Positions 1-64,000 of a DNA stretch of 64,000 nucleotides are shown here, piece after piece. Position numbers and translations under genes: made by a program. Source of the DNA: Dechloromonas denitrificans (GTDB lineage: Bacteria > Pseudomonadota > Gammaproteobacteria > Burkholderiales > Rhodocyclaceae); the NCBI RefSeq assembly GCF_020510665.1, contig NZ_CP075187.1:1508501-1572500 (forward strand), given 5' to 3'. Position 1 is the stretch's first letter. The number at the start of each line of letters is the position of its first letter. The notes under the pieces are model-generated. The model made no database searches. It had not been told where the DNA came from and was given only the letters and a program-made list of their open reading frames with translations.

Positions 1-1353
1 GTACTGCCTGATGCGCACAAGACTAAGGTCATTCGGTCGGGTACTAAGGTGTAAAGCCACAAGCAAGCGATCAGGGGAAGCTAAATGCCCTTCGCCAAAC
101 TCAATCCGCCCGAAGGTGAAAGCCTCGTCGGCTTTGGCTGTCTGCGGAAATAGCCAGTGCACGACATCCCGAATGGCTTTTGCATGTGGATACCTGTCGA
201 TGGCTGCATCACGTTCTGCCGCATGAACCTGAACAACTTCTTTGACATCGCGGAACTCCATTCGAGATCCTGGCCGTCTTCCGACAAACGCCTGCGGGGT
301 TCGGTTAAGTAGTTCGAAGACTGCGGGTGCCTTGATCATCAAGGTTGCCAAACCCAAAATATCGGCTAGATGAATTTCGCCACGTAAACCAGGCTCAATT
401 GAGCAAACAACATCGAACAACCTAACGATATCCCGTGGCTGCTCAATCAGTTCACTCAATCCATTATGGAATAGCGCCCCAAGGCGCTCGTCATCCCCTG
501 GAAAGTGGGAATCTTGTGCCTCCTTTGCCAGTCGCCCCAAGGCTTTGTTCATTAGGGCGACGCGTTGAGGAAAAGACAGCGGTGGCACAGGCAACCTCAC
601 CTGTACCACTTTGTCTAGGTAAGTTGCAGCAAACGGCACGCTCAACTTATCCAACGCGGCACTAACGTACTTCTCATCCCAGGCGAGTACATAGCCCACG
701 TTCGGCAAATCTCCTACTGCCTTGATGATGCGAACCATCTCAAAGGCCTCGGCTGGGTACAAACGATCGAGGTCGTCGAGCAGAACGACGATGCGCTGAG
801 GAAACTTTCGCAGAGCGTTTTCCAAAGCCACCTTCCTCGCTTCAATGTCTGGGGTCTTATATTCGAAGACCGCCTCGCTGGCATTACCAACAGACTCCAC
901 CACCGATTTGATGATGCTGGCCCACGGCTCTGCACCGGGAATTAACTTCAGGACGTCGAACGCCTTTGAATAAGTATTGAGTTCTTTGGCGACTTGCTTT
1001 CCCGCTTTTGCGTGATCGGTCAATTTGACAGCTTTGGCAATACTTGCCAAGAACTGTCGCAACAAGGCATCGCGATCGCCAACCAGCCACGGATTGAAAT
1101 GAACAACCACCGCCCGCTGTTTTCCCGGCTCAGCGTTCAACAACTCTTCAAGCATCGCTAGCAAAGAGGTTTTGCCACTTCCCCACGCTCCCTCAATGGA
1201 GACCACAAGCCCTGCTTTGGGCGAAATACGCCGCAAAACTTGAGAGACTTGGGCTACAAAACCGCCTCGATCCAACAGGTCCCCCACTAACGCCTCGCCT
1301 GTTCGTAGAGGTCGATCCAGCCGGAGGTCCGCAGTATTTTTTTCTTGTGTCAT
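1..1353 (-). CDS. KAP-family P-loop NTPase (C-terminus beyond window)
   Basis: The 451 codons in the window read without a stop from an ATG at 1353 and run off the left edge. Walker A is GAWGSGKTS (residues 55-63), followed by HFNPW (85-89), and Walker B is IVVLLDDLDR (188-197). The GxWGxGKTS, FNPW and DDLDR combination is characteristic of KAP NTPases, a family that includes the F-plasmid phage-exclusion protein PifA. There is no obvious membrane segment between the Walker motifs, so a soluble form is likely. Base composition looks less GC-rich than the neighbouring genes, which suggests an accessory region. Its actual role, in defence or otherwise, cannot be told from this fragment. Confidence 0.85.
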   Translation of the reverse strand, partial: MTQEKNTADLRLDRPLRTGEALVGDLLDRGGFVAQVSQVLRRISPKAGLVVSIEGAWGSGKTSLLAMLEELLNAEPGKQRAVVVHFNPWLVGDRDALLRQFLASIAKAVKLTDHAKAGKQVAKELNTYSKAFDVLKLIPGAEPWASIIKSVVESVGNASEAVFEYKTPDIEARKVALENALRKFPQRIVVLLDDLDRLYPAEAFEMVRIIKAVGDLPNVGYVLAWDEKYVSAALDKLSVPFAATYLDKVVQVRLPVPPLSFPQRVALMNKALGRLAKEAQDSHFPGDDERLGALFHNGLSELIEQPRDIVRLFDVVCSIEPGLRGEIHLADILGLATLMIKAPAVFELLNRTPQAFVGRRPGSRMEFRDVKEVVQVHAAERDAAIDRYPHAKAIRDVVHWLFPQTAKADEAFTFGRIEFGEGHLASPDRLLVALHLSTRPNDLSLVRIRQY

Positions 1354-1824
1354 CGCTTCAGCCCCTATACCTGTTAATAGGTCTACTGTATTCCATTGTC
1401 GTTATCAAACGATAGGCTGATTGCTTGAGTTTCACAGGGGGGTAAATTTGCCGCTCAAATTGTTTCTCTGTTGAACGACTGGTCTATAGGGTGATGCAGA
1501 CCTAAACAGCCAAAATCTTGAACGTCCGAAAAGACCGAACAGCTGCCTATGAATATTCGTGCCGAGTGACCGCTCTACTCAGACACCCAGCACTGATCCA
1601 TTGAAGGGTTGAGCGGTAACAGCGGCTCAGACCCCGTCACTTTCCGCCACCAAGATCAGCCATCAATCACAATGGTGGCTGACTCGCAGTCGCCAGCGTA
1701 TAGCGCCAATGCAAACCACCGTTCAAAGGTCAAAGTCGTGCTGGTTTGAGTTCTTTCAAATCCCCTCTATGCGGGTTTTAGGCTTCGGCGTAGGATTTGA
1801 AAAAATGACATTTGGGGCATCGAA
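1354..1824. other. 471-bp stretch without a recognised gene
   Basis: This lies between the divergent KAP NTPase and histidine kinase genes. I see no open frame with a plausible start and ribosome binding site, no RNA gene and no long repeat. It must hold the promoters of both divergent genes. Its mixed, uneven composition could mean decayed coding sequence, but I cannot name a parent. Confidence 0.5.
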
Positions 1825-3591
1825 ATGAACGCAGGAAAGCGTGATTGGTTGCCGTATTCAGCTGGCACGATGGTCGTGATTCTGTTTGTCACCAGTCTTG
1901 CCGCATTTGCTTTTTATTTTGAAAAGCAACGTCATCTCGAACGAGCCCAGGTTGCGACGAACAATATCGTTCAACTCCTGGCCCAGAACACCAGCAACCT
2001 GTTCGATAAAATCGATATTGCCCTTCAGTCCGGCGCTCTTTTTCACCAGCACCAGCACATTCCGGGGCCGTTCAAATCTGTCGAGCTCAATAATTACCTC
2101 AATAGTCTTGAGCCTGTAACGCCAGAGGTCGATAGCATCCGCATCATGGATGAGCACGGTATCGTGCGTTTTGGTCACGATGTTCCGATCTCGCCGCGAA
2201 TTGACCTGAGTGATCGCGCTTATTTTTTGAAAGCCCGCGATGATCCTGCTTTTAACGGCAAGCTGATTGTTGACGGTCCCCTGTTCGCTCGCATCTCTCA
2301 AAAATGGGTGGTTATCTTTGCCCGCCGCTTGAACAAGCCCGATGGATCGTTCGCGGGCGTCATCTACGCCAATCTGGAAACAAGCCAGCTCGAAAAATCC
2401 TTATCGGCGATTGCCCTGGGGTCGAATGGCGCTGCAACTATACGCACGACAGATTTTGCGTTGGTGCACCGGGTTCCGGATACCAGGAATGCCGTTGGCA
2501 GCAAAAATGTATCAGCCGAGTTGAAAGAGATTGTTGCCAACAGGCCGGATGGTGGGGAGTACATCGCGACGACAGCCCTGGATGGTATCGAGCGAAGCAA
2601 TGCATACCGCAAAGTGGGTAGCTATCCCTTCTATGTCATCGTCGGGCTTGCGACACAGGATTATCTGGGCAATTCGCAGCAAAATCTGATGATCATCGTC
2701 GGTTTGGCGCTATTGACCATTTTGCTCAGCGTGTCGGCCAGTTATCGTGCTTATCGCGCTCATCAAAAGGTTGCCAGCGATTTGTTCGAACGCAATCAAC
2801 TCAATGACGCTCTTCAAAATGCACTTGAGCAGCGCGACCGGCTCAATACCGAGCTTGCGGATAAAGCCAAGGAAGCCGAGGTGGCAAGCAAGGCGAAAAG
2901 TGCCTTCCTTTCAAACATGAGTCATGAGTTGCGAACGCCGTTGCACCAGATCGAAGGCTTGACTCGTTTGTTGGGCAGAGAGGCCGTGACTGAACGCCAG
3001 ACAGATCGCATCAATAATCTGGTTTCGGCTGTCCAGCGCATGACCTCGCTGATCGATGCAGTACTTGAATTGACCAAGATCGAGTCTGGTAGCCTCGACT
3101 TGTCTGAAGAAATCATCGATCTGCATGAACTGGTCAGCGCAGCGTTGGCTCAATTCCAGCCCGAAGCCGCTGCAAAAAATCTTGTGCTGGAAGCGCATGA
3201 CATTACTTCCCTTCCTGTCGTCATCGGGGACAAAGTGCATGTTCACCTGGCCTTGAAGAACTACCTTGCCAATGCGCTACGTTTCACCCAGGTCGGGAAA
3301 ATTGGACTCAGTGTCGTTGTGATGCGGGAAGACGAGTTGAGCTTCCTGATTCGCTTTGAAGTCGAAGACACGGGATTGGGTATCCAGCCGGAAGACATGC
3401 CCCGACTGTTCAATATTTTTGAGCAGGTCGACAACTCAACGACAAGGCGTTTTGGCGGCCTGGGGATCGGGCTGGCGATGACTCGAAAAATCGCCGAGGC
3501 TCTGGGCGGTGAAACGGGTTGTGAGAGCATTCACGGGCAAGGAAGCAAGTTCTGGTTTTCTGTCAGGTTGAAAAAGATTTCAAAGCACTGA
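1825..3591 (+). CDS. Membrane sensor histidine kinase, orphan
   Basis: A 588-residue hybrid-free sensor kinase. A first membrane segment lies near residues 13-31, then a periplasmic sensor domain of about 250 residues with a Cache-like look, and a second membrane segment near 289-310. The kinase core follows: H-box SHELRTPLHQIE with the phospho-accepting His near 370, N-box KNYLANALRFT near 480, G1 box DTGLGI near 514 and G2 box GLGIGLAM near 545. There is no receiver domain and no response-regulator gene next to it, so its partner must be encoded elsewhere. The signal is unknown. The ATG is preceded only by a weak GGGG. Confidence 0.9.
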   Translation: MNAGKRDWLPYSAGTMVVILFVTSLAAFAFYFEKQRHLERAQVATNNIVQLLAQNTSNLFDKIDIALQSGALFHQHQHIPGPFKSVELNNYLNSLEPVTPEVDSIRIMDEHGIVRFGHDVPISPRIDLSDRAYFLKARDDPAFNGKLIVDGPLFARISQKWVVIFARRLNKPDGSFAGVIYANLETSQLEKSLSAIALGSNGAATIRTTDFALVHRVPDTRNAVGSKNVSAELKEIVANRPDGGEYIATTALDGIERSNAYRKVGSYPFYVIVGLATQDYLGNSQQNLMIIVGLALLTILLSVSASYRAYRAHQKVASDLFERNQLNDALQNALEQRDRLNTELADKAKEAEVASKAKSAFLSNMSHELRTPLHQIEGLTRLLGREAVTERQTDRINNLVSAVQRMTSLIDAVLELTKIESGSLDLSEEIIDLHELVSAALAQFQPEAAAKNLVLEAHDITSLPVVIGDKVHVHLALKNYLANALRFTQVGKIGLSVVVMREDELSFLIRFEVEDTGLGIQPEDMPRLFNIFEQVDNSTTRRFGGLGIGLAMTRKIAEALGGETGCESIHGQGSKFWFSVRLKKISKH

Positions 3592-3751
3592 GTTTCTGCG
3601 CCAAGGCGGCATCGTTCGAAAATCAGCCGCTGGAGCCGCTGCACAGTCAACGTTTCCTGGCGCTTCAAACTGCCAAGAAGCTCAGTTTTCCAATCGGGAA
3701 ACCCGGATAATGGCGGCCAATTCGTTTTGAACGCCATTTTGGAAGCCCCGC

Positions 3752-5944
3752 ATGGAAATCAAGGTCAACTTTCTCGACAAACTTCGTCTCGAGGCCAAAT
3801 TCGACGACTTTACGGTCATCGCCGATCAGCCCATCCGCTACAAGGGTGATGGCTCGGCGCCGGGACCGTTCGATTACTTTTTGGCTTCGTCGGCCTTGTG
3901 TGCGGCTTATTTCGTGAAGTTGTACTGCGACACGCGCAATATTCCGACCGAACACATCCGCCTGTCGCAAAACAACATCGTCGATCCGGAAAACCGTTAC
4001 CAGCAGACTTTCAAGATCCAGGTCGAGTTGCCGCCGGATATTTCGGCCAAGGACCGGCTGGGCATTTTGCGCTCCATCGACCGGTGTACCGTGAAAAAGG
4101 TCGTGCAGACCGGCCCGGAGTTCATCATCGAGGAAGTCGAGAATCTGGATGCCGACGCGCAGGCGCTGCTGACCATCAATCCGGATGCCGAGACGCAGAC
4201 TTTCATCGCCGGCAAGGATTTACCGCTGGAACAGACCATCGCCAACATGTCCGGCCTGCTCGCCGGGCTGGGCATCAAGATCGAGATCGCCTCGTGGCGC
4301 AACCTGGTGCCCAACGTCTGGTCGCTGCACATCCGCGACGCGCATTCGCCGATGTGCTTTACCAACGGCAAGGGGGCGACCAAGGAAAGTGCGCTGGCTT
4401 CGGCGCTGGGCGAGTACATCGAGCGCCTGAGCTGCAACCATTTCTACAACGATCAGTTCTGGGGTGAGGAATTCGCCAACGCGCCCTTCGTGCATTACCC
4501 GAATGAGCGCTGGTTCAAGCCCGGCAAGAAGGATGCGTTGCCCAAGGGCCTGCTCGACGACTACACGCTGGAAATCTACAACCCGGACGGTGAACTGCGC
4601 GCCTCACATCTTTTTGATACCAACTCCGGCAATACCGAGCGCGGCGTCTGCGCGCTGCCCTACATGCGCCAGTCGGACGGCGAAACGGTGTATTTCCCGA
4701 CCAACCTGATCGACAACCTATTCCTGAGCAACGGCATGAGCGCCGGCAACACGCTGGCGGAGGCGCAGGTGCAGTGCCTGTCGGAAATCTTCGAGCGGGC
4801 CGTCAAACGCGAAATCCTCGAAGGCGAAATCGCGCTGCCCGACGTGCCGGCCGAGGTGCTGGCCAAATACCCCGGCATCGTCGCCGGCATTGCCGAACTG
4901 GAAAAACAGGGTTTCCCGGTGCTGGTCAAGGACGCCTCGCTCGGCGGCCAGTTCCCGGTGATGTGCGTGACCCTGATGAACCCGCGCACCGGCGGCGTGT
5001 TTGCCTCCTTCGGCGCCCACCCCAGCCTGGAAGTGGCGCTCGAACGCAGCCTGACAGAGCTGCTGCAGGGCCGCAGCTTTGAAGGCCTGAACGACCTGCC
5101 GCGGCCGACCTTCGAGAGCAACGCTGTCACCGAACCGAACAACTTCGTCGAGCACTTCATCGATTCGAGCGGCGTTGTGTCCTGGCGCTTTTTCAGTGCC
5201 AAGGCCGATTACGACTTCGTCGAGTGGGATTTCTCCGGCCAGGGTGAAAACTCCAACGCCGATGAAGCCGCCACGCTGTTCGGCATCCTCGAAGCCATGG
5301 GCAAGGAAGTGTACATGGCGGTCTACGACCAGCTCGGCGCCAACGCTTGCCGCATCCTGGTGCCCGGCTACTCGGAAATCTACCCGGTCGACGACCTGAT
5401 CTGGGACAACACCAATAAGGCGCTGGCCTTCCGCGAAGACATCCTGAACCTGCACCGTCTCGACGATGCGGCGCTGGAAGCCTTGCTGGAGCGCCTGGAA
5501 GAGAGCGAACTCGACGACTACACCGATATCATCACGCTGATCGGCGTCGAGTTCGACGAGAACACCGACTGGGGCCAACTGACGATTCTGGAGTTGAAGC
5601 TGTTGATCAATCTCGCGTTGCAGGATTTCGCAGCCGCCAAGGAACAGGTCGAAGCCTACCTGCAGTACAACGAAAACACCGCCGAGCGCGGCCTGTTCTA
5701 CCAGGCGGTCAATGTGGTGCTGGAAGTGCTGCTCGATGACGAGTTGGAACTGGAAGACTACGAAACCAACTTCCGCCGCATGTTCGGCAACGAACGCATG
5801 GATGCCGTGCTCGGCTCGGTCGATGGCAGTCTCCGTTTCCATGGCCTGGCGCCGACCAATATGCAGCTTGAAGGTCTCGACCGCCACCAGCGGCTGATCG
5901 ACAGCTATCGCAAGGCGCACGCGGCGCGGGGCAGGGCAGGTTGA
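3752..5944 (+). CDS. ycaO: OsmC-YcaO fusion protein, RimO accessory factor
   Basis: A 730-residue protein. Residues 1 to about 140 form an OsmC-like domain keeping both redox cysteines (Cys50 in SSALCAAYF and Cys112 in SIDRCTVKK). A YcaO domain follows, with the ATP-binding signatures GEYIERLSC and QCLSEIFERAVKREI, and an acidic helical C-terminal region resembling the tail of E. coli YcaO. E. coli YcaO (about 586 residues, no OsmC domain) supports RimO-dependent methylthiolation of ribosomal protein S12. The fusion form is known in proteobacteria. It stands alone: no RiPP precursor or rimO gene is adjacent, so an S12-related role is more likely than peptide natural-product synthesis. Confidence 0.9.
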   Translation: MEIKVNFLDKLRLEAKFDDFTVIADQPIRYKGDGSAPGPFDYFLASSALCAAYFVKLYCDTRNIPTEHIRLSQNNIVDPENRYQQTFKIQVELPPDISAKDRLGILRSIDRCTVKKVVQTGPEFIIEEVENLDADAQALLTINPDAETQTFIAGKDLPLEQTIANMSGLLAGLGIKIEIASWRNLVPNVWSLHIRDAHSPMCFTNGKGATKESALASALGEYIERLSCNHFYNDQFWGEEFANAPFVHYPNERWFKPGKKDALPKGLLDDYTLEIYNPDGELRASHLFDTNSGNTERGVCALPYMRQSDGETVYFPTNLIDNLFLSNGMSAGNTLAEAQVQCLSEIFERAVKREILEGEIALPDVPAEVLAKYPGIVAGIAELEKQGFPVLVKDASLGGQFPVMCVTLMNPRTGGVFASFGAHPSLEVALERSLTELLQGRSFEGLNDLPRPTFESNAVTEPNNFVEHFIDSSGVVSWRFFSAKADYDFVEWDFSGQGENSNADEAATLFGILEAMGKEVYMAVYDQLGANACRILVPGYSEIYPVDDLIWDNTNKALAFREDILNLHRLDDAALEALLERLEESELDDYTDIITLIGVEFDENTDWGQLTILELKLLINLALQDFAAAKEQVEAYLQYNENTAERGLFYQAVNVVLEVLLDDELELEDYETNFRRMFGNERMDAVLGSVDGSLRFHGLAPTNMQLEGLDRHQRLIDSYRKAHAARGRAG

Positions 5945-5963
5945 CCTGACCGAACCGGACGTT

Positions 5964-6020
5964 TGTAACAGACAGAACTTTTGATCCGTGTGGGTTTCAG
6001 AAATCCACACTTCTGTTACA
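5964..6020. promoter_or_regulatory. Nested inverted repeats upstream of the metal-export operon
   Basis: Outer arms TGTAACAG (5964-5971) and CTGTTACA (6013-6020) are perfect complements. They enclose a second inverted repeat, GTGTGGGTTT (5988-5997) and AAATCCACAC (6001-6010), with one mismatch. The block ends 8 bp before the start of the CzcI/CopL-like gene and has no T-run, so it looks more like operator sequence or a structured leader than a terminator. The binding protein is unknown. Confidence 0.5.
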
Positions 6021-6028
6021 TTGCCGCC

Positions 6029-6409
6029 ATGCGTTCCCTGATTCGCTCCCTCTCTCGTGCCATGCTGTTCGTCATGCTGGTCACCGTCTTCGCGCCGAGT
6101 TTCGGCTGGGAAGCAGTGTCCGCGACAGTCGGCCACGAAGAAATGGCGGTCGCCGATCAGGATGTGCATATGGCGCATGAAGCGCACGCCGACTGCGATG
6201 GCTGTGACAGCCATGCGGCAGCACCGTGCGACGATCTTCGCCACCATTGTTGTCCCGGCCACGTATTGGGGCACATGAGTGGCGGAATCACGAGCATTTC
6301 GACGCCGATTTTGCCTTTGCCGCGGCTTTTCGCGGTCAACGGTCAAACCGACCGGTTTTCCTCGCGCATTCCCGAAGGGCTCGAACGCCCGCCCAGATTC
6401 GCCGCCTGA
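6029..6409 (+). CDS. CzcI/CopL-like exported metal-associated protein
   Basis: A 126-residue protein with an N-terminal signal peptide (basic MRSLIRSLSRA, then a hydrophobic core ending near ...GWEAVSA). The middle is rich in His, Cys and acidic residues (HEEM, HMAHEAHADCDGCDSH, DDLRHHCCPGH), and the end carries GLERPPR, as is common in CzcI/CopL/DUF2946-type proteins. These lie at the head of czc or cop operons and are thought to bind metal in the periplasm and influence operon induction. The ATG at 6029 is chosen because the signal peptide begins there; a TTG at 5981 would put coding sequence in the inverted repeats. The operon neighbours support a metal role. Confidence 0.65.
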   Translation: MRSLIRSLSRAMLFVMLVTVFAPSFGWEAVSATVGHEEMAVADQDVHMAHEAHADCDGCDSHAAAPCDDLRHHCCPGHVLGHMSGGITSISTPILPLPRLFAVNGQTDRFSSRIPEGLERPPRFAA

Positions 6410-6510
6410 TCCGCGGCGGTCTGCCCATTTCCCTTGATGTTTGAAGGCCCTTTGCGGGCCTGATGCGGCATGCCGCCGGTTGTTCGAATCTTGCAACCGG
6501 AGGAATCCCC

Positions 6511-7719
6511 ATGCGAAGCCTTTTCTGCATCGCACCTGTTATTGTTTTAAGTTGGTCAATCAGCCTGCCTGTGCTGGCCGAAACGCGCCTGGCTCAGGTG
6601 TTTGAACAAGCCTGGCAACGTCAGCCGGCTGCGGCCGCCCTGGCTGAGCGCGAACGTGGCGTGGCGGCGCAAATGCGCGCGGCCAGTGCGTGGACCGCGA
6701 CACCGCCGAGTCTTGAACTGGCGACGCGCAGCGATCGTTTCAATCAACGCAATGGCGCCCAGGAACATGAAGTCGGCCTGGTCTTGCCGCTCTGGCTACC
6801 CGGTGAGCGCAGTAGCAGTCAGGCACTGGCCGAAGCCGAGGGGCAGGCCCTGAATGGTCGTGAACAAAGCCTGCGTCTGCGTCTGGCCCAGCTTTTCCGC
6901 GAAACCTGGTGGAACTGGCAGTTGGCCGAAAATGAGTCCGCACTGGCTGGCGAACGGGTGAATGCGGCCCGACGCTTGCGCGATGATGTGGCCCGCCGTT
7001 TTGCCGCGGGTGATTTGTCGCGTGCCGATCTGAACCAGGCGGAAGGTGCCCTGGCGCAGTCCCAGGCATTGCAGGCCGAAGCGCTGGCCCAGCAGTTGAC
7101 GGCCAGCTATCGCCTTGAAAGCCTGACCGGCCAGCCGGTCGACACGGCGAATGTCCAGCCCGAGCCTGTACCGGCCGGCGCCGCTACCCGGCATCCCGCG
7201 CTGCAGGCACTTCAGGCGAGGCTTGAAGTGGCTCGCCGCAATGTCGATCTGGCGCGCGCCCAGACCCGGGCCAATCCTGAAATCGCCTTGTCAACGCGGC
7301 GCGACCGCAGCGCCACCGGCGAACCGGTCGATCAGACCTGGGCGCTGGCCTTGCGCATTCCGTTCTCATCCGGCCCGCGTCAGGATGCAAGAGTGGCGAC
7401 GGCCAATGCCGAAGCCATCGAACTGGGCATCGAGCTTGAACGCGAGCAGGAGCGCATGACACGCGAAACCGCCGCCGTGCAATTGCAACTTGCTGCCGCC
7501 CGGCAGCAACTCTCGGCCGCCGAGCAGCGTCGTCGCCTGGCACTGGAGAACCGCGGGTTTTACGAAAAATCATTCCGCCTTGGCGAAAGCGATCTACCGA
7601 CGCGCTTGCGCATCGAAAGCGAGGCTTTTGAGGCCGAACGGGCATTGGGTCGGACGCGCATCGCGCTGGCCCTGACCATCTCGCAATTGCGCCAGAGTCT
7701 TGGCCTGCTGCCGGAATAA
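6511..7719 (+). CDS. TolC-family outer-membrane efflux protein (CzcC-like)
   Basis: A 402-residue outer-membrane channel protein of a heavy-metal RND exporter. A signal peptide (IVLSWSISLPVLAE) is followed by long Ala/Gln/Glu-rich helices arranged as two repeats, typical of the TolC/CzcC fold. The start is ATG 6511, 6 bp after a GGAGGA-type ribosome binding site; an in-frame upstream start would place non-signal sequence before the signal peptide. It is followed 11 bp later by the membrane-anchored protein gene, then the adaptor and pump genes, in the order C-x-B-A. The trimer would span the outer membrane and join the adaptor in the periplasm. Confidence 0.88.
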   Translation: MRSLFCIAPVIVLSWSISLPVLAETRLAQVFEQAWQRQPAAAALAERERGVAAQMRAASAWTATPPSLELATRSDRFNQRNGAQEHEVGLVLPLWLPGERSSSQALAEAEGQALNGREQSLRLRLAQLFRETWWNWQLAENESALAGERVNAARRLRDDVARRFAAGDLSRADLNQAEGALAQSQALQAEALAQQLTASYRLESLTGQPVDTANVQPEPVPAGAATRHPALQALQARLEVARRNVDLARAQTRANPEIALSTRRDRSATGEPVDQTWALALRIPFSSGPRQDARVATANAEAIELGIELEREQERMTRETAAVQLQLAAARQQLSAAEQRRRLALENRGFYEKSFRLGESDLPTRLRIESEAFEAERALGRTRIALALTISQLRQSLGLLPE

Positions 7720-7730
7720 GGAGTTATCTG

Positions 7731-8225
7731 ATGAAATTACGTTATTTATGCTTGTTGACCGCAGCATGGCTGCTGGCCAGCAATGGATACGCCACTGCCG
7801 GGGAAATTCCCGTCGCGCAGGCGGAAAGCGACAGTTTTGAAGTCGTCGGGCGGCTTGAGTCGGAAGGCTTTGTCTTTTATGTCGACCGCAGTGACAGCAA
7901 CGCTCCTGTGCTCGGTGCCCAGCTTGAAATCGAGCAGGGCGGGGTGAGCCGCAAGGCTGTTTTTCGTCCGGCGCAGGGCGATTACCTGGTGGCTGATGGC
8001 GAATGGCTGAAGACCCTGCGCCAGCCCGGAGAGCATCTGCTTGGCGTGACCCTGGTGGCCGGCGAGGAAAGCGATCTGCTCAGTCTGAATCTTGATGTGC
8101 ACGCCGAGTCGACCGCGGCAATCAAGGTCGATGGCTGGGGGAGCGTACTGGCCGGCGTGGCCGTATTGATCAGCTTGCTTGGCCTGCTGATCCTGAGCCG
8201 CTTTCGCAAAGGAGCCGCCAAATGA
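7731..8225 (+). CDS. Periplasmic membrane-anchored protein in the metal-efflux operon
   Basis: A 164-residue protein with a signal peptide (residues 1-23), a periplasmic beta-rich stretch of about 110 residues, and one C-terminal membrane helix (SVLAGVAVLISLLGLLILS) followed by a basic tail RFRKGAAK. I do not recognise a named family. Its place between the outer-membrane gene and the adaptor gene, with its stop codon inside the ATGA that starts the adaptor gene, shows co-translation with the exporter. The topology suggests a periplasmic domain held at the inner membrane, perhaps handling metal for or assembling with the pump. There are no His or Cys clusters, so direct metal binding is not obvious. 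Confidence 0.75.
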   Translation: MKLRYLCLLTAAWLLASNGYATAGEIPVAQAESDSFEVVGRLESEGFVFYVDRSDSNAPVLGAQLEIEQGGVSRKAVFRPAQGDYLVADGEWLKTLRQPGEHLLGVTLVAGEESDLLSLNLDVHAESTAAIKVDGWGSVLAGVAVLISLLGLLILSRFRKGAAK

Positions 8226-9328
8226 GCCGGGCTATCGTTTTCGCCGTGCTGCTTGCCGGCATCAATCTGTCCGTCATGGCGCACGAAGGGCATGACGATG
8301 AAAAAAAACCGGCTGCCGTGCTGGGGAATTCGCCGCTGCGTCTGCCGGATGGCGCTATTTTCCTGCCCAAGTCGGCGCAGCGTGGCATGGGGGTTTTAAC
8401 CCTGAAAACCGCCGAGGCGGAATTGCCGAAAAGTATCGAACTGCCCGGTCGGGTGATCATGGACCCGCATCTCGGCGGTCGGGTTCAGGCGATGATTCCG
8501 GGCCGTATCGAAGCTGCCGGACCGCATGGTTTGCCGGCTGCCGGCAGCAAGGTGAAAAAAGGCGAGGTGCTGGCTTGGGTCGTGCCTTCGGCCGGGGCCA
8601 TTGAGCGCGCCAACCAGTCAGCCCTGCTGGCCGAGTTGAAGGCCAGTCTCGGGCTGGCTGAAAAACGTCTGAATCGTCTGCATGAACTGGCGGATACGGT
8701 GCCCAAGAAGGAAATCGAAGCCTCGGAAAGCGAGGTCGCCAGTCTGAAAGGCCGGCTGGCCGCTGTTGGCGGTGGCTTGTCGGGGCGTGAAGCCCTGGTG
8801 GCGCCGGTTGGCGGGGTGTTGGCGGCAAGTAATGCGGTCGTCGGTCAGGTGGTTGAGCCACGCGAGTTGATTTTCGAGATCATCGATCCGGATAGCCTGC
8901 ATATCGAAGCGACTGCCTATGATCCGCTGGCGCTCGATCAGGTGGCCGAGGCGACGGTTGCCCTCGGTGAGCGCAGCGTCAGGCTGAGTTATGTCGGTGC
9001 GCCGCGCCGCCTGCGTGAACAAGCCTTGCCCTTGATTTTCGAAAACCATGCCACCGGTGCCGGATTGACCCTGCCGCTGGGTCAGCCGGTCAAGATCCAG
9101 GTCAGGATGAAGACGATGCTGCGCGGCATGCCATTGCCGATGGCTGCCCTGACGCGCAATGCGGCAAATCAGACGATTGTCTGGGTCAAGGCCCAGCCGG
9201 AGCGTTTTGAGGCCCGTGTTGTCCAGACACAGCCGCTCGACGGGGTTCAGGTGCTGGTCAGCGCCGGTTTGAAGCCTGATGAGCGCGTCGTGATTCAGGG
9301 CGCCAGCCTGATTTCGCAGATTCGCTAG
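8222..9328 (+). CDS. RND efflux periplasmic adaptor subunit (CzcB-like)
   Basis: A 368-residue membrane-fusion protein. The signal peptide ends near VMAHEGHDDEKKP, and this short His/acidic stretch after it is common in metal adaptors. A barrel-sandwich (lipoyl-like) hybrid domain follows (GRVIMDPHLGGRVQAMIPGRI, KVKKGEVLAWV), with an alpha-hairpin near residues 125-175 and beta-barrel and membrane-proximal domains (LSYVGAP, GLKPDERVVIQGASLI). It links the RND pump to the outer-membrane channel. It begins in a 4-bp ATGA overlap with the preceding gene, and the pump gene follows after 10 bp with a GGAG site. Confidence 0.9.
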   Translation: MSRAIVFAVLLAGINLSVMAHEGHDDEKKPAAVLGNSPLRLPDGAIFLPKSAQRGMGVLTLKTAEAELPKSIELPGRVIMDPHLGGRVQAMIPGRIEAAGPHGLPAAGSKVKKGEVLAWVVPSAGAIERANQSALLAELKASLGLAEKRLNRLHELADTVPKKEIEASESEVASLKGRLAAVGGGLSGREALVAPVGGVLAASNAVVGQVVEPRELIFEIIDPDSLHIEATAYDPLALDQVAEATVALGERSVRLSYVGAPRRLREQALPLIFENHATGAGLTLPLGQPVKIQVRMKTMLRGMPLPMAALTRNAANQTIVWVKAQPERFEARVVQTQPLDGVQVLVSAGLKPDERVVIQGASLISQIR

Positions 9329-9338
9329 GAGCGCCGAC

Positions 9339-12300
9339 ATGTTCCAGTGGATTGTTGAAAAAAGTCTTGCCAGCCGGCTGTTCGTGCTGGTCGCCGCCGT
9401 TGTCCTGATGCTCTGGGGCGGCATTCAGGCGACCCGTTTGCCGGTCGATGTCTTTCCCGATCTGAACAAACCGACTGTCACGGTGATGACCGAGTCGGGC
9501 GGCATGGCGCCGGAAGAAGTCGAGCAGTTGATCAGTTTTCCGCTCGAAACGACGATGAGCGGCTTGTCCGGTGTGTCGGGCATCCGTTCGGTATCGAGTG
9601 CCGGGTTGTCCTTTGTCTATATCAGTTTCGACTGGGGTGTCGATATCTACCGCGCCCGGCAAATGGTCAGTGAACGCCTGTCGGCGCTCGAATCGGTGTT
9701 GCCGCCGGGTATCCAGCCGCGGATGGGGCCGGTGTCGTCGATCATGGGTGAAATCATGCTGGTGGCGATCCCGATTGTCGGGGAAAGCGCCGGCCATTCA
9801 GTCAATGCCAAGGCCGCCCGCGAATACGCCGACTGGGTGTTGCGGCCGCGCCTGATGGCGATTTCCGGCGTCTCGCAAGTGATTCCGGTGGGCGGCGAAG
9901 TGCGGCAATTCCAGGTGCAACCCGACACCCAGCGCATGGCGACATTGGGGATCGGCCTCGATCAGATTGAAGCGGCGGTCAAAGGGTTTGCGGCCAACAC
10001 CTCCGGTGGCTTCCTCGAACTGAATGGTCGTGAATACCTGATTCGCCACCTCGGGCGCAGCGCCCGTCTGGATGATTTGAAGAATCTGGCCCTGACGGCC
10101 CGCGAGGGACAGCCGATTCTGCTTCGCCAGGTGGCCGAGGTCGGCTTTTCAGCGGCGATCAAGCGCGGTGACGGTGGCTTCAGCGATCAAAAAGGCAGTG
10201 TCCCGGCGGTGTTGCTCAGTATCCAGAAGCAGCCGACGGCCGATACGGTCGACCTGACCAAACGCATCGAAAGCGCGTTGTCCGACCTTAAAGGCAGCGT
10301 GCCGCAAGGGATGTCGGCACCGAAGGTGATTTTCCGCCAGGCCGATTTCATCGAGTCGTCGATCGGCAACCTGCAGCTGAAATTGCTGATGGCCGGTTGC
10401 CTGGTGGCCGGCGTGCTTTTCTTCTTCCTCGGCAATCTGCGCACCATGCTGATTTCGCTGACCGCCATTCCGCTGTCCATCCTGATCGCAGTACTGGTCT
10501 TCAAGTGGCTGGGTTTGTCGATCAATACCATGACCCTGGGCGGTCTGGCGATTGCGATTGGCGAACTGGTCGACGATGCCGTGGTCGATGTCGAGAATAT
10601 CCTGCGTCGCTTGCGTGAGAAGGCTGCCCGTGGCGAGCCGTATTCGGTGTTCCGGACGGTGATTGATGCCTCACTCGAAGTGCGTACCGCGATTGTGTAC
10701 GCCACCTTGATCATTGCACTCGTCTTCGTTCCGCTATTTGCCTTGCCGGGGATAGAAGGGCGCCTGTTCGTGCCGCTCGGTGTGGCTTACATTGTTTCGA
10801 TCCTGGCTTCGCTGATCGTGTCGGTCGTTGTCACGCCGGTCTTGTCGTCTTACTTGCTGCCGGCACTGGTGGCGCATGATCACGGTGAAACGCATCTGGT
10901 CATCCGGCTCAAGGCGGCTTACCGCCAGGCGCTGGAAAAAGTGCTGCACGCACCGCGCCTGCCGATTGCGCTGGCCGGTTCGGCCGTTGTGCTGGCCATA
11001 CTGGCCGTGCCATTTTTTCCAACCACTTTTTTGCCACCGTTCAATGAAGGTTCGATCACGCTCGGCCTGCGCCTGAATCCGGGCGCCACCTTGTCCGAAT
11101 CGATCCGGATTGCGACAACGGCTGAGGCCGCCCTGCGCAGCCTGCCTGAAATCGAGCACCTTGGTCGTCGCACCGGCCGGGCCGAACTCGACGAGCATGC
11201 CGAGGGTGTTCATGTCACCGAGCTGGAAATTCGCCTTAAATCCGGCGGTCGACCGAAGGAAGCGATTTATGCCGACATTCGCCAGCGCTTGAAAGATCTG
11301 CCGGCCAGCCTCAGTCTGGGTCAGCCGATTGCCCACCGGATCGACCACATGCTGTCTGGCGTGCGGGCGCAGATGGCCATCAAGCTGTTTGGTGAAGATC
11401 TCGATACCCTGCGCGCCCAGGCTGGATTGTTGCGTGAGCGGCTGGCCAAAATCGACGGCATGGCCGATCTGGAAATTGAAAAGCAGGTGCTCGCGCCGCA
11501 AATCAAGGTGCGGGTCGATTTCGATGCGGCGGCGCGCTACGGCATTTCGACGGCCCAGCTGACGCGCACGCTGCAGACGCTGGTTGATGGCGAAAAGGTG
11601 ACGCAGATTGTCGAAGGCAACCGGCGCTTCGATCTGGTCGTCCGTCTGCCTGAGTCGGCCCGTTCGCTCGAAGGGTTGAAAAACCTGCTGGTCGAAACGC
11701 CGGGCGGCCGCATTCCGCTGTCCAAACTGGCCAGCATCGAAGATGCCGACGGGCCGAACCAGATCACCCGCGACGAAGGACGGCGGCGCATCGTCATCTC
11801 GGCCAATGCGCAGGGCAGGGCGCTGTCCGATGTGGTCGCCGAATTACGTGCGGCGGTCGCCGATTTCCCTTTGCCGGAAGGTTATTTCATCACGCTGGGC
11901 GGGCAGTTCCAGGCGCAGGAGGAAGCGGCGAAATTGATTTCCTTGCTGGCGATCGGGTCGACCGTGCTGATCTTCATGGTTCTGTTCAGCCGCTATCAAT
12001 CTGCATTGCTCGCCGGACTGATCATGGCCAACGTGCCGCTGGCGCTGGTCGGCAGCGTGCTGGGGTTGTGGCTGTCCGGCCAGCCGCTGTCGGTCGCGGC
12101 ACTGATCGGTTTCATCACGCTGGCCGGCATCGCGACGCGCAACGGCATTTTGAAAATCAGCCATTACCTCAACCTGATGCGCTTCGAAGGCGAAGTCTTC
12201 GGGCTGCCGATGATCGTCCGTGGTTCGCTTGAGCGTCTGACACCGGTGCTGATGACCGCGTTGGTTGCCGCTTTCGCGCTGGCGCCGCTGCTCTTTGAAG

Positions 12301-12467
12301 CCGAACAGCCGGGTACAGAAATCCTGCATCCGGTTGCCGTGGTGATTTTCTCCGGCCTGATCAGCTCGACTCTGCTCGATACCTTCATTACCCCGGCGCT
12401 GTTCTGGCTGTTCGGACGAAAAGCGGCTGAACGCCTGGCTGCACAGGAAAGTCGCGAGGCTCTGTAA
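9339..12467 (+). CDS. Heavy-metal RND efflux permease (CzcA/CusA type)
   Basis: A 1042-residue proton-driven inner-membrane pump of the HME-RND branch. It starts with the family pattern of a first membrane helix and DVFPDLNKPTVTVMTES, has two large periplasmic loops, and carries the TM4 acidic motif GELVDDAVVDVENILRR used for proton relay. The second half keeps the matching membrane block (NVPLALVGSVLGLWLSGQP, GIATRNGILKISHYLNLM). Length and layout are standard. The substrate, mono- or divalent cation, cannot be settled by eye. Copper is suggested by the neighbouring DUF411 protein, while CzcI-like proteins usually accompany zinc/cobalt/cadmium systems. Confidence 0.93.
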   Translation: MFQWIVEKSLASRLFVLVAAVVLMLWGGIQATRLPVDVFPDLNKPTVTVMTESGGMAPEEVEQLISFPLETTMSGLSGVSGIRSVSSAGLSFVYISFDWGVDIYRARQMVSERLSALESVLPPGIQPRMGPVSSIMGEIMLVAIPIVGESAGHSVNAKAAREYADWVLRPRLMAISGVSQVIPVGGEVRQFQVQPDTQRMATLGIGLDQIEAAVKGFAANTSGGFLELNGREYLIRHLGRSARLDDLKNLALTAREGQPILLRQVAEVGFSAAIKRGDGGFSDQKGSVPAVLLSIQKQPTADTVDLTKRIESALSDLKGSVPQGMSAPKVIFRQADFIESSIGNLQLKLLMAGCLVAGVLFFFLGNLRTMLISLTAIPLSILIAVLVFKWLGLSINTMTLGGLAIAIGELVDDAVVDVENILRRLREKAARGEPYSVFRTVIDASLEVRTAIVYATLIIALVFVPLFALPGIEGRLFVPLGVAYIVSILASLIVSVVVTPVLSSYLLPALVAHDHGETHLVIRLKAAYRQALEKVLHAPRLPIALAGSAVVLAILAVPFFPTTFLPPFNEGSITLGLRLNPGATLSESIRIATTAEAALRSLPEIEHLGRRTGRAELDEHAEGVHVTELEIRLKSGGRPKEAIYADIRQRLKDLPASLSLGQPIAHRIDHMLSGVRAQMAIKLFGEDLDTLRAQAGLLRERLAKIDGMADLEIEKQVLAPQIKVRVDFDAAARYGISTAQLTRTLQTLVDGEKVTQIVEGNRRFDLVVRLPESARSLEGLKNLLVETPGGRIPLSKLASIEDADGPNQITRDEGRRRIVISANAQGRALSDVVAELRAAVADFPLPEGYFITLGGQFQAQEEAAKLISLLAIGSTVLIFMVLFSRYQSALLAGLIMANVPLALVGSVLGLWLSGQPLSVAALIGFITLAGIATRNGILKISHYLNLMRFEGEVFGLPMIVRGSLERLTPVLMTALVAAFALAPLLFEAEQPGTEILHPVAVVIFSGLISSTLLDTFITPALFWLFGRKAAERLAAQESREAL

Positions 12468-12474
12468 TGGCCGT

Positions 12475-12504
12475 TTTTGTACTCACATCTTTTGTACTCA
12501 CATC
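12475..12504 (+). repeat. Tandem duplication of a 15-bp unit
   Basis: TTTTGTACTCACATC occurs twice back to back (12475-12489 and 12490-12504) in the gap between the pump gene and the next small gene. It looks like a recent slippage duplication. In the frame starting at 12467 it would encode FVLTS twice, but that frame is probably not translated from that start. Confidence 0.85.
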
Positions 12505-12535
12505 GTCTGCTAAATATTTTTCTCAGGAGATCAAG

Positions 12536-12919
12536 ATGAACCTCAAAACTCTGTTGACCGCAGCATCCATCGTTTTTTTCCTTTTGTTCGGTGCTTCGCC
12601 GGCCCTGGCTCATGCCGAGCACGGCCAGCCGCAACATGGCGGCATCCACGCCGAGGCCGGCGAAGCACAATTCGAGATCGTCGCCCGGGATGGCAAATTG
12701 ACGGTCTATGTCACCAGCCATGGAGCACCGGTTGATACGGCCGGGGCGAGTGGCAGGCTGACGGTGCTGGCCGGAACGGTCAAAAATGACATAACGCTTG
12801 CGCCGGCTGGCAGCAATTTGTTGCAGGGGGTTGGGCCGGTTGCCAGCGGTGCCAAGCTGCTGATCAATGTCCAACTGCCGGGCAAAAAGGCCCTGCAGGC
12901 GCGGGCCGTGATGCAATAA
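12536..12919 (+). CDS. Small exported protein of the metal-efflux operon
   Basis: A 127-residue protein with a clear signal peptide (MNLKTLLTAASIVFFLLFG...PALA) and a His-rich mature N-terminus (HAEHGQPQHGGIHAEAGEA), which suggests metal binding in the periplasm. The remainder is a small beta-rich domain of about 90 residues with no Cys. The start is ATG 12536, 7 bp after AGGAG. An in-frame ATG at 12467 overlapping the pump stop would add 23 residues before the signal peptide and is less likely. No named family is recognised with certainty. The position directly after the pump gene supports an accessory role in metal handling. Confidence 0.7.
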   Translation: MNLKTLLTAASIVFFLLFGASPALAHAEHGQPQHGGIHAEAGEAQFEIVARDGKLTVYVTSHGAPVDTAGASGRLTVLAGTVKNDITLAPAGSNLLQGVGPVASGAKLLINVQLPGKKALQARAVMQ

Positions 12920-12935
12920 GCCAGGGAGAGATCAC

Positions 12936-13418
12936 ATGGACTCATTGAATTTGACCCGTCGCAGCGTGCTGCTCGGCCTGGCTGCGCTCACACTGGCACC
13001 GGCTGTTACTTGGGCGAAGGCTTCGCCGCCCGTGGTCGATGTCTGGAAAGATCCGAATTGCGGCTGTTGCATCGATTGGGTGGCGCATCTCAAGGAAAAC
13101 GGTTTTCAGGTTCGCCTGTTCGATAGCGGCAACGAGGCGGCACGCCGCCGTCTTGGCATGCCGGCGCAACTCGGCTCATGCCACACGGCGCTGGTGGCTG
13201 GCTATGTGCTTGAAGGACACGTCCCGGCCCGTGAAATCCGTCGCTTGCTGAGTGAGAAACCGGCGGCGCTCGGACTTGCCGTGCCGGGCATGCCGGTCGG
13301 TTCGCCCGGGATGGATGGCCCGGCTTACCGAGGGCGGCGCGATGCTTATTCGGTGCTGCTGGTCGAGCGAGATGGCAAAACGCGGGTTTTTGAGTCTTAT
13401 CAGCAATCCGGGTCATAA
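12936..13418 (+). CDS. DUF411 periplasmic metal-binding protein (CopG-like)
   Basis: A 160-residue protein of the DUF411 family. It has an N-terminal signal with TRRSVLLGLAALTLAP, possibly Tat-type because of the twin arginine. The family hallmark follows: VWKDPNCGCCIDWVAHLKENGF with a CGCC motif near residues 44-47. Two more family blocks are SCHTALVAGYVLEGHVPA and GLAVPGMPVGSPGMD. Members such as CopG have a thioredoxin-like fold, bind copper through the CxCC cysteines and occur in copper-resistance loci. It follows the exporter by 16 bp with a GGGAGAG site, so it is probably co-transcribed. Confidence 0.88.
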   Translation: MDSLNLTRRSVLLGLAALTLAPAVTWAKASPPVVDVWKDPNCGCCIDWVAHLKENGFQVRLFDSGNEAARRRLGMPAQLGSCHTALVAGYVLEGHVPAREIRRLLSEKPAALGLAVPGMPVGSPGMDGPAYRGRRDAYSVLLVERDGKTRVFESYQQSGS

Positions 13419-13425
13419 TCGCCGG

Positions 13426-13794
13426 ATGATTCTGAAGAAAACCGAACACCTGCCATCGAACGATAAGGGGACTCGTGTCGCCCTGATTTACGCCCTGGTT
13501 GCCGAGCGGCTTGCGGCATTTTATGAACACGGGCAGTGGCTGACCGTCGGACAGGGCGCCACGCTCTGTGCCGACTGGCTGTCGCGTTCGAAGCGCTCCT
13601 TGCCGATGGATGAACGCAAGCGGCTTTCCGAACTCTCCGACCAGTTGGCACGTCAGGTTGAAGCCAGCCTGTCACGCGAGGCCGGGCTGTTTACGGCGCA
13701 TGAAATGATGGAGTCGCTCGATCACAACTACCATTCGGAAATCGGCCTGTCGATCATGGATGAGTGCGAGCGACTACACGATTCCTTGATCTGA
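13426..13794 (+). CDS. Hypothetical protein, 122 residues
   Basis: A soluble, mainly helical protein beginning MILKKTEHLPSNDKG and ending CERLHDSLI. It has no signal peptide, no membrane segment and one Cys in the central ATLCADWL. I do not recognise the family. The start at 13426 is the first ATG after the DUF411 stop, 7 bp away; an overlapping upstream frame from 13252 would be read inside the DUF411 gene and is unlikely. It may be the last gene of the metal operon by position only. Confidence 0.6.
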   Translation: MILKKTEHLPSNDKGTRVALIYALVAERLAAFYEHGQWLTVGQGATLCADWLSRSKRSLPMDERKRLSELSDQLARQVEASLSREAGLFTAHEMMESLDHNYHSEIGLSIMDECERLHDSLI

Positions 13795-13860
13795 ATTGCA
13801 GTCGGCAGTAGTGGCTTCGGCTAGGCTGGGCGTTATTCGCCCATCCTTTTGTGAGTTCCC

Positions 13861-14592
13861 ATGCTGCTTCGTCCATTTTCATTTGCCACCCTGCAACGCG
13901 CTCTGGCTGAAGGCTGGCGCATGGCCAATGCGACGCGTGGCGTCAGCATCGGCTACTCCCTGATTTTTGTAATCGCCGGCGGGCTGATCATCGGCGGGCT
14001 GCTGCGCCAGGGCTGGACGCCGTTCATCATTGCGGCTGCCGGCGCCTTCATGCTGATTGGGCCGGCGATTCTGGCCGGATTTTTCGGGATTGCCCAGGCA
14101 CATGAGGCGGGCGAAAAAACAGGCATCACCAGCATATTCCACGGTTTTTCACAGGCGTCCGGTGCCTTGTGGGCGCTGGCGCTGGTTTGCGGCCTGTTGT
14201 TCATGATCTTCGTCACCGACGCGGCAATTCTCTACGCTTACATGCTGGGTGACGTGCCGGTCTGGCTTGGCGACCTGCAGCCGGCAGCCGATGGTGTGGC
14301 ACGATTTGTTCGCTGGTCGGCCGTTTCGGGGGCCGTCGTGGCCTTCCTGCTATTTTGTGTCTCGGTCTTTGCCGTACCCCTGCTTTGCGAACAGCGGGCG
14401 GGTCTGGTCGAAGCCGTGGTCAGCAGCGTGAAAGGGGTTTTCAGCAATTTTATTCCCGCCATTTCGTGGGCTGTTTTGTTGTCGACCGCAGTGATCGGGA
14501 GTGTTTTCCTCCTGCCGCTACTACCGCTGACCTTGCCCTGGATGGCTTATGCCAGCCGCGCCTTGTATCGCGAAGTATTGCCGCTTGCTTGA
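13861..14592 (+). CDS. DUF2189 integral membrane protein
   Basis: A 243-residue inner-membrane protein with about six hydrophobic helices. The blocks SIGYSLIFVIAGGLIIGGLL, GPAILAGFFGIAQAHEAGE and LPLTLPWMAYASRALYREV match the DUF2189 family, whose function is unknown; members often lie near cytochrome oxidase or other respiratory genes. Here it stands between the metal operon and prfC with its own 66-bp upstream gap. No catalytic motif is visible. Confidence 0.8.
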   Translation: MLLRPFSFATLQRALAEGWRMANATRGVSIGYSLIFVIAGGLIIGGLLRQGWTPFIIAAAGAFMLIGPAILAGFFGIAQAHEAGEKTGITSIFHGFSQASGALWALALVCGLLFMIFVTDAAILYAYMLGDVPVWLGDLQPAADGVARFVRWSAVSGAVVAFLLFCVSVFAVPLLCEQRAGLVEAVVSSVKGVFSNFIPAISWAVLLSTAVIGSVFLLPLLPLTLPWMAYASRALYREVLPLA

Positions 14593-14655
14593 GTTCGGCG
14601 TGTTGCACTGCGGCAAAAGGTATAATCGCGGTCTTTCCGCTTTTTGAAGCTTGCC

Positions 14656-16230
<1,575 letters not shown>

Positions 16231-16232
16231 TC

Positions 16233-16694
16233 ATGACCGTCCGGGTGCAGGAAGCCGATTTTGACCTCGGCGCGGAGTTGACCGCGCTAAGGGCTGGCGA
16301 CGCCCGGGTGGGGGCCCTGGCCAGTTTTCTCGGGCTGGTGCGCGATATCAACGACGGTGCCAGCGTCTCGGAAATGACGCTGGAGCATTATCCCGGCATG
16401 ACTGAGAAGGCACTCGAAGCCATCGTCGTTGAAGCCAAGGGGCGCTGGGATATCTACGATGCGCTGGTTATCCATCGCGTCGGGCCGCTCAAACCCTGCG
16501 ATCAGATTGTGCTTGTCGCTGTGACCAGCGCGCACCGCGGCGAAGCTTTTGCTGCCTGCGAGTTCATCATGGATTACCTGAAAACACGGGCGCCGTTCTG
16601 GAAGCGCGAAGCAACGCCGGAAGGCGCCCGCTGGGTCGACGCGCGCGACAAGGATGATTCGGCTGCGGCACGCTGGGCAACGAAACAGGGTTAA
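16233..16694 (+). CDS. moaE: Molybdopterin synthase catalytic subunit
   Basis: The 153-residue MoaE is the large subunit of molybdopterin synthase, which transfers sulfur from thiocarboxylated MoaD to precursor Z. Family blocks are FLGLVRDINDG, LEHYPGMTEKALE, VIHRVGPLKPCDQIV, HRGEAFAACEFIMDYLKTRAPFWKRE (with the catalytic lysines) and WVDARDKDDSAAARW. No moaD lies beside it, so the small subunit must be elsewhere. It probably shares a transcript with prfC and ends at the terminator at 16708. Confidence 0.96.
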   Translation: MTVRVQEADFDLGAELTALRAGDARVGALASFLGLVRDINDGASVSEMTLEHYPGMTEKALEAIVVEAKGRWDIYDALVIHRVGPLKPCDQIVLVAVTSAHRGEAFAACEFIMDYLKTRAPFWKREATPEGARWVDARDKDDSAAARWATKQG

Positions 16695-16707
16695 TTAATC
16701 GCCCATG

Positions 16708-16735
16708 AAAAAGGAGGCCGAGGCCTCCTTTTTTT
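16708..16735. terminator. Rho-independent terminator, bidirectional
   Basis: AAAAAGGAGGCC (16708-16719) pairs with GGCCTCCTTTTT across a 2-base loop, ending in a T-run. It lies between the convergent moaE and chemoreceptor genes, and the A-tract on the left arm lets it work for both strands. Confidence 0.9.
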
Positions 16736-16753
16736 GTGTCGGTTGCTTGCTGA

Positions 16754-18388
16754 TCAGGTCTTGAACTGCGCGACCGCCTTGTGCAACGAGGCGGAAAGCG
16801 CATGTAGCTGACGTGCTGCTGCAGTCGTATGTTCAACGGCAATCGCGCTTTCTTCCGACATCTGGGCGATGGTTTCGAGCTGGTGGGCAATCTGGTTGCC
16901 GGCCTGGCTCTGCTCGCGAATCGAGTCGGAAATGCCGTTGACCACCTGTGTGACGCGCTGGGCGCCATCGCGGATGCGATTGATCGAGTCGCCTGCCTGG
17001 TTGGCCAGTTCGACACCGTTGCTGACCTGGGTCACCCCGGCTTGCATGCTGTTGACCGCGCTGCGCGTGCCGTTCTGGATTTTGCCGACCATACCGCCGA
17101 TTTCGGTGGTGGACAAGCTGGTCCGTTCGGCCAGTTTGCGCACTTCGTCGGCGACGACGGCAAAGCCGCGACCTTGTTCGCCAGCCCGTGCCGCTTCGAT
17201 GGCAGCATTCAGGGCGAGGAGGTTGGTCTGGTCGGCAATTTCCTTGATCGTATTGACGATCGAGGTGATCTGGTCGGATTGACGGCCGAGATCTTCGACG
17301 ATTGTGGAGGACGACTGGACTGCATCCGAAATCTTGCGCATTTCATTGGCTGCGTTATGAATGACGGCCGCGCCTTCCTGGGAAATATTGCCGGCATCGA
17401 TTGAAATGCCGTGTGCTTCATCGGCATTTTCCTTGACCTGATCGATGCTCACCGCCATCTGTTCAACTGCAGCCGCCATCGAGGAGGCCGCATCGCTTTG
17501 TTGGCGCGCACGATCAGCCACTTCTTCCGAGGCGTGCATCAATTCGTCGGCCGAGGTGGCAACTTGTTCGGCATTGCCGATGATGGTCGAGATCATGTCG
17601 CGCAGGGTGTGCTGCATGGTTCGGATGTTGGCCAGCAGGCTGTCGTTGTCGCCTGCGGCGCATTCCACTGTGGTGGTCAGGTCGCCTGCGGCAATGCGCT
17701 TGGTGACGGCCGAGGCAAGCGATGGGTCACCGCCCAGCGTCCGGATGATGTTGCGTGACAGCAGAAGTAGCGAAATGGCCACAAAACCACCGATGCCCAA
17801 CCCCCAGATCATCAGCTTGATTGCGTCGGCACGGAACTTGGCATCAACGTCATCAATGTAGATACCAGAACCGATAACCCAGTTCCACGGGGTGAATCCT
17901 TGGACGTAGGACAGTTTTGGCACGCCTTCGTCTGAGCCGGGCTTCGGCCAGAGATAGTCTACAAACCCCGCCCCCTGTGCATTGACGACCTTGTTGAACT
18001 CGACAAAGAAGAATTTACCGTTCTTGTCTTTCAGCTGGTCGAGTGACTTGCCTTCAAGATCCGGCTTGATCGGGTGCATCACCATCAGGTTGTTGAGGTT
18101 GTGAATCCAGAAGTATTCAACCTTGTCATAGCGCATGGCGCGGATGGCTGCCATCGCGGCTTTTTGCGCGTCCTCCGTCGAGAGGCGTCCAGCACGAGCT
18201 TCGCCTTCGTAAAAGGCAATGGTCGCATGGGCAACCTCAACCAGATTTCTGACCTTGTCCTGGCGGTCTTCGAGCAACTGGTGTCGTTCACTCGAAAGCA
18301 GGACTCCGAACAGAAATACAAGGGCTGCAATCGTTGCGATCGTCATGGCCAGCAGCTTGCTGCGCAGCGTCATTCCATTTGTGGACAT
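16754..18388 (-). CDS. Methyl-accepting chemotaxis protein with sCache_2 sensor
   Basis: A 544-residue chemoreceptor. TM1 lies near residues 12-30 and is followed by a periplasmic single Cache domain of the sCache_2 type (DKVEYFWIHNLNNLMVMHP, GFVDYLWPKPG, FTPWNWVIGSGIYIDD). TM2 near 190-210 leads into a HAMP domain and the signalling hairpin tip IKEIADQTNLLALNAAIEAA. sCache_2 receptors often sense small organic acids. There is no C-terminal pentapeptide for CheR/CheB tethering. The start is set by a strong AAGGAGG site. No che or flagellar genes are adjacent. Confidence 0.95.
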   Translation of the reverse strand: MSTNGMTLRSKLLAMTIATIAALVFLFGVLLSSERHQLLEDRQDKVRNLVEVAHATIAFYEGEARAGRLSTEDAQKAAMAAIRAMRYDKVEYFWIHNLNNLMVMHPIKPDLEGKSLDQLKDKNGKFFFVEFNKVVNAQGAGFVDYLWPKPGSDEGVPKLSYVQGFTPWNWVIGSGIYIDDVDAKFRADAIKLMIWGLGIGGFVAISLLLLSRNIIRTLGGDPSLASAVTKRIAAGDLTTTVECAAGDNDSLLANIRTMQHTLRDMISTIIGNAEQVATSADELMHASEEVADRARQQSDAASSMAAAVEQMAVSIDQVKENADEAHGISIDAGNISQEGAAVIHNAANEMRKISDAVQSSSTIVEDLGRQSDQITSIVNTIKEIADQTNLLALNAAIEAARAGEQGRGFAVVADEVRKLAERTSLSTTEIGGMVGKIQNGTRSAVNSMQAGVTQVSNGVELANQAGDSINRIRDGAQRVTQVVNGISDSIREQSQAGNQIAHQLETIAQMSEESAIAVEHTTAAARQLHALSASLHKAVAQFKT

Positions 18389-18483
18389 GGTGCATCCTCC
18401 TTGTTATTTTTGTATGCCGAAAGTAATAGCCCAATCTAGCATAGATTATTTAAAGTTTCACCGACATGAATCAATTCCCGCCG

Positions 18484-18511
18484 GTTGAAAACAAATCGTC
18501 CAGCCCCATAT
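18484..18511 (+). promoter_or_regulatory. Sigma-32 heat-shock promoter of clpB
   Basis: GTTGAAA (18484-18490), a 13-bp spacer, then CCCCATAT (18504-18511). This matches the sigma-32 (RpoH) pattern CTTGAAA-N(11-16)-CCCCAT-T closely. It sits 37 bp upstream of the clpB start, which gives a short leader carrying the ribosome binding site. Confidence 0.85.
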
Positions 18512-18548
18512 GGGATCTATCAGACGATTCATGTCCGGAGGACGAAAA

Positions 18549-21140
18549 ATGCGACTCGACAAGTTTACGACCAAATTCCAGCAGGCTTTAGGTGATGCCC
18601 AGAGTCTGGCGCTGGGCGGTGATCAGCAGTTTATAGAACCCCAGCACCTTTTGCTTGCGCTCCTGAGCCAGGAGGATGGAGCGACCAGTTCCCTGCTGTC
18701 GCGTGCCGGGGTTAATGTGCCGGGCCTGCGCAATGATCTCGAACGTTCGCTGAAAAACCTGCCGCAGGTTTCCGGCCATGGCGGCGATGTCTCGTTGGGG
18801 CGCGACCTGACCAATCTGCTCAACCTGACCGACCGGGAAGCGCAGAAGCGTGGTGATGAATTCATCGCCAGCGAAATGTTCCTGCTCGTGCTGGCTGATG
18901 ACAAGAATGAAACCGGTCGGCTGGCCAAGCAGCACGGCCTGAGCCGCAAAGCCATCGAAGCCGCGATCATGGCGGTGCGTGGCGGGCAGGGCGTCGACTC
19001 GCAGGATGCCGAGGGACAGCGCGAGTCACTCAAGAAATATTGCATCGATCTGACTGAACGTGCCGCCCAGGGCAAACTTGATCCGGTGATCGGCCGTGAT
19101 GATGAAATCCGCCGTGCGATCCAGATTTTGCAGCGCCGGACCAAAAATAATCCGGTATTGATCGGCGAACCGGGGGTCGGCAAGACAGCGATTGTCGAAG
19201 GCCTGGCCCAACGCATCATCAATGATGAAGTGCCGGAAACCCTGAAAGGCAAGAAGGTACTGGTACTCGACATGGCCGGCCTGCTGGCCGGCGCCAAGTA
19301 TCGCGGCGAATTCGAAGAGCGTCTGAAGGCTGTGCTCAAGGAGGTTTCGCAGGAAGCCGGGCGGATCATCCTGTTCATTGATGAAATCCACACCATGGTT
19401 GGCGCCGGCAAGGCCGAGGGCGCGATTGACGCCGGTAACATGCTCAAACCGGCCCTGGCCCGCGGCGAGCTGCATTGCATCGGTGCGACCACGCTGAACG
19501 AATATCGCAAGTACATCGAGAAGGATGCGGCGCTGGAGCGTCGTTTCCAGAAGGTGCTGGTCGATGAACCGAGTGTTGAATCAACCATCGCCATCCTGCG
19601 CGGCCTGCAGGAGAAATACGAATTGCACCACGGTGTCGATATCACCGACCCGGCCATCGTCGCGGCGGCTGAGCTCAGCCATCGCTACATCACCGATCGT
19701 TTCCTGCCGGACAAGGCGATCGACCTGATCGATGAAGCGGCAGCCCGGATCAAGATGGAAATCGACTCCAAGCCGGAGGTGATGGACCGCCTTGAGCGCC
19801 GGATGATCCAGCTCAAGATCGAGCGTGAAGCCGTCAAGCGCGAGAAGGATGATGCCTCGAAGAAACGCCTTGGCCTGATCGAGGACGAGCTGGTCAAGCT
19901 GCAGAAGGAATACTCCGACCTGGAGGAAATCTGGAAGGCCGAAAAATCGGCGGTGCTCGGTTCGGCGCACATCAAGGAAGAGATCGATCACTTGAAGGCC
20001 GATATTTCGCGGCTGCAGCGCGAGGGGCGTCTGGGTGAGGTTGCCGAATTGCAATACGGCAAGCTGCCGCAACTTGAAGCCCAGTTGAAGGCTGCCGAAA
20101 AGTCCGGTGAAGGAGAAGGGCGCAAGAATAAATTGTTGCGGACCCAGGTGGGTGCCGAGGAAATTGCCGAAGTGGTCAGTCGTGCAACCGGCATCCCGGT
20201 CAGCAAGATGATGCAGGGTGAGCGTGAAAAATTGCTCAAGATGGAGGATCGCCTTCATCAGCGCGTTGTCGGGCAGGATGAAGCTGTTCGTCTGGTTGCC
20301 GATGCCATTCGCCGGTCGCGGGCCGGTTTGTCCGACCCGAACCGGCCTTACGGTTCCTTCCTTTTCCTTGGCCCGACGGGCGTTGGCAAGACCGAGTTGT
20401 GCAAGGCGCTGGCCGAGTTCATGTTCGATGCCGAGGATCACCTGATCCGCATCGACATGAGCGAGTTCATGGAAAAGCATTCGGTTGCCCGCCTGATCGG
20501 CGCGCCGCCGGGTTATGTCGGCTACGAGGAGGGCGGCTACCTGACCGAAGCGGTGCGCCGCAAGCCGTACAGCGTGATCCTGCTTGATGAGGTCGAAAAG
20601 GCGCATCCGGACGTTTTCAACGTGCTGCTGCAGGTGCTTGACGATGGCCGGATGACCGATGGGCAGGGGCGCACGGTCGACTTCAAGAATACGGTCATTG
20701 TCATGACGTCGAATCTGGGTAGCCAGATGATCCAGCAGATGTCGGGCGACGATTACGGCGTGATCAAGATGGCGGTGATGGCCGAGGTGAAAACCTATTT
20801 CCGGCCGGAATTCGTCAACCGGATCGACGAGGTCGTGGTCTTCCACAGTCTGGCCGAAAAACACATTGCCGGGATTGCCAGAATCCAGCTCGCTTATCTC
20901 GAAAAGCGGCTGGCTCAGCTTGAAATGGGCATTGTTGTTGAGGATAGTGCCCTGGCCGAGCTGGCTCAGGCCGGATTTGATCCGGTTTTCGGAGCCAGAC
21001 CGCTCAAGCGGGCGATCCAGCAGCAGATCGAAAATCCGCTGGCCCGAGCCATTCTGGAAGGCAAGTTTGCCGCCAAGGACACGATCTGTGTCAGTTGCGA
21101 TCCGGCAACCGGCGGTATCATGCGGTTTACCAAGAACTGA
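18549..21140 (+). CDS. clpB: ATP-dependent disaggregase ClpB
   Basis: An 863-residue Hsp104/ClpB chaperone that works with DnaK to pull apart protein aggregates. It has the N-terminal Clp repeat domain (residues 1-145), the first AAA+ module with Walker A GEPGVGKT near 207, the middle coiled-coil domain around 410-530 that marks ClpB apart from ClpA/ClpC, and the second AAA+ module with GPTGVGKT near 608 and sensor residues after it. Length equals the usual ClpB. The ATG at 18549 follows a CCGGAGGA site; upstream in-frame starts fall in the sigma-32 promoter. Confidence 0.97.
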
Positions 21141-21155
21141 TTTCGGGTTCAGGCA

Positions 21156-21191
21156 TGAAAATGGCGAGGCACGCAGCCTCGCCATTTTTCA
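21156..21191 (+). terminator. Rho-independent terminator after clpB
   Basis: TGAAAATGGCGAGGC (21156-21170) pairs with GCCTCGCCATTTTTCA (21176-21191) across ACGCA. The long stem with a T-tract lies between the convergent clpB and DUF2502 genes and may serve both. Confidence 0.88.
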
Positions 21192-21205
21192 TGGTTCCGG
21201 GATGA

Positions 21206-21505
21206 TCAGCAGTTGCCTTTTTTAGCCTGGCCCGGAGGGCAATGGCCGCCGCCCTGATGCGGTACGCCGTTGTCGCCGCGTCCGGTGTAGTACTTTTCCC
21301 CGCGCGGGCCGTTATGGCGTTTCCAGTAATCCTGGTCGCGCCATTCATAACCGTCCCAGTAATGGCCCCGGTCATTGCGGCTGCCAAAAGTCACGGTGAC
21401 ACCAGGTGCCTGGACGCGAACATTGCCGAGATTGACGTTAACATCCACGGCATTGGCTAAAAGCGGCGAAGCCGCCACAAGTATTGCAAAGAGCGTTTTT
21501 TTCAT
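21206..21505 (-). CDS. DUF2502 small periplasmic protein (YpeC-like)
   Basis: A 99-residue protein with a signal peptide (MKKTLFAILVAASPLLANA) and a mature part rich in aromatic and charged residues. The segment YWDGYEWRDQDYWKRH matches the DUF2502/YpeC pattern. The C-terminus (GGGHCPPGQAKKGNC) has two Cys. The function of the family is unknown. The start at 21505 sits 7 bp after AAGGA; an ATG two codons upstream lies too close to that site. Confidence 0.78.
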   Translation of the reverse strand: MKKTLFAILVAASPLLANAVDVNVNLGNVRVQAPGVTVTFGSRNDRGHYWDGYEWRDQDYWKRHNGPRGEKYYTGRGDNGVPHQGGGHCPPGQAKKGNC

Positions 21506-21611
21506 GGTCATTTCCTTTTCAAAGGCTGTGGTCAACCGACTGGTAAGCAAATAACGCGTGATTGACCGAATGGGCAACAAAGAGATTGTAAAAGAATGTG
21601 GAAAGAACTGA

Positions 21612-22394
21612 ATGTTGAATGACCTTAAAGCCTGGCAAGCGCAGCGCCACGCTGAATTGAGTGCGCCGGACAGCTGGCTGGGGATGATCGGCCTGTTCTG
21701 GCTGAGTCCGGGCGTCAATCAAGTCGGTTGCCACGAGAGTGCGGTGATCCAGCTGCCCGATGGCCCGGAGAAGCTCGGCGATGTCATCTGGCAAGGCGAT
21801 ACATTGCTTTGGCAGCCGGTGGTTGGCGCGGCGCAGTCTTTGCAGACCGATTTGGCGGGGCCGCCGACCGTGATCGATCATCAAAATCTGTCTTTTTTTG
21901 TGGTCGACCGCGACGGCCAACTGGCCGTTCGTCTACGCGACCGTGCCTGGGCGGCAAGCCGTCCATTTGGCGGTCTGGCTTATTTCGACGATGACCCGGC
22001 ATGGTGCATCACGGCGGACTGGCTTGAACTATCTCCGCCACTCGATATGGCTGTGCCGAATGTCAGCGGAGATCTCAAGCCGGTCACGGTGACGCACAAG
22101 GCCGTATTCCTCGTTGATGGTCAGCCGGTCGAACTATTGCCGATGTCGGTTGGCGAGCAGGAGGTTTTCTTCGTTTTTCGTGACCGGACGAGCGGCAAGT
22201 CGAGCTACGGCGCCGGTCGCTTCCTGAAAATGAAGCCTGCGGTCGACGGGAAAATCTGCCTCGATTTCAACTACGCCTATAACCCACCGTGCGCCTTTAC
22301 GGCATTTGCCACATGTCCCTTGCCGCCGGCCGAGAATTGGCTGGGCTTCCCGGTGGCCGCCGGAGAACAGAAGCCGGTGGATCGGCATGACTGA
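21612..22394 (+). CDS. DUF1684 domain protein
   Basis: A 260-residue soluble protein. The C-terminal half carries the family blocks FVFRDRTSGKSSYGAGRFL, LDFNYAYNPPCAFTAFATC and CPLPPAENWL, which identify DUF1684. The N-terminal SAPDSWLGMIGLFWLSPG is also typical. Function is unknown. Its last 8 bp overlap the start of the exporter gene, so the two are translationally coupled. Confidence 0.9.
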   Translation: MLNDLKAWQAQRHAELSAPDSWLGMIGLFWLSPGVNQVGCHESAVIQLPDGPEKLGDVIWQGDTLLWQPVVGAAQSLQTDLAGPPTVIDHQNLSFFVVDRDGQLAVRLRDRAWAASRPFGGLAYFDDDPAWCITADWLELSPPLDMAVPNVSGDLKPVTVTHKAVFLVDGQPVELLPMSVGEQEVFFVFRDRTSGKSSYGAGRFLKMKPAVDGKICLDFNYAYNPPCAFTAFATCPLPPAENWLGFPVAAGEQKPVDRHD

Positions 22395-23613
22395 CAATCT
22401 CGATCGGCTGGTCCGCTTTCTCCGTCCTTTGGCTGAGGCGATGCATCTCAGCGGCATGCCGGCGCACGATCTGGAGCGCAAGCTGAATGCCATCGGGCAG
22501 CGTCTTGGTGTGCAGATCGAGAGTTTCGCCGTGTTGACGATGCTCACCCTGAATATTGTCAATCCTGCCGGCGAGCGGCATACCGAGATGATTCGCTTGC
22601 CCGGCTACGACTACAACATGGCCCGGCTGATCGCGCTCGAAGCCTTGATTGACGATCTTTCCAGCCTTGATGCGCTGGATGATTATGCGACCCGGCTTAA
22701 TGCCATCATGGCCGCACCTCCCTTGTGGCGTGGCTGGCCGTTTGTCGTTTTCGGCTTTTTGCTCTCTGCTTCGGTCGCTGTGCTGTTGCGCGGCGGCTGG
22801 GTCGAGGTGGTCTGCGGTGGCCTGGTCGGCATGATTTTCGTGGCCGCCTACCAGTCGCTGGCCCGGACGCCGCGCCTCGGGCCTGCCGCGCCGGTGATTC
22901 TCTGCCTGCTCGCCGCTTTCTGCGCCCAGGTCTTGAGCCTGGTTTTTCCCGGTCAGGCAACGTTCATAACGGCGGTTGCTGGCGTCGTTCTGTTGCTGCC
23001 CGGATTTACGCTGACCATCGCGCTCTCCGAACTGGCGACGCAGAACTTGCTGGCCGGCACCGGCCGCTTGGTCGGTGCCTTCGTGCTGCTCTTCATGATG
23101 GGCGCAGGCTTGGCGATTGGTACGCAAATCGGCCAGCAGTTGCTGCCACTGGTGCCGGCCGGCAGCCCACTGCCACTGCCGGCCTGGGTGATCTGGCCGG
23201 CCATTGCCGCGCTTGGCGTGTCATTGCTCGGGGTGCTCCAGGCGCCGTTCCGCGCCGTGCATGTCTCGGTTGCCGCCTGCTTGCTGGCCTGGGCTGTCTA
23301 TAGCCTGGTCAGCAGTCTGCTGGGCAACGTGGTCGGTGCATTTGTCAGCGCGCTGAGTGTCGCGCTGGCCGGCCATTTGTATCACTATTTCTCGGGGCAG
23401 CCGGGGATTCTTGTTCAGATTCCCGGCTTGATTACGCTGGTGCCCGGCAGCATGGGCTTTCGCGGCATCAACGCCCTGATGGGCCATGACAGCGCCAGCG
23501 GCATTGGCTTGATTACCGAAATGCTGCTGACCGGCGCTGTTCTGGCTGTCGGCTTGCTGCTCGCCGACAACGTGGCGCCATTGTTGTTCGGGGCGCGCGA
23601 AAGGAAAAGCTAG
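22387..23613 (+). CDS. ThrE-family threonine/serine exporter
   Basis: A 408-residue membrane protein with the ThrE layout: a soluble N-terminal domain of about 110 residues (AMHLSGMPAHDLERKLNAIGQRLG, RLPGYDYNMARL) followed by about ten membrane helices. The core includes GVVLLLPGFTLTIALSELAT and the C-terminal block IPGLITLVPGSMGFRGINAL. Corynebacterium ThrE exports threonine and serine by proton-motive force; here it is inferred only by family. Its TAG stop and the stop of the opposing RND permease share the bases CTAG. Confidence 0.88.
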   Translation: MTDNLDRLVRFLRPLAEAMHLSGMPAHDLERKLNAIGQRLGVQIESFAVLTMLTLNIVNPAGERHTEMIRLPGYDYNMARLIALEALIDDLSSLDALDDYATRLNAIMAAPPLWRGWPFVVFGFLLSASVAVLLRGGWVEVVCGGLVGMIFVAAYQSLARTPRLGPAAPVILCLLAAFCAQVLSLVFPGQATFITAVAGVVLLLPGFTLTIALSELATQNLLAGTGRLVGAFVLLFMMGAGLAIGTQIGQQLLPLVPAGSPLPLPAWVIWPAIAALGVSLLGVLQAPFRAVHVSVAACLLAWAVYSLVSSLLGNVVGAFVSALSVALAGHLYHYFSGQPGILVQIPGLITLVPGSMGFRGINALMGHDSASGIGLITEMLLTGAVLAVGLLLADNVAPLLFGARERKS

Positions 23614-26600
23614 GCTGCTTGGCCGGCCAGGCTGTCTTTCGCGGTAAACCGGTCGAGATAGAGGTAAACCACCGGCGTCAGATAGAGCGTCAGCAGTTGC
23701 GACAACATCAGTCCGCCGACCACGGCCAGACCGAGCGGCTGACGGACTTCGGCGCCGGCGCCGATGCCGAGGGCAATTGGCAAGGTGCCGACCAGTGCTG
23801 CCATGGTGGTCATCATGATCGGCCGGAAACGGACGATGCTGGCCTGGAAGATGGCTTCGGCCGGGGCGACGCCTTCCTTGCGCTGCTTTTCGAGCGCGAA
23901 GTCGATCATCATGATGGCGTTTTTCTTGACGATGCCGATCAGCATGATGACCCCGACGAAGGCGTAGAGGCTGAGATCGACCTTGAAGATGAGCAGCGTG
24001 ATCAGCGCGCCGAGGCCGGCCGACGGCAGGCCGGAGAGAATGGTCAGCGGGTGGATGAAGCTCTCGTAGAGAATGCCGAGCACCAGATAGACGACCAGCA
24101 CGGCGACGAGCAGCAGCATGCCGAGGCCCTGCAGCGATGACTGGAAGGCTTGCGCCGTGCCCTGCAGGCTGGTGCTGAGCGACACCGGGACGCGAATTTC
24201 CTGTTCCATTGCCTTGATCTTGTCGACCGCGTCGCCGAGCGAAACGCCGGGCATCAGGTTGAACGAGATCGTCACCGAGGGCAACTGGCCCTGGTGATTG
24301 ACTGTCAGTGCCTGGGTTTTCTTGTTAAAGCGGGCTACGGTGTCGAGCGGAATCAGCTTGCCGCCGCTACCGCGCACATAGAGTCGCGACAGGGCTTCAG
24401 GATCGGCCTGGAATTCCGGTGCCACTTCGAGAATTACCTGGTATTGCGCGGTGCTGCCGTAGATCGTCGATACCTGGCGGGCGCTGAAGGCACTCTGCAG
24501 CGCATCCTCGACCTGGCCGAAGGTCAGGCCGAGCGAGGCCAGCTTGTCGCGGTCGATATCCAGCCCGACGACCGGGCTCATGTTGTTGAGATTGTTGGTG
24601 ACATCGACGAAGCCCGGCATCTGGCGAATCTTCTGGGTCAATGTCGCGGTCCACTGGTACAACTCGTCAAGATCGGTGTCCTGCAAGGTGTACTGATACT
24701 GCGCCGCGGTAATCTGCCCGCCAATGCGGATGACCGGCGGATTCTGCATGTACACCTTGATGCCCGGTACGGCGGCCAGTTTGGGGCGCAGGCGCTGGAT
24801 GATCTGGTCCGGCGTCGAGTTCCGTTCATGGCGCGGCTTGAGAATCATGAACACAGTGCCGGTGTTGGCGGTCGGGCGGATGCCGCCGGCCCCGACGGCC
24901 GACATGAAGGAGGCAATGTCCGGCTCCTGGGCGACGATTTCGGCCACCGCACGCTGATGTTCGACCATCGACTTGAACGAGGCGTCCTGCGCGCCTTCGG
25001 TGAAGGCGATGATCTGGCCGGAATCGCCGCTCGGCAGGAAATCCTTGGGAACCAGCGTGAACAGGTAGGCGGTCAGCGCCAGCGTGGCGAAAAAGCTGGC
25101 CAGGACGGTGCGTGGATGACGCATCGCCAGTCCGAGCGTTTTTTCGTAAGCGCCGAGCAGGGCGTCGAAGAAGCGCTCGAACATCAGGAAAACCTTGCCG
25201 TGCGAATCCGGCTCGGCATGCTTGACGTAACGGCTGCACAACATGGGTGTCAGGGTCAGCGAGACAAATCCGGAAACCAGAATGGCGACGCAGATGGTCA
25301 CGGCGAATTCATGTAGCAGACGGCCGACGATGCCCTGCATGAAGAGTACCGGAATGAACACGGCAATCAGCGAAATGGTCATCGAGATGATCGTGAAGCC
25401 GATTTCCTTGGCCCCCTTGATCGCCGCTTCGAACGGCGTTTCGCCGGCTTCGACGTGACGCACGATATTTTCCAGCATGACGATGGCGTCATCGACGACG
25501 AAGCCGACCGACAGGGTCAGGGCGAGCAGCGAAAGATTGTCCAGGCTGTAGCCGAGCGCCGACATCGCAGCAAAGGTGCCGACCACCGAAATCGGCAGGG
25601 CCAGGCTGGGGATCACGGTGGCCGAGAGGTTACGCAGGAAAAGCAGGATGACCATGATGACCAGGAAGCCGGAAAGAACGAGCGTGAATTGCACGTCTTC
25701 GATCGAGTCGCGGATCGAATGGCTGCGGTCGAACAGCACTTTCATGTCCACTGCCGCCGGCAGCTTGGCCTGGAAGGAGGGCAGGATGCGCTTGATGGCA
25801 TCGACCGTTTCAATCGTGTTGGCACCCGGCTGGCGCTGGATGGCCAGCACGATGGCGCGCTTGTCGATGTGCCAGCTGGCGATTTTGGCGTTTTCCACGG
25901 CGTCGACCGCGCTGGCCACGTCCTCAAGGCGAACCGGGGCGCCATTGCGCCAGGTGACGATCAGCGGGCGATAGGCGGCGGCGGAAGAGAGCTGGCCGTT
26001 GTCTTTCAGGGCGAAGGTCTGGCGCTGGCCATCGAGCTGGCCGACCGGCTGGTTGACGTTGTTCTGGGCAATGGCCTGCTGGAGCTCATCAATCCCGACG
26101 CCGCGTGCAGCGAGCTGGTCGGGGTTGGCCTGAATGCGGACGGCAAATTTTTGCGAGCCGTAGATCTGCACTTGCGCAACGCCAGGGACGGTGGACAAAC
26201 GTTGGGCCAATTGTGTTTCGGCGTATTCGTGCACCAGCGAAAGCGGCAGGGTCGGCGACGACATCGCGATGTAGAAAATCGGCGAATCGGCCGGATTGAC
26301 CTTGCGGAAGGAGGGCGGCGTCGGCATGTTCGGCGGCAGCTTGCGCAGCGCGGCGGAAATGGCCGATTGCACATCCTGGGCGGCGGCATCGATGTTGCGG
26401 TCGAGCGAAAACTGCAGCGTGATCGTCGCCGAGCCCTGGGCGCTGGTCGAGGTCATCGAATCGAGGCCGGCAATCGTCGAGAACTGGCCTTCAAGCGGCG
26501 TCGCGACTGCGGCAGCCATGGTTTCCGGTGAGGCACCGGGCAGGCTGGCGCTGACCGAGATGGTCGGGAAGTCGACGGCCGGCAATTCCGAGACCGGCAG

Positions 26601-26693
26601 CGAGCGGTAGCCGATCAGGCCGAAAATGAGCAGGGCGACCATCATCAGCGTGGTCATTACCGGCCGGCGGATGCAGAGTTCAGGCAAATTCAT
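23610..26693 (-). CDS. Multidrug RND efflux permease (MdtB/MdtC-like, HAE-1)
   Basis: A 1027-residue proton-driven pump. The N-terminus MNLPELCIRRPVMTTLMMVALL and the segments PVSELPAVDFPTISVSASLPGASPETMA and VVDDAIVMLENIVRHVEAG (TM4 acidic pair) belong to the MdtB/MdtC branch of HAE-1 pumps. The second half has GIVKKNAIMMIDFALEKQRKEG. It exports organic compounds, not metals, unlike the pump at 9339. Only one permease gene is present, where E. coli has two (mdtB, mdtC), and no outer-membrane gene is attached. The adaptor gene lies 10 bp upstream. Confidence 0.94.
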   Translation of the reverse strand: MNLPELCIRRPVMTTLMMVALLIFGLIGYRSLPVSELPAVDFPTISVSASLPGASPETMAAAVATPLEGQFSTIAGLDSMTSTSAQGSATITLQFSLDRNIDAAAQDVQSAISAALRKLPPNMPTPPSFRKVNPADSPIFYIAMSSPTLPLSLVHEYAETQLAQRLSTVPGVAQVQIYGSQKFAVRIQANPDQLAARGVGIDELQQAIAQNNVNQPVGQLDGQRQTFALKDNGQLSSAAAYRPLIVTWRNGAPVRLEDVASAVDAVENAKIASWHIDKRAIVLAIQRQPGANTIETVDAIKRILPSFQAKLPAAVDMKVLFDRSHSIRDSIEDVQFTLVLSGFLVIMVILLFLRNLSATVIPSLALPISVVGTFAAMSALGYSLDNLSLLALTLSVGFVVDDAIVMLENIVRHVEAGETPFEAAIKGAKEIGFTIISMTISLIAVFIPVLFMQGIVGRLLHEFAVTICVAILVSGFVSLTLTPMLCSRYVKHAEPDSHGKVFLMFERFFDALLGAYEKTLGLAMRHPRTVLASFFATLALTAYLFTLVPKDFLPSGDSGQIIAFTEGAQDASFKSMVEHQRAVAEIVAQEPDIASFMSAVGAGGIRPTANTGTVFMILKPRHERNSTPDQIIQRLRPKLAAVPGIKVYMQNPPVIRIGGQITAAQYQYTLQDTDLDELYQWTATLTQKIRQMPGFVDVTNNLNNMSPVVGLDIDRDKLASLGLTFGQVEDALQSAFSARQVSTIYGSTAQYQVILEVAPEFQADPEALSRLYVRGSGGKLIPLDTVARFNKKTQALTVNHQGQLPSVTISFNLMPGVSLGDAVDKIKAMEQEIRVPVSLSTSLQGTAQAFQSSLQGLGMLLLVAVLVVYLVLGILYESFIHPLTILSGLPSAGLGALITLLIFKVDLSLYAFVGVIMLIGIVKKNAIMMIDFALEKQRKEGVAPAEAIFQASIVRFRPIMMTTMAALVGTLPIALGIGAGAEVRQPLGLAVVGGLMLSQLLTLYLTPVVYLYLDRFTAKDSLAGQAA

Positions 26694-26703
26694 CGGGCAA
26701 CCT

Positions 26704-27900
26704 TCAGCGTGCGCTCGGTGCCGGGCTGGCGGCGGATGTCGGTGCTGCTGCCGGCGTGGCCGGGCTGGCTGCTTCAGCCGCTTTGCCTTGCCTCGGTTTG
26801 ACGGTTGCGCCGGGCGTCAGGCGGAGCTGGCCATCGGTGACCACGCTGTCGCCGGCGGCAAGTCCCTGGGTGATGGCCGACATGCCCTGATAGGTCGAGA
26901 TGACCTCGATTTTTCGTACCTCGGCCGTATTGTCCGGTTTGACGACGTAGAGAAAATTGCCGTCGGCGCCTTGCTGAATGGCTTCGTTCGGGATCAATAC
27001 TGCGTCGGCCAGCTTGTCGAGTGTCATGCCGACATTGAGGAACTGGCCCGGCGTCAGTTTGCCGTCCTTGTTGTCCAGGATGGCTTTCATCAAAATCGTG
27101 CCATTGGCGGCGTCGACCGCGTTATCGATGAATTTGGCGGTGCCTTCCAGCTTTTGTTCCTTGTTGCCGGGCAGGTTGACCTGCACCTTCATCGGCCCCT
27201 GACTCATTGCCTGGCGCAGTTTGGGCAGCAGCTTTTCGGGAACCGAAAAAGTGACATAGAGCGGATTGACCCGATTGACGACTGCCAGCGCCGTGTCGTT
27301 GGTCTTGACCGATGAGCCGGGGAATACGAGGCGGGCACCGATGACGCCGGAGAAGGGGGCGCGGATGGTCGCGTACGAGAGTTGCAGGCGGGCCAGTTCG
27401 AGCGCTGCCTTGTCGGCCTGCACGGTGGCTGCCGCCGCCGCCTCACTGGTGCGAATTTCGTTGACCTTTTCATCGGAGACGAATCCCTTGGCTTTGAGGG
27501 CCTGGTAGCGTTCGACATCGGCATGGGCTTTGCTCAACTGGGCCTGATCCTTGGCCAGCAGGGCTTCGACTTGCATCGCCTTGGCATTGAAATCGGCCGG
27601 GTCGAGCCGGATCAGGACATCGCCCTGCTTGACTTGCTGGCCTTCGGTATAGGCCACGGAGAGTACCTGACCATCGATTCGTGATTTGAGCGTAACGCCT
27701 TCGTAGGCTTCGGCGCGACCCATTGTGCCGAACAGGATCGGCATGTCGCCGGTCTGTGCGGTTGCAACGGCGACGGGGACTGGGACGGCAACTTTGGGCT
27801 GGGGGGTCGAGTTGGCCTTGGAGGTATTCGCGTACCAATATCCGCCGCCAGCCAGCGCTGCAATTGCCGTTGCCAATACCAGTCTGCTTGAATTTTTCAT
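26704..27900 (-). CDS. RND efflux periplasmic adaptor (MdtA-like)
   Basis: A 398-residue membrane-fusion protein. One N-terminal hydrophobic anchor (LVLATAIAALAGGGYWYA) is followed by the biotinyl-lipoyl segment GVTLKSRIDGQVLSVAYTEGQ, an alpha-hairpin around residues 105-165, and the barrel domains. The C-terminal tail is Ala/Pro-rich (PATPAAAPTSAASPAPSAR). It directly precedes the permease gene, so the two form an efflux pair. The start at 27900 is chosen from the anchor sequence, as no clear ribosome binding site is visible. Confidence 0.92.
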   Translation of the reverse strand: MKNSSRLVLATAIAALAGGGYWYANTSKANSTPQPKVAVPVPVAVATAQTGDMPILFGTMGRAEAYEGVTLKSRIDGQVLSVAYTEGQQVKQGDVLIRLDPADFNAKAMQVEALLAKDQAQLSKAHADVERYQALKAKGFVSDEKVNEIRTSEAAAAATVQADKAALELARLQLSYATIRAPFSGVIGARLVFPGSSVKTNDTALAVVNRVNPLYVTFSVPEKLLPKLRQAMSQGPMKVQVNLPGNKEQKLEGTAKFIDNAVDAANGTILMKAILDNKDGKLTPGQFLNVGMTLDKLADAVLIPNEAIQQGADGNFLYVVKPDNTAEVRKIEVISTYQGMSAITQGLAAGDSVVTDGQLRLTPGATVKPRQGKAAEAASPATPAAAPTSAASPAPSAR

Positions 27901-27997
27901 GTCGGTGCGTTGCGTAAAGAATGTTTTACCGTGTTGCCGATCCGGTTGAAAACGGGGTGAATTTGCGGGTCGACCGCAGTATTCACCCCGTGCGCCT

Positions 27998-29125
27998 TCA
28001 GCCCAGTTGCTTGAGTGCCTGGGCCAGCGAAGCGACCGTGCGTTCCGGGTTGTGCAGTTTGTCCAGCCCGAACAGGCCGATCCGGAAAGTCCGGAAATCG
28101 GCGGGTTCATCGCATTGCAGCGGTACGCCGGCGGCCGTCTGCAGGCCGATGTTGAGGAATTTCTTGCACGACTGGATATCGGCGTCGCTGGTGTAGCTGA
28201 CGACGACACCCGGCGCCTGGAAACCGGCCGCCGCCACGCTGGGGAAGCCGCGGCTTTCGAGCAGGGCGCGGACCTGGCGGCCGAGTTCGTGTTGTTCGGC
28301 ACAAACCTTGTCAAAGCCATAGGCTTCGGTTTCGAGCATCACGTCGCGCATCGTGGCCAGCGCATCGGTCGGCATCGTGGCGTGGTAGGCGTGGCCGCCG
28401 TTCTCAAAGGCTTCCATGATCTGCAGCCATTTTTTCAGGTCGCAGGCAAAGCTGCTGCTCGTCGTTGTTTCGATCCTGGCGCGGGCGCGTTCGCCGAGCA
28501 TGACCAGCGCGCAGCAGGGGGAGCCGCTCCAGCCTTTTTGCGGCGCACTGATCAGCACATCGACCCCGTTGGCCTGCATGTCGACCCAGACCGTGCCGGA
28601 GGCGATGCAATCGAGCACAAAAAGCCCGTCGACCGCGCGAACGGCCTCGCTGACGGCTTGCAGGTAGCTGTCGGGCAGGATCATGCCGGAAGCCGTTTCG
28701 ACGTGTGGGGCAAAGACCACGGCCGGCTTCTCCCGGAGGATGGTCGCGACGACTTCGTCGACCGGCGCAGGGGCGAACGGTGCCTGACTGCTGCTGCCGG
28801 TCTGGCGGGCCTTGAACACGATGCTTTCGGCCGGAATCCGGCCCATGTCGAAAATCTGCGTCCAGCGGAAGCTGAACCAGCCGTTGCGGATGACCATGAC
28901 TTTCTGGTCGGTGGCGAACTGGCGGGCAACCGCTTCCATGCCGAAGGTGCCGCTACCTGGCACGACGATGGCCGCCTGGGCGCTGTAAACCTTTTTCAAG
29001 ATCCGTGAAATGTCTTTCATGACGCCCTGGAAACGCTGCGACATGTGGTTGAGTGCGCGGTCGGTATAGACCACCGAGTACTCAAGCAAGCCTTGGGGAT
29101 CGGGTTGGGGTAGAAGTGACGGCAT
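27998..29125 (-). CDS. Class V PLP aminotransferase (alanine-glyoxylate/serine type)
   Basis: A 375-residue fold-type I aminotransferase. Recognisable parts are VVPGSGTFGMEAVARQF (phosphate-binding region), VFAPHVETASGMILPD, FVLDCIASGTVWVD (Asp to the pyridine N) and SAPQKGWSGSPCCALVML with the PLP-binding lysine. The family uses alanine, serine or phosphonate amines with glyoxylate or pyruvate. The exact substrate is open. The start follows a GGAGA site. The sigma-factor gene lies 39 bp upstream on the same strand. Confidence 0.88.
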   Translation of the reverse strand: MPSLLPQPDPQGLLEYSVVYTDRALNHMSQRFQGVMKDISRILKKVYSAQAAIVVPGSGTFGMEAVARQFATDQKVMVIRNGWFSFRWTQIFDMGRIPAESIVFKARQTGSSSQAPFAPAPVDEVVATILREKPAVVFAPHVETASGMILPDSYLQAVSEAVRAVDGLFVLDCIASGTVWVDMQANGVDVLISAPQKGWSGSPCCALVMLGERARARIETTTSSSFACDLKKWLQIMEAFENGGHAYHATMPTDALATMRDVMLETEAYGFDKVCAEQHELGRQVRALLESRGFPSVAAAGFQAPGVVVSYTSDADIQSCKKFLNIGLQTAAGVPLQCDEPADFRTFRIGLFGLDKLHNPERTVASLAQALKQLG

Positions 29126-29164
29126 GGTTTGTCTCCGCTGTGGGCTGTTTTGATATGAAAAAAG

Positions 29165-29791
29165 TCAGGCAATGGCCTTGATAATTTCCTGGCGAACCTG
29201 GTGCAGTATTTGCGAAACGCGCCCACTCGACAACTCGAAGCGGTGTGCGACTTCGCTGTGTTTTTCGCCATGCAGTTCGCAGGCAATGAAAATGGTTCGA
29301 TCGCGGACTGGTGTCTGTTGCAGTTGATCGACGGCGCGGCGCAACAACTGGTTGGCTTCGGCACGTTGTTCAGGCCCGGGCTGCGGGTCGGCCACGCTGA
29401 ATTCATCGGGTGATTCATCACCAATATTCATTGCCGGGCGCCAGGCCATATTGAGCATTTCATCGGCTCTGGCCTGTTCTTCAGGCGAAACTTCGCGTCC
29501 CTCGGCAACCGCCTGACGCGTCTGCTTGGCCTTGTCGTATTCGTGGCGCGACATGCCACCCACGGCGCGGTAGCCGTCAATGATCGCCCCGCGAATGTTG
29601 ATCCCGGCGAATTTGGCGAACTGGGCTTCGCCGGCATCGAGACGGTTCGAACGAATCGCCCGCAGCAAGCCGATCATGCCATCCTGGATGACGTCGCTTT
29701 GATCGAGAAAGGCCGGCTTCATCTGATTGAGTGCCGATGCGACGCGCTTGACCAGCGGCATGTATTTTTCGAGCAGCACGCGTTCATCCAT
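29165..29791 (-). CDS. FliA-like sigma-70 family factor, divergent
   Basis: About 208 residues from ATG 29791; an in-frame TTG at 29848 would add 19, and neither has a clear ribosome binding site. Region 2 is evident: LLEKYMPLVKRVASAL, DQSDVIQDGMIGLLRAI, FAKFAGINIRGAIIDGYR, close in pattern to FliA (sigma-28). Region 4 is weaker but has the helix-turn-helix EKHSEVAHRFELSSGRVSQILHQVRQ. The middle region is short and unusual (GMSRHEYDKAKQTRQAVAEG). It could be the flagellar sigma factor or a specialised relative. No flagellar genes are beside it. Confidence 0.8.
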   Translation of the reverse strand: MDERVLLEKYMPLVKRVASALNQMKPAFLDQSDVIQDGMIGLLRAIRSNRLDAGEAQFAKFAGINIRGAIIDGYRAVGGMSRHEYDKAKQTRQAVAEGREVSPEEQARADEMLNMAWRPAMNIGDESPDEFSVADPQPGPEQRAEANQLLRRAVDQLQQTPVRDRTIFIACELHGEKHSEVAHRFELSSGRVSQILHQVRQEIIKAIA

Positions 29792-30039
29792 CGTGTCCGG
29801 CGGACGATGGCTCAAGTCATCAGGTGAGTTGGAACTCGGCTTGGTCAAAGCAGTGCGCTGTCAGGTGTTTTCAGTCAAGGAAGCATTATGCGTGAAAAGT
29901 TCAAAATTGCTGTCGTGCCGCCGCCTTTCGCTGCATTCCGACGGGGTGGGAAAAATATTTTTCCTGATCATTGTCGCTACAGAATTCGTGGCGGGTGACG
30001 TAGATACACTCAGGCAAGTCGCCATCATGGAGGTGTGTG

Positions 30040-30273
30040 ATGAACGTCATTTACAGCAGTGCCCACTTCTGGATTCTGGCCTACCCGGCGCAACAGGGTT
30101 TTGAACTATTCGACAAGGAAGCGTTGCGAACCCTGTACTTGCAGGGACCATTGGCCTGGCACTTCAGGCATGCGATGGAAGAAATCCCTGAAGCATCGCG
30201 TGATGAAGAAACCATCGATGCCTTTCTCGATCATTACTGCACCGGCATGGCACGCCCCATCGTCTTCCACTGA
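30040..30273 (+). CDS. DUF3567 family protein
   Basis: A 77-residue protein. It matches the betaproteobacterial DUF3567 pattern: MNVIYSSAHFWILAY at the N-terminus, FELFDKEALRTLYLQGPLA in the centre, and FLDHYCTGMARPIVFH at the end. Function unknown. The start at 30040 follows a GGAGG site. The next small gene begins 49 bp downstream and may share its transcript. Confidence 0.8.
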   Translation: MNVIYSSAHFWILAYPAQQGFELFDKEALRTLYLQGPLAWHFRHAMEEIPEASRDEETIDAFLDHYCTGMARPIVFH

Positions 30274-30322
30274 CGTGCTAGAATCGCGGAATTGTCTCGA
30301 TCAGCTTGAGGAAAGCAGCCAA

Positions 30323-30532
30323 ATGGGTGACGTAAATACGAGCTACGTGTCTGATCACACGAAGTGGATGAACGAACAACTGGAAAAGAATCCGGCCTGG
30401 GTTGAAGATCAAAAGGCTGGGCGCGCCCTGTGGTGGGACAAAAAACAGGATGTCGATACCTCGACGCGCAATGCCGCTTCCAAGGTGCCGCAGAAGTCTT
30501 ACCCGTACGATGTGAATTTTTTCGGCGAATAA
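30323..30532 (+). CDS. DUF3460 family protein
   Basis: A 69-residue protein with the DUF3460 pattern YVSDHTKWMNEQLEKNPAW, QKAGRALWWDKKQDVDT, and a C-terminus VPQKSYPYDVNFFGE. This is another small family seen mainly in Betaproteobacteria, of unknown function. The ATG at 30323 follows GAGGA by about 10 bp. A terminator lies 26 bp after the stop. Confidence 0.8.
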   Translation: MGDVNTSYVSDHTKWMNEQLEKNPAWVEDQKAGRALWWDKKQDVDTSTRNAASKVPQKSYPYDVNFFGE

Positions 30533-30558
30533 AAACCGCCCACGAAATTCCAGGACAG

Positions 30559-30585
30559 AAAGCCAGTCGATTGACTGGCTTTTTT
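30559..30585 (+). terminator. Rho-independent terminator
   Basis: AGCCAGTC (30561-30568) pairs with GACTGGCT (30573-30580) across GATT, followed by TTTTT. It ends the DUF3567-DUF3460 transcript and separates it from the glycosyltransferase gene. Confidence 0.88.
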
Positions 30586-30620
30586 GTTGTCGAAAATATT
30601 CCGGATACCCAGGGAAAAAA

Positions 30621-32384
30621 TTGGCAGATAAAAACTCGCTGTTCAACGAGGCGCAGGCACTTGCCGCCGCCGGACGCTGGCTCGACGCGGTTGAATTATG
30701 GCAACGGGTCATCGCCCTTGGCAGCCGTGATCCGCAGGCTTACCGCAATCTCGGTTTGTCGCTGGCCCAGGCCGGTCAGTGGTCGCAGGCGATCGAAGCT
30801 TACGCGACGGCTCATGAATACGGTCTTGCGGCCGATGAGTTGTATGTTGGTCTGGGTCTGGTTTTTTCGCTGCGCAATCAATTCGATATTGCCCAGGAAA
30901 ATCTTGAAACCGCGCTGCGCTGCAATCCGGAGAATCTCGCTGCCTGGAGTAATCTGATCGTTGCCTATGCCCGTCAAGGGCAATGGCAGAAAAGCCAGGC
31001 CGCAGCCAATCATCTGCTCGGTCTGCAGCCGGATAGTCCGGCCGCATTGAGTGCGCTGGCATCCGCTCATGGCTTGAATGGCGAGGCGGATAGTGCCATT
31101 CGGCTTTTCAGGCAGGTGCTGGCCGGTTCGCCGCATCGGGTCGACGATGCGTCCAACCTGCTCTGGGCCATGTTGCATTCTGACCGCGTCAGTGCGCAGG
31201 ATATTCTGGCCGAGGCGCGTGCCTTCGAGGCTCGACTTCCACCGGCAGAGGCACTGCCGCCGCCCCTTGCGGCTCGATCAAATAAATTGCGCATTGGTTG
31301 GGTGAGCGCCGATTTGCGCCGACATCCGGTGGGTCTCTTCGTGATTCCGATGCTGGCATGCTTCGATGCCAATCGCTGCGAGCACTTCGTCTATGACAAC
31401 GCGACATTGCCGGATGCCTTCTCCGAACAGGCAAAAACACAGGTTCGGGCCTGGCATGCGATAGCCGCTTTGGGTGACGATGCGGTCGCTGCACTGATCC
31501 GCCAGGATGGCATCGATGTTCTGATCGATCTTTCCGGTCATACCGCCGGCAACCGCTTGCCTCTTTTTGCCCGCAAGCCGGCGCCGGTCCAGATCAGCTG
31601 GCTGGGCTCGACAGGAACGACGGGTATCCGGGCGATGGATTACATCCTGGTCCCTTCCGACCCCGTGCTGTTGCGTGGCGAATGGTGCAGCGAACAAGCC
31701 GTGGCGGTCGATTTGCCGGGTTGCCACTGCGTACGCCAAGCCAGCCAGATTTTTGCGGGTGATAGTACGCAGCACCCTTTTGAGCGGAACGGTAGGATCA
31801 GCTTCGGCTGCCTGAATAATTTCCGCAAGGTTAGTCCTGGCTGCGTCGCGGCCTGGTCGCGGATTCTGCATCGTGTGCCTGATTCGCGTCTGTTTCTTGC
31901 GGTCAACAGTCAGGATGAGCGTTATTTCGACATCGTGAACCAGCGTTTTGCCGAGCACGGCATCGCGCGCGAACGTTTGCACATACTGGCCAATATTTCA
32001 TCCGAGGAATATCACGCCCGTTTCCGCGATATCGATATCGCGCTGGACCCCTTTCCCTGCAATGGGGGAACCACCACTTTCGATACGCTTTTTGCCGGGG
32101 TGCCACTGATTTGCCTGGCTGGTGACGCGCTGCATTCACGGATGAGCGCGACTATCGTCAGCCCGCTGGGTCTTGATGAGTTGGTTGCTGATTCGATTGA
32201 CGACTATGTCGACAAGGCGGTTCGTCTGGCGGAGTCGACGCCGGCACTGAAGGGGATGCGACAGTCCTTGCCGGCACGAGTCCGGCAAAGTCCACTGACC
32301 GATCTGCCCGGTTTTGCCCGGGCCCTGGAAAATCTGCTGCATCAACTGCACGCGGCCGGCCACCGCCAGGATGCTGCTGTCTGA
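30621..32384 (+). CDS. TPR-containing O-GlcNAc transferase-like protein (SPINDLY/GT41)
   Basis: A 587-residue protein. Residues 1 to about 200 are tetratricopeptide repeats (AQALAAAGRWLDAVELWQRV, RNLGLSLAQAGQWSQAIEAY, WSNLIVAYARQGQWQKSQ). The rest is a GT41 catalytic region: LRIGWVSADLRRHPVGLF, IDVLIDLSGHTAGNRLPLFA, PVQISWLGSTGTTG and the nucleotide-sugar motif DPFPCNGGTTTFDTLFAGVP. Bacterial members O-glycosylate proteins such as flagellins or adhesins. The target is unknown, as no flagellin gene is adjacent. The start is TTG at 30621 after AGGGA. Confidence 0.9.
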   Translation: MADKNSLFNEAQALAAAGRWLDAVELWQRVIALGSRDPQAYRNLGLSLAQAGQWSQAIEAYATAHEYGLAADELYVGLGLVFSLRNQFDIAQENLETALRCNPENLAAWSNLIVAYARQGQWQKSQAAANHLLGLQPDSPAALSALASAHGLNGEADSAIRLFRQVLAGSPHRVDDASNLLWAMLHSDRVSAQDILAEARAFEARLPPAEALPPPLAARSNKLRIGWVSADLRRHPVGLFVIPMLACFDANRCEHFVYDNATLPDAFSEQAKTQVRAWHAIAALGDDAVAALIRQDGIDVLIDLSGHTAGNRLPLFARKPAPVQISWLGSTGTTGIRAMDYILVPSDPVLLRGEWCSEQAVAVDLPGCHCVRQASQIFAGDSTQHPFERNGRISFGCLNNFRKVSPGCVAAWSRILHRVPDSRLFLAVNSQDERYFDIVNQRFAEHGIARERLHILANISSEEYHARFRDIDIALDPFPCNGGTTTFDTLFAGVPLICLAGDALHSRMSATIVSPLGLDELVADSIDDYVDKAVRLAESTPALKGMRQSLPARVRQSPLTDLPGFARALENLLHQLHAAGHRQDAAV

Positions 32385-32397
32385 GCCTTGAAAATGA

Positions 32398-32425
32398 AAA
32401 AGCCCGATGAGCTTCATCGGGCTTT
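32398..32425. terminator. Rho-independent terminator, bidirectional
   Basis: AGCCCGATGA (32401-32410) pairs with TCATCGGGCT (32414-32423) across GCT, flanked by A and T tracts. It separates the convergent glycosyltransferase and acyl-CoA synthetase/acetyltransferase genes. Confidence 0.85.
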
Positions 32426-32446
32426 GGGAGCTTCCGGCCTTCCTGT

Positions 32447-35140
32447 TTAGCCGGTCAGCGGCTTGACGACGCGCTTGACGGCAGTGTCGTCCGGGTGCGG
32501 ATGGATGGTGAAGCCAAGGCTGGTCATCAGGCGGAACATCTTGCTGTTGGTCGACAATACATCGCCGACCACGGCACGATAACCCTTCATCCGGGCACAT
32601 TCGATCAGCGCCGTCATCAGCTTGCGGCCAACGCCGCACTTCTGCCAGCCATCGCCGACGGCCAGTGCGAATTCGACCGATTCGCCATCCGGATTGACGA
32701 CGTAGCGGGCGACGCCCATTTGCTGTTCCTTGCCATCTTCGTCGGGCAGCGTGGCGACCAGCGCCATTTCACGGTCATAGTCGATCTGCGTGAAGCGCAC
32801 CAGCATCGTCTGGGTCAATTCGCGCAGAGTGTCCATGAAGCGGTAGTAACGCGATTCGTCGGACATGTTCTTGACGAATTCCTGCTCCATGTCGGCATCT
32901 TCCGGGCGGATCGGGCGGATGGTGACGACCTTGCCGTCATTCATCTGCCATTCCTGGATCAGATGCACCGGGTAGGGATAGATCGACATGTGAGCGTAGC
33001 GGTCGCCACTGGCGCCGGCGGCATGGTCGATGACGATACGGGCATCGGCAGCGATGGCGCCGTTTTCATCGACGATCAGCGGGTTCAGGTCGAGCTCCAT
33101 GATCCATGGCAGTTCGCAGACCATTTCCGAGATGCAAAGCAGGACTTCCTTGATCGCTTCGCGGTCGACCGGCGGCATGTTGTGGAATTGGTCGAGGATT
33201 TTCGAGGCGCGGGTCGAATCGATCAGATCCTTGGCCAGGAATTTGTTCAGCGGCGGCAGGGCAACCGAGCGGTCGCTGAAAATCTCGACGTCGAAACCAC
33301 CGGCACCGAAGGTGATGACCGGCCCGAAGATCGGGTCGCGGAAAACGCCGATCATCAGTTCGCGGCCATTCGGGCGGGACAGGAAGGGCTCGATCGAAAC
33401 ACCGTTGATCTTGGCATTCGGATGACGCTTGCTGACCGTATCGATGATGTCGTGATAGGCGTTGCGTACAGCCGGTGCATTGACGATGTTGAGACGCACG
33501 CCGCCGGCATCCGACTTGTGCGGCAGGTCCGGCGAATCAACCTTCATGGCAATCGGGAAACCGATCTGCTCGGCAAGCAGCAGGGCTTCCGTCGCGGTAC
33601 GGGCGACCATGGTCTGGGCAACCGGCACCTTGAAGGCGCGCAGGATGGCCTTGGATTCCATTTCGGAAAGGACCTTGCGGCGCTCGGCGAGCAGCGCCTC
33701 GATCAGCATCTTGGCGCCTTCAGCTTCCGGACGGCCATGCTGGCGGGTTGGCTCCGGAGTCTGCAGCAGCAGCTTCTGGTTGCGGTAATACTTGGAGATG
33801 TGGTGGAACAGTTCGATCGCGGTTTCCGGCATGCGGAAGGCCGGAATGCCGGCATCTTCGAGCAGCTTGCGAGCCGAAGCGACTTGCTCTTCGCCCATCC
33901 AGCAGCAGATCAGCGAACGATTCAGCTTGTCGGCGACTTCGATGATCGCCTTGGCGACTTCCATCGGTTCGGTCATGGCCTGCGGCGAGAGCATGACCAG
34001 CGTGCTGTCGACGCCAGGGTCCTGGGTGACGGCGAGAATGGTTTCGCGATAACGCTCCGGTGTTGCATCACCGGCGATATCGATCGGATTGCTGTGCGAC
34101 CAGGTGTTGGGCAGGACCTTGTTCAGCGCAGCCATGGTCTCGTTCGACAACTGGGCCAGCGGAATGCCAAGGTCGCCGGCGCGGTCGGCAGCCATCGCGC
34201 CAGGTCCGCCGCCGTTGGTGATGATCGCCAGGCGATTGCCCTGCGGACGGAATTTCGAGGCCAGTGCCTTGGCAGCGTAGAACAGCTGGCCGACGTTCTG
34301 GACGCGGACCACGCCGGCACGGCGCACAGCGGCATCGAACACGGTATCGGAGACGGCGGCCATGCCGGAGTGGGTGGCCGTAGCCATCGCACCGGCTTCG
34401 TGGCGGCCGGCCTTGAGCAGGATGATCGGCTTGATGCGCGCGGCCGAGCGCAGGGCGCTCATGAAGCGGCGGGCGTTACGGATACCTTCGACGTACATCA
34501 GGATGTAGTGCGTGCGGCTGTCGTAGATCAGGTAATCGAGAATTTCGCCGAAATCGACGTCGGCCGTCATGCCGAGCGAAATCACCGAGGAGAAACCAAC
34601 CTGGTTGGCCTTGGCCCAGTCGAGTACGGCGGAGCACATGGCGCCGGACTGCGAGACGAGGGCGAGGTTGCCCGGGTTGGCGGTAATCTTGGTGAAGGTG
34701 GCGTTGAGGCCGAGTTCCGGGCGAATGATGCCGAGGCAGTTCGGGCCCAGGATGCGAACATTGTAGGAACGGGCAATTTCCAGCACCTTGCGTTCCAGCG
34801 CCGCCCCGATGTGGCCGGCTTCGGAGAAGCCCGAGGCAATCACGATGGCGTTGCGCACGCCGCTACGGCCGCATTGTTCGATGATCTGCGGTACGGTCTG
34901 CGGGCGGGTGGCGATGATCGCCATTTCAACGCGGGCACCGATTTCCTCGATCGACTTGTAGGCCGGCTGGCCCTGAATCGTTTCGTGCTTCGGATTGATC
35001 GCGTAGAGGCGGCCTTTGTAACCCGAGCCGAGAATGTTTTTGAAAATGACGTTGCCAACCGAGTTTTCACGATCGGATGCGCCAATCACGGCGACCGATT
35101 TCGGTTCGAAAAGAGCAGTCAGATAGTGCTGTTCCAGCAT
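32447..35140 (-). CDS. pat: Acyl-CoA synthetase (ADP-forming)-like/GNAT protein acetyltransferase
   Basis: An 897-residue protein of the PatZ (YfiQ) type. It has an N-terminal CoA-binding domain (PKSVAVIGASDRENSVGN), succinyl-CoA-ligase-like domains (SQSGAMCSAVLDWA, TNGGGPGAMAADRAGD), an ATP-grasp region (GFPIAMKVDSPDLPHKSDAGGV) and a C-terminal GNAT domain of about 160 residues (VGDGWQKCGVGRKLMTALIE carries the acetyl-CoA loop). PatZ acetylates lysines of enzymes such as acetyl-CoA synthetase. The start has an AAGGGG site at good spacing. Confidence 0.9.
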   Translation of the reverse strand: MLEQHYLTALFEPKSVAVIGASDRENSVGNVIFKNILGSGYKGRLYAINPKHETIQGQPAYKSIEEIGARVEMAIIATRPQTVPQIIEQCGRSGVRNAIVIASGFSEAGHIGAALERKVLEIARSYNVRILGPNCLGIIRPELGLNATFTKITANPGNLALVSQSGAMCSAVLDWAKANQVGFSSVISLGMTADVDFGEILDYLIYDSRTHYILMYVEGIRNARRFMSALRSAARIKPIILLKAGRHEAGAMATATHSGMAAVSDTVFDAAVRRAGVVRVQNVGQLFYAAKALASKFRPQGNRLAIITNGGGPGAMAADRAGDLGIPLAQLSNETMAALNKVLPNTWSHSNPIDIAGDATPERYRETILAVTQDPGVDSTLVMLSPQAMTEPMEVAKAIIEVADKLNRSLICCWMGEEQVASARKLLEDAGIPAFRMPETAIELFHHISKYYRNQKLLLQTPEPTRQHGRPEAEGAKMLIEALLAERRKVLSEMESKAILRAFKVPVAQTMVARTATEALLLAEQIGFPIAMKVDSPDLPHKSDAGGVRLNIVNAPAVRNAYHDIIDTVSKRHPNAKINGVSIEPFLSRPNGRELMIGVFRDPIFGPVITFGAGGFDVEIFSDRSVALPPLNKFLAKDLIDSTRASKILDQFHNMPPVDREAIKEVLLCISEMVCELPWIMELDLNPLIVDENGAIAADARIVIDHAAGASGDRYAHMSIYPYPVHLIQEWQMNDGKVVTIRPIRPEDADMEQEFVKNMSDESRYYRFMDTLRELTQTMLVRFTQIDYDREMALVATLPDEDGKEQQMGVARYVVNPDGESVEFALAVGDGWQKCGVGRKLMTALIECARMKGYRAVVGDVLSTNSKMFRLMTSLGFTIHPHPDDTAVKRVVKPLTG

Positions 35141-35230
35141 GGTGAGCCCCTTGTTTAGGCTGTTATTGTGCAGTGCACAATCCTAGCACAAATTGATGTT
35201 TGAATCCATGTCTCGCGTAGGGATAAAGGA

Positions 35231-35638
35231 CTATTCGGCCAGTTTGCAAGGGAGCACGATCGAGCCGGAAAGTGCCCGGTGAACCGGACATTTGCCGGCA
35301 ATCTCAAGCAAGCGTTGACGCTGCTCCTGGCTCAGTGGGCCATCGAGCTTGATTGTCCGGTTGATTTGATCGCGCTTGCTGCCGTCGATCTCGATTTTTT
35401 CATGGCTCAGTTCGACATGGATGCCGGTGAGCGGCAAATCCTTGCGCTCGGCGTACATGCGCAGGGTCATCGAGGTGCATGCGCCAAGACCGGACATCAG
35501 GAAATCGAACGGAGCCGGGCCTGCATCGGCGCCGCCCATGTCGGTCGGTTCGTCGGCAATCAGGCGGTGCTGGCCGGCACGCACTTCCTGCTGGTATCTT
35601 CCCAATCCATTTTCCGCTACGACGACCAAACCTGACAT
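35231..35638 (-). CDS. OsmC-family peroxidase-like protein
   Basis: A 135-residue OsmC/Ohr-superfamily protein, close to the YhfA-like branch. The two redox cysteines are in SGLGACTSMTLRMYA and AGKCPVHRALSG. The start at 35638 is supported by a GGAGG site with 6-bp spacing. Its ATG overlaps the proposed ATG of the divergent methyltransferase gene in the sequence CATG (35636-35639). Confidence 0.9.
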   Translation of the reverse strand: MSGLVVVAENGLGRYQQEVRAGQHRLIADEPTDMGGADAGPAPFDFLMSGLGACTSMTLRMYAERKDLPLTGIHVELSHEKIEIDGSKRDQINRTIKLDGPLSQEQRQRLLEIAGKCPVHRALSGSIVLPCKLAE

Positions 35639-36176
35639 GACAGCCTCCGTGAATGAAATCCCCGAAATGATACGCCCCTCGCCGTGGGTTGAGCGCTTTG
35701 CCAGCTATATTCCGGTGAATGGCCGGGTGCTCGATCTGGCTTGTGGCAGCGGGCGACACACCCGTTTTCTGGCGGCACGCGGGTATTCCGTTCTGGCTGT
35801 CGATCGCGATGCCGGTGCGCTGGCTGTTTTGCGTGATGTACCGGGCGTTGCCGTGCAGGAAATGGATCTTGAAGGTGAGGCCTGGCCGTTGGAAGGCCTG
35901 CGATTTGACGGAATCGTGGTGACGAATTACCTGTGGCGCGCCCGTTTGAGTGATGTCATGGCGCTGCTCGCACCGGGTGGCATTCTGATTTACGACACTT
36001 TCATGCTGGGCAACGAGGCTTATGGCAAACCATCGAATCCGGATTTCTTGCTTCAGCCGGGCGAATTGCGCCAACGAGTTGCCGCCGCCGGTTTGCGCGA
36101 ATTGGCCTTTGCCGAAGGGTTGACCGCAGCGCCCAAACCGGCAATGCGTCAGTCGGTTTGTGCCGTCTGCGACTGA
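35637..36176 (+). CDS. Class I SAM-dependent methyltransferase
   Basis: A 179-residue protein. The SAM-binding motif I is VLDLACGSGRHTRFLA, followed by SVLAVDRDAGAL (acidic residue binding the ribose) and RFDGIVVTNYLWR. The substrate is unknown. ATG 35637 has no convincing ribosome binding site and overlaps the divergent osmC-type start; ATG 35667 (MIRPSPWVERF) is a possible alternative. The last 28 bp overlap the selU gene tail to tail. Confidence 0.8.
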   Translation: MTASVNEIPEMIRPSPWVERFASYIPVNGRVLDLACGSGRHTRFLAARGYSVLAVDRDAGALAVLRDVPGVAVQEMDLEGEAWPLEGLRFDGIVVTNYLWRARLSDVMALLAPGGILIYDTFMLGNEAYGKPSNPDFLLQPGELRQRVAAAGLRELAFAEGLTAAPKPAMRQSVCAVCD

Positions 36177-37210
36177 GCGATTTGTTCTGCCAGAGATTGA
36201 ATGCCGGCTGGCGAAAGGTCATCCGACGCAAAAATAGTCGGTTTGTCGAGGCCGCCGAAGTTGTGGTTTTGCGAGCGGCGGTAAAGTGGGTCGTAATGCT
36301 GTTCAAGCAATTGCTCGACCAACGGCTGCCAATCGCCGGCGCGCACCAGATCATGCCAGCGGGCGAGTGTCTCCCGGCTTTGCAGGCCCTGGAGCACGTC
36401 GAGTCGCTGGATGAGTAAGTCAGGCAGCGTCAGGAAATAATCGTAATCGACCATCAGGAAGCGAACGCGGGCGGCCAGGCTGGCTTCGATGCTCAGGCAT
36501 TGGCCGCCGCGGATGCCATCGATCACGGCTTGCGGCAAATGCAGGTTGCCGATTTTCCGGCTTTCGGCTTCAACATAAACCGGCCGGGCCGGATCAAATT
36601 TTTGCAAGGCGAGGAGCAGGCTGGTTTCAAACCATTTCTGGCTGGGTTGTGGTTCACCGGGCAATACACCGAGTACCGAACCTTTGTGGCTGGCCAGGCC
36701 TTCCAGGTCGAGAATTTGCTCACCCAGATCGCCAATGGCTTGCAGGATGCGCGTCTTGGCACTGCCGGTCGGTCCGCAGATCACCTTGAAGCGGAAGGTT
36801 GCCGGCAGCTTTTCCAGTTCGGCGATAACGTGGCTGCGGTAGGTTTTGTAACCACCTTCCAGTTGGCAGGCTTTCCAGCCGATGGCTCGAAAGATGGTGG
36901 TCATCGAGCCGCTGCGATTGCCGCCGCGCCAGCAGCAGATCAGGGGTTTCCAGTCTTTGGGCTTGTCGAGGAAGCGTTCGCGCAGATGCCGTCCGATATT
37001 TTCGGCAACCAGTGCCGCACCGATTTTCTTGGCTTCGAAGGGGGACACCTGTTTGTAGAGTGTGCCGACCTGGATGCGCTGTTCGTTATCCAGAACCGGG
37101 CAGTTGATGGCTCCGGGAATGTGGTCTTCGGCAAATTCGGCAGGCGAGCGCACATCGATGATTTCGTCGAATGCGGCCATTTCGGCAAGCGTGGTGCGGA
37201 CAATGTTCAT
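36149..37210 (-). CDS. selU: tRNA 2-selenouridine synthase
   Basis: A 353-residue SelU/MnmH. The N-terminal rhodanese domain has the catalytic loop ICCWRGGNRSGSM (Cys92/Cys93). A P-loop ATPase-like domain begins at ICGPTGSAKTRIL near residue 144. It converts 2-thiouridine to 2-selenouridine at the wobble base of some tRNAs, using selenophosphate. No selD is adjacent, so the selenium donor must come from elsewhere. The start lies 4 bp from the stop of tesA on the same strand. Confidence 0.95.
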   Translation of the reverse strand: MNIVRTTLAEMAAFDEIIDVRSPAEFAEDHIPGAINCPVLDNEQRIQVGTLYKQVSPFEAKKIGAALVAENIGRHLRERFLDKPKDWKPLICCWRGGNRSGSMTTIFRAIGWKACQLEGGYKTYRSHVIAELEKLPATFRFKVICGPTGSAKTRILQAIGDLGEQILDLEGLASHKGSVLGVLPGEPQPSQKWFETSLLLALQKFDPARPVYVEAESRKIGNLHLPQAVIDGIRGGQCLSIEASLAARVRFLMVDYDYFLTLPDLLIQRLDVLQGLQSRETLARWHDLVRAGDWQPLVEQLLEQHYDPLYRRSQNHNFGGLDKPTIFASDDLSPAGIQSLAEQIAQSQTAQTD

Positions 37211-37214
37211 CCAG

Positions 37215-37817
37215 CTATTTTAACAAGGGGCGCAAGGTCGGCCAGAGATGATTCAGCAGCAGGGGTTGTGCTTCGGCGGTCGGGTGCAGGTTGTCGGCCT
37301 GGAAAAGCGTGTTTTGTGCGGCGACTGGCTCAAGCAGGAAGGGCAGCAGGGCTGTTTTTCGGCTTTGCGCCAGTTGATCGAAACTGTGCTGGAACTGCTG
37401 GGCATAGATGCCGTAATTCGGAGGCAGGCGCATGCCGACCAGCAAAATACGCGCTCCGGCGCGGTGTGAGGCATCAACCATCTTGCCCAGGTTGTCTTGC
37501 ATCTGGCTGAGCGGCAGACCGCGCAAACCATCATTGGCTCCCAGCGCAATGATCACCACGGCTGGTTTGTGCTGCTGGAGCGCGGGTGTGAGGCGGGAAA
37601 GTCCGCCGGCGGAGGTTTCACCGGAAATCGACAGATTGACGACGCTATAATCGGAGCCTTGCTCGGTCAGGCGTCTGGCCAGCAGGGAAGGCCAGGCTTG
37701 TTCCGGTCGAATGCCGTAGCCAGCCGACAGCGAGTCGCCCATGACGAGAATATTTTTGGCGGCCATGGCCGGCAGGGCGGAGAACAGCAGGACGAACAGG
37801 AAAAGGGCAAGCCGCAT
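37215..37817 (-). CDS. tesA: Periplasmic SGNH esterase/thioesterase (TesA-like)
   Basis: A 200-residue protein with signal peptide MRLALFLFVLLFSALPAMA. The SGNH blocks are present: nucleophile in VMGDSLSAGYGI, Gly in SGETSAGG, Asn in LGANDGLRG, and the Asp/His pair in ADNLHPTAEAQ. Family members hydrolyse acyl-CoA and arylesters. The divergent YbbA-like ATPase gene is the same neighbour as in E. coli. The two start codons overlap in CATG at 37815-37818. Confidence 0.9.
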   Translation of the reverse strand: MRLALFLFVLLFSALPAMAAKNILVMGDSLSAGYGIRPEQAWPSLLARRLTEQGSDYSVVNLSISGETSAGGLSRLTPALQQHKPAVVIIALGANDGLRGLPLSQMQDNLGKMVDASHRAGARILLVGMRLPPNYGIYAQQFQHSFDQLAQSRKTALLPFLLEPVAAQNTLFQADNLHPTAEAQPLLLNHLWPTLRPLLK

Positions 37818-38490
37818 GGAAAAGGAACCAGTCGTTGAAGTCGTTGGGCTGGGCAAGACCGTCGATAACGGCGGTACGCCGCTGACCATTTTGCAGGATA
37901 TTTCCTTTTCGGTCATGCCGGGCGAAACGGTGGCCATTGTTGGGGCTTCGGGGTCAGGCAAGTCGACTTTGCTGGGTTTGCTGGCCGGCCTGGACGTGCC
38001 GTCAGCGGGCGAGATTCGTCTCGATGGCCTGTCACTGGCGGCGCTTGATGAAGATGCCCGGGCAGTTCAGCGCGGCAAGTTGCTCGGTTTTGTTTTTCAG
38101 TCATTCCAGTTGTTGCCGGCTCTCAATGCGCTGGAAAATGTGATGTTGCCGCTCGAATTGGCCGGTTTGAAGACGTCGACCGCGACAGCGCGCGAATGGC
38201 TGGAAAAGGTGGGGCTGGTGCATCGCCTGAAGCATTACCCGAAACACTTGTCAGGCGGTGAGCAGCAGCGTGTCGCGCTGGCCCGTGCTTTTGCCCCTTC
38301 GCCGAGGCTGGTGCTGGCCGATGAACCGACCGGCAATCTCGATGCGGCAACGGGGCAGCAAATCATCGACCTGATGTTCGAACTGAACGCCCGGCAGGGC
38401 ACGACCCTGATTCTGGTTACCCATGATGAGGCGATCGCCGCTCGCTGCACGCGGACGCTGCGGATTCAGGGTGGCGGTCTACTTCTCTGA
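37816..38490 (+). CDS. ABC transporter ATP-binding protein (YbbA-like)
   Basis: A 224-residue ATPase of the LolD/MacB/YbbA group. Walker A GASGSGKSTLLG, Q-loop FVFQSFQLLPALNALENVML, signature LSGGEQQRVALARAFA, Walker B LVLADEPTGNLD and the H-loop His in LVTHDEA are all intact. In E. coli ybbA is followed by the large permease gene ybbP. Here the next gene is a lipoprotein on the other strand, so the permease is missing locally. An ATP-binding protein without an adjacent partner either uses one encoded elsewhere or marks a lost operon. Confidence 0.9.
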   Translation: MEKEPVVEVVGLGKTVDNGGTPLTILQDISFSVMPGETVAIVGASGSGKSTLLGLLAGLDVPSAGEIRLDGLSLAALDEDARAVQRGKLLGFVFQSFQLLPALNALENVMLPLELAGLKTSTATAREWLEKVGLVHRLKHYPKHLSGGEQQRVALARAFAPSPRLVLADEPTGNLDAATGQQIIDLMFELNARQGTTLILVTHDEAIAARCTRTLRIQGGGLLL

Positions 38491-39051
38491 TTTTTCAGTG
38501 GCGGGCGGTTCGGTGACGTCGTCGAGCGACTCGATCAGGACAAACAGACGCTGGTAGAACGCCGGGTCCGTCACGGTTTCTTCGCCAACTTTGACCAGCG
38601 TGCCCTTGTCTGTCGGCCAGGGCAGCGAAACCGAGCCGATGCCGGCTACGCTGAGGCCGGTGCTGGTGCCGCTCGATTTCAATTCATAACGCGTTTGCAG
38701 CGCATTGGCGTAGATGGTCGCCCCCTTGCGGCTGCCCAGGCAGACGAGGCTGATCTTCAGTTGCAGCTGCTGATCCGCTTGCGGCTGAAAGAACTTGGCG
38801 CCGCGTATCGTCTGCGCATTCATCGTTTCGACTTCATAGCCCTGGCTGAGCAAGGCACGTTTGCCCTGTTCGCAAACGATGGTGTAAGGCTGGTCGCTGT
38901 GAAACTGGAAGGGCGATTCGGCATCGAACGATTCGGTGCGGTAAGCCACCGGCGGCTTCGACGCGCAGGCGGCGATCAGCAGGGCGAGACCGGCCAGGCC
39001 AAGGCGCGCGATGGGCAGGAACTGTTTGGTGCGGCGAACTTCAATCTTCAT
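38479..39051 (-). CDS. DUF2242 lipoprotein
   Basis: A 190-residue lipoprotein with the lipobox IAAC at Cys29. The mature part fits DUF2242: ESFDAESPFQFHSDQPYTIVCEQGKRALLSQGYEVETMNAQTIRGAKFFQPQ is the leading block region, and GSVSLPWPTDKGTLVKVGEE and FYQRLFVLIESL follow. The family function is unknown. Its last 12 bp overlap the ATPase gene tail to tail. Confidence 0.85.
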   Translation of the reverse strand: MKIEVRRTKQFLPIARLGLAGLALLIAACASKPPVAYRTESFDAESPFQFHSDQPYTIVCEQGKRALLSQGYEVETMNAQTIRGAKFFQPQADQQLQLKISLVCLGSRKGATIYANALQTRYELKSSGTSTGLSVAGIGSVSLPWPTDKGTLVKVGEETVTDPAFYQRLFVLIESLDDVTEPPATEKSEK

Positions 39052-39106
39052 GGGCGCGGATATTAACGCATTGGCAGTGCGTTCGTTGCTTGGCCGATCA
39101 CCCGCT

Positions 39107-39319
39107 CTAGTCGAACAGGCTGGGCTGAAGCGGCGCCAGGTTTTCCTGTTTGACTGTCAGTCGCACCGCAACACCCTGACGTCCGATCGCTTCGACGACC
39201 ATCCGGCCACCGCAGGCTTCGGCCACAACGCGGACATTGCGGATCGTCTTGCTGCTTCGTCCGGCATAGCAGGCAACCGTTCCGGCATCCGGCAACCAGT
39301 GGGTCTTTCCTTGATTCAT
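39107..39319 (-). CDS. Small hypothetical protein, possibly SOS-regulated
   Basis: A 70-residue protein beginning MNQGKTHWLPDAGTVACYAG and ending LAPLQPSLFD. It is probably soluble: a basic SSKTIRNVRVVAE section, then a short hydrophobic VVEAIGRQGVAVRL. No signal peptide or known motif is recognised. The ATG at 39319 follows GGGAGA at 7-bp spacing. The LexA-type operator at 39383-39398 lies 64 bp upstream and is shared with the divergent 54-residue gene. Confidence 0.6.
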   Translation of the reverse strand: MNQGKTHWLPDAGTVACYAGRSSKTIRNVRVVAEACGGRMVVEAIGRQGVAVRLTVKQENLAPLQPSLFD

Positions 39320-39370
39320 GCGCGTTCTCCCATGGTTGATAACAGTGCCAAGGTTAACTCAGCGTCGTTA

Positions 39371-39410
39371 AATATCCGAATACTGTACATTTATACAGTA
39401 TTCGGATATT
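39371..39410. promoter_or_regulatory. LexA (SOS) operator within a perfect long inverted repeat
   Basis: AATATCCGAATACTGTA (39371-39387) and TACAGTATTCGGATATT (39394-39410) are perfect complements around CATTTA. The core CTGTACATTTATACAG (39383-39398) fits the LexA consensus CTGT-N8-ACAG exactly and has flanking TA on both sides, as strong E. coli boxes do. It lies between two divergent small genes. Symmetry beyond the LexA core could make a second binding surface or a hairpin. Confidence 0.8.
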
Positions 39411-39484
39411 CTGCTTCCAACAGCAGTTTGCGCTGTCGAAAAACGCAATCTTCACCATCCGATTCATGGCTAGGAGCAAGCAAA

Positions 39485-39649
39485 ATGAAAACACTGCAAA
39501 AATGGTTTGATCAGATCGCCGGTGTGGCCGAAGGCGAGCAGGAGCGTCTGGCTCGTGCCCGGGAGATTTTTTCCGACGAAATGGCGGATGTGTCGAATCT
39601 TGAAATACCGGCTTGCTGGCGTCGCCGCAGCCGTATCGGTCAGCGCTGA
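39485..39649 (+). CDS. Small hypothetical protein, possibly SOS-regulated
   Basis: A 54-residue protein (N-terminus MKTLQKWFDQIAGVAEGEQE; C-terminus WRRRSRIGQR). It is predicted mainly helical, with an amphipathic N-terminus, an acidic middle and a basic tail; no membrane span is clear. The ATG follows AGGAG by 8 bp. It begins 86 bp downstream of the LexA operator. No family is recognised; small SOS products elsewhere include cell-division inhibitors and toxins, but nothing here proves either. Confidence 0.6.
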   Translation: MKTLQKWFDQIAGVAEGEQERLARAREIFSDEMADVSNLEIPACWRRRSRIGQR

Positions 39650-39674
39650 TCCGATTCTGGCGGCCAGCGCTTTT
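39643..39674 (+). terminator. Possible terminator after the 54-residue gene
   Basis: GCGCTG (39643-39648) can pair with CAGCGC (39665-39670), followed by TTTT. The 16-base loop makes it weak. It overlaps the end of the small gene and lies before the convergent hpnE stop. Confidence 0.35.
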
Positions 39675-39685
39675 CAGGCTAGGCC

Positions 39686-40906
39686 CTACAGGCTCAATGC
39701 CTGGCGGGCAGCGCGCAAGCCGCTGCGCACTGCGCCTTCGAGGGTGGCCGGATATTCTGCCCAGGTGTAGTCGCCCGCCAGAAACAGCAAGGGATGCGAG
39801 CTTGCACAGGCCGGGCGCGTGATGCCCGGTCGGCATGAAAAAGTAGCGCGTTTTTCACGCACTACCCTGAACCAGCTGGCCGGCTCACCCAGCCCTAGTT
39901 CGGACTGCAATTGCGCAGCGAGCGTCGTGTCATCGAGTTGTGTCCAGTCGCCCTGGCCGCTTTGTACGCAGGCGAACAGGCCATTGCCGCGGTCCACGAC
40001 CCATTGGCCGCATTTTCCATTCAAGCTTTGCAGGGGAAAGGGCAGTTTCGTTTCCGGCCGGAATTGCAGGTAGACCGTGGCAATCGGCTCGTAATCGTAG
40101 TGAGCATCGATCGCCGGCCAGAGGCGGGCAGCGTGTTGCGGTGCCGTGGCCAGGATGACGGCGGAAAAATGTTCACCATCAAGCGTGATGCCGCTGTTGT
40201 CGGCCAGGATCGATTCGACGCGACAACCGGTACGCAGGCTGGCTCCCCGACTGCGTAACCAGCATTCGGCCGGTTCGGGCAGGAGTTCGCCAAACGGTAC
40301 GCGTGGCAGCAGCAAATCAGTATCGGCGCGGCGTGAACTGCCCAGGCTGTCGCGTAACACATTGGCAAAAAGCTGGGCTGAAGCGCGGTCGACCGTGGTA
40401 TTCAGTGCGGCAAGACAGAGTGGCCCCCAAAGGTGCTGGCGCAGGGTGCCTGTTTGGCCGGCAGCATCAAGCCATTCGGCCACGGTCTGCTGCGCATCGA
40501 CCTGAAAGCCTCTTTGCTTGACACCTTCCATCCACAGGGCGGTGTTTATTTTTTCGCGCAGGCCGACGCCTTTTGCGGTGAATAGTCCCCACGCCACGTT
40601 GAGCGGTGCAGGGAGTTTGGGCAATGCCATGCTGAAACCGCACTTGTCGGTGACTTGCAGTGGGCGACGGTCGAACAGCTGGTCGGGGTCGGCTCCGACC
40701 CGGCGCATCAGGGCCAGTGTTTCGCTGTAGGCGCCGAGCAGGATGTGCTGGCCGTTGTCCAGTGTCCGGCCATCCAGCTGGATCGATCTGGCCCGCCCGC
40801 CGAGTCTGCGGCCGGCTTCGAACAGCGTCGTATCGGCACCGCCGGCGGTCAGTTCAACGGCCGCAGCGAGGCCGGACCAGCCTCCACCGATAACGGCGAT
40901 TTTCAT
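39686..40906 (-). CDS. hpnE: Hydroxysqualene dehydroxylase
   Basis: A 406-residue FAD-dependent amine-oxidase-like protein. The dinucleotide-binding motif IAVIGGGWSGLAAAVEL opens the protein and is followed by LFEAGRRLGGRARS. The C-terminal block LFLAGDYTWAEYPATLEGAVRSG binds FAD. HpnE reduces hydroxysqualene to squalene. The start at 40906 is chosen because the Rossmann motif begins right after it; an ATG farther upstream would overlap hpnD. It follows hpnD by 7 bp. Confidence 0.93.
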   Translation of the reverse strand: MKIAVIGGGWSGLAAAVELTAGGADTTLFEAGRRLGGRARSIQLDGRTLDNGQHILLGAYSETLALMRRVGADPDQLFDRRPLQVTDKCGFSMALPKLPAPLNVAWGLFTAKGVGLREKINTALWMEGVKQRGFQVDAQQTVAEWLDAAGQTGTLRQHLWGPLCLAALNTTVDRASAQLFANVLRDSLGSSRRADTDLLLPRVPFGELLPEPAECWLRSRGASLRTGCRVESILADNSGITLDGEHFSAVILATAPQHAARLWPAIDAHYDYEPIATVYLQFRPETKLPFPLQSLNGKCGQWVVDRGNGLFACVQSGQGDWTQLDDTTLAAQLQSELGLGEPASWFRVVREKRATFSCRPGITRPACASSHPLLFLAGDYTWAEYPATLEGAVRSGLRAARQALSL

Positions 40907-40913
40907 CGGGCGA

Positions 40914-41747
40914 TCAGGCAAACATCCAGGTCTTGCAGGCAATCCAGATTTTGCGAACCGGGGTCAGTGCGATGCGCTGGTGCAGTACCTGGAAATTCTC
41001 GGCCTTGATTTCGTCGAGCAGGGTGCGGTAGATGGCTGCCATGATCAGGCCGGGGCGCTGATTCTTGCGGTCGACGGCGGGTAACTGGGCAAATGCCTGG
41101 GCGTAGTATTTTTCGGCACGCTCGGTCTGGAACTTCATCAGCGCGACGAAGTTGTCCGAATACTTGCCGTTGAGAATGTCGGCGGCCGGCACGTTGAATT
41201 GCTTGAGTTCATCCATCGGGATATAGATGCGGCCGCGCCGGGCATCTTCGCCGATGTCGCGAATGATGTTGGTGAGCTGGAAAGCCATGCCCAGGTCGTG
41301 GGCGTATTTTTGCGTCTGGCGATCTTCGAAACCGAAAATTTCGGCCGCGAGCAGGCCAACCACGCTGGCGACCCGGTAGCAGTAGAGCGACAGGCCCTTG
41401 AAGTCGAGATAGCGCGACTGCTGCAGGTCCATTTCCATGCCGTCGATAATTTCGAGCAACTGCTCTTTCGGCAGGTGGAACTGCTTGCTGACTTCTTTCA
41501 GTGCCAGGCCAACCGGGTGTTGCGGCTGGCCGTCGGCGACGCGTTCGACTTCCTGGCGCCACCAGGCCAGCTTGGTCGAGGCCAGCGAGATGTCGTGACA
41601 TTCATCGACCACATCGTCCACTTCGCGGCAGAAGGCGTAGAGCGCCATGATGGCACGGCGACGCTCGACCGGCAGGAAGAGGAAGCTGTAATAGAAGGAG
41701 GAGCCGCTGGCGGCACACTTTTCCTGGCAATACTGTTCTGGACTCAT
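40914..41747 (-). CDS. hpnD: Presqualene diphosphate synthase
   Basis: A 277-residue trans-isoprenyl diphosphate condensing enzyme. The first Asp-rich motif is AFCREVDDVVDECHD and the second is NIIRDIGEDARRGRIYIP, both binding Mg-diphosphate. The N-terminal SGSSFYYSFLFLP is typical of squalene/phytoene synthases. HpnD joins two farnesyl diphosphates to presqualene diphosphate. It sits 4 bp after hpnC in one operon. Confidence 0.94.
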   Translation of the reverse strand: MSPEQYCQEKCAASGSSFYYSFLFLPVERRRAIMALYAFCREVDDVVDECHDISLASTKLAWWRQEVERVADGQPQHPVGLALKEVSKQFHLPKEQLLEIIDGMEMDLQQSRYLDFKGLSLYCYRVASVVGLLAAEIFGFEDRQTQKYAHDLGMAFQLTNIIRDIGEDARRGRIYIPMDELKQFNVPAADILNGKYSDNFVALMKFQTERAEKYYAQAFAQLPAVDRKNQRPGLIMAAIYRTLLDEIKAENFQVLHQRIALTPVRKIWIACKTWMFA

Positions 41748-41751
41748 GGGG

Positions 41752-42561
41752 CTACATTCTAAAGGAACGGCCGGCAAGTACGACCCAGTCCCATTTGCCG
41801 AGCTTGGGCCGGCGGTTGAAAACATCGCCGCGCACCTGGCGCAGGCGTTCGAGAATACGCAGGCCGCCTTGAATCGTCAGGCGGATTTCCCAACCGAGCC
41901 GGCCAGACAGGGCATGAACCAGCGGCGCTCCGCGCAGCATCAGGGCCTGTGCCCGATCCATTTCAAAGTCCATCAACGCAGCCCAATTGGCCGACCAGCG
42001 GCTGGCGGCGATATCGGCTTCACTGACCTTGAAATGCGGAAAATCGGTTTGCGGAATGTAAACCCGGTCTTTTTTCCAGTCGACCGCGACATCCTGCCAG
42101 AAGTTGATCAGTTGCAAGGCGGTACAGATGCAGTCCGATTGCTCCAGATGTTCCGCTTCGGTCCGGCCAAAAAGATGCAGCACCAGGCGACCGACCGGAT
42201 TGGCCGAGCGGCGGCAGTAGTCGTGCAGCTCCGGGTAGTCGGCGTAACGTTGCTTGACCACGTCCTGAGCGAAGGCGTCGAGCAGATCGCGAAATAGCTG
42301 AATCGGTAATCGATGGGCCTGAATGACGTCGGCCAGATCGGCAAACAAGGGCGTTTGCGGCGGGCTGCCCGCTTCGATCCGGTCCAGTTCGCTGTGGTAG
42401 GCCTTGAGATCGGCCAGGCGCTGCCCGGCGGTGGCGTCGCCTTCATCGGCGATGTCGTCGGCGCTGCGGGCGAAACGGTAAATCACCTCGATCGGTCGAC
42501 GCAGTCGCGGCGGCACGAGCAGGGAGGCAACGGGGAAGTTTTCGTAATGATCGACGGGCAT
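41752..42561 (-). CDS. hpnC: Hydroxysqualene synthase
   Basis: A 269-residue enzyme with the squalene/phytoene synthase fold: ENFPVASLLVPPRLRRPI, first Asp motif RFARSADDIADEGD, second motif NFWQDVAVDWKKDRVYIP. HpnC turns presqualene diphosphate into hydroxysqualene. It is the first gene of hpnC-hpnD-hpnE. Squalene would feed hopanoid synthesis, but no shc or other hpn gene lies within the window. Confidence 0.93.
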   Translation of the reverse strand: MPVDHYENFPVASLLVPPRLRRPIEVIYRFARSADDIADEGDATAGQRLADLKAYHSELDRIEAGSPPQTPLFADLADVIQAHRLPIQLFRDLLDAFAQDVVKQRYADYPELHDYCRRSANPVGRLVLHLFGRTEAEHLEQSDCICTALQLINFWQDVAVDWKKDRVYIPQTDFPHFKVSEADIAASRWSANWAALMDFEMDRAQALMLRGAPLVHALSGRLGWEIRLTIQGGLRILERLRQVRGDVFNRRPKLGKWDWVVLAGRSFRM

Positions 42562-42583
42562 GGGGCCGCAAGTATAGGGTGGA

Positions 42584-42603
42584 AGCGGATTGAGTGGTAG
42601 AAT
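42584..42603 (+). promoter_or_regulatory. Possible extended -10 promoter of tRNA-Leu
   Basis: TAGAAT at 42598-42603 is preceded by TGG, an extended -10 form, 11 bp upstream of the mature tRNA. No good -35 is seen at the usual distance. Confidence 0.4.
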
Positions 42604-42614
42604 CCGCGCCGCCT

Positions 42615-42699
42615 GCCCAAGTGGCGAAATTGGTAGACGCACCAGATTTAGGTTCTGGCGCCGAAAGGTGTGGGGGTTCGAGTCCCTTCTTGGGCACCA
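42615..42699 (+). tRNA. tRNA-Leu (anticodon TAG)
   Basis: An 85-nt class II tRNA. The acceptor stem GCCCAAG pairs with CTTGGGC, the anticodon arm is CCAGA-TTTAGGT-TCTGG giving TAG, there is a long variable arm, and the T-loop is GGTTCGAGTC. CCA is encoded (42697-42699). It decodes CUA and related leucine codons. Confidence 0.97.
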
Positions 42700-42732
42700 G
42701 TCGCATATTGCGATTGGCATGGTAATTTTCAG

Positions 42733-42766
42733 AGGCCGCTTCAATCCGGGGATTGGCGGCCTTTTT
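42733..42766 (+). terminator. Rho-independent terminator after tRNA-Leu
   Basis: AGGCCGC (42733-42739) pairs with GCGGCCT (42756-42762), with an inner stem CAATCC/GGATTG, and TTTT follows. It is a strong hairpin 34 bp beyond the tRNA. Confidence 0.88.
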
Positions 42767-42790
42767 GATTCTGTTCAGAGCTTCTGCGCC

Positions 42791-43717
42791 ATGATCATCC
42801 GTCCGCGTCACCATTGGTTCCGACTCCTTTTCGTCTGGCGGGGCTCGGTCCTGCCGGACATCATCGGGCGCCTGTTGCTGGTCCTGTTTGTTTCCATCCT
42901 TGCCGTACTCAGTCGTGAGTGGTGGATGGGGGCGCATGCCGATTCAGCCTTGAGCATTCCGCCGTTTACCTTGATGGGCGTGGCGCTGGCCATCTTCCTC
43001 GGTTTTCGCAACTCGGTCAGTTACGAACGTTTCTGGGAGGCGCGCAAGCAGTGGGGCGGTTTGCTGGTGGCTGCGCGCACTCTCGTTCGTCAAGTGGGGA
43101 GTATCACGGTCGACGGTCAAAAACCGGTATTTTTGCTGCCAGTTGTCCGCGCCGTTTCGGCCTTTGCCTTCGCACTGAAACACCAGTTGCGCCAAACCGA
43201 TGCGAGCCATGATCTTGCCCTGCGGCTTGATGAACCTTTGCTTTCCCAAGTCAATCAGGCTGCTTTCAAGCCGCAAATCATTCTTCGTGCCTTGAGTGAC
43301 TTGCTGGCCGATGCGGCCAGGCGAGGTGCGTTGACTGAAACGCAATGGCTGGCGATCGATAAAACCCTGACCGTTCTGGGTGACACATCCGGTGCTTGCG
43401 AGCGTATTGCCAGCACGCCGATTCCCTACACCTATCGTGTCTTGATGACGCGTACGGTGATGGTTTATTGCATGTTGCTGCCGATTGGCCTGGCAACCAG
43501 CATCGGTTGGCTGACACCATTGATCGCCACTTTTGTCGCTTACACCTTTCTTGCGCTGGAAATTATCGGCGAACAGATCGAGGAACCTTTTGGTACCGAG
43601 CCCAATGACCTGGCACTCGATGCCATGTGCCATACCATCGAGTTATCGGTCTGTGAAATGGTCGGTGCCGATGTGCTGGGAGAAGCGCCGCAGGCCAGAA
43701 ACTTTATTCTGACCTGA
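42791..43717 (+). CDS. Bestrophin-family membrane channel
   Basis: A 308-residue membrane protein of the bestrophin/UPF0187 (YneE) family. Family blocks are FRNSVSYERFWEARKQWGG, STPIPYTYRVLM and EIIGEQIEEPFGTEPNDLALDAMC. Four hydrophobic segments are visible (around residues 22-40, 54-70, 215-235 and 240-260). Bacterial homologues form pentameric ion channels, cation-selective in the one studied structurally. The ATG lies just after the tRNA-Leu terminator. Confidence 0.92.
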   Translation: MIIRPRHHWFRLLFVWRGSVLPDIIGRLLLVLFVSILAVLSREWWMGAHADSALSIPPFTLMGVALAIFLGFRNSVSYERFWEARKQWGGLLVAARTLVRQVGSITVDGQKPVFLLPVVRAVSAFAFALKHQLRQTDASHDLALRLDEPLLSQVNQAAFKPQIILRALSDLLADAARRGALTETQWLAIDKTLTVLGDTSGACERIASTPIPYTYRVLMTRTVMVYCMLLPIGLATSIGWLTPLIATFVAYTFLALEIIGEQIEEPFGTEPNDLALDAMCHTIELSVCEMVGADVLGEAPQARNFILT

Positions 43718-43732
43718 TGTCTCGGTCGGTCT

Positions 43733-44731
43733 TCAGGGCTGGCCGAGTATTTCCGTGACAAATTGCGCAAGCGGCAGGCGGAAACCTGCCGCATTCGGAT
43801 GCCCTCCGCCGTTGTAACGACTGGCAATCCGGGCGACATCAAGGCTGCCTTTTGAACGCAGTGACACCTTGGCATCACCGTCGCCGGCCAGTTGCCAGAT
43901 CAGTGCAAAACCGCCTGTTTTTTCCGCCAGCCGGTTGCCGAGTTCGGAAGCAAAAAGCCCGTTGGCGTTGATCGCCACGCCGCTCAACGCATGCCAGCTC
44001 TGATTTTCGCTATTGATGACCGGTTGACCGTGACGGACCGCCTGCAAGACATCGACAGGTTCGCCGCGCAGGCGGGCGGGCATGACCAGGTGACTGTTGG
44101 CCAGCAGATCGATTTCCTTGTTGAAAAAATGTTCGATGGCACGTCCTTCGAGCAACATTTCACCGTAGCGTGCGCTTTCTGTCGTCTCGATTTCGGCCAG
44201 CAAGGCAGACCAGTGCGCCAGATCGAAGGGCTGGAGGCGCAGGGCGTGGCAAAAGGCGCGTGTTCCGGGCCGGGCGAAGCGCCAGAGATCCTGGTCTTCT
44301 ATATGCTGAAGTGCCAGCGGCAGCGGTTTGCCCGGATGGAAATATTCCCAGCCAAGGCGGGCGCCCGATTTGTTCAGGTCGAAAATCAGCATGAGCGGCA
44401 GTTTGTCGTGCTGGTAGCTTTCAAGTCCGTTTCCATCGCAAGTCAGGAGATCGGCCCACGGTTTTCTGGCGGTACCGTGATGATCGATCTGGGTTACCGA
44501 GGCAGCGATGGCGGCCATTGATTCGAGTATTTCCCGGGGAAATGAGAAATCGAGTATGAAAACCCGATGTCCGGCAATTTCGGCCATTTCCCAAGGTTGA
44601 CCGTGGTGCATCGGTCGGAAGTGGCTTGACGGGTCAAGCTGGCATGCCGCCGCATAGGCGGCTCCAAAGCCATCAAGGCAGTCGGCGTGATAGATGACTG
44701 TGGTCGGGGCGCCGCGTTGTTCGTTCGCCAT
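43733..44731 (-). CDS. DHH/DHHA1 family phosphoesterase
   Basis: A 332-residue protein. The N-terminal DHH domain shows YHADCLDGFGAAYAA, FILDFSFP and the DHH motif QIDHHGTA. The C-terminal DHHA1 domain shows IASRYNGGGHPNAAGFRLP. Members are phosphodiesterases acting on short oligonucleotides or cyclic dinucleotides, or single-strand exonucleases; the exact substrate is unknown. It starts 2 bp after the slyX stop, so the pair is coupled. Confidence 0.88.
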   Translation of the reverse strand: MANEQRGAPTTVIYHADCLDGFGAAYAAACQLDPSSHFRPMHHGQPWEMAEIAGHRVFILDFSFPREILESMAAIAASVTQIDHHGTARKPWADLLTCDGNGLESYQHDKLPLMLIFDLNKSGARLGWEYFHPGKPLPLALQHIEDQDLWRFARPGTRAFCHALRLQPFDLAHWSALLAEIETTESARYGEMLLEGRAIEHFFNKEIDLLANSHLVMPARLRGEPVDVLQAVRHGQPVINSENQSWHALSGVAINANGLFASELGNRLAEKTGGFALIWQLAGDGDAKVSLRSKGSLDVARIASRYNGGGHPNAAGFRLPLAQFVTEILGQP

Positions 44732-44733
44732 TA

Positions 44734-44937
44734 TTAATAGTGCGGCGGAATTTCGTCGCGCAGGCTGTGCTGATGTTCGTTGGGCTGAGCTGTTTGAACC
44801 TGTTCGCGCAGCGCCCTGATCTGGGCGATCAGCAGATCGATCTGCTGTTGTTGCCGATAGACGGTACGGTTGAGTTCGTCGACCAGGTCTTCGGTGTAGC
44901 TGATCTTGATTTCGAGTTCGGTGATTCTGGATTCCAC
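44734..44937 (-). CDS. slyX: SlyX family protein
   Basis: A 67-residue coiled-coil protein. The sequence VESRITELEIKISYTEDLVD, with NRTVYRQQQQIDLLIAQIR and the C-terminal HSLRDEIPPHY, is typical of SlyX. Function is not defined. The start is GTG at 44937, with AGGA 8 bp upstream; longer frames add a non-family N-terminus. Confidence 0.92.
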   Translation of the reverse strand: MESRITELEIKISYTEDLVDELNRTVYRQQQQIDLLIAQIRALREQVQTAQPNEHQHSLRDEIPPHY

Positions 44938-45165
44938 GGTTTTTTCCTGGCTGATAACTGTATTTTGACGTGAGGGGGCGAATATTACTGCCTTGGTCTC
45001 CACCTGTCCCGTTTGTTGATGCGTCAAATGCCAACTGTCTGGGTGACGTGAAAAAACTATTGTTTATCCGATAATTAGCGTTCGTCTGGCAGATTTTTTC
45101 TGTCCCTCTGACGTATTCAAATCCTCGTTGTGCCGCACTAAATCAGTGTCTTTGGTAAAAAAATG

Positions 45166-45193
45166 TTGACGTCCGGAAAATTAAGTCTATAAT
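45166..45193 (+). promoter_or_regulatory. Sigma-70 promoter of tRNA-Val
   Basis: TTGACG (45166-45171), 16 bp, then TATAAT (45188-45193). Transcription would begin a few bases before the mature tRNA at 45206. It may also drive the downstream thrS operon. Confidence 0.88.
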
Positions 45194-45205
45194 GGGCACC
45201 TCTTT

Positions 45206-45282
45206 AGGCGGTTAGCTCAGTTGGTTAGAGCGCCACGTTGACATCGTGGAGGTCGTTGGTTCGATTCCAATACCGCCTACCA
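45206..45282 (+). tRNA. tRNA-Val (anticodon GAC)
   Basis: A 77-nt tRNA. The acceptor AGGCGGT pairs with ACCGCCT, the anticodon arm is CCACG-TTGACAT-CGTGG giving GAC, the T-loop is GGTTCGATTCC, and CCA is encoded. It decodes GUC and GUU. Confidence 0.97.
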
Positions 45283-45305
45283 AAATTCCTAACGGAGCAA
45301 ATTTG

Positions 45306-45344
45306 ATGTTTTTCCGAACTAGCCTGTTTGCTGTTCAGAATTAA
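45306..45344 (+). CDS. Possible 12-residue leader peptide before thrS
   Basis: An ATG at 45306 with GGAG 8 bp upstream opens MFFRTSLFAVQN and ends in two TAA codons. It has three Phe and one Thr. A terminator-like hairpin follows at 45371, then thrS at 45419. This resembles an attenuation leader, but the residues do not point clearly to threonine. Its translation is not shown. Confidence 0.35.
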   Translation: MFFRTSLFAVQN

Positions 45345-45370
45345 TAATCGAGTTTGCATTCGTTTGATCA

Positions 45371-45402
45371 AAAAAGTGCGGCTCATACCCGCACTTTTTT
45401 TT
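45371..45402 (+). terminator. Terminator or attenuator between tRNA-Val and thrS
   Basis: AAAAAGTGCGG (45371-45381) pairs with CCGCACTTTTT (45389-45399) across CTCATAC, with a longer T-run. It lies 17 bp before the thrS start. It either ends the tRNA-Val transcript or acts as an attenuator for thrS. Confidence 0.85.
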
Positions 45403-45418
45403 CGTCCAGAGTTCTGCC

Positions 45419-47335
45419 ATGCCTAATATCAAACTGCCCGACGGTTCCATTCGTTCATTTGAGCAAGCGGTCACGATTGCCGAAGTCGCTGCCAGCATCG
45501 GTGCCGGTCTGGCCCGTGTTGCACTGGCGGGCAAGGTTGATGGCGTTCTGGTCGATACTTCTTTTCTGATCGAGCGCGATGTTGATCTGGCTATCGTCAC
45601 CGATCGCGATGCCGAGGGGCTTGAGCTGATTCGTCACTCGACGGCGCACTTGCTGGCGTATGCCGTCAAGCAACTCTTTCCTGATGCCCAGGTAACGATT
45701 GGTCCGGTCATTGAGAACGGCTTCTACTACGACTTCGCCTACAAGCGCCCGTTCACGCCGGAAGATCTGGCCGCGATCGAAAAGCGCATGGCTGAACTCG
45801 CCAAGAAAGATATTCCGGTTAGCCGTGAAGTTTGGGCGCGCGACGATGCCGTCAAATTCTTTCTTGATCAGGGAGAGAAGTACAAGGCCGAGTTGATTGC
45901 CGCCATTCCGGCTGATCAACAGGTTTCGCTCTATCGCGAAGGTGATTTTGTTGACCTCTGTCGCGGTCCGCATGTGCCGACTACAGCCAAGCTCAAGGTT
46001 TTTAAGTTGATGAAGGTGGCGGGCGCCTACTGGCGCGGTGATCATCGCAACGAGCAATTGCAGCGCATTTATGGCACGGCCTGGGCCAAAAAGGAAGATC
46101 TCGAGGCTTATCTGCATATGCTGGAAGAGGCTGAGAAGCGCGACCATCGTCGTCTCGGTAAGCAGTTTGATCTCTTTCATATGCAGGACGAAGCGCCGGG
46201 CCTGGTTTTCTGGCATCCCAAGGGTTGGGCGGTTTGGCAGGAAATCGAGCAATACATGCGTGCCGTTTATCGCAACAACGGCTATCACGAAGTGCGTTGT
46301 CCGCAGATTCTCGACAAGACCTTGTGGGAAAAGTCGGGTCACTGGGAGCACTACAAGGACAACATGTTCACAACTTCGTCGGAAAATCGCGATTACGCGG
46401 TCAAGCCGATGAACTGTCCGGGGCATGTTCAGGTATTCAATGCCGATCTGCGTTCTTATCGCGAGTTGCCGCTGCGTTACGGTGAGTTTGGTTCGTGTCA
46501 TCGTAACGAGCCGACCGGCGCGCTGCATGGTTTGATGCGCGTGCGCGGCTTTGTGCAGGATGATGGTCACATCTTCTGTACCGAAGATCAGATCGAGGCC
46601 GAAGTGACTGCCTTCAATGCGCTGGTCAAGAAGGTCTATGCCGATTTTGGTTTCAATGACGTTGCCGTCAAGCTGGCTTTGCGTCCCGAGAGTCGTGTTG
46701 GCTCCGACGAGGTGTGGGACAAGGCTGAAAATGCATTGCGCCAGGGCTTGCGTGCTTCCGCGCTCGAGTGGACCGAATTGCCAGGCGAGGGCGCTTTTTA
46801 TGGTCCGAAGATCGAATTCCATATCAAGGATGCGATTGGTCGTTCCTGGCAGTGCGGCACCATGCAGGTTGACTTCTCCATGCCGGGTCGTCTCGGGGCG
46901 GAGTATGTTGCTGCCGACGATACGCGCAAAGTCCCGGTTATGTTGCACCGCGCAATCCTGGGTTCGCTGGAGCGCTTCATCGGTATTTTGATCGAGAACT
47001 TCTCGGGCGCGCTGCCGCTGTGGTTGGCGCCGACCCAGGCAGTTGTGCTGAATATTTCCGAAAAACAGGCTGATTACGCTGCGGAAATTGCACAAAAGCT
47101 GCACCAGGCGGGCTTCAGGGTTGAGTCGGATTTGCGTAACGAGAAGATTACCTATAAAATCCGCGAACATAGCTTGAACCGGCTGCCTTATCAGCTCGTT
47201 GTGGGCGATAAGGAAAAAGCGGACGGACTGGTAGCCGTGCGTACTCGCGGTGGTCAGGATCTCGGACAAATGTCTGTGGATGCCTTGATCAAGCGACTTC
47301 AGGAAGAAGTCGCTGCGCGGAGTGGCACGGCTTAA
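45419..47335 (+). CDS. thrS: Threonyl-tRNA synthetase
   Basis: A 638-residue class II synthetase that charges tRNA-Thr. It has the N-terminal TGS domain (residues 1-60), the editing domain with [15 protein letters not shown] near 72, and the catalytic core with zinc ligand MNCPGH and motif 2 [15 protein letters not shown]. The C-terminal anticodon-binding domain begins near [13 protein letters not shown]. Length is standard. It leads the conserved order thrS-infC-rpmI-rplT-pheS-pheT-ihfA. Confidence 0.98.
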
Positions 47336-47361
47336 TTTTTGTTGTTTTCGGGGGTTTTACC

Positions 47362-47883
47362 ATAGCTCAGAACAAGGCGCATCGCCTCAACGAGGAAATC
47401 ACGGTTCCGGAGATTCGTCTCCAGGGCGCTGAAGGCGAACAACTCGGCATTGTCAATATTCGTGCTGCACTGCAAATGGCAGAAGAAGCAGGTGTTGATC
47501 TCGTAGAAATCGCACCGATGGCCAAGCCGCCGGTTTGCCGGATCATGGATTACGGCAAGTTCAAGTATCAGGAACAAAAGCGAGCTCACGAAGCCAAGTT
47601 GAAGCAGAAGCAGGTGCAGGTGAAGGAAATCAAACTTCGCCCGGGTACCGACGAAAACGATTACCAGATCAAGCTCAGGAACATGACGCGCTTCCTGGAA
47701 GAAGAAGACAAGGTCAAAGTGACCCTTCGCTTCCGTGGCCGCGAAATGGCGCATCAGGAATTCGGTATGCGCCAGTTGGAACGTATCAAGGCCGACCTCG
47801 AAGCAGTTGGTGTGGTCGAGCAGATGCCAAAGATGGAAGGGCGCCAGATGATCATGATCATTGGGCCGGCCAAAAAGAAGTAA
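47362..47883 (+). CDS. infC: Translation initiation factor IF-3, ATA start codon
   Basis: A 173-residue IF-3. The N-terminal domain ([39 protein letters not shown]) and the linker and C-terminal domain ([30 protein letters not shown]) are complete. No ATG precedes these residues: the frame opens with ATA at 47362, 7 bp after a GGGGG site. Rare start codons are a known feature of infC (ATT in E. coli), where IF-3 represses its own translation by rejecting them. A start at the internal ATG 47476 would delete the N-terminal domain and is rejected. Confidence 0.92.
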
Positions 47884-47926
47884 TTAGTTGTAGCAGTACC
47901 TATAAGTGCCTTCGGGTAGAGCAAGC

Positions 47927-47958
47927 GTTCCCGCCGGGAACCACCTGACAGCATGTCA
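47927..47958 (+). promoter_or_regulatory. Hairpins in the infC-rpmI leader
   Basis: GTTCCC/GGGAAC (47927-47941) and TGACA/TGTCA (47946-47958) are short perfect stems in the 90-bp gap before rpmI. In E. coli this leader lets L20 repress rpmI-rplT; a similar role is possible but the match to that structure is not tested. Confidence 0.4.
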
Positions 47959-47973
47959 TTAAGGAGCATCTAA

Positions 47974-48171
47974 ATGCCCAAAATGAAGACCAAGAGCAGC
48001 GCCAAAAAGCGTTTCTCCGTTCGCGCCGGTGGCAGCATCAAGCGCGGTCAAGCCTTCAAGCGTCACATTCTGACCAAGAAGACCACCAAAGTTAAACGTC
48101 ATCTGCGCGGTTCCGCAGCAGTTAACGAGCGCGACGTCGCATCCGTCCGCGCCATGATGCCCTACGCATAA
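47974..48171 (+). CDS. rpmI: Ribosomal protein L35
   Basis: A 65-residue L35 of the large ribosomal subunit. It is highly basic, with [20 protein letters not shown], the central [16 protein letters not shown] and the C-terminus VRAMMPYA. It has an AAGGAG site and lies 11 bp before rplT. Confidence 0.98.
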
Positions 48172-48182
48172 GGAGATAGAAG

Positions 48183-48542
48183 ATGCCTAGAGTTAAACGT
48201 GGTGTAACGGCGCGCGCGCGTCACAAGAAGATTCTCGTTCAGGCCAAGGGTTACCGCGGTCGTCGCAAGAACGTATATCGTGTTGCCAAACAGGCGGTGA
48301 TGAAGGCCGGTCAATACCAGTACCGTGACCGTCGTCAAAGGAAGCGCCAGTTCCGTTCCCTGTGGATCGCCCGTATCAATGCAGCAGCTCGCGAGCTGGG
48401 CATGAAGTACAGCACCTTCATGAACGGTCTGAAAAAAGCCAATATCGAAGTTGACCGCAAGGTTCTGGCCGATCTGGCCGTCTTCGATCAGCCGGCATTT
48501 GCTGCTCTGGCTGCTCAAGCCAAGGCACAGCTCGGCGCCTGA
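48183..48542 (+). CDS. rplT: Ribosomal protein L20
   Basis: A 119-residue L20, needed early in large-subunit assembly and known as a translational repressor of rpmI-rplT in E. coli. The basic N-terminus ([20 protein letters not shown]) is followed by [20 protein letters not shown] and [17 protein letters not shown]. Length is standard. A terminator-like hairpin follows before pheS. Confidence 0.98.
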
Positions 48543-48556
48543 GCTCAAGCGTAATC

Positions 48557-48585
48557 AAAAAAAGGAGGCGCAAGCCTCCTTTTTT
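48557..48585 (+). terminator. Terminator/attenuator between rplT and pheS
   Basis: GGAGGC (48564-48569) pairs with GCCTCC (48574-48579) across GCAA, with flanking A and T tracts. It begins 15 bp after the rplT stop and lies 96 bp before pheS. In E. coli the same place holds the pheM attenuator; here there is no room for a leader peptide before the hairpin. Confidence 0.85.
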
Positions 48586-48675
48586 AGTTTTGGCCGCCGC
48601 TTTGTGGCTTTACGTCGGCTACGTCGATATGAGCCTTCACTGAAATGTGCGTTTTGTTGGTGGTTTTGTTGGTGA

Positions 48676-52109
<3,434 letters not shown>

Positions 52110-52123
52110 TGGAAAAAACAACG

Positions 52124-52426
52124 ATGACGCTCACCAAAGCCGAACTCGCTGACCTGCTTTTCGAGAGGGTTGGCCTCAATAAACGCGAAGCCAAAGATAT
52201 GGTCGAAGCGTTTTTTGAGGAAATCCGCAATGCACTCGAAACAGGTGATGGCGTGAAGCTTTCCGGCTTTGGCAATTTCCAGTTGCGTGACAAACCGCAA
52301 CGTCCTGGACGCAACCCCAAGACTGGTCAGGAAATTCCAATTACTGCACGACGTGTAGTAACGTTTCATGCCAGTCAAAAACTGAAATCTGACGTTGAAC
52401 TGGCTTGTGATGGAACCGCGGCTTAA
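52124..52426 (+). CDS. ihfA: Integration host factor alpha subunit
   Basis: A 100-residue DNA-bending protein. [20 protein letters not shown] opens the HU/IHF fold, and [20 protein letters not shown] with [20 protein letters not shown] is the beta-arm region with the proline that intercalates DNA. IHF-alpha pairs with IHF-beta. ATG 52124 gives the usual N-terminus; ATG 52109, overlapping the pheT stop (TGATG), would add five residues and could also be used. Confidence 0.95.
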
Positions 52427-52787
52427 ATCCCCATCTGGCGACGAACTGCCGCCGATTCCTGCAAAACGCTACTTCACTATTGGTGAAGTCAGTGAGTTGT
52501 GCGGTGTGAAGCCGCACGTGCTTCGCTACTGGGAGCAGGAGTTCAATCAATTGAAGCCGGTCAAGCGTCGAGGAAATCGGCGCTATTACCAGCATCATGA
52601 GGTCTTGCTCGTACGCAGAATCCGGGAGCTTCTCTATAACCAGGGCTTTACGATCAGTGGTGCTCGCAACAGGCTGGACGAAGGACCTGCAGCAACTGCT
52701 GGCTCGGGTGAAAAAGCCGAGCTTGCAAAGGGTTCGGAGAGTTTGCGCGATGAGTTGCAGTCGATAATTGCGCTGTTGCAGCTTTGA
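52410..52787 (+). CDS. MerR-family transcriptional regulator
   Basis: A 125-residue regulator. The winged helix-turn-helix [25 protein letters not shown] and [31 protein letters not shown] is complete. The C-terminus is short and lacks Cys, so metal sensing is unlikely. MerR-like proteins occur after ihfA in many proteobacteria. It overlaps the end of ihfA by 17 bp; its role is unknown. Confidence 0.9.
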
Positions 52788-52811
52788 TTCTTTTTGTTTC
52801 TCCCGTATAAT
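52784..52811 (+). promoter_or_regulatory. Sigma-70 promoter of tRNA-Pro
   Basis: TTGATT (52784-52789), 16 bp, then TATAAT (52806-52811), 12 bp before the mature tRNA. The -35 overlaps the stop of the MerR gene. Confidence 0.75.
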
Positions 52812-52821
52812 GTACGGCTTG

Positions 52822-52899
<78 letters not shown>

Positions 52900-52920
52900 A
52901 GAAAAATGAAACAAGCAGTT

Positions 52921-52945
52921 TAGCCAACCTCCGGGTTGGCTTTTT
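52921..52945 (+). terminator. Rho-independent terminator after tRNA-Pro
   Basis: AGCCAACC (52922-52929) pairs with GGTTGGCT (52934-52941) across TCCG, followed by TTTT. Confidence 0.88.
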
Positions 52946-53066
52946 GCTTTGTGGCTGTGCCATTCTGATGCATGCATGAGTGGTCGTTCGCTGTCGTTTC
53001 CGATATTCGATATTGCCTTGTTTCATGCGCTACAATCAGCCGCTTTACGCCAAACTGGAGATTGTA

Positions 53067-54233
53067 ATGTCGCTTCGCCTGACTCCTCTTGCTGCTGCTT
53101 TGATGCTGGCTGGTTCTGTTCATGCAGCCAGTTCGATCAAGGTTGGCTTGGTGTCTACGCTTTCTGGTCCTGGTGCCGGTCTGGGGGTCGATATCCGTGA
53201 CGGGTTCAACCTGGCGATGAAAAACCTCAATGGCAAGCTCGGGAATTTGCCTGCTGAAGTGCTTGTCGCCGATGACCAGCAGAATCCGGATATTGCCAAG
53301 CAGGCTGCTGATAAGTTGCTGAAGAGGGATAAGGTCGATTTCATGACCGGCATTGTCTTCTCCAACATCATGCTGGCTGTCGGTCCGACCGTTTTCGAAA
53401 ACAAAACTTTTTATATCTCGGCCAATGCGGGTCCATCGCAATATGCCGGTGATCAGTGCAATCCATTTTTCTTTAACGTTGCCTGGCAAAACGACAATCT
53501 GCACGAAGCCGTGGGCAAGGTTGTGCAGGATAAAGGTTACAAGAACGTTATCATCGTGACGCCTAATTACCCAGGCGGTAAAGACGCTGTTTCCGGTTTC
53601 AAGCGTTTTTACAAAGGCAAGGTTGCCGATGAGATTTATACCAAGCTGGGTCAGCTTGATTACGCGGCCGAACTGGCTCAAATTCGAGCCGCAAAGCCGG
53701 ATGCCCTGTTTTTCTTCCTGCCGGGCGGCATGGGCATCAATTTTGTGAAGCAATTTGTTGCCGCAGGGTTGTCGCGCGATACGCAGTTGTTCGCCCCGGG
53801 TTTTTCGGCAGATGAAGATGTCATCAAGGCGGTGGGTAATTCCATGCTGGGCATGTTCAACTCGTCGCATTGGGCGCACGATATGGACAATGCTGAAAAC
53901 AAGCGGTTTGTTGCCGATTTCCAGCGTGAATATGGCCGCCTGCCTTCGCTCTATGCGTCGCAGGGTTACGACGCTGCCTTCATGATCGATTCGGCGGTAA
54001 GGGATGTGAAGGGCAATGTCGAAGACAAGGCTACTTTGCAGAAGGCGCTGGAAGCCAAGCGTTTCAAATCAGTCCGGGGTGATTTCAAGTTCAACAATAA
54101 TCACTACCCTGTACAAAATTACTATCTGCGTGCCATCGGCAAGGATGCTCAGGGCCGTGTCACGAACAAGACGATCGGCACCATTTTCAGCAATCATGCG
54201 GATGCTTACGCGACGCAGTGCAAGATGAAATGA
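53067..54233 (+). CDS. livK: Branched-chain amino acid ABC transporter substrate-binding protein
   Basis: A 388-residue periplasmic binding protein of the LivJ/LivK type. A signal peptide (LTPLAAALMLAGSVHAA) is followed by SSIKVGLVSTLSGPGAGLGVDIRDGFNLAM. The Venus-flytrap fold shows GIVFSNIMLAVGPTVFENKTFYISANAG and the hinge part SLYASQGYDAAFMIDSAV. Many such proteins bind other compounds, for example aromatic acids or amides, so the ligand is unproven. The start at 53067 follows a GGAG site. Confidence 0.92.
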   Translation: MSLRLTPLAAALMLAGSVHAASSIKVGLVSTLSGPGAGLGVDIRDGFNLAMKNLNGKLGNLPAEVLVADDQQNPDIAKQAADKLLKRDKVDFMTGIVFSNIMLAVGPTVFENKTFYISANAGPSQYAGDQCNPFFFNVAWQNDNLHEAVGKVVQDKGYKNVIIVTPNYPGGKDAVSGFKRFYKGKVADEIYTKLGQLDYAAELAQIRAAKPDALFFFLPGGMGINFVKQFVAAGLSRDTQLFAPGFSADEDVIKAVGNSMLGMFNSSHWAHDMDNAENKRFVADFQREYGRLPSLYASQGYDAAFMIDSAVRDVKGNVEDKATLQKALEAKRFKSVRGDFKFNNNHYPVQNYYLRAIGKDAQGRVTNKTIGTIFSNHADAYATQCKMK

Positions 54234-54303
54234 TGTATTCCTGAAGCTCATCATCGCAGGATGTTGAGTACTGCCATCGTTCGTTGTTAAGGCACGTTTG
54301 ATT

Positions 54304-54328
54304 TTCCCCTCTGTGCCACGGAGGGGAA
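54304..54328 (+). promoter_or_regulatory. Intercistronic hairpin livK-livH
   Basis: TTCCCCTCTG can pair with CGGAGGGGAA (one G-U pair) across TGCCA. With no T-run it is more likely an mRNA-stabilising or partly terminating stem, allowing more binding protein than permease. Confidence 0.5.
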
Positions 54329-54364
54329 CTGCCTTAAGCCTATTCCTTGTTTTTTTCTCCTGAC

Positions 54365-55279
54365 ATGACCCAGCTTTTCCTTGAGCAGGCCCTCAATGGC
54401 CTGCAATTCGGCCTGATGCTGTTTCTTCTTGCCGCCGGCTTGACGCTGGTTTTCGGCATCATGGACTGTATCAATCTGGCCCATGGGTCGCTGTACATGA
54501 TCGGAGCCTATCTGGTGGCCGCTTGTGCCCAGGCGGCGGATTCATTCTGGATCGGGCTGGGGTGCGGGGTTGGTGCAACTGCCGTGATTGGCTTGTTGCT
54601 CGAACTGGCCTTGTTTCGCCAGCTTTACAAGCGTGATCATTTGTCCCAGGTGCTGGCCACTTTCGCCCTGATTCTGATTGCCAATGAGGCTGTACGCATG
54701 ATCTGGGGGGCTCAGCCCGTCATGCTCAATCCACCGGATGCTTTATCCGGACCTGTCGAGATCGCTGGCTTCTTTTACCCCGCGTATCGCCTGGTATTGA
54801 TTGCTTTTGGGCTGGCTGTTTCCGGATTGCTTTACTTGCTGGTTGCCAAAAGCCGTATCGGCATGTGGGTCAGAGCCGGTGCCTCCAATCGGGAAATGAC
54901 GGAAGCACTGGGCATTAATGTGCGTCGTTTGTTTACTGCAGTCTTTGCCTTCGGTGCCGGGCTTTGTGCCTTGGCGGGGGGCTTGCTCGGGCCCTTGTTG
55001 GCGGTTCAGGTCGGGATGGGTGAGGGAGTTCTGATTCTGGCTTTTGTCGTGATCATCATTGGCGGCATCGGGTCAATTCGCGGGGCGCTCGTCGGTAGCT
55101 TGATCGTTGGCACGGTCGACACGCTGGGGCGGGCACTTTTGCCCTTGCTGCTACGTGCGGCACTGCCTGCCGAGGCCGCTTCGACGCTCGGTCCGGCCAT
55201 CGCCTCGATTTTGATTTACTTGCTGATGGCCGCCATTCTTTTTTTCAAACCGCAGGGCCTCTTTCCGGCGCGTGCATAA
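54365..55279 (+). CDS. livH: Branched-chain amino acid ABC transporter permease LivH
   Basis: A 304-residue inner-membrane permease with eight or so helices. Family features are LEQALNGLQFGLMLFLLAAG and VFGIMDCINLAHGSLYMIGA at the N-terminus, and the coupling segment REMTEALGINVRRLFTAVF. The ATG at 54365 is chosen by family length, since no strong ribosome binding site is visible. The livM ATG follows directly after its stop. Confidence 0.95.
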   Translation: MTQLFLEQALNGLQFGLMLFLLAAGLTLVFGIMDCINLAHGSLYMIGAYLVAACAQAADSFWIGLGCGVGATAVIGLLLELALFRQLYKRDHLSQVLATFALILIANEAVRMIWGAQPVMLNPPDALSGPVEIAGFFYPAYRLVLIAFGLAVSGLLYLLVAKSRIGMWVRAGASNREMTEALGINVRRLFTAVFAFGAGLCALAGGLLGPLLAVQVGMGEGVLILAFVVIIIGGIGSIRGALVGSLIVGTVDTLGRALLPLLLRAALPAEAASTLGPAIASILIYLLMAAILFFKPQGLFPARA

Positions 55280-56227
55280 ATGGCTTTTTATCGTCCTGCC
55301 CGTTGGCAAAAAAACGCATCCCTGGTCACCTTGCTGATCCTGCTGGTTTTGCCGACTATTCTGACTGCGCTTGATCAGGCGTTCTACATCGGTTTCGCTA
55401 CACGCATGCTTGTTTTTGCGTTGGCAGCGACCAGCCTCAATCTGGTGCTGGGCTTTGGTGGCATGGTGTCTCTTGGCCACGCCGCCTTCTTCGGGACCGG
55501 CGCTTATGTTGCGGCATTATGCCTGCAGGCGGGGATTAGCGAAGGTCTGCTGGTATTTCCCCTGGCCATGGGCGTCGCCGGTCTATTTGCACTGCTGGTT
55601 GGCAGTATCAGTCTGCGTACCCGGGGCGTCTACTTCATCATGATCACCCTGGCTTTTGCCCAGATGGCGTACTACCTTTTCGTTTCCGCTGCCGTTCTCG
55701 GCGGCGATGATGGTTTGTCGCTGGGTGGGCGCGTGTCGATCGCCGGTTTCAGCCTGTCAGGCGACGCTTCCTTATTCTATGTCGCACTTGCTGCCCTGGC
55801 GTTGGTGATGTTTTTGTTCCAGCGCTTGGCTGAAGCCCGGTTTGGGCGTGTTGTGCAGGCGATCCGGGAAAATGAAACGCGAATGGAAGCGCTCGGCTAT
55901 CCAGTTTTTCGTTATCGTCTGGTCTGCTTTGCTTTGGGTGGTGCCCTGGCCGGTCTGGCCGGCGCCCTGCTGGCCAACCAGACCGGGCTGGCCAGTCCGA
56001 ATCTGTTGCAATGGGTTCAGTCCGGCACTTTGCTTGTGATGGTGATTATTGGCGGCGTTGGCTATCTGTATGGTGGCGTCGTGGGGGCTGGAGTCTTGCT
56101 GGTGCTGGAGGAGGGGTTGGTTGGAGTGACGGAGCACTGGCATATCATTTTGGGATTGCTCTTGCTCGGCATTGTGCTTTTTGCACCCAAAGGCGTGGCC
56201 GCACTTTTTGCGAGGCCACATGACTGA
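55280..56227 (+). CDS. livM: Branched-chain amino acid ABC transporter permease LivM
   Basis: A 315-residue permease. LNLVLGFGGMVSLGHAAFFG and GVYFIMITLAFAQMAYY are LivM blocks, and the coupling helix segment is IRENETRMEALGYPVFRYRL. It pairs with LivH in the membrane. Its last 8 bp overlap livG. Confidence 0.95.
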   Translation: MAFYRPARWQKNASLVTLLILLVLPTILTALDQAFYIGFATRMLVFALAATSLNLVLGFGGMVSLGHAAFFGTGAYVAALCLQAGISEGLLVFPLAMGVAGLFALLVGSISLRTRGVYFIMITLAFAQMAYYLFVSAAVLGGDDGLSLGGRVSIAGFSLSGDASLFYVALAALALVMFLFQRLAEARFGRVVQAIRENETRMEALGYPVFRYRLVCFALGGALAGLAGALLANQTGLASPNLLQWVQSGTLLVMVIIGGVGYLYGGVVGAGVLLVLEEGLVGVTEHWHIILGLLLLGIVLFAPKGVAALFARPHD

Positions 56228-56975
56228 GCCTTTGCTTGAGGTACGCCGGTTATCACGGCGCTTTGCTGCCATCGAGGTATTGAAAGCGGTCGATTTCAAT
56301 GTCACGGCGGGTGAAGTGCATGCCCTGATTGGCCCTAACGGAGCGGGTAAAACAACTTTTATCCATCATGTCTCCGGTGCTTTGCACGCTGATTCGGGGA
56401 GTATTCATTTCGCCGGTCGTGAGGTCACAAGGCACGCCATGCACCAGCGTGTTGCTGCCGGCATGGCTCGTTCCTACCAGATCACCAATGTATTCCTCGG
56501 CCTGAGTGTGCTGGATAACGTACAACTTGCGGTTCAGGGCAGGGCTGACACCGGGAGCAGTTTCCGTTTTTGGCAGCCGGTACGAAACGAGCGCGCATTG
56601 TTCGATGAGGCAGAAAACTATCTGCAGCAAGTCGGCCTGATCCCCAAAAAGATGGTGATGGCCGGCCAACTCTCGCATGGTGATCAGCGGGCACTGGAGT
56701 TGGCCATGGCGCTGGCGACTCGACCCCAGTTGTTATTGCTCGATGAGCCGATGGCCGGAACTGGGCCGGAAGAGTCGTCACGCATGGTCGAATTGATCGA
56801 GCATCTTGCTCGCCATGTGACGATCTTGCTTGTCGAGCACGATATGGATGCGGTTTTTCGGCTTGCCGATCGCATTTCCGTATTGGTTAACGGTGAATTG
56901 ATCTGCACCGGTACGCCAGACGAAGTTCGCGCCGATCCTGCTGTTCGTCGGGCATATCTGGGAGATCACCTGTGA
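56220..56975 (+). CDS. livG: Branched-chain amino acid ABC transporter ATPase LivG
   Basis: A 251-residue ATPase. Walker A is GPNGAGKTTFIH, the signature is LSHGDQRALELAMALA, Walker B is LLLLDEPMAGTGPEE and the switch His is in LLVEHDMDAVF. The SYQITNVFLGLSVLDNV segment is typical of LivG. The stop overlaps the GTG start of livF (GTGA). Confidence 0.95.
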   Translation: MTEPLLEVRRLSRRFAAIEVLKAVDFNVTAGEVHALIGPNGAGKTTFIHHVSGALHADSGSIHFAGREVTRHAMHQRVAAGMARSYQITNVFLGLSVLDNVQLAVQGRADTGSSFRFWQPVRNERALFDEAENYLQQVGLIPKKMVMAGQLSHGDQRALELAMALATRPQLLLLDEPMAGTGPEESSRMVELIEHLARHVTILLVEHDMDAVFRLADRISVLVNGELICTGTPDEVRADPAVRRAYLGDHL

Positions 56976-57682
56976 GCAAACTGCTTGAGATTGGCGCACT
57001 TGAGGTTGCCTACGGCGCCAGCCAGGTTTTGTTCGGCATCGATTTGACGATGGATGAGGGGGAGGTCGTGACCTTGCTCGGGCGCAACGGGATGGGCAAG
57101 ACGACAACCTTGCGCACGCTGTGTGGCTTCGTGCCATGCAAGGCGGGCGAGATTCGCTTTGCCGGCCAAAGTATTGTCGGCTGGCGCCCCGACCGTATTG
57201 GACGGGCCGGTATTGCCCTGGTACCCGAGGGGCGGCAGTGTTTTCCGAATCTTACGGTCGACGAGCATCTGGTGGCTTTTTTTGCCAATCGCCGGCATTC
57301 GGCGGCCGCGTGGACTCCCGCCCGAATCTACGAATTGTTTCCTCGGCTCAAGGAAAGAGCGAGGAATCTCGGTAACCAGCTCTCCGGCGGCGAGCAGCAA
57401 ATGCTGGCAATCGGCCGGGCATTGGTGACCAATCCGCGGCTGCTCATTCTTGATGAGGCGACCGAAGGATTGGCACCTCTCATCCGCGAGGAAATATGGG
57501 CTTGCCTTGCCTGCCTGCGCGATGAGGGGCAGAGTGTTCTGGTCATCGACAAGTATGTCGAAAAGCTGCTTCCGCTGGCCAGTCGCCACACCATCCTGGA
57601 GCGTGGCCAGGTTGTCTGGCAAGGATCATCCGCCGCACTTGATGCGGACCACGCGATCTGGCATCGCTATCTCGGTATTTAG
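56972..57682 (+). CDS. livF: Branched-chain amino acid ABC transporter ATPase LivF
   Basis: A 236-residue ATPase with Walker A GRNGMGKTTTLR, signature LSGGEQQMLAIGRALV and Walker B LLILDEATEGLAP. The H-loop position reads VLVIDKYVEKL: the usual glutamate-histidine (VEQ-type in LivF) is replaced by Asp-Lys, as in other LivF-like proteins. The start is GTG. It ends the transporter operon and converges on regA 17 bp away. Confidence 0.94.
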   Translation: MSKLLEIGALEVAYGASQVLFGIDLTMDEGEVVTLLGRNGMGKTTTLRTLCGFVPCKAGEIRFAGQSIVGWRPDRIGRAGIALVPEGRQCFPNLTVDEHLVAFFANRRHSAAAWTPARIYELFPRLKERARNLGNQLSGGEQQMLAIGRALVTNPRLLILDEATEGLAPLIREEIWACLACLRDEGQSVLVIDKYVEKLLPLASRHTILERGQVVWQGSSAALDADHAIWHRYLGI

Positions 57683-57698
57683 AAAAACAAACGCTGAT

Positions 57699-58232
57699 TC
57701 AGGTCTTGACCGGCCGTTTCGATAACTTGCGCTGCAATGTGCGGCGATGCATTTTCAGGGCGCGGGCCGTTGCTGAAATATTGCCTTCATTCTCGTTGAG
57801 CACGCGCTGGATGTGCTCCCATTCAAGCCGGTCGATCGAAAGAGGTTCATCGGAAACAGGAAGGTCGAAATCTGGCATATCATCGTCTTCGAATGCCCCC
57901 AGGATGGCTTCGATTTCAACCGGCTTGGCGAGATACTGGATCGCACCGAGCTTGACTGCGTCGACTGCGGTTGTGATGCTGGCATAACCGGTCAGCACAA
58001 TGATGCGACAGTCGGGATTGATGCCGAGTAATGCCGGGATCAGGGCCAGGCCGGAACTGCCGTTGAGATTCAGATCGAGAATGATGCGCCGGGCACCCGA
58101 TTCACGTGCAACCTGCAATGCTTCGGCCGCGTCCAGAACGCCGCGGGCCGGGTATCCCCTGCGTTCCATCGTGCGTACCAGGATGGCGTTGAAACTGGGG
58201 TCATCGTCGATTACCAGGGTGAGGTCATTCAT
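57699..58232 (-). CDS. regA: Redox response regulator RegA/PrrA/ActR type
   Basis: A 177-residue regulator. The receiver domain has the acidic pair in LVIDDDPSF, the phospho-acceptor Asp in IILDLNLNGSSG and Lys in YLAKPVE. The C-terminal Fis-like helix-turn-helix NISATARALKMHRRTLQRKL is the near-invariant RegA/PrrA signature. RegA controls respiratory, electron-transfer and carbon genes with redox state. It is coupled to regB by an ATGA overlap. Confidence 0.94.
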   Translation of the reverse strand: MNDLTLVIDDDPSFNAILVRTMERRGYPARGVLDAAEALQVARESGARRIILDLNLNGSSGLALIPALLGINPDCRIIVLTGYASITTAVDAVKLGAIQYLAKPVEIEAILGAFEDDDMPDFDLPVSDEPLSIDRLEWEHIQRVLNENEGNISATARALKMHRRTLQRKLSKRPVKT

Positions 58233-59488
58233 TGGTTTGCCTGCGGTAATTCGATGCGGGCAAGTGCGCCGCCATCTTTGAGGTTGCTCAGGGTCAATTG
58301 GCCGCCCAACTGCTGGATGGCCGTGCTGGTCAGCATCAAGCCAATACCGCTTCCGCTTTCGTGTGCAGGGAAGCTGGTATGCCCGCCATTTTTTAGAACG
58401 GCATCCGGAAAGCCGGGGCCGTGGTCGCAAATATCAATAGTCAAGCTGCCAGGCGACCAGCCGAGCCGGATTTCAAGCGGTTCATCGCTTGCATTTGCGC
58501 CATTGTTCAAGAGGTTGAGAAGAGCTTGTTCGAGCCGTGGATCGGCAAATATTTCAGGGGCCGGGCCGTCGCTGGCGAGGGTCATGCGGCTGCTGGCATT
58601 TGGCCGGGTGGCGTGCCACTGCTGGCGCAGGCCATTGATCCAGCGGTCGACCGGCTGGAAATGGGCATTTTCCAGTCGTTCGGCGCCTGCTTTACGCGAC
58701 AGGCCGGTGATGATCTGCTTGCAAGTGGCGATTTGCTGGCGGAGCAGGGCAATATCTTCACGGCAAGCCTCGGAAAGCGAGTTGTCGTGGATCAGTTCGC
58801 CGGCAATCAGCGACATGGTGGCGAGCGGTGTGCCGAGTTCATGGGCAGCTCCTGCGGCCAGCGTTCCCATGGCCGTGATGCGCTCGTCGCGCAGGGCTTG
58901 TTCGCGGGCAGTGGCCAGCTCGGCGTCGCGCTGTCGAATCAGGCGTGTCATGCGAACGACAAACCACGCAATCATCAGTGCCGAAACCGAAAAGGTCAGC
59001 CACATGCCAACCAGATGCAATCGGGTTGCCCGGGTCGCATCCGGCATGGCCAGGGGGATGTAATAGACCATCAGCGCGGAGTAACTGCCGACGGCGATAG
59101 CGCCGATGGCCATGACGCAACGCACCGGCAGGGTCAGTGCCGCAATGGCGACCGGCGGCAGAAGGAGGGAAACCAGTGGATTCGTTGCTCCGCCACTAAA
59201 GAAAACAATCGCGCTCAGGGCGCCGATATCCAGCAGCAACTGGGAAAACAACTCGCCGGGTGTTGCGCTGCCTGCCTTGAGGACGCGCCACTGGATCATG
59301 CTGTTGAGGACGGCTGCGACAGAAACAATGGCGAGCAACGGCCATTGTGGCAGTGGGATGTTCAGTGCGCCGGGAACGATCATCACGAGCAGCGCCATGC
59401 TGGCGAGAACAACCCATCGGCTGGCGACCAGGCGACGCAAGTTGGCCAGATGGTCGGTGCCGTCGGCGGTGCAGGAGATAAATGGCAT
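58229..59488 (-). CDS. regB: Redox sensor histidine kinase RegB/PrrB type
   Basis: A 419-residue kinase with six predicted membrane helices (about residues 25-190). The quinone-site heptapeptide appears as GGATNPL in FFSGGATNPLVSLLLPP. The H-box is GAAHELGTPLATMSLIAGEL, and the Cys of IATCKQIITGL corresponds in place to the redox-active cysteine described in Rhodobacter RegB. ATP-binding boxes NLLNNGANAS, CDHGPGFP and GSGIGLML follow. It senses the redox state of the quinone pool. Confidence 0.93.
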   Translation of the reverse strand: MPFISCTADGTDHLANLRRLVASRWVVLASMALLVMIVPGALNIPLPQWPLLAIVSVAAVLNSMIQWRVLKAGSATPGELFSQLLLDIGALSAIVFFSGGATNPLVSLLLPPVAIAALTLPVRCVMAIGAIAVGSYSALMVYYIPLAMPDATRATRLHLVGMWLTFSVSALMIAWFVVRMTRLIRQRDAELATAREQALRDERITAMGTLAAGAAHELGTPLATMSLIAGELIHDNSLSEACREDIALLRQQIATCKQIITGLSRKAGAERLENAHFQPVDRWINGLRQQWHATRPNASSRMTLASDGPAPEIFADPRLEQALLNLLNNGANASDEPLEIRLGWSPGSLTIDICDHGPGFPDAVLKNGGHTSFPAHESGSGIGLMLTSTAIQQLGGQLTLSNLKDGGALARIELPQANQ

Positions 59489-59535
59489 GGGGCGAATTAT
59501 GCGTGATTTGAGTCAATTTTCTGTTGCTAACAGCG

Positions 59536-59552
59536 TGCGACAATTCGTCGCA
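59536..59552. promoter_or_regulatory. Candidate RegA/PrrA binding site
   Basis: TGCGAC (59536-59541), AATTC, then GTCGCA (59547-59552): a perfect inverted repeat fitting the GCGNC-N-GNCGC form reported for RegA/PrrA sites. It lies in the 86-bp gap between regB and the divergent cytochrome gene, 22 bp before the cytochrome start. Confidence 0.6.
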
Positions 59553-59574
59553 TCGGATTCTGGAGTGGTGTCGC

Positions 59575-60237
59575 ATGCGTTTTCGTTTACTTTTCCCTGT
59601 GCTTTGCGCGGGCTTGCTATTCGGCTTGCCGGCTGCTGCGGTCGACCTCGAAAAAGGCAAGGAAATCAATGGAACCTGTGCGGCGTGCCACGGCGACCAG
59701 GGGGCCGGCGGCAAAAAGGGAGAATATCCGCGTATTGCCGGGCAGCGTCCCGGCTATCTGGCAAGCCAGTTGAAGAGCTTCCGGGCGCGGACGCGGATCA
59801 ACATTCCGATGTATCCCTACACCCAGGAACGCGAATTGTCCGATGAAGATATCCGTGACATTTCCGCCTATCTTTCCGGCATCGAACTATCGACCAAGAT
59901 GCCGACCTTCGCCGGCCATGAAGATGCGCTGACCCGCTTGCAGATGGTCGACAAGGTAATGATCGTGCCGCGCGTCGAGGGCAATATCGAGCATGGTGAA
60001 AAAATCTACCAGAAGCAGTGTGCGGCTTGTCATGGCAAGGCCGGCAAGGGCCGGGGCATGTTCCCGATGCTCGTTGGGCAATACTCCAACTACCTCAAAC
60101 GGCAGATTGACCTTTACCTCAAGGGCGATCGTCCGCACGACGAGGAAGGAACGGGCGGTTTGCTCACCCAGTTGAAGGCTGACGATATCCAGGATGTGCT
60201 GGCTTATCTGACCTCGATTCAGGAGACCGGAGAATGA
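59575..60237 (+). CDS. Diheme cytochrome c (c4-like)
   Basis: A 220-residue exported protein. The signal peptide (LLFPVLCAGLLFGLPAAA) is followed by two CxxCH heme sites, GTCAACHGDQG near residue 37 and KQCAACHGKAG near 150. The two-domain layout with conserved YLASQLKSFRA and YLKRQIDLYLKG is like cytochrome c4, an electron carrier to terminal oxidases. The start follows a GGAG site. A small exported protein gene overlaps its stop by 4 bp. Confidence 0.92.
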   Translation: MRFRLLFPVLCAGLLFGLPAAAVDLEKGKEINGTCAACHGDQGAGGKKGEYPRIAGQRPGYLASQLKSFRARTRINIPMYPYTQERELSDEDIRDISAYLSGIELSTKMPTFAGHEDALTRLQMVDKVMIVPRVEGNIEHGEKIYQKQCAACHGKAGKGRGMFPMLVGQYSNYLKRQIDLYLKGDRPHDEEGTGGLLTQLKADDIQDVLAYLTSIQETGE

Positions 60238-60584
60238 AGCGTTTGAGTCTGATTGCTTGCACTTTGCTGGTGGCGCAGAGTGCCTGGCCACATGCCCATG
60301 CCGGGAAAATCGATGACAGCATGCCGGATGCCCAGAAAATCCGTTTTTGCGAGCGGGTGCGCGATTTTGCCCTGCAGTCCTACTACGATCGTGAAAAAGG
60401 TCGTCCGGCCAAGGTCTTTGTCGAAGATGGCGGCGATGGAGCGCGTATCACCAATTACGTGATCAAGCGAATTTACGATGAGCCCCAGATTTCCAGCCCG
60501 AAAAAGGCCGAAACCTTTGGTCGGGCAACCTGCAATGAAATGATGGGCACCAAATTCGAGGTGCCGCAGGGCGAGGCTAAATAA
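60234..60584 (+). CDS. Hypothetical exported protein after cytochrome c
   Basis: A 116-residue protein with a signal peptide (MKRLSLIACTLLVAQSAWPHAHA). The mature part has two Cys, in IRFCERVRDFALQSYYDRE and GRATCNEMMGTKF, that could pair in the periplasm. No family is recognised. The 4-bp ATGA overlap with the cytochrome gene shows they are co-translated, so a role with the cytochrome is plausible. Its last 8 bp overlap the opposing methyltransferase gene. Confidence 0.75.
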   Translation: MKRLSLIACTLLVAQSAWPHAHAGKIDDSMPDAQKIRFCERVRDFALQSYYDREKGRPAKVFVEDGGDGARITNYVIKRIYDEPQISSPKKAETFGRATCNEMMGTKFEVPQGEAK

Positions 60585-61128
60585 GCCAGGGAAGAAACAT
60601 CCGGGTACGCTTCATGTAGTCAGCGTAGGCAGGACCGAAAAATTGCAGGCATTCCTGTTCGTCAGCCTTGGCGGTGAGAAACAGGAAAAACGAGGTCAGG
60701 CTGGCAATGGCACCGCCAGCCCAGCCCGGGTCCTGAAAAAAAGCGCCCCAGGCCAGCGCCAGCAGCGAGGCGTACATCGGGTGGCGGATGTAGGCAAAGA
60801 CGCCGCAATCGACCAGCTTGGTCGTTTTTTCAAAATCGTAGAGTGCCGTGTCCTCGCGTTGTTCTCCGGCCTTGCCTTCTTCTTTCAGAACGGCGTAGCC
60901 GTGGGCGACCAGGAGAATGCTGCCGAGCATCAGCAGCCAGGAAACTATCTGGTGGGGCGAGAGTGGAGATTCTCCCCAGGGTTCATGATTGAGAACTAGC
61001 AGGGCCAGGATGCCCTCCCAGGCGAAAAAACGGTAGAAACCATGCCGACCCGGTTTGACGATGGCCTTGCGCGACAGCCAGAGCAGAATGGCTGAACCGA
61101 CCAGAAAAGTAAGCAGATCACGCATCAT
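60577..61128 (-). CDS. ICMT/PEMT-like integral membrane methyltransferase
   Basis: A 183-residue membrane protein with about five helices. The C-terminal SAM-binding block GVFAYIRHPMYASLLALAWG and ADEQECLQFFGPAYADYMKRTRMFLP match isoprenylcysteine carboxyl methyltransferase-like and related phospholipid methyltransferase families. The bacterial substrate is unknown. Two start ATGs lie in tandem (61128 and 61125). It is the last gene of the dnaQ to methyltransferase group. Confidence 0.85.
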   Translation of the reverse strand: MMRDLLTFLVGSAILLWLSRKAIVKPGRHGFYRFFAWEGILALLVLNHEPWGESPLSPHQIVSWLLMLGSILLVAHGYAVLKEEGKAGEQREDTALYDFEKTTKLVDCGVFAYIRHPMYASLLALAWGAFFQDPGWAGGAIASLTSFFLFLTAKADEQECLQFFGPAYADYMKRTRMFLPWLI

Positions 61129-61129
61129 T

Positions 61130-62431
61130 TCAGTCCGCCAGTGCTGTCGTCATGGCTGCAATCATGTAGCCATGATCAAGTACGCCGGCACTTTCGCGAA
61201 TGCTGTGCATCGACCACATCGGGGCACCGACATCGACGCTGGGGATGCCCAGTTGTGCCGCGAGAATCGGTCCGATCGTGCTGCCGCAGCCAAGGTCCGT
61301 ACGGTGTGCATACTGCTGGCAGGGAACACCGGCTTTGGCGCAAATTGCCATGAAGCGTGCGGCGGTATCGGCGTTGGTGCTGTAGCGCTGGTTGGCGTTG
61401 GTTTTGATGACCGGGCCGGCGTTGACCGTGGCACGGTGGCAGGGTTCGTAAGCGCCCGGGAAATTCGGGTTCCAGGCGTGTGCCATATCGGCGCTGATGA
61501 AAAAACTGCGTGCCAGCATGCGGCGCTGATCTTCGGCATCCAGTCCGGCGCAGCCCGCAATACGACTGATGACATCGCCGGCGAAACTGCCGCTGGCGCC
61601 GCCGGCACTTTCACTGCCGACTTCCTCGTGATCGAAAAAGGCGCAGATGCAGCTGGCTGCGGGGTTTTTCGTGGCAAGCAGGGCGCTCAGTGCGGCGTGG
61701 CAGGAGGCCAGGTTGTCGAGTTGGCTGTCGGCCACGAATTCGCGGTCGACGCCCCAAAAAGCGCCTTTTTGCGTGTCGTAGGCATTCAGCTCCCAAGTCA
61801 GCAAATCCTGTGGGGAGACACCGAGTGCGTCGGCAATCGGCTGGCGGAAGCGATCATCTGCCTTGTTCCCGTCGGCAACACCGAGAATAAGGGGGAGTTC
61901 GGTCTGTTTGTTGAATTTGAGACCGCTTTCGTTGACGTCGCGATTCATGTGAATGGCGAGATTGGGCAGGCGCAGCAGGGCTTCGTCAAATCGTACGAGA
62001 TGGGTTGTAAAGCCCTCGGCCGTGCGGACATTGACGCGCCCGGCAAGCGACAGGTCACGATCGGCAAACGTGGCGAGAATCGGACCGCCATAGACTTCGA
62101 CCCCCAGCCGGATCATGCCGGCAGCGTCTTCCGCCGGCTTGGGCTTGATGCGCAGGCCGGGCGAATCGGTGTGGGCGCCGATCAGGCGCAGGCCGGTTTC
62201 GGCTGCTGGTTGGTGGCCGATGATGAAGGCGATGATCGACGAGCCGCCACGGATGACGAAGTAACGGCCGCCGGGGGTAAGTTGCCAGCGGTCGACTTCG
62301 TCCAGACGGCAAAAACCGGAAGCCAGCAGGCGCTGTTCGCAGGTTTGCACGGCATGCCAGGGACTGGGGCTGGCATCGATAAAAGTCAGCAGATCTTCGG
62401 CTTGGGTACGTGTGGCAGCGGGAATGTTCAT
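61130..62431 (-). CDS. apeB: M18 family aminopeptidase
   Basis: A 433-residue zinc aminopeptidase. Metal and catalytic motifs are IGAHTDSPGLRIKPK, FDHEEVGSESAGGASG and SADMAHAWNPNF, with the C-terminal AQLGIPSVDVGAPMWSMHS. It removes N-terminal acidic or neutral residues from peptides in the cytoplasm. Its ATG overlaps the stop of the upstream lipase-like gene (ATGA). Confidence 0.94.
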   Translation of the reverse strand: MNIPAATRTQAEDLLTFIDASPSPWHAVQTCEQRLLASGFCRLDEVDRWQLTPGGRYFVIRGGSSIIAFIIGHQPAAETGLRLIGAHTDSPGLRIKPKPAEDAAGMIRLGVEVYGGPILATFADRDLSLAGRVNVRTAEGFTTHLVRFDEALLRLPNLAIHMNRDVNESGLKFNKQTELPLILGVADGNKADDRFRQPIADALGVSPQDLLTWELNAYDTQKGAFWGVDREFVADSQLDNLASCHAALSALLATKNPAASCICAFFDHEEVGSESAGGASGSFAGDVISRIAGCAGLDAEDQRRMLARSFFISADMAHAWNPNFPGAYEPCHRATVNAGPVIKTNANQRYSTNADTAARFMAICAKAGVPCQQYAHRTDLGCGSTIGPILAAQLGIPSVDVGAPMWSMHSIRESAGVLDHGYMIAAMTTALAD

Positions 62432-63318
62432 TGGGTCTTTTTTCCTTCGGTACAGCAGTCAATCAGAAGGGCTGCGACTTGCCGGTCGTAGAGCATCGCC
62501 AGATGACCGACCGGCGGCAGTTCGATGTCGCGTGCGCCAGCCAGGCGCTGGTTATCCTGCGGCATGATGTAATTGTCGTAGGCATTGCGCAGACTGATTG
62601 TCGGCACATTGAGCGGCTCGCCGGCCATGTCGCTCAACCACAGCGAACCGGCTTCCATTTCACGTGCATTGCGGCCGAAACCGAGACGGGCGAGTTCAGT
62701 TCCATGGTGCGGTGTGGCGAGCGTCAGCAGGCGGCTGACTCGATCGCGGCCATGCCGGGCGAGGTAGGAACGACAAATCAGGCCGCCCATGCTGTGCGCC
62801 AGCAGTTGAACCTGCGGGCTGCCGGTGGCCTTGCAGAGCGCTTCGATACGGGCATTGAGCAGCGGTTCCAGCTTGCCCATCGAAGCATAGGGGGGCGTCA
62901 GGCTCAGACTGGCAACGCTGTGGCCGGCGGCTTCAAGCCGTCGACGCAGCAGCCACCAGACACCTCGGCTGCATCCATAGCCGTGTACCAGCAGGATTGG
63001 TTCTTGGCCGGCACGTGGGCGATCAGCCGGCATCCACAAACGCTCAAACGGTAAAACAATGATGAAAGTGAACAGGAAGGCGAGATATTCCTCAAGCATC
63101 AGGCGAGCGGTCTGTCCTGCGCCAAGCCGCGGGGCGGGCGAGGCAAAGGCCATGCCGAACATCCAGGTAATGGCGACAATGCCGGCCCGCATGCCGAGTA
63201 TCCCGCCGACTGCTCCAGCTGCGGCATAAGCCCAGTCGGCCTGCAGGCCGAGTCGGGCAATGGCCAGGTAGAGCGCGGTTTCGAGCGCAATCCAGATCAG
63301 TAGCGAGAGCGGGACCAT
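62428..63318 (-). CDS. Membrane-anchored alpha/beta hydrolase (lipase-like)
   Basis: A 296-residue protein. Hydrophobic segments lie near residues 1-20, 30-55 and 80-95. The hydrolase domain starts with ILLVHGYGCSRGVWWLL (oxyanion region), has the nucleophile elbow LLAHSMGGLICRSYLA, and LLTLATPHHGTELARLG as in triacylglycerol lipases and esterases. The likely catalytic His is in PPVGHLAML near the end. Substrate unknown. It lies 3 bp after the dnaQ stop. Confidence 0.85.
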   Translation of the reverse strand: MVPLSLLIWIALETALYLAIARLGLQADWAYAAAGAVGGILGMRAGIVAITWMFGMAFASPAPRLGAGQTARLMLEEYLAFLFTFIIVLPFERLWMPADRPRAGQEPILLVHGYGCSRGVWWLLRRRLEAAGHSVASLSLTPPYASMGKLEPLLNARIEALCKATGSPQVQLLAHSMGGLICRSYLARHGRDRVSRLLTLATPHHGTELARLGFGRNAREMEAGSLWLSDMAGEPLNVPTISLRNAYDNYIMPQDNQRLAGARDIELPPVGHLAMLYDRQVAALLIDCCTEGKKTQ

Positions 63319-63321
63319 GGC

Positions 63322-64000
63322 TCAGGCTGCCGTTTCGGGTTTCGGCAGCCAAATGCAGGCGCCTTTGGATTCCTTGTCGATCGCAGCAAGAACCCGCTGG
63401 TGGTCGACGAGCTCTTCGTCGCTGGCTCGGCGCACAAGGAGCGGTTTACGCTCGATCTTCAGGCCGCCTTTGCCGAGTTGGGGGCGGGGGGCTGAATCCG
63501 GTTCGATCATCAGCGAGTTCTGGCCGCGCGTCATGGCCAGGAAAACGTCGGCCAGCAATTCGGTATCCAGCAGGGCGCCGTGCAGGGTGCGTGTCGAATT
63601 ATCGATTTCGTAGCGTTCGCACAGCGCATCGAGGCTGTTCCGCTTGCCCGGGTGCAGATCCTTGGCCATGCGCAGCGTATCGACCACGCCGTTGCAAACG
63701 GTTTCAACCGGCACCCGATCGAGGCGACGCAGTTCGGCATTGAGGAAGCCGATGTCGAAAGGGGCGTTATGGATGACTAATTCCCCACCGTTGATGAATT
63801 CAAGGAATTCATCAACGATATCGGCAAATTTTGGTTTGTCGGCGAGAAACTCGAGCGAAATACCGTGTACTGCCTGGGCGCCTTCATCGATCTCGCGTTC
63901 CGGATTGACGTATTTATGCAGATGGCGGCCGGTCAGACGGCGATTTTCCATCTCGATACAGGCAATTTCAATAATGCGGTGGCCCGAACGAGGGTCAAGG
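63322..64000 (-). CDS. dnaQ: DNA polymerase III epsilon subunit (N-terminus beyond window)
   Basis: The 3'-5' proofreading exonuclease, cut at the right edge. The first visible residues LDPRSGHRIIEIACIE belong to the exo I region just after the DTETTG motif, which lies outside. Exo II is seen in ELVIHNAPFDIGFLNAEL and exo III in HGALLDTELLADVFLAM. The C-terminal tail for binding the alpha subunit is present. A start at the internal ATG 63951 is rejected because the frame stays open and family-like to the edge. Confidence 0.95.
   Translation of the reverse strand, partial: LDPRSGHRIIEIACIEMENRRLTGRHLHKYVNPEREIDEGAQAVHGISLEFLADKPKFADIVDEFLEFINGGELVIHNAPFDIGFLNAELRRLDRVPVETVCNGVVDTLRMAKDLHPGKRNSLDALCERYEIDNSTRTLHGALLDTELLADVFLAMTRGQNSLMIEPDSAPRPQLGKGGLKIERKPLLVRRASDEELVDHQRVLAAIDKESKGACIWLPKPETAA

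Follow-up and report, generated by a model that had tools for sequence, protein, structure and literature searches.

A LexA-controlled divergent promoter very probably lies between two small genes in a stretch of 64,000 nucleotides of DNA from Dechloromonas denitrificans, referred to here as the window. Both genes belong to undescribed families. The leftward gene (39107..39319, minus strand) encodes a protein of 70 residues with a predicted SH3/Tudor-like five-strand barrel, and the rightward gene (39485..39649, plus strand) encodes a protein of 54 residues with a predicted helix (residues 2-29) and the motif PACWRR. The divergent promoter is deduced from the conservation of the LexA box, from the fixed offsets of the -10 elements on both sides of it, and from boxes at recA, lexA, uvrA and dinB. 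The best overall explanation of the locus, which combines such a promoter with two small effectors, is given an even chance.

The putative operator, its promoters and its conservation

The putative operator (CTGTACATTTATACAG, 39383..39398, no strand assigned) matches CTGT-N8-ACAG exactly and is part of an extended inverted repeat (39371..39410, likewise without strand), the arms of which (39371-39387 and 39394-39410) comprise 17 nt each, are 100% complementary and are separated by 6 nt. The initial annotation of this DNA had reported the same box within perfect 17-bp arms, and its coordinates were confirmed. The site is the sole exact match in the window, with shuffled sequences containing 0.41 matches on average and at least one match in 31 of 100 cases. 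Within the 3.46-Mb genome of the strain, 25 sites fit the pattern compared to 24 for a control pattern read backwards. The 16-bp pattern by itself is thus no better than chance and not significant, and the case for the operator therefore rests on its conservation. Adjoining the locus are hpnC-, hpnD- and hpnE-like genes for squalene synthesis (minus strand, 39686-42744), named by reading their translations.

The rightward promoter overlaps the box. Its -35 element TGTACA (39384..39389, plus strand) lies inside the operator and is followed after 17 nt by the -10 element TATTCT (39407..39412, plus strand). Among the 70 of 71 exact boxes upstream of homologous genes that are followed by at least 24 bases, the left half CTGTACA is found in 58, and TAnnnT occurs exactly 8 bases past the box in 59, compared to at most 3 for any other offset from 0 to 17. 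Because both features are conserved, TGTACA-17-TATTCT is regarded as a promoter with its -35 element in the box. On the opposite side, the likely -35 element TTCGGA of the 70-residue gene (39375..39380, minus strand) is located 2 nt outside the operator. It was compared in 29 sites, consisting of the window and the 28 loci in which both genes are linked, and begins with TT in 27 of them. A hexamer of the form T[AT][GA].CT, mostly TAGCCT or TAGGCT, is found exactly 25 nt leftward of the box in 26 of the 29 sites; the likely -10 element of the window itself, TTAACC (39352..39357, minus strand), is a poor one. Ribosome-binding sites were read from the sequence as AGGAG for the 54-residue gene (39472..39476, plus strand) and GGGAG for the 70-residue gene (39327..39331, minus strand), in agreement with the earlier description of a small gene with such a site on each side.

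An exact box is present in 71 of 92 regions (30 + 62) upstream of matches to the 54-residue protein. After 13 boxless, weak or partial matches had been set aside with the result in view, the exact box is found in 71 of 79 loci, and in 78 of 79 when up to one mismatch is allowed, a few of these possibly by chance; 71/92 is the unselected figure because these exclusions were made knowing that the box was absent. Ten of the excluded genes (L101, L102, L104, L106, L107, L109, L110, L111, L127, L128) were regarded as boxless and paralogue-like, with some of them scoring on the profile like retained ones, and three (L129-L131) as weak or partial. Four further cases (G005:C50, G035, G009, G017:C304), from which no locus of the 54-residue gene was obtained, are in neither figure. 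In the 79 loci, 82 boxes are found in 14,930 upstream bases versus 2 in 254,687 bases elsewhere, and two reversed-pattern controls gave no match upstream. In L016, the sole locus without a box at up to one mismatch, the sequence as read contains a stretch that resembles the box but has a 9-base spacer. A second exact box follows after 41-49 bp, usually 48 bp, in 11 of the 79 loci, the window having only one. The operator is thus conserved in relatives, as the initial annotation had demanded of its SOS-type reading, which is further supported by the fixed promoter positions and by a box in 28/28 loci where the 70-residue gene is linked. LexA control of the 54-residue gene is very probable as judged from these patterns.

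The ten paralogue-like proteins lack a box in the 170 bases read upstream of their genes. In six of them (L107, L109, L110, L111, L127, L128) a palindrome, mostly like GGCTCA-N5-TGAGCC, is located about 55-100 bases before the start, which is perhaps another operator or a terminator; no such palindrome was found upstream in L101, L102, L104 and L106.

Dyad symmetry extending at least 6 bp past the box is found in 12 of 78 homologous sites, including some from near-identical relatives, versus a mean of 2.0 and a maximum of 6 in 500 re-paired controls. Long arms occur in the window (39371-39410) and at L093, L082, L013, L015, L090 and L120, with arm sequences that differ between species. They may result from templated mutation, or from the leftward -35 element (TTCG..) coinciding with a similar sequence on the right-hand side. 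A second copy of the operator stretch was not found in the genome of the strain, the other match being the palindrome against itself. Since the dyad runs well past a LexA box, it might be read by another LexA-like or a phage-type repressor instead of the host LexA. This is highly improbable, as the same 16-bp form is found at lexA and recA of the same genome (L133, L138), and relatives of the 54-residue protein in plasmid and phage collections, or of the 70-residue protein in viral contigs, were not found.

Of the 25 genomic sites, 16 were examined (15 and that of the window), leaving out nine that by eye were less LexA-like. Good sites are located at lexA, recA, uvrA, dinB, an integron integrase, a 62-residue ORF and a glyoxalase-like ORF, and a weaker one at ruvA; lexA, recA, uvrA, dinB and ruvA were named by reading translations, and the dinB box overlaps the first codons of dinB as called. 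Several of the remaining sites are intragenic or have poor scores. With the E. coli consensus of 20 bases, the site in the window shares 18 positions, recA and intI 17, lexA and dinB 15, uvrA 14 and ruvA 13. A site profile also ranks the window first, a ranking that is biased because sites of the 54-residue family served to train the profile. According to PMC3108266, CTGT-N8-ACAG is the form of the LexA box in most beta- and gamma-proteobacteria. The locus resembles the beta-proteobacterial SOS regulon in having this box over a sigma-70-type promoter in a genome with boxes at recA, lexA, uvrA and dinB, and differs from it in that both targets belong to undescribed families and one box serves two divergent promoters.

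Three of these sites are described in more detail. At L137 (G000:C1:2130500-2135500; site G000 2132897), the box CTGTACATAAACACAG is located right at the start of an integron-integrase-like gene; SOS control of such integrases is the subject of PMC3108266. At L135 (G000:C1:1990000-1995000; site G000 1992469), the ORF of 62 residues begins 40 bp past CTGTATAAACATACAG, which overlaps a promoter-like stretch, and this ORF is possibly another small SOS gene. At L134 (G000:C1:1827500-1832500; site G000 1829823), the strong box CTGTATATTTATACAG lies between the glyoxalase-like ORF and an unrecognised one.

The 54-residue protein and its candidate roles

Both ORFs behave as coding because third codon positions vary most: differences at positions 1/2/3 amount to 5413/5281/10658 for the 54-residue ORF (30 sequences, 435 pairs) and to 3071/2211/7323 for the 70-residue ORF (22 sequences, 231 pairs). 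Neither protein had been assigned to a recognised family at the outset, and this was borne out by scans against Pfam, NCBIfam, PHROGs and PADLOC, which gave nothing above chance; a match to a Cas9 bridge helix (E 0.047), below its own cut-off, was dismissed as chance. Sequence searches of the PDB with the two proteins returned four and two matches, all with E values of at least 0.23, and a Pfam domain was not found among the best 120 of 286 proteins from a profile search with the 54-residue family. Titles and abstract openings on LexA/SOS, Betaproteobacteria, Dechloromonas, Rhodocyclaceae, Accumulibacter and Azonexus contained no published work on these genes.

The 54-residue family was matched in 32 of 60 genomes including that of the strain itself, all 32 being among 36 genomes of the same genus. 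At the level of the family it was matched, weakly in a few cases, in 63 of 395 genomes from 13 of 68 genera, and at the level of the order in 7 of 399 genomes. The motif PACWRR (residues 42-47; 39608..39625, plus strand) is conserved as PA.WRR in 78 and as ACWRR in 76 of 79 proteins, and the residues M1, Q5, G13, F29, D35, L39 and P42-A-C-W-R-R47 are invariant in 29 aligned members. In the structure model (pLDDT 80, pTM 0.37), helix 2-29 is accompanied by two further, short ones, with a moderately amphipathic stretch in the first 18 residues (moment 0.44). A membrane segment was not found, the highest Kyte-Doolittle mean over 19 residues being 0.14 for the protein in the window and 0.98 among the 79. 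Since the model is essentially one long helix with a pTM of 0.37 and without a match in Foldseek, any target of this protein is a guess.

SOS control is shared with SulA, which blocks division, and with ImuA (both PF03846). The 54-residue protein differs from them by its small size, its predicted helix with PACWRR and the lack of a sequence match: PF03846 matched neither of the two proteins at E up to 10 and nothing in the genome of the strain, an absence that carries little weight because the profile may miss distant SulA proteins. PF03846 was matched in 78 of 297 genomes of the family; the matching open frames, between 214 and 853 residues in length, were taken for ImuA. The idea that SulA/ImuA and the 54-residue gene exclude each other by clade was dropped, as G649 has both; it is also at odds with G459, in which imuA was read even though this genome is not among the 78 matches (perhaps because it was not sampled). 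The division inhibitors SidA, DidA, YneA and SosA have a single-pass topology. They are, like the 54-residue protein is expected to be, small proteins made after DNA damage, as described in PMC4211646, and small damage-induced division inhibitors are characterized as membrane-bound in PMC6051672; the 54-residue protein, in contrast, has no membrane segment. By analogy with SulA or SidA, a role in delaying division or replication is possible, with somewhat less than an even chance.

As a small and LexA-controlled protein with two boxes at times, which would be expected if leaky expression were costly, the 54-residue protein might alternatively be an SOS-induced toxin that arrests growth like TisB or DinQ. 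This is improbable given that it has no hydrophobic membrane segment and no match in PADLOC; also, no Rfam match was found at E 0.1 in 38900-39900, where an undescribed antisense RNA could still be encoded. Nor do the two genes resemble a toxin-antitoxin pair, as they are divergent, lie apart in 17 of 45 loci and have no match in PADLOC.

The neighbourhood of the 54-residue gene suggests another function, namely that of an accessory protein or brake of the translesion polymerases DinB or ImuB/DnaE2 rather than of a division or replication checkpoint. In four of the eight matching genomes of one genus, g204 (L095, L096, L097, L122), dinB is located directly downstream of the gene, as detected by tblastn with the DinB of the strain itself, and dinB is also found beside a boxless paralogue (L110). 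In G459 (L196), a lexA-imuA-imuB-dnaE2 cluster, the genes of which were named by reading, contains the gene together with its own box between imuB and dnaE2. The proximity to translesion-synthesis genes in these two other genera also fits SOS control of the 54-residue gene. In 6 genomes of the same genus, 7 loci have dnaE2 on their contig at a distance of 10-27 kb, in contrast to about 290 kb in G008. These dinB and imu-cluster neighbours are few and non-independent cases: matches to dinB or dnaE2 were found only at L095, L096, L097, L122, L110 and L090, with short searched flanks of mostly 1.5-5 kb, the four dinB cases come from a single genus, and clustering of SOS genes may have other causes. 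The genome of the strain encodes a single protein with an IMS domain, located at dinB, and the only match in its DnaE2 search was 31% identical and taken for DnaE1. Among 23 genomes of the same genus, some of them incomplete, the 54-residue gene is retained by 6 of the 7 that lack a DnaE2-type match and by 14 of the 16 that have one, and is thus not dependent on the DnaE2 polymerase. A translesion role is somewhat unlikely, and a delay of division or replication remains the preferred reading.

The 70-residue protein and its link to the operator

The 70-residue family was found in 26 of 60 genomes, as well as in the form of 78 proteins and at 45 named loci. In 28 of these loci the gene is divergent to the 54-residue gene; each of them has an exact box, which is nearly always located 75-81 bases before the start of the 70-residue gene and farther away in L167. 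In the other 17 loci the genes lie apart, and an exact box is absent from 16 of them in the up to 400 upstream bases read (291 in L178); the exception is L177, with a box at -80 like that of the linked loci. LexA control of the 70-residue gene therefore looks to be present where the promoter is shared and mostly absent elsewhere. In the organism studied here, such control is probable, as suggested by the arrangement of the promoter.

Alternatively, only the 54-residue gene could be SOS-controlled, with the 70-residue gene being a neighbour that encodes a general-use barrel, for example for binding of RNA or protein. This would agree with the 16 unlinked loci without an exact box, with the neighbours of unlinked genes, some of which adjoin prfB, zapE or aspartokinase/guaA (named by reading; neighbours examined in 12 of 17 loci), and with the fact that the box is kept at the 54-residue gene where the 70-residue gene is elsewhere or was not found. 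It is rather unlikely in view of the box in all linked loci, the -10-like hexamer at its constant leftward distance and the box of the unlinked L177, all of which favour control of both genes.

The 70-residue protein is predicted to form a five-strand barrel (mean pLDDT 81, with two of five models at 65 and 59), which would be similar in kind and size to the small SH3/Tudor-like barrels PSHCP (6nnb), Ssl0352 (3c4s) and NdhS (6a7k). Its tail Q-P-x-L-F-D resembles a sliding-clamp-binding motif, the consensus of which is Q-L-x-L-F according to PMC4549789. The candidate motif QPSLF (residues 65-69; 39113..39127, minus strand) lies near the C-terminus, and Q1, L4 and F5 are found in 64 of 78 homologues, all 64 with P at position 2, and Q..LF is absent from the other 14. 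The protein shares these three residues with the beta-clamp-binding proteins described in PMC4549789, and differs from them in having P for L at position 2 and in being a predicted barrel, not a polymerase or transposase. Recruitment to the replication fork by binding of this tail to the beta clamp is only tentatively proposed.

A proposed damage response

In the undamaged cell, a LexA dimer would be bound to the palindrome over the -35 element of the 54-residue gene, abutting that of the 70-residue gene, so that expression of the former would be silenced and that of the latter reduced at the least. Once DNA is damaged, self-cleavage of LexA, stimulated by RecA, would open both promoters. The 54-residue protein might then attach to a host target by way of its amphipathic helix and its PACWRR tail and hold back division or replication during repair, and the 70-residue barrel might reach the replication fork through binding of its C-terminal tail to the beta sliding clamp. 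Our best guess is accordingly a damage-checkpoint effector with a fork-associated partner. In its full form, a new SOS checkpoint of the Rhodocyclaceae in which one operator and two promoters simultaneously provide a soluble 54-residue inhibitor and a clamp-tethered barrel that jointly hold fork or division during repair, this proposal is unlikely.

To our knowledge, many SOS-controlled genes outside E. coli are without a known role. The locus adds two undescribed small families under a conserved putative damage switch, and both genes are likely part of the emergency response to DNA damage, as far as can be judged from sequence comparison. Their role is directly testable, since carriers include named Dechloromonas isolates. 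Should the tail of the 70-residue protein bind to the clamp, this protein would be an SOS protein of very small size that is targeted to the replication fork.
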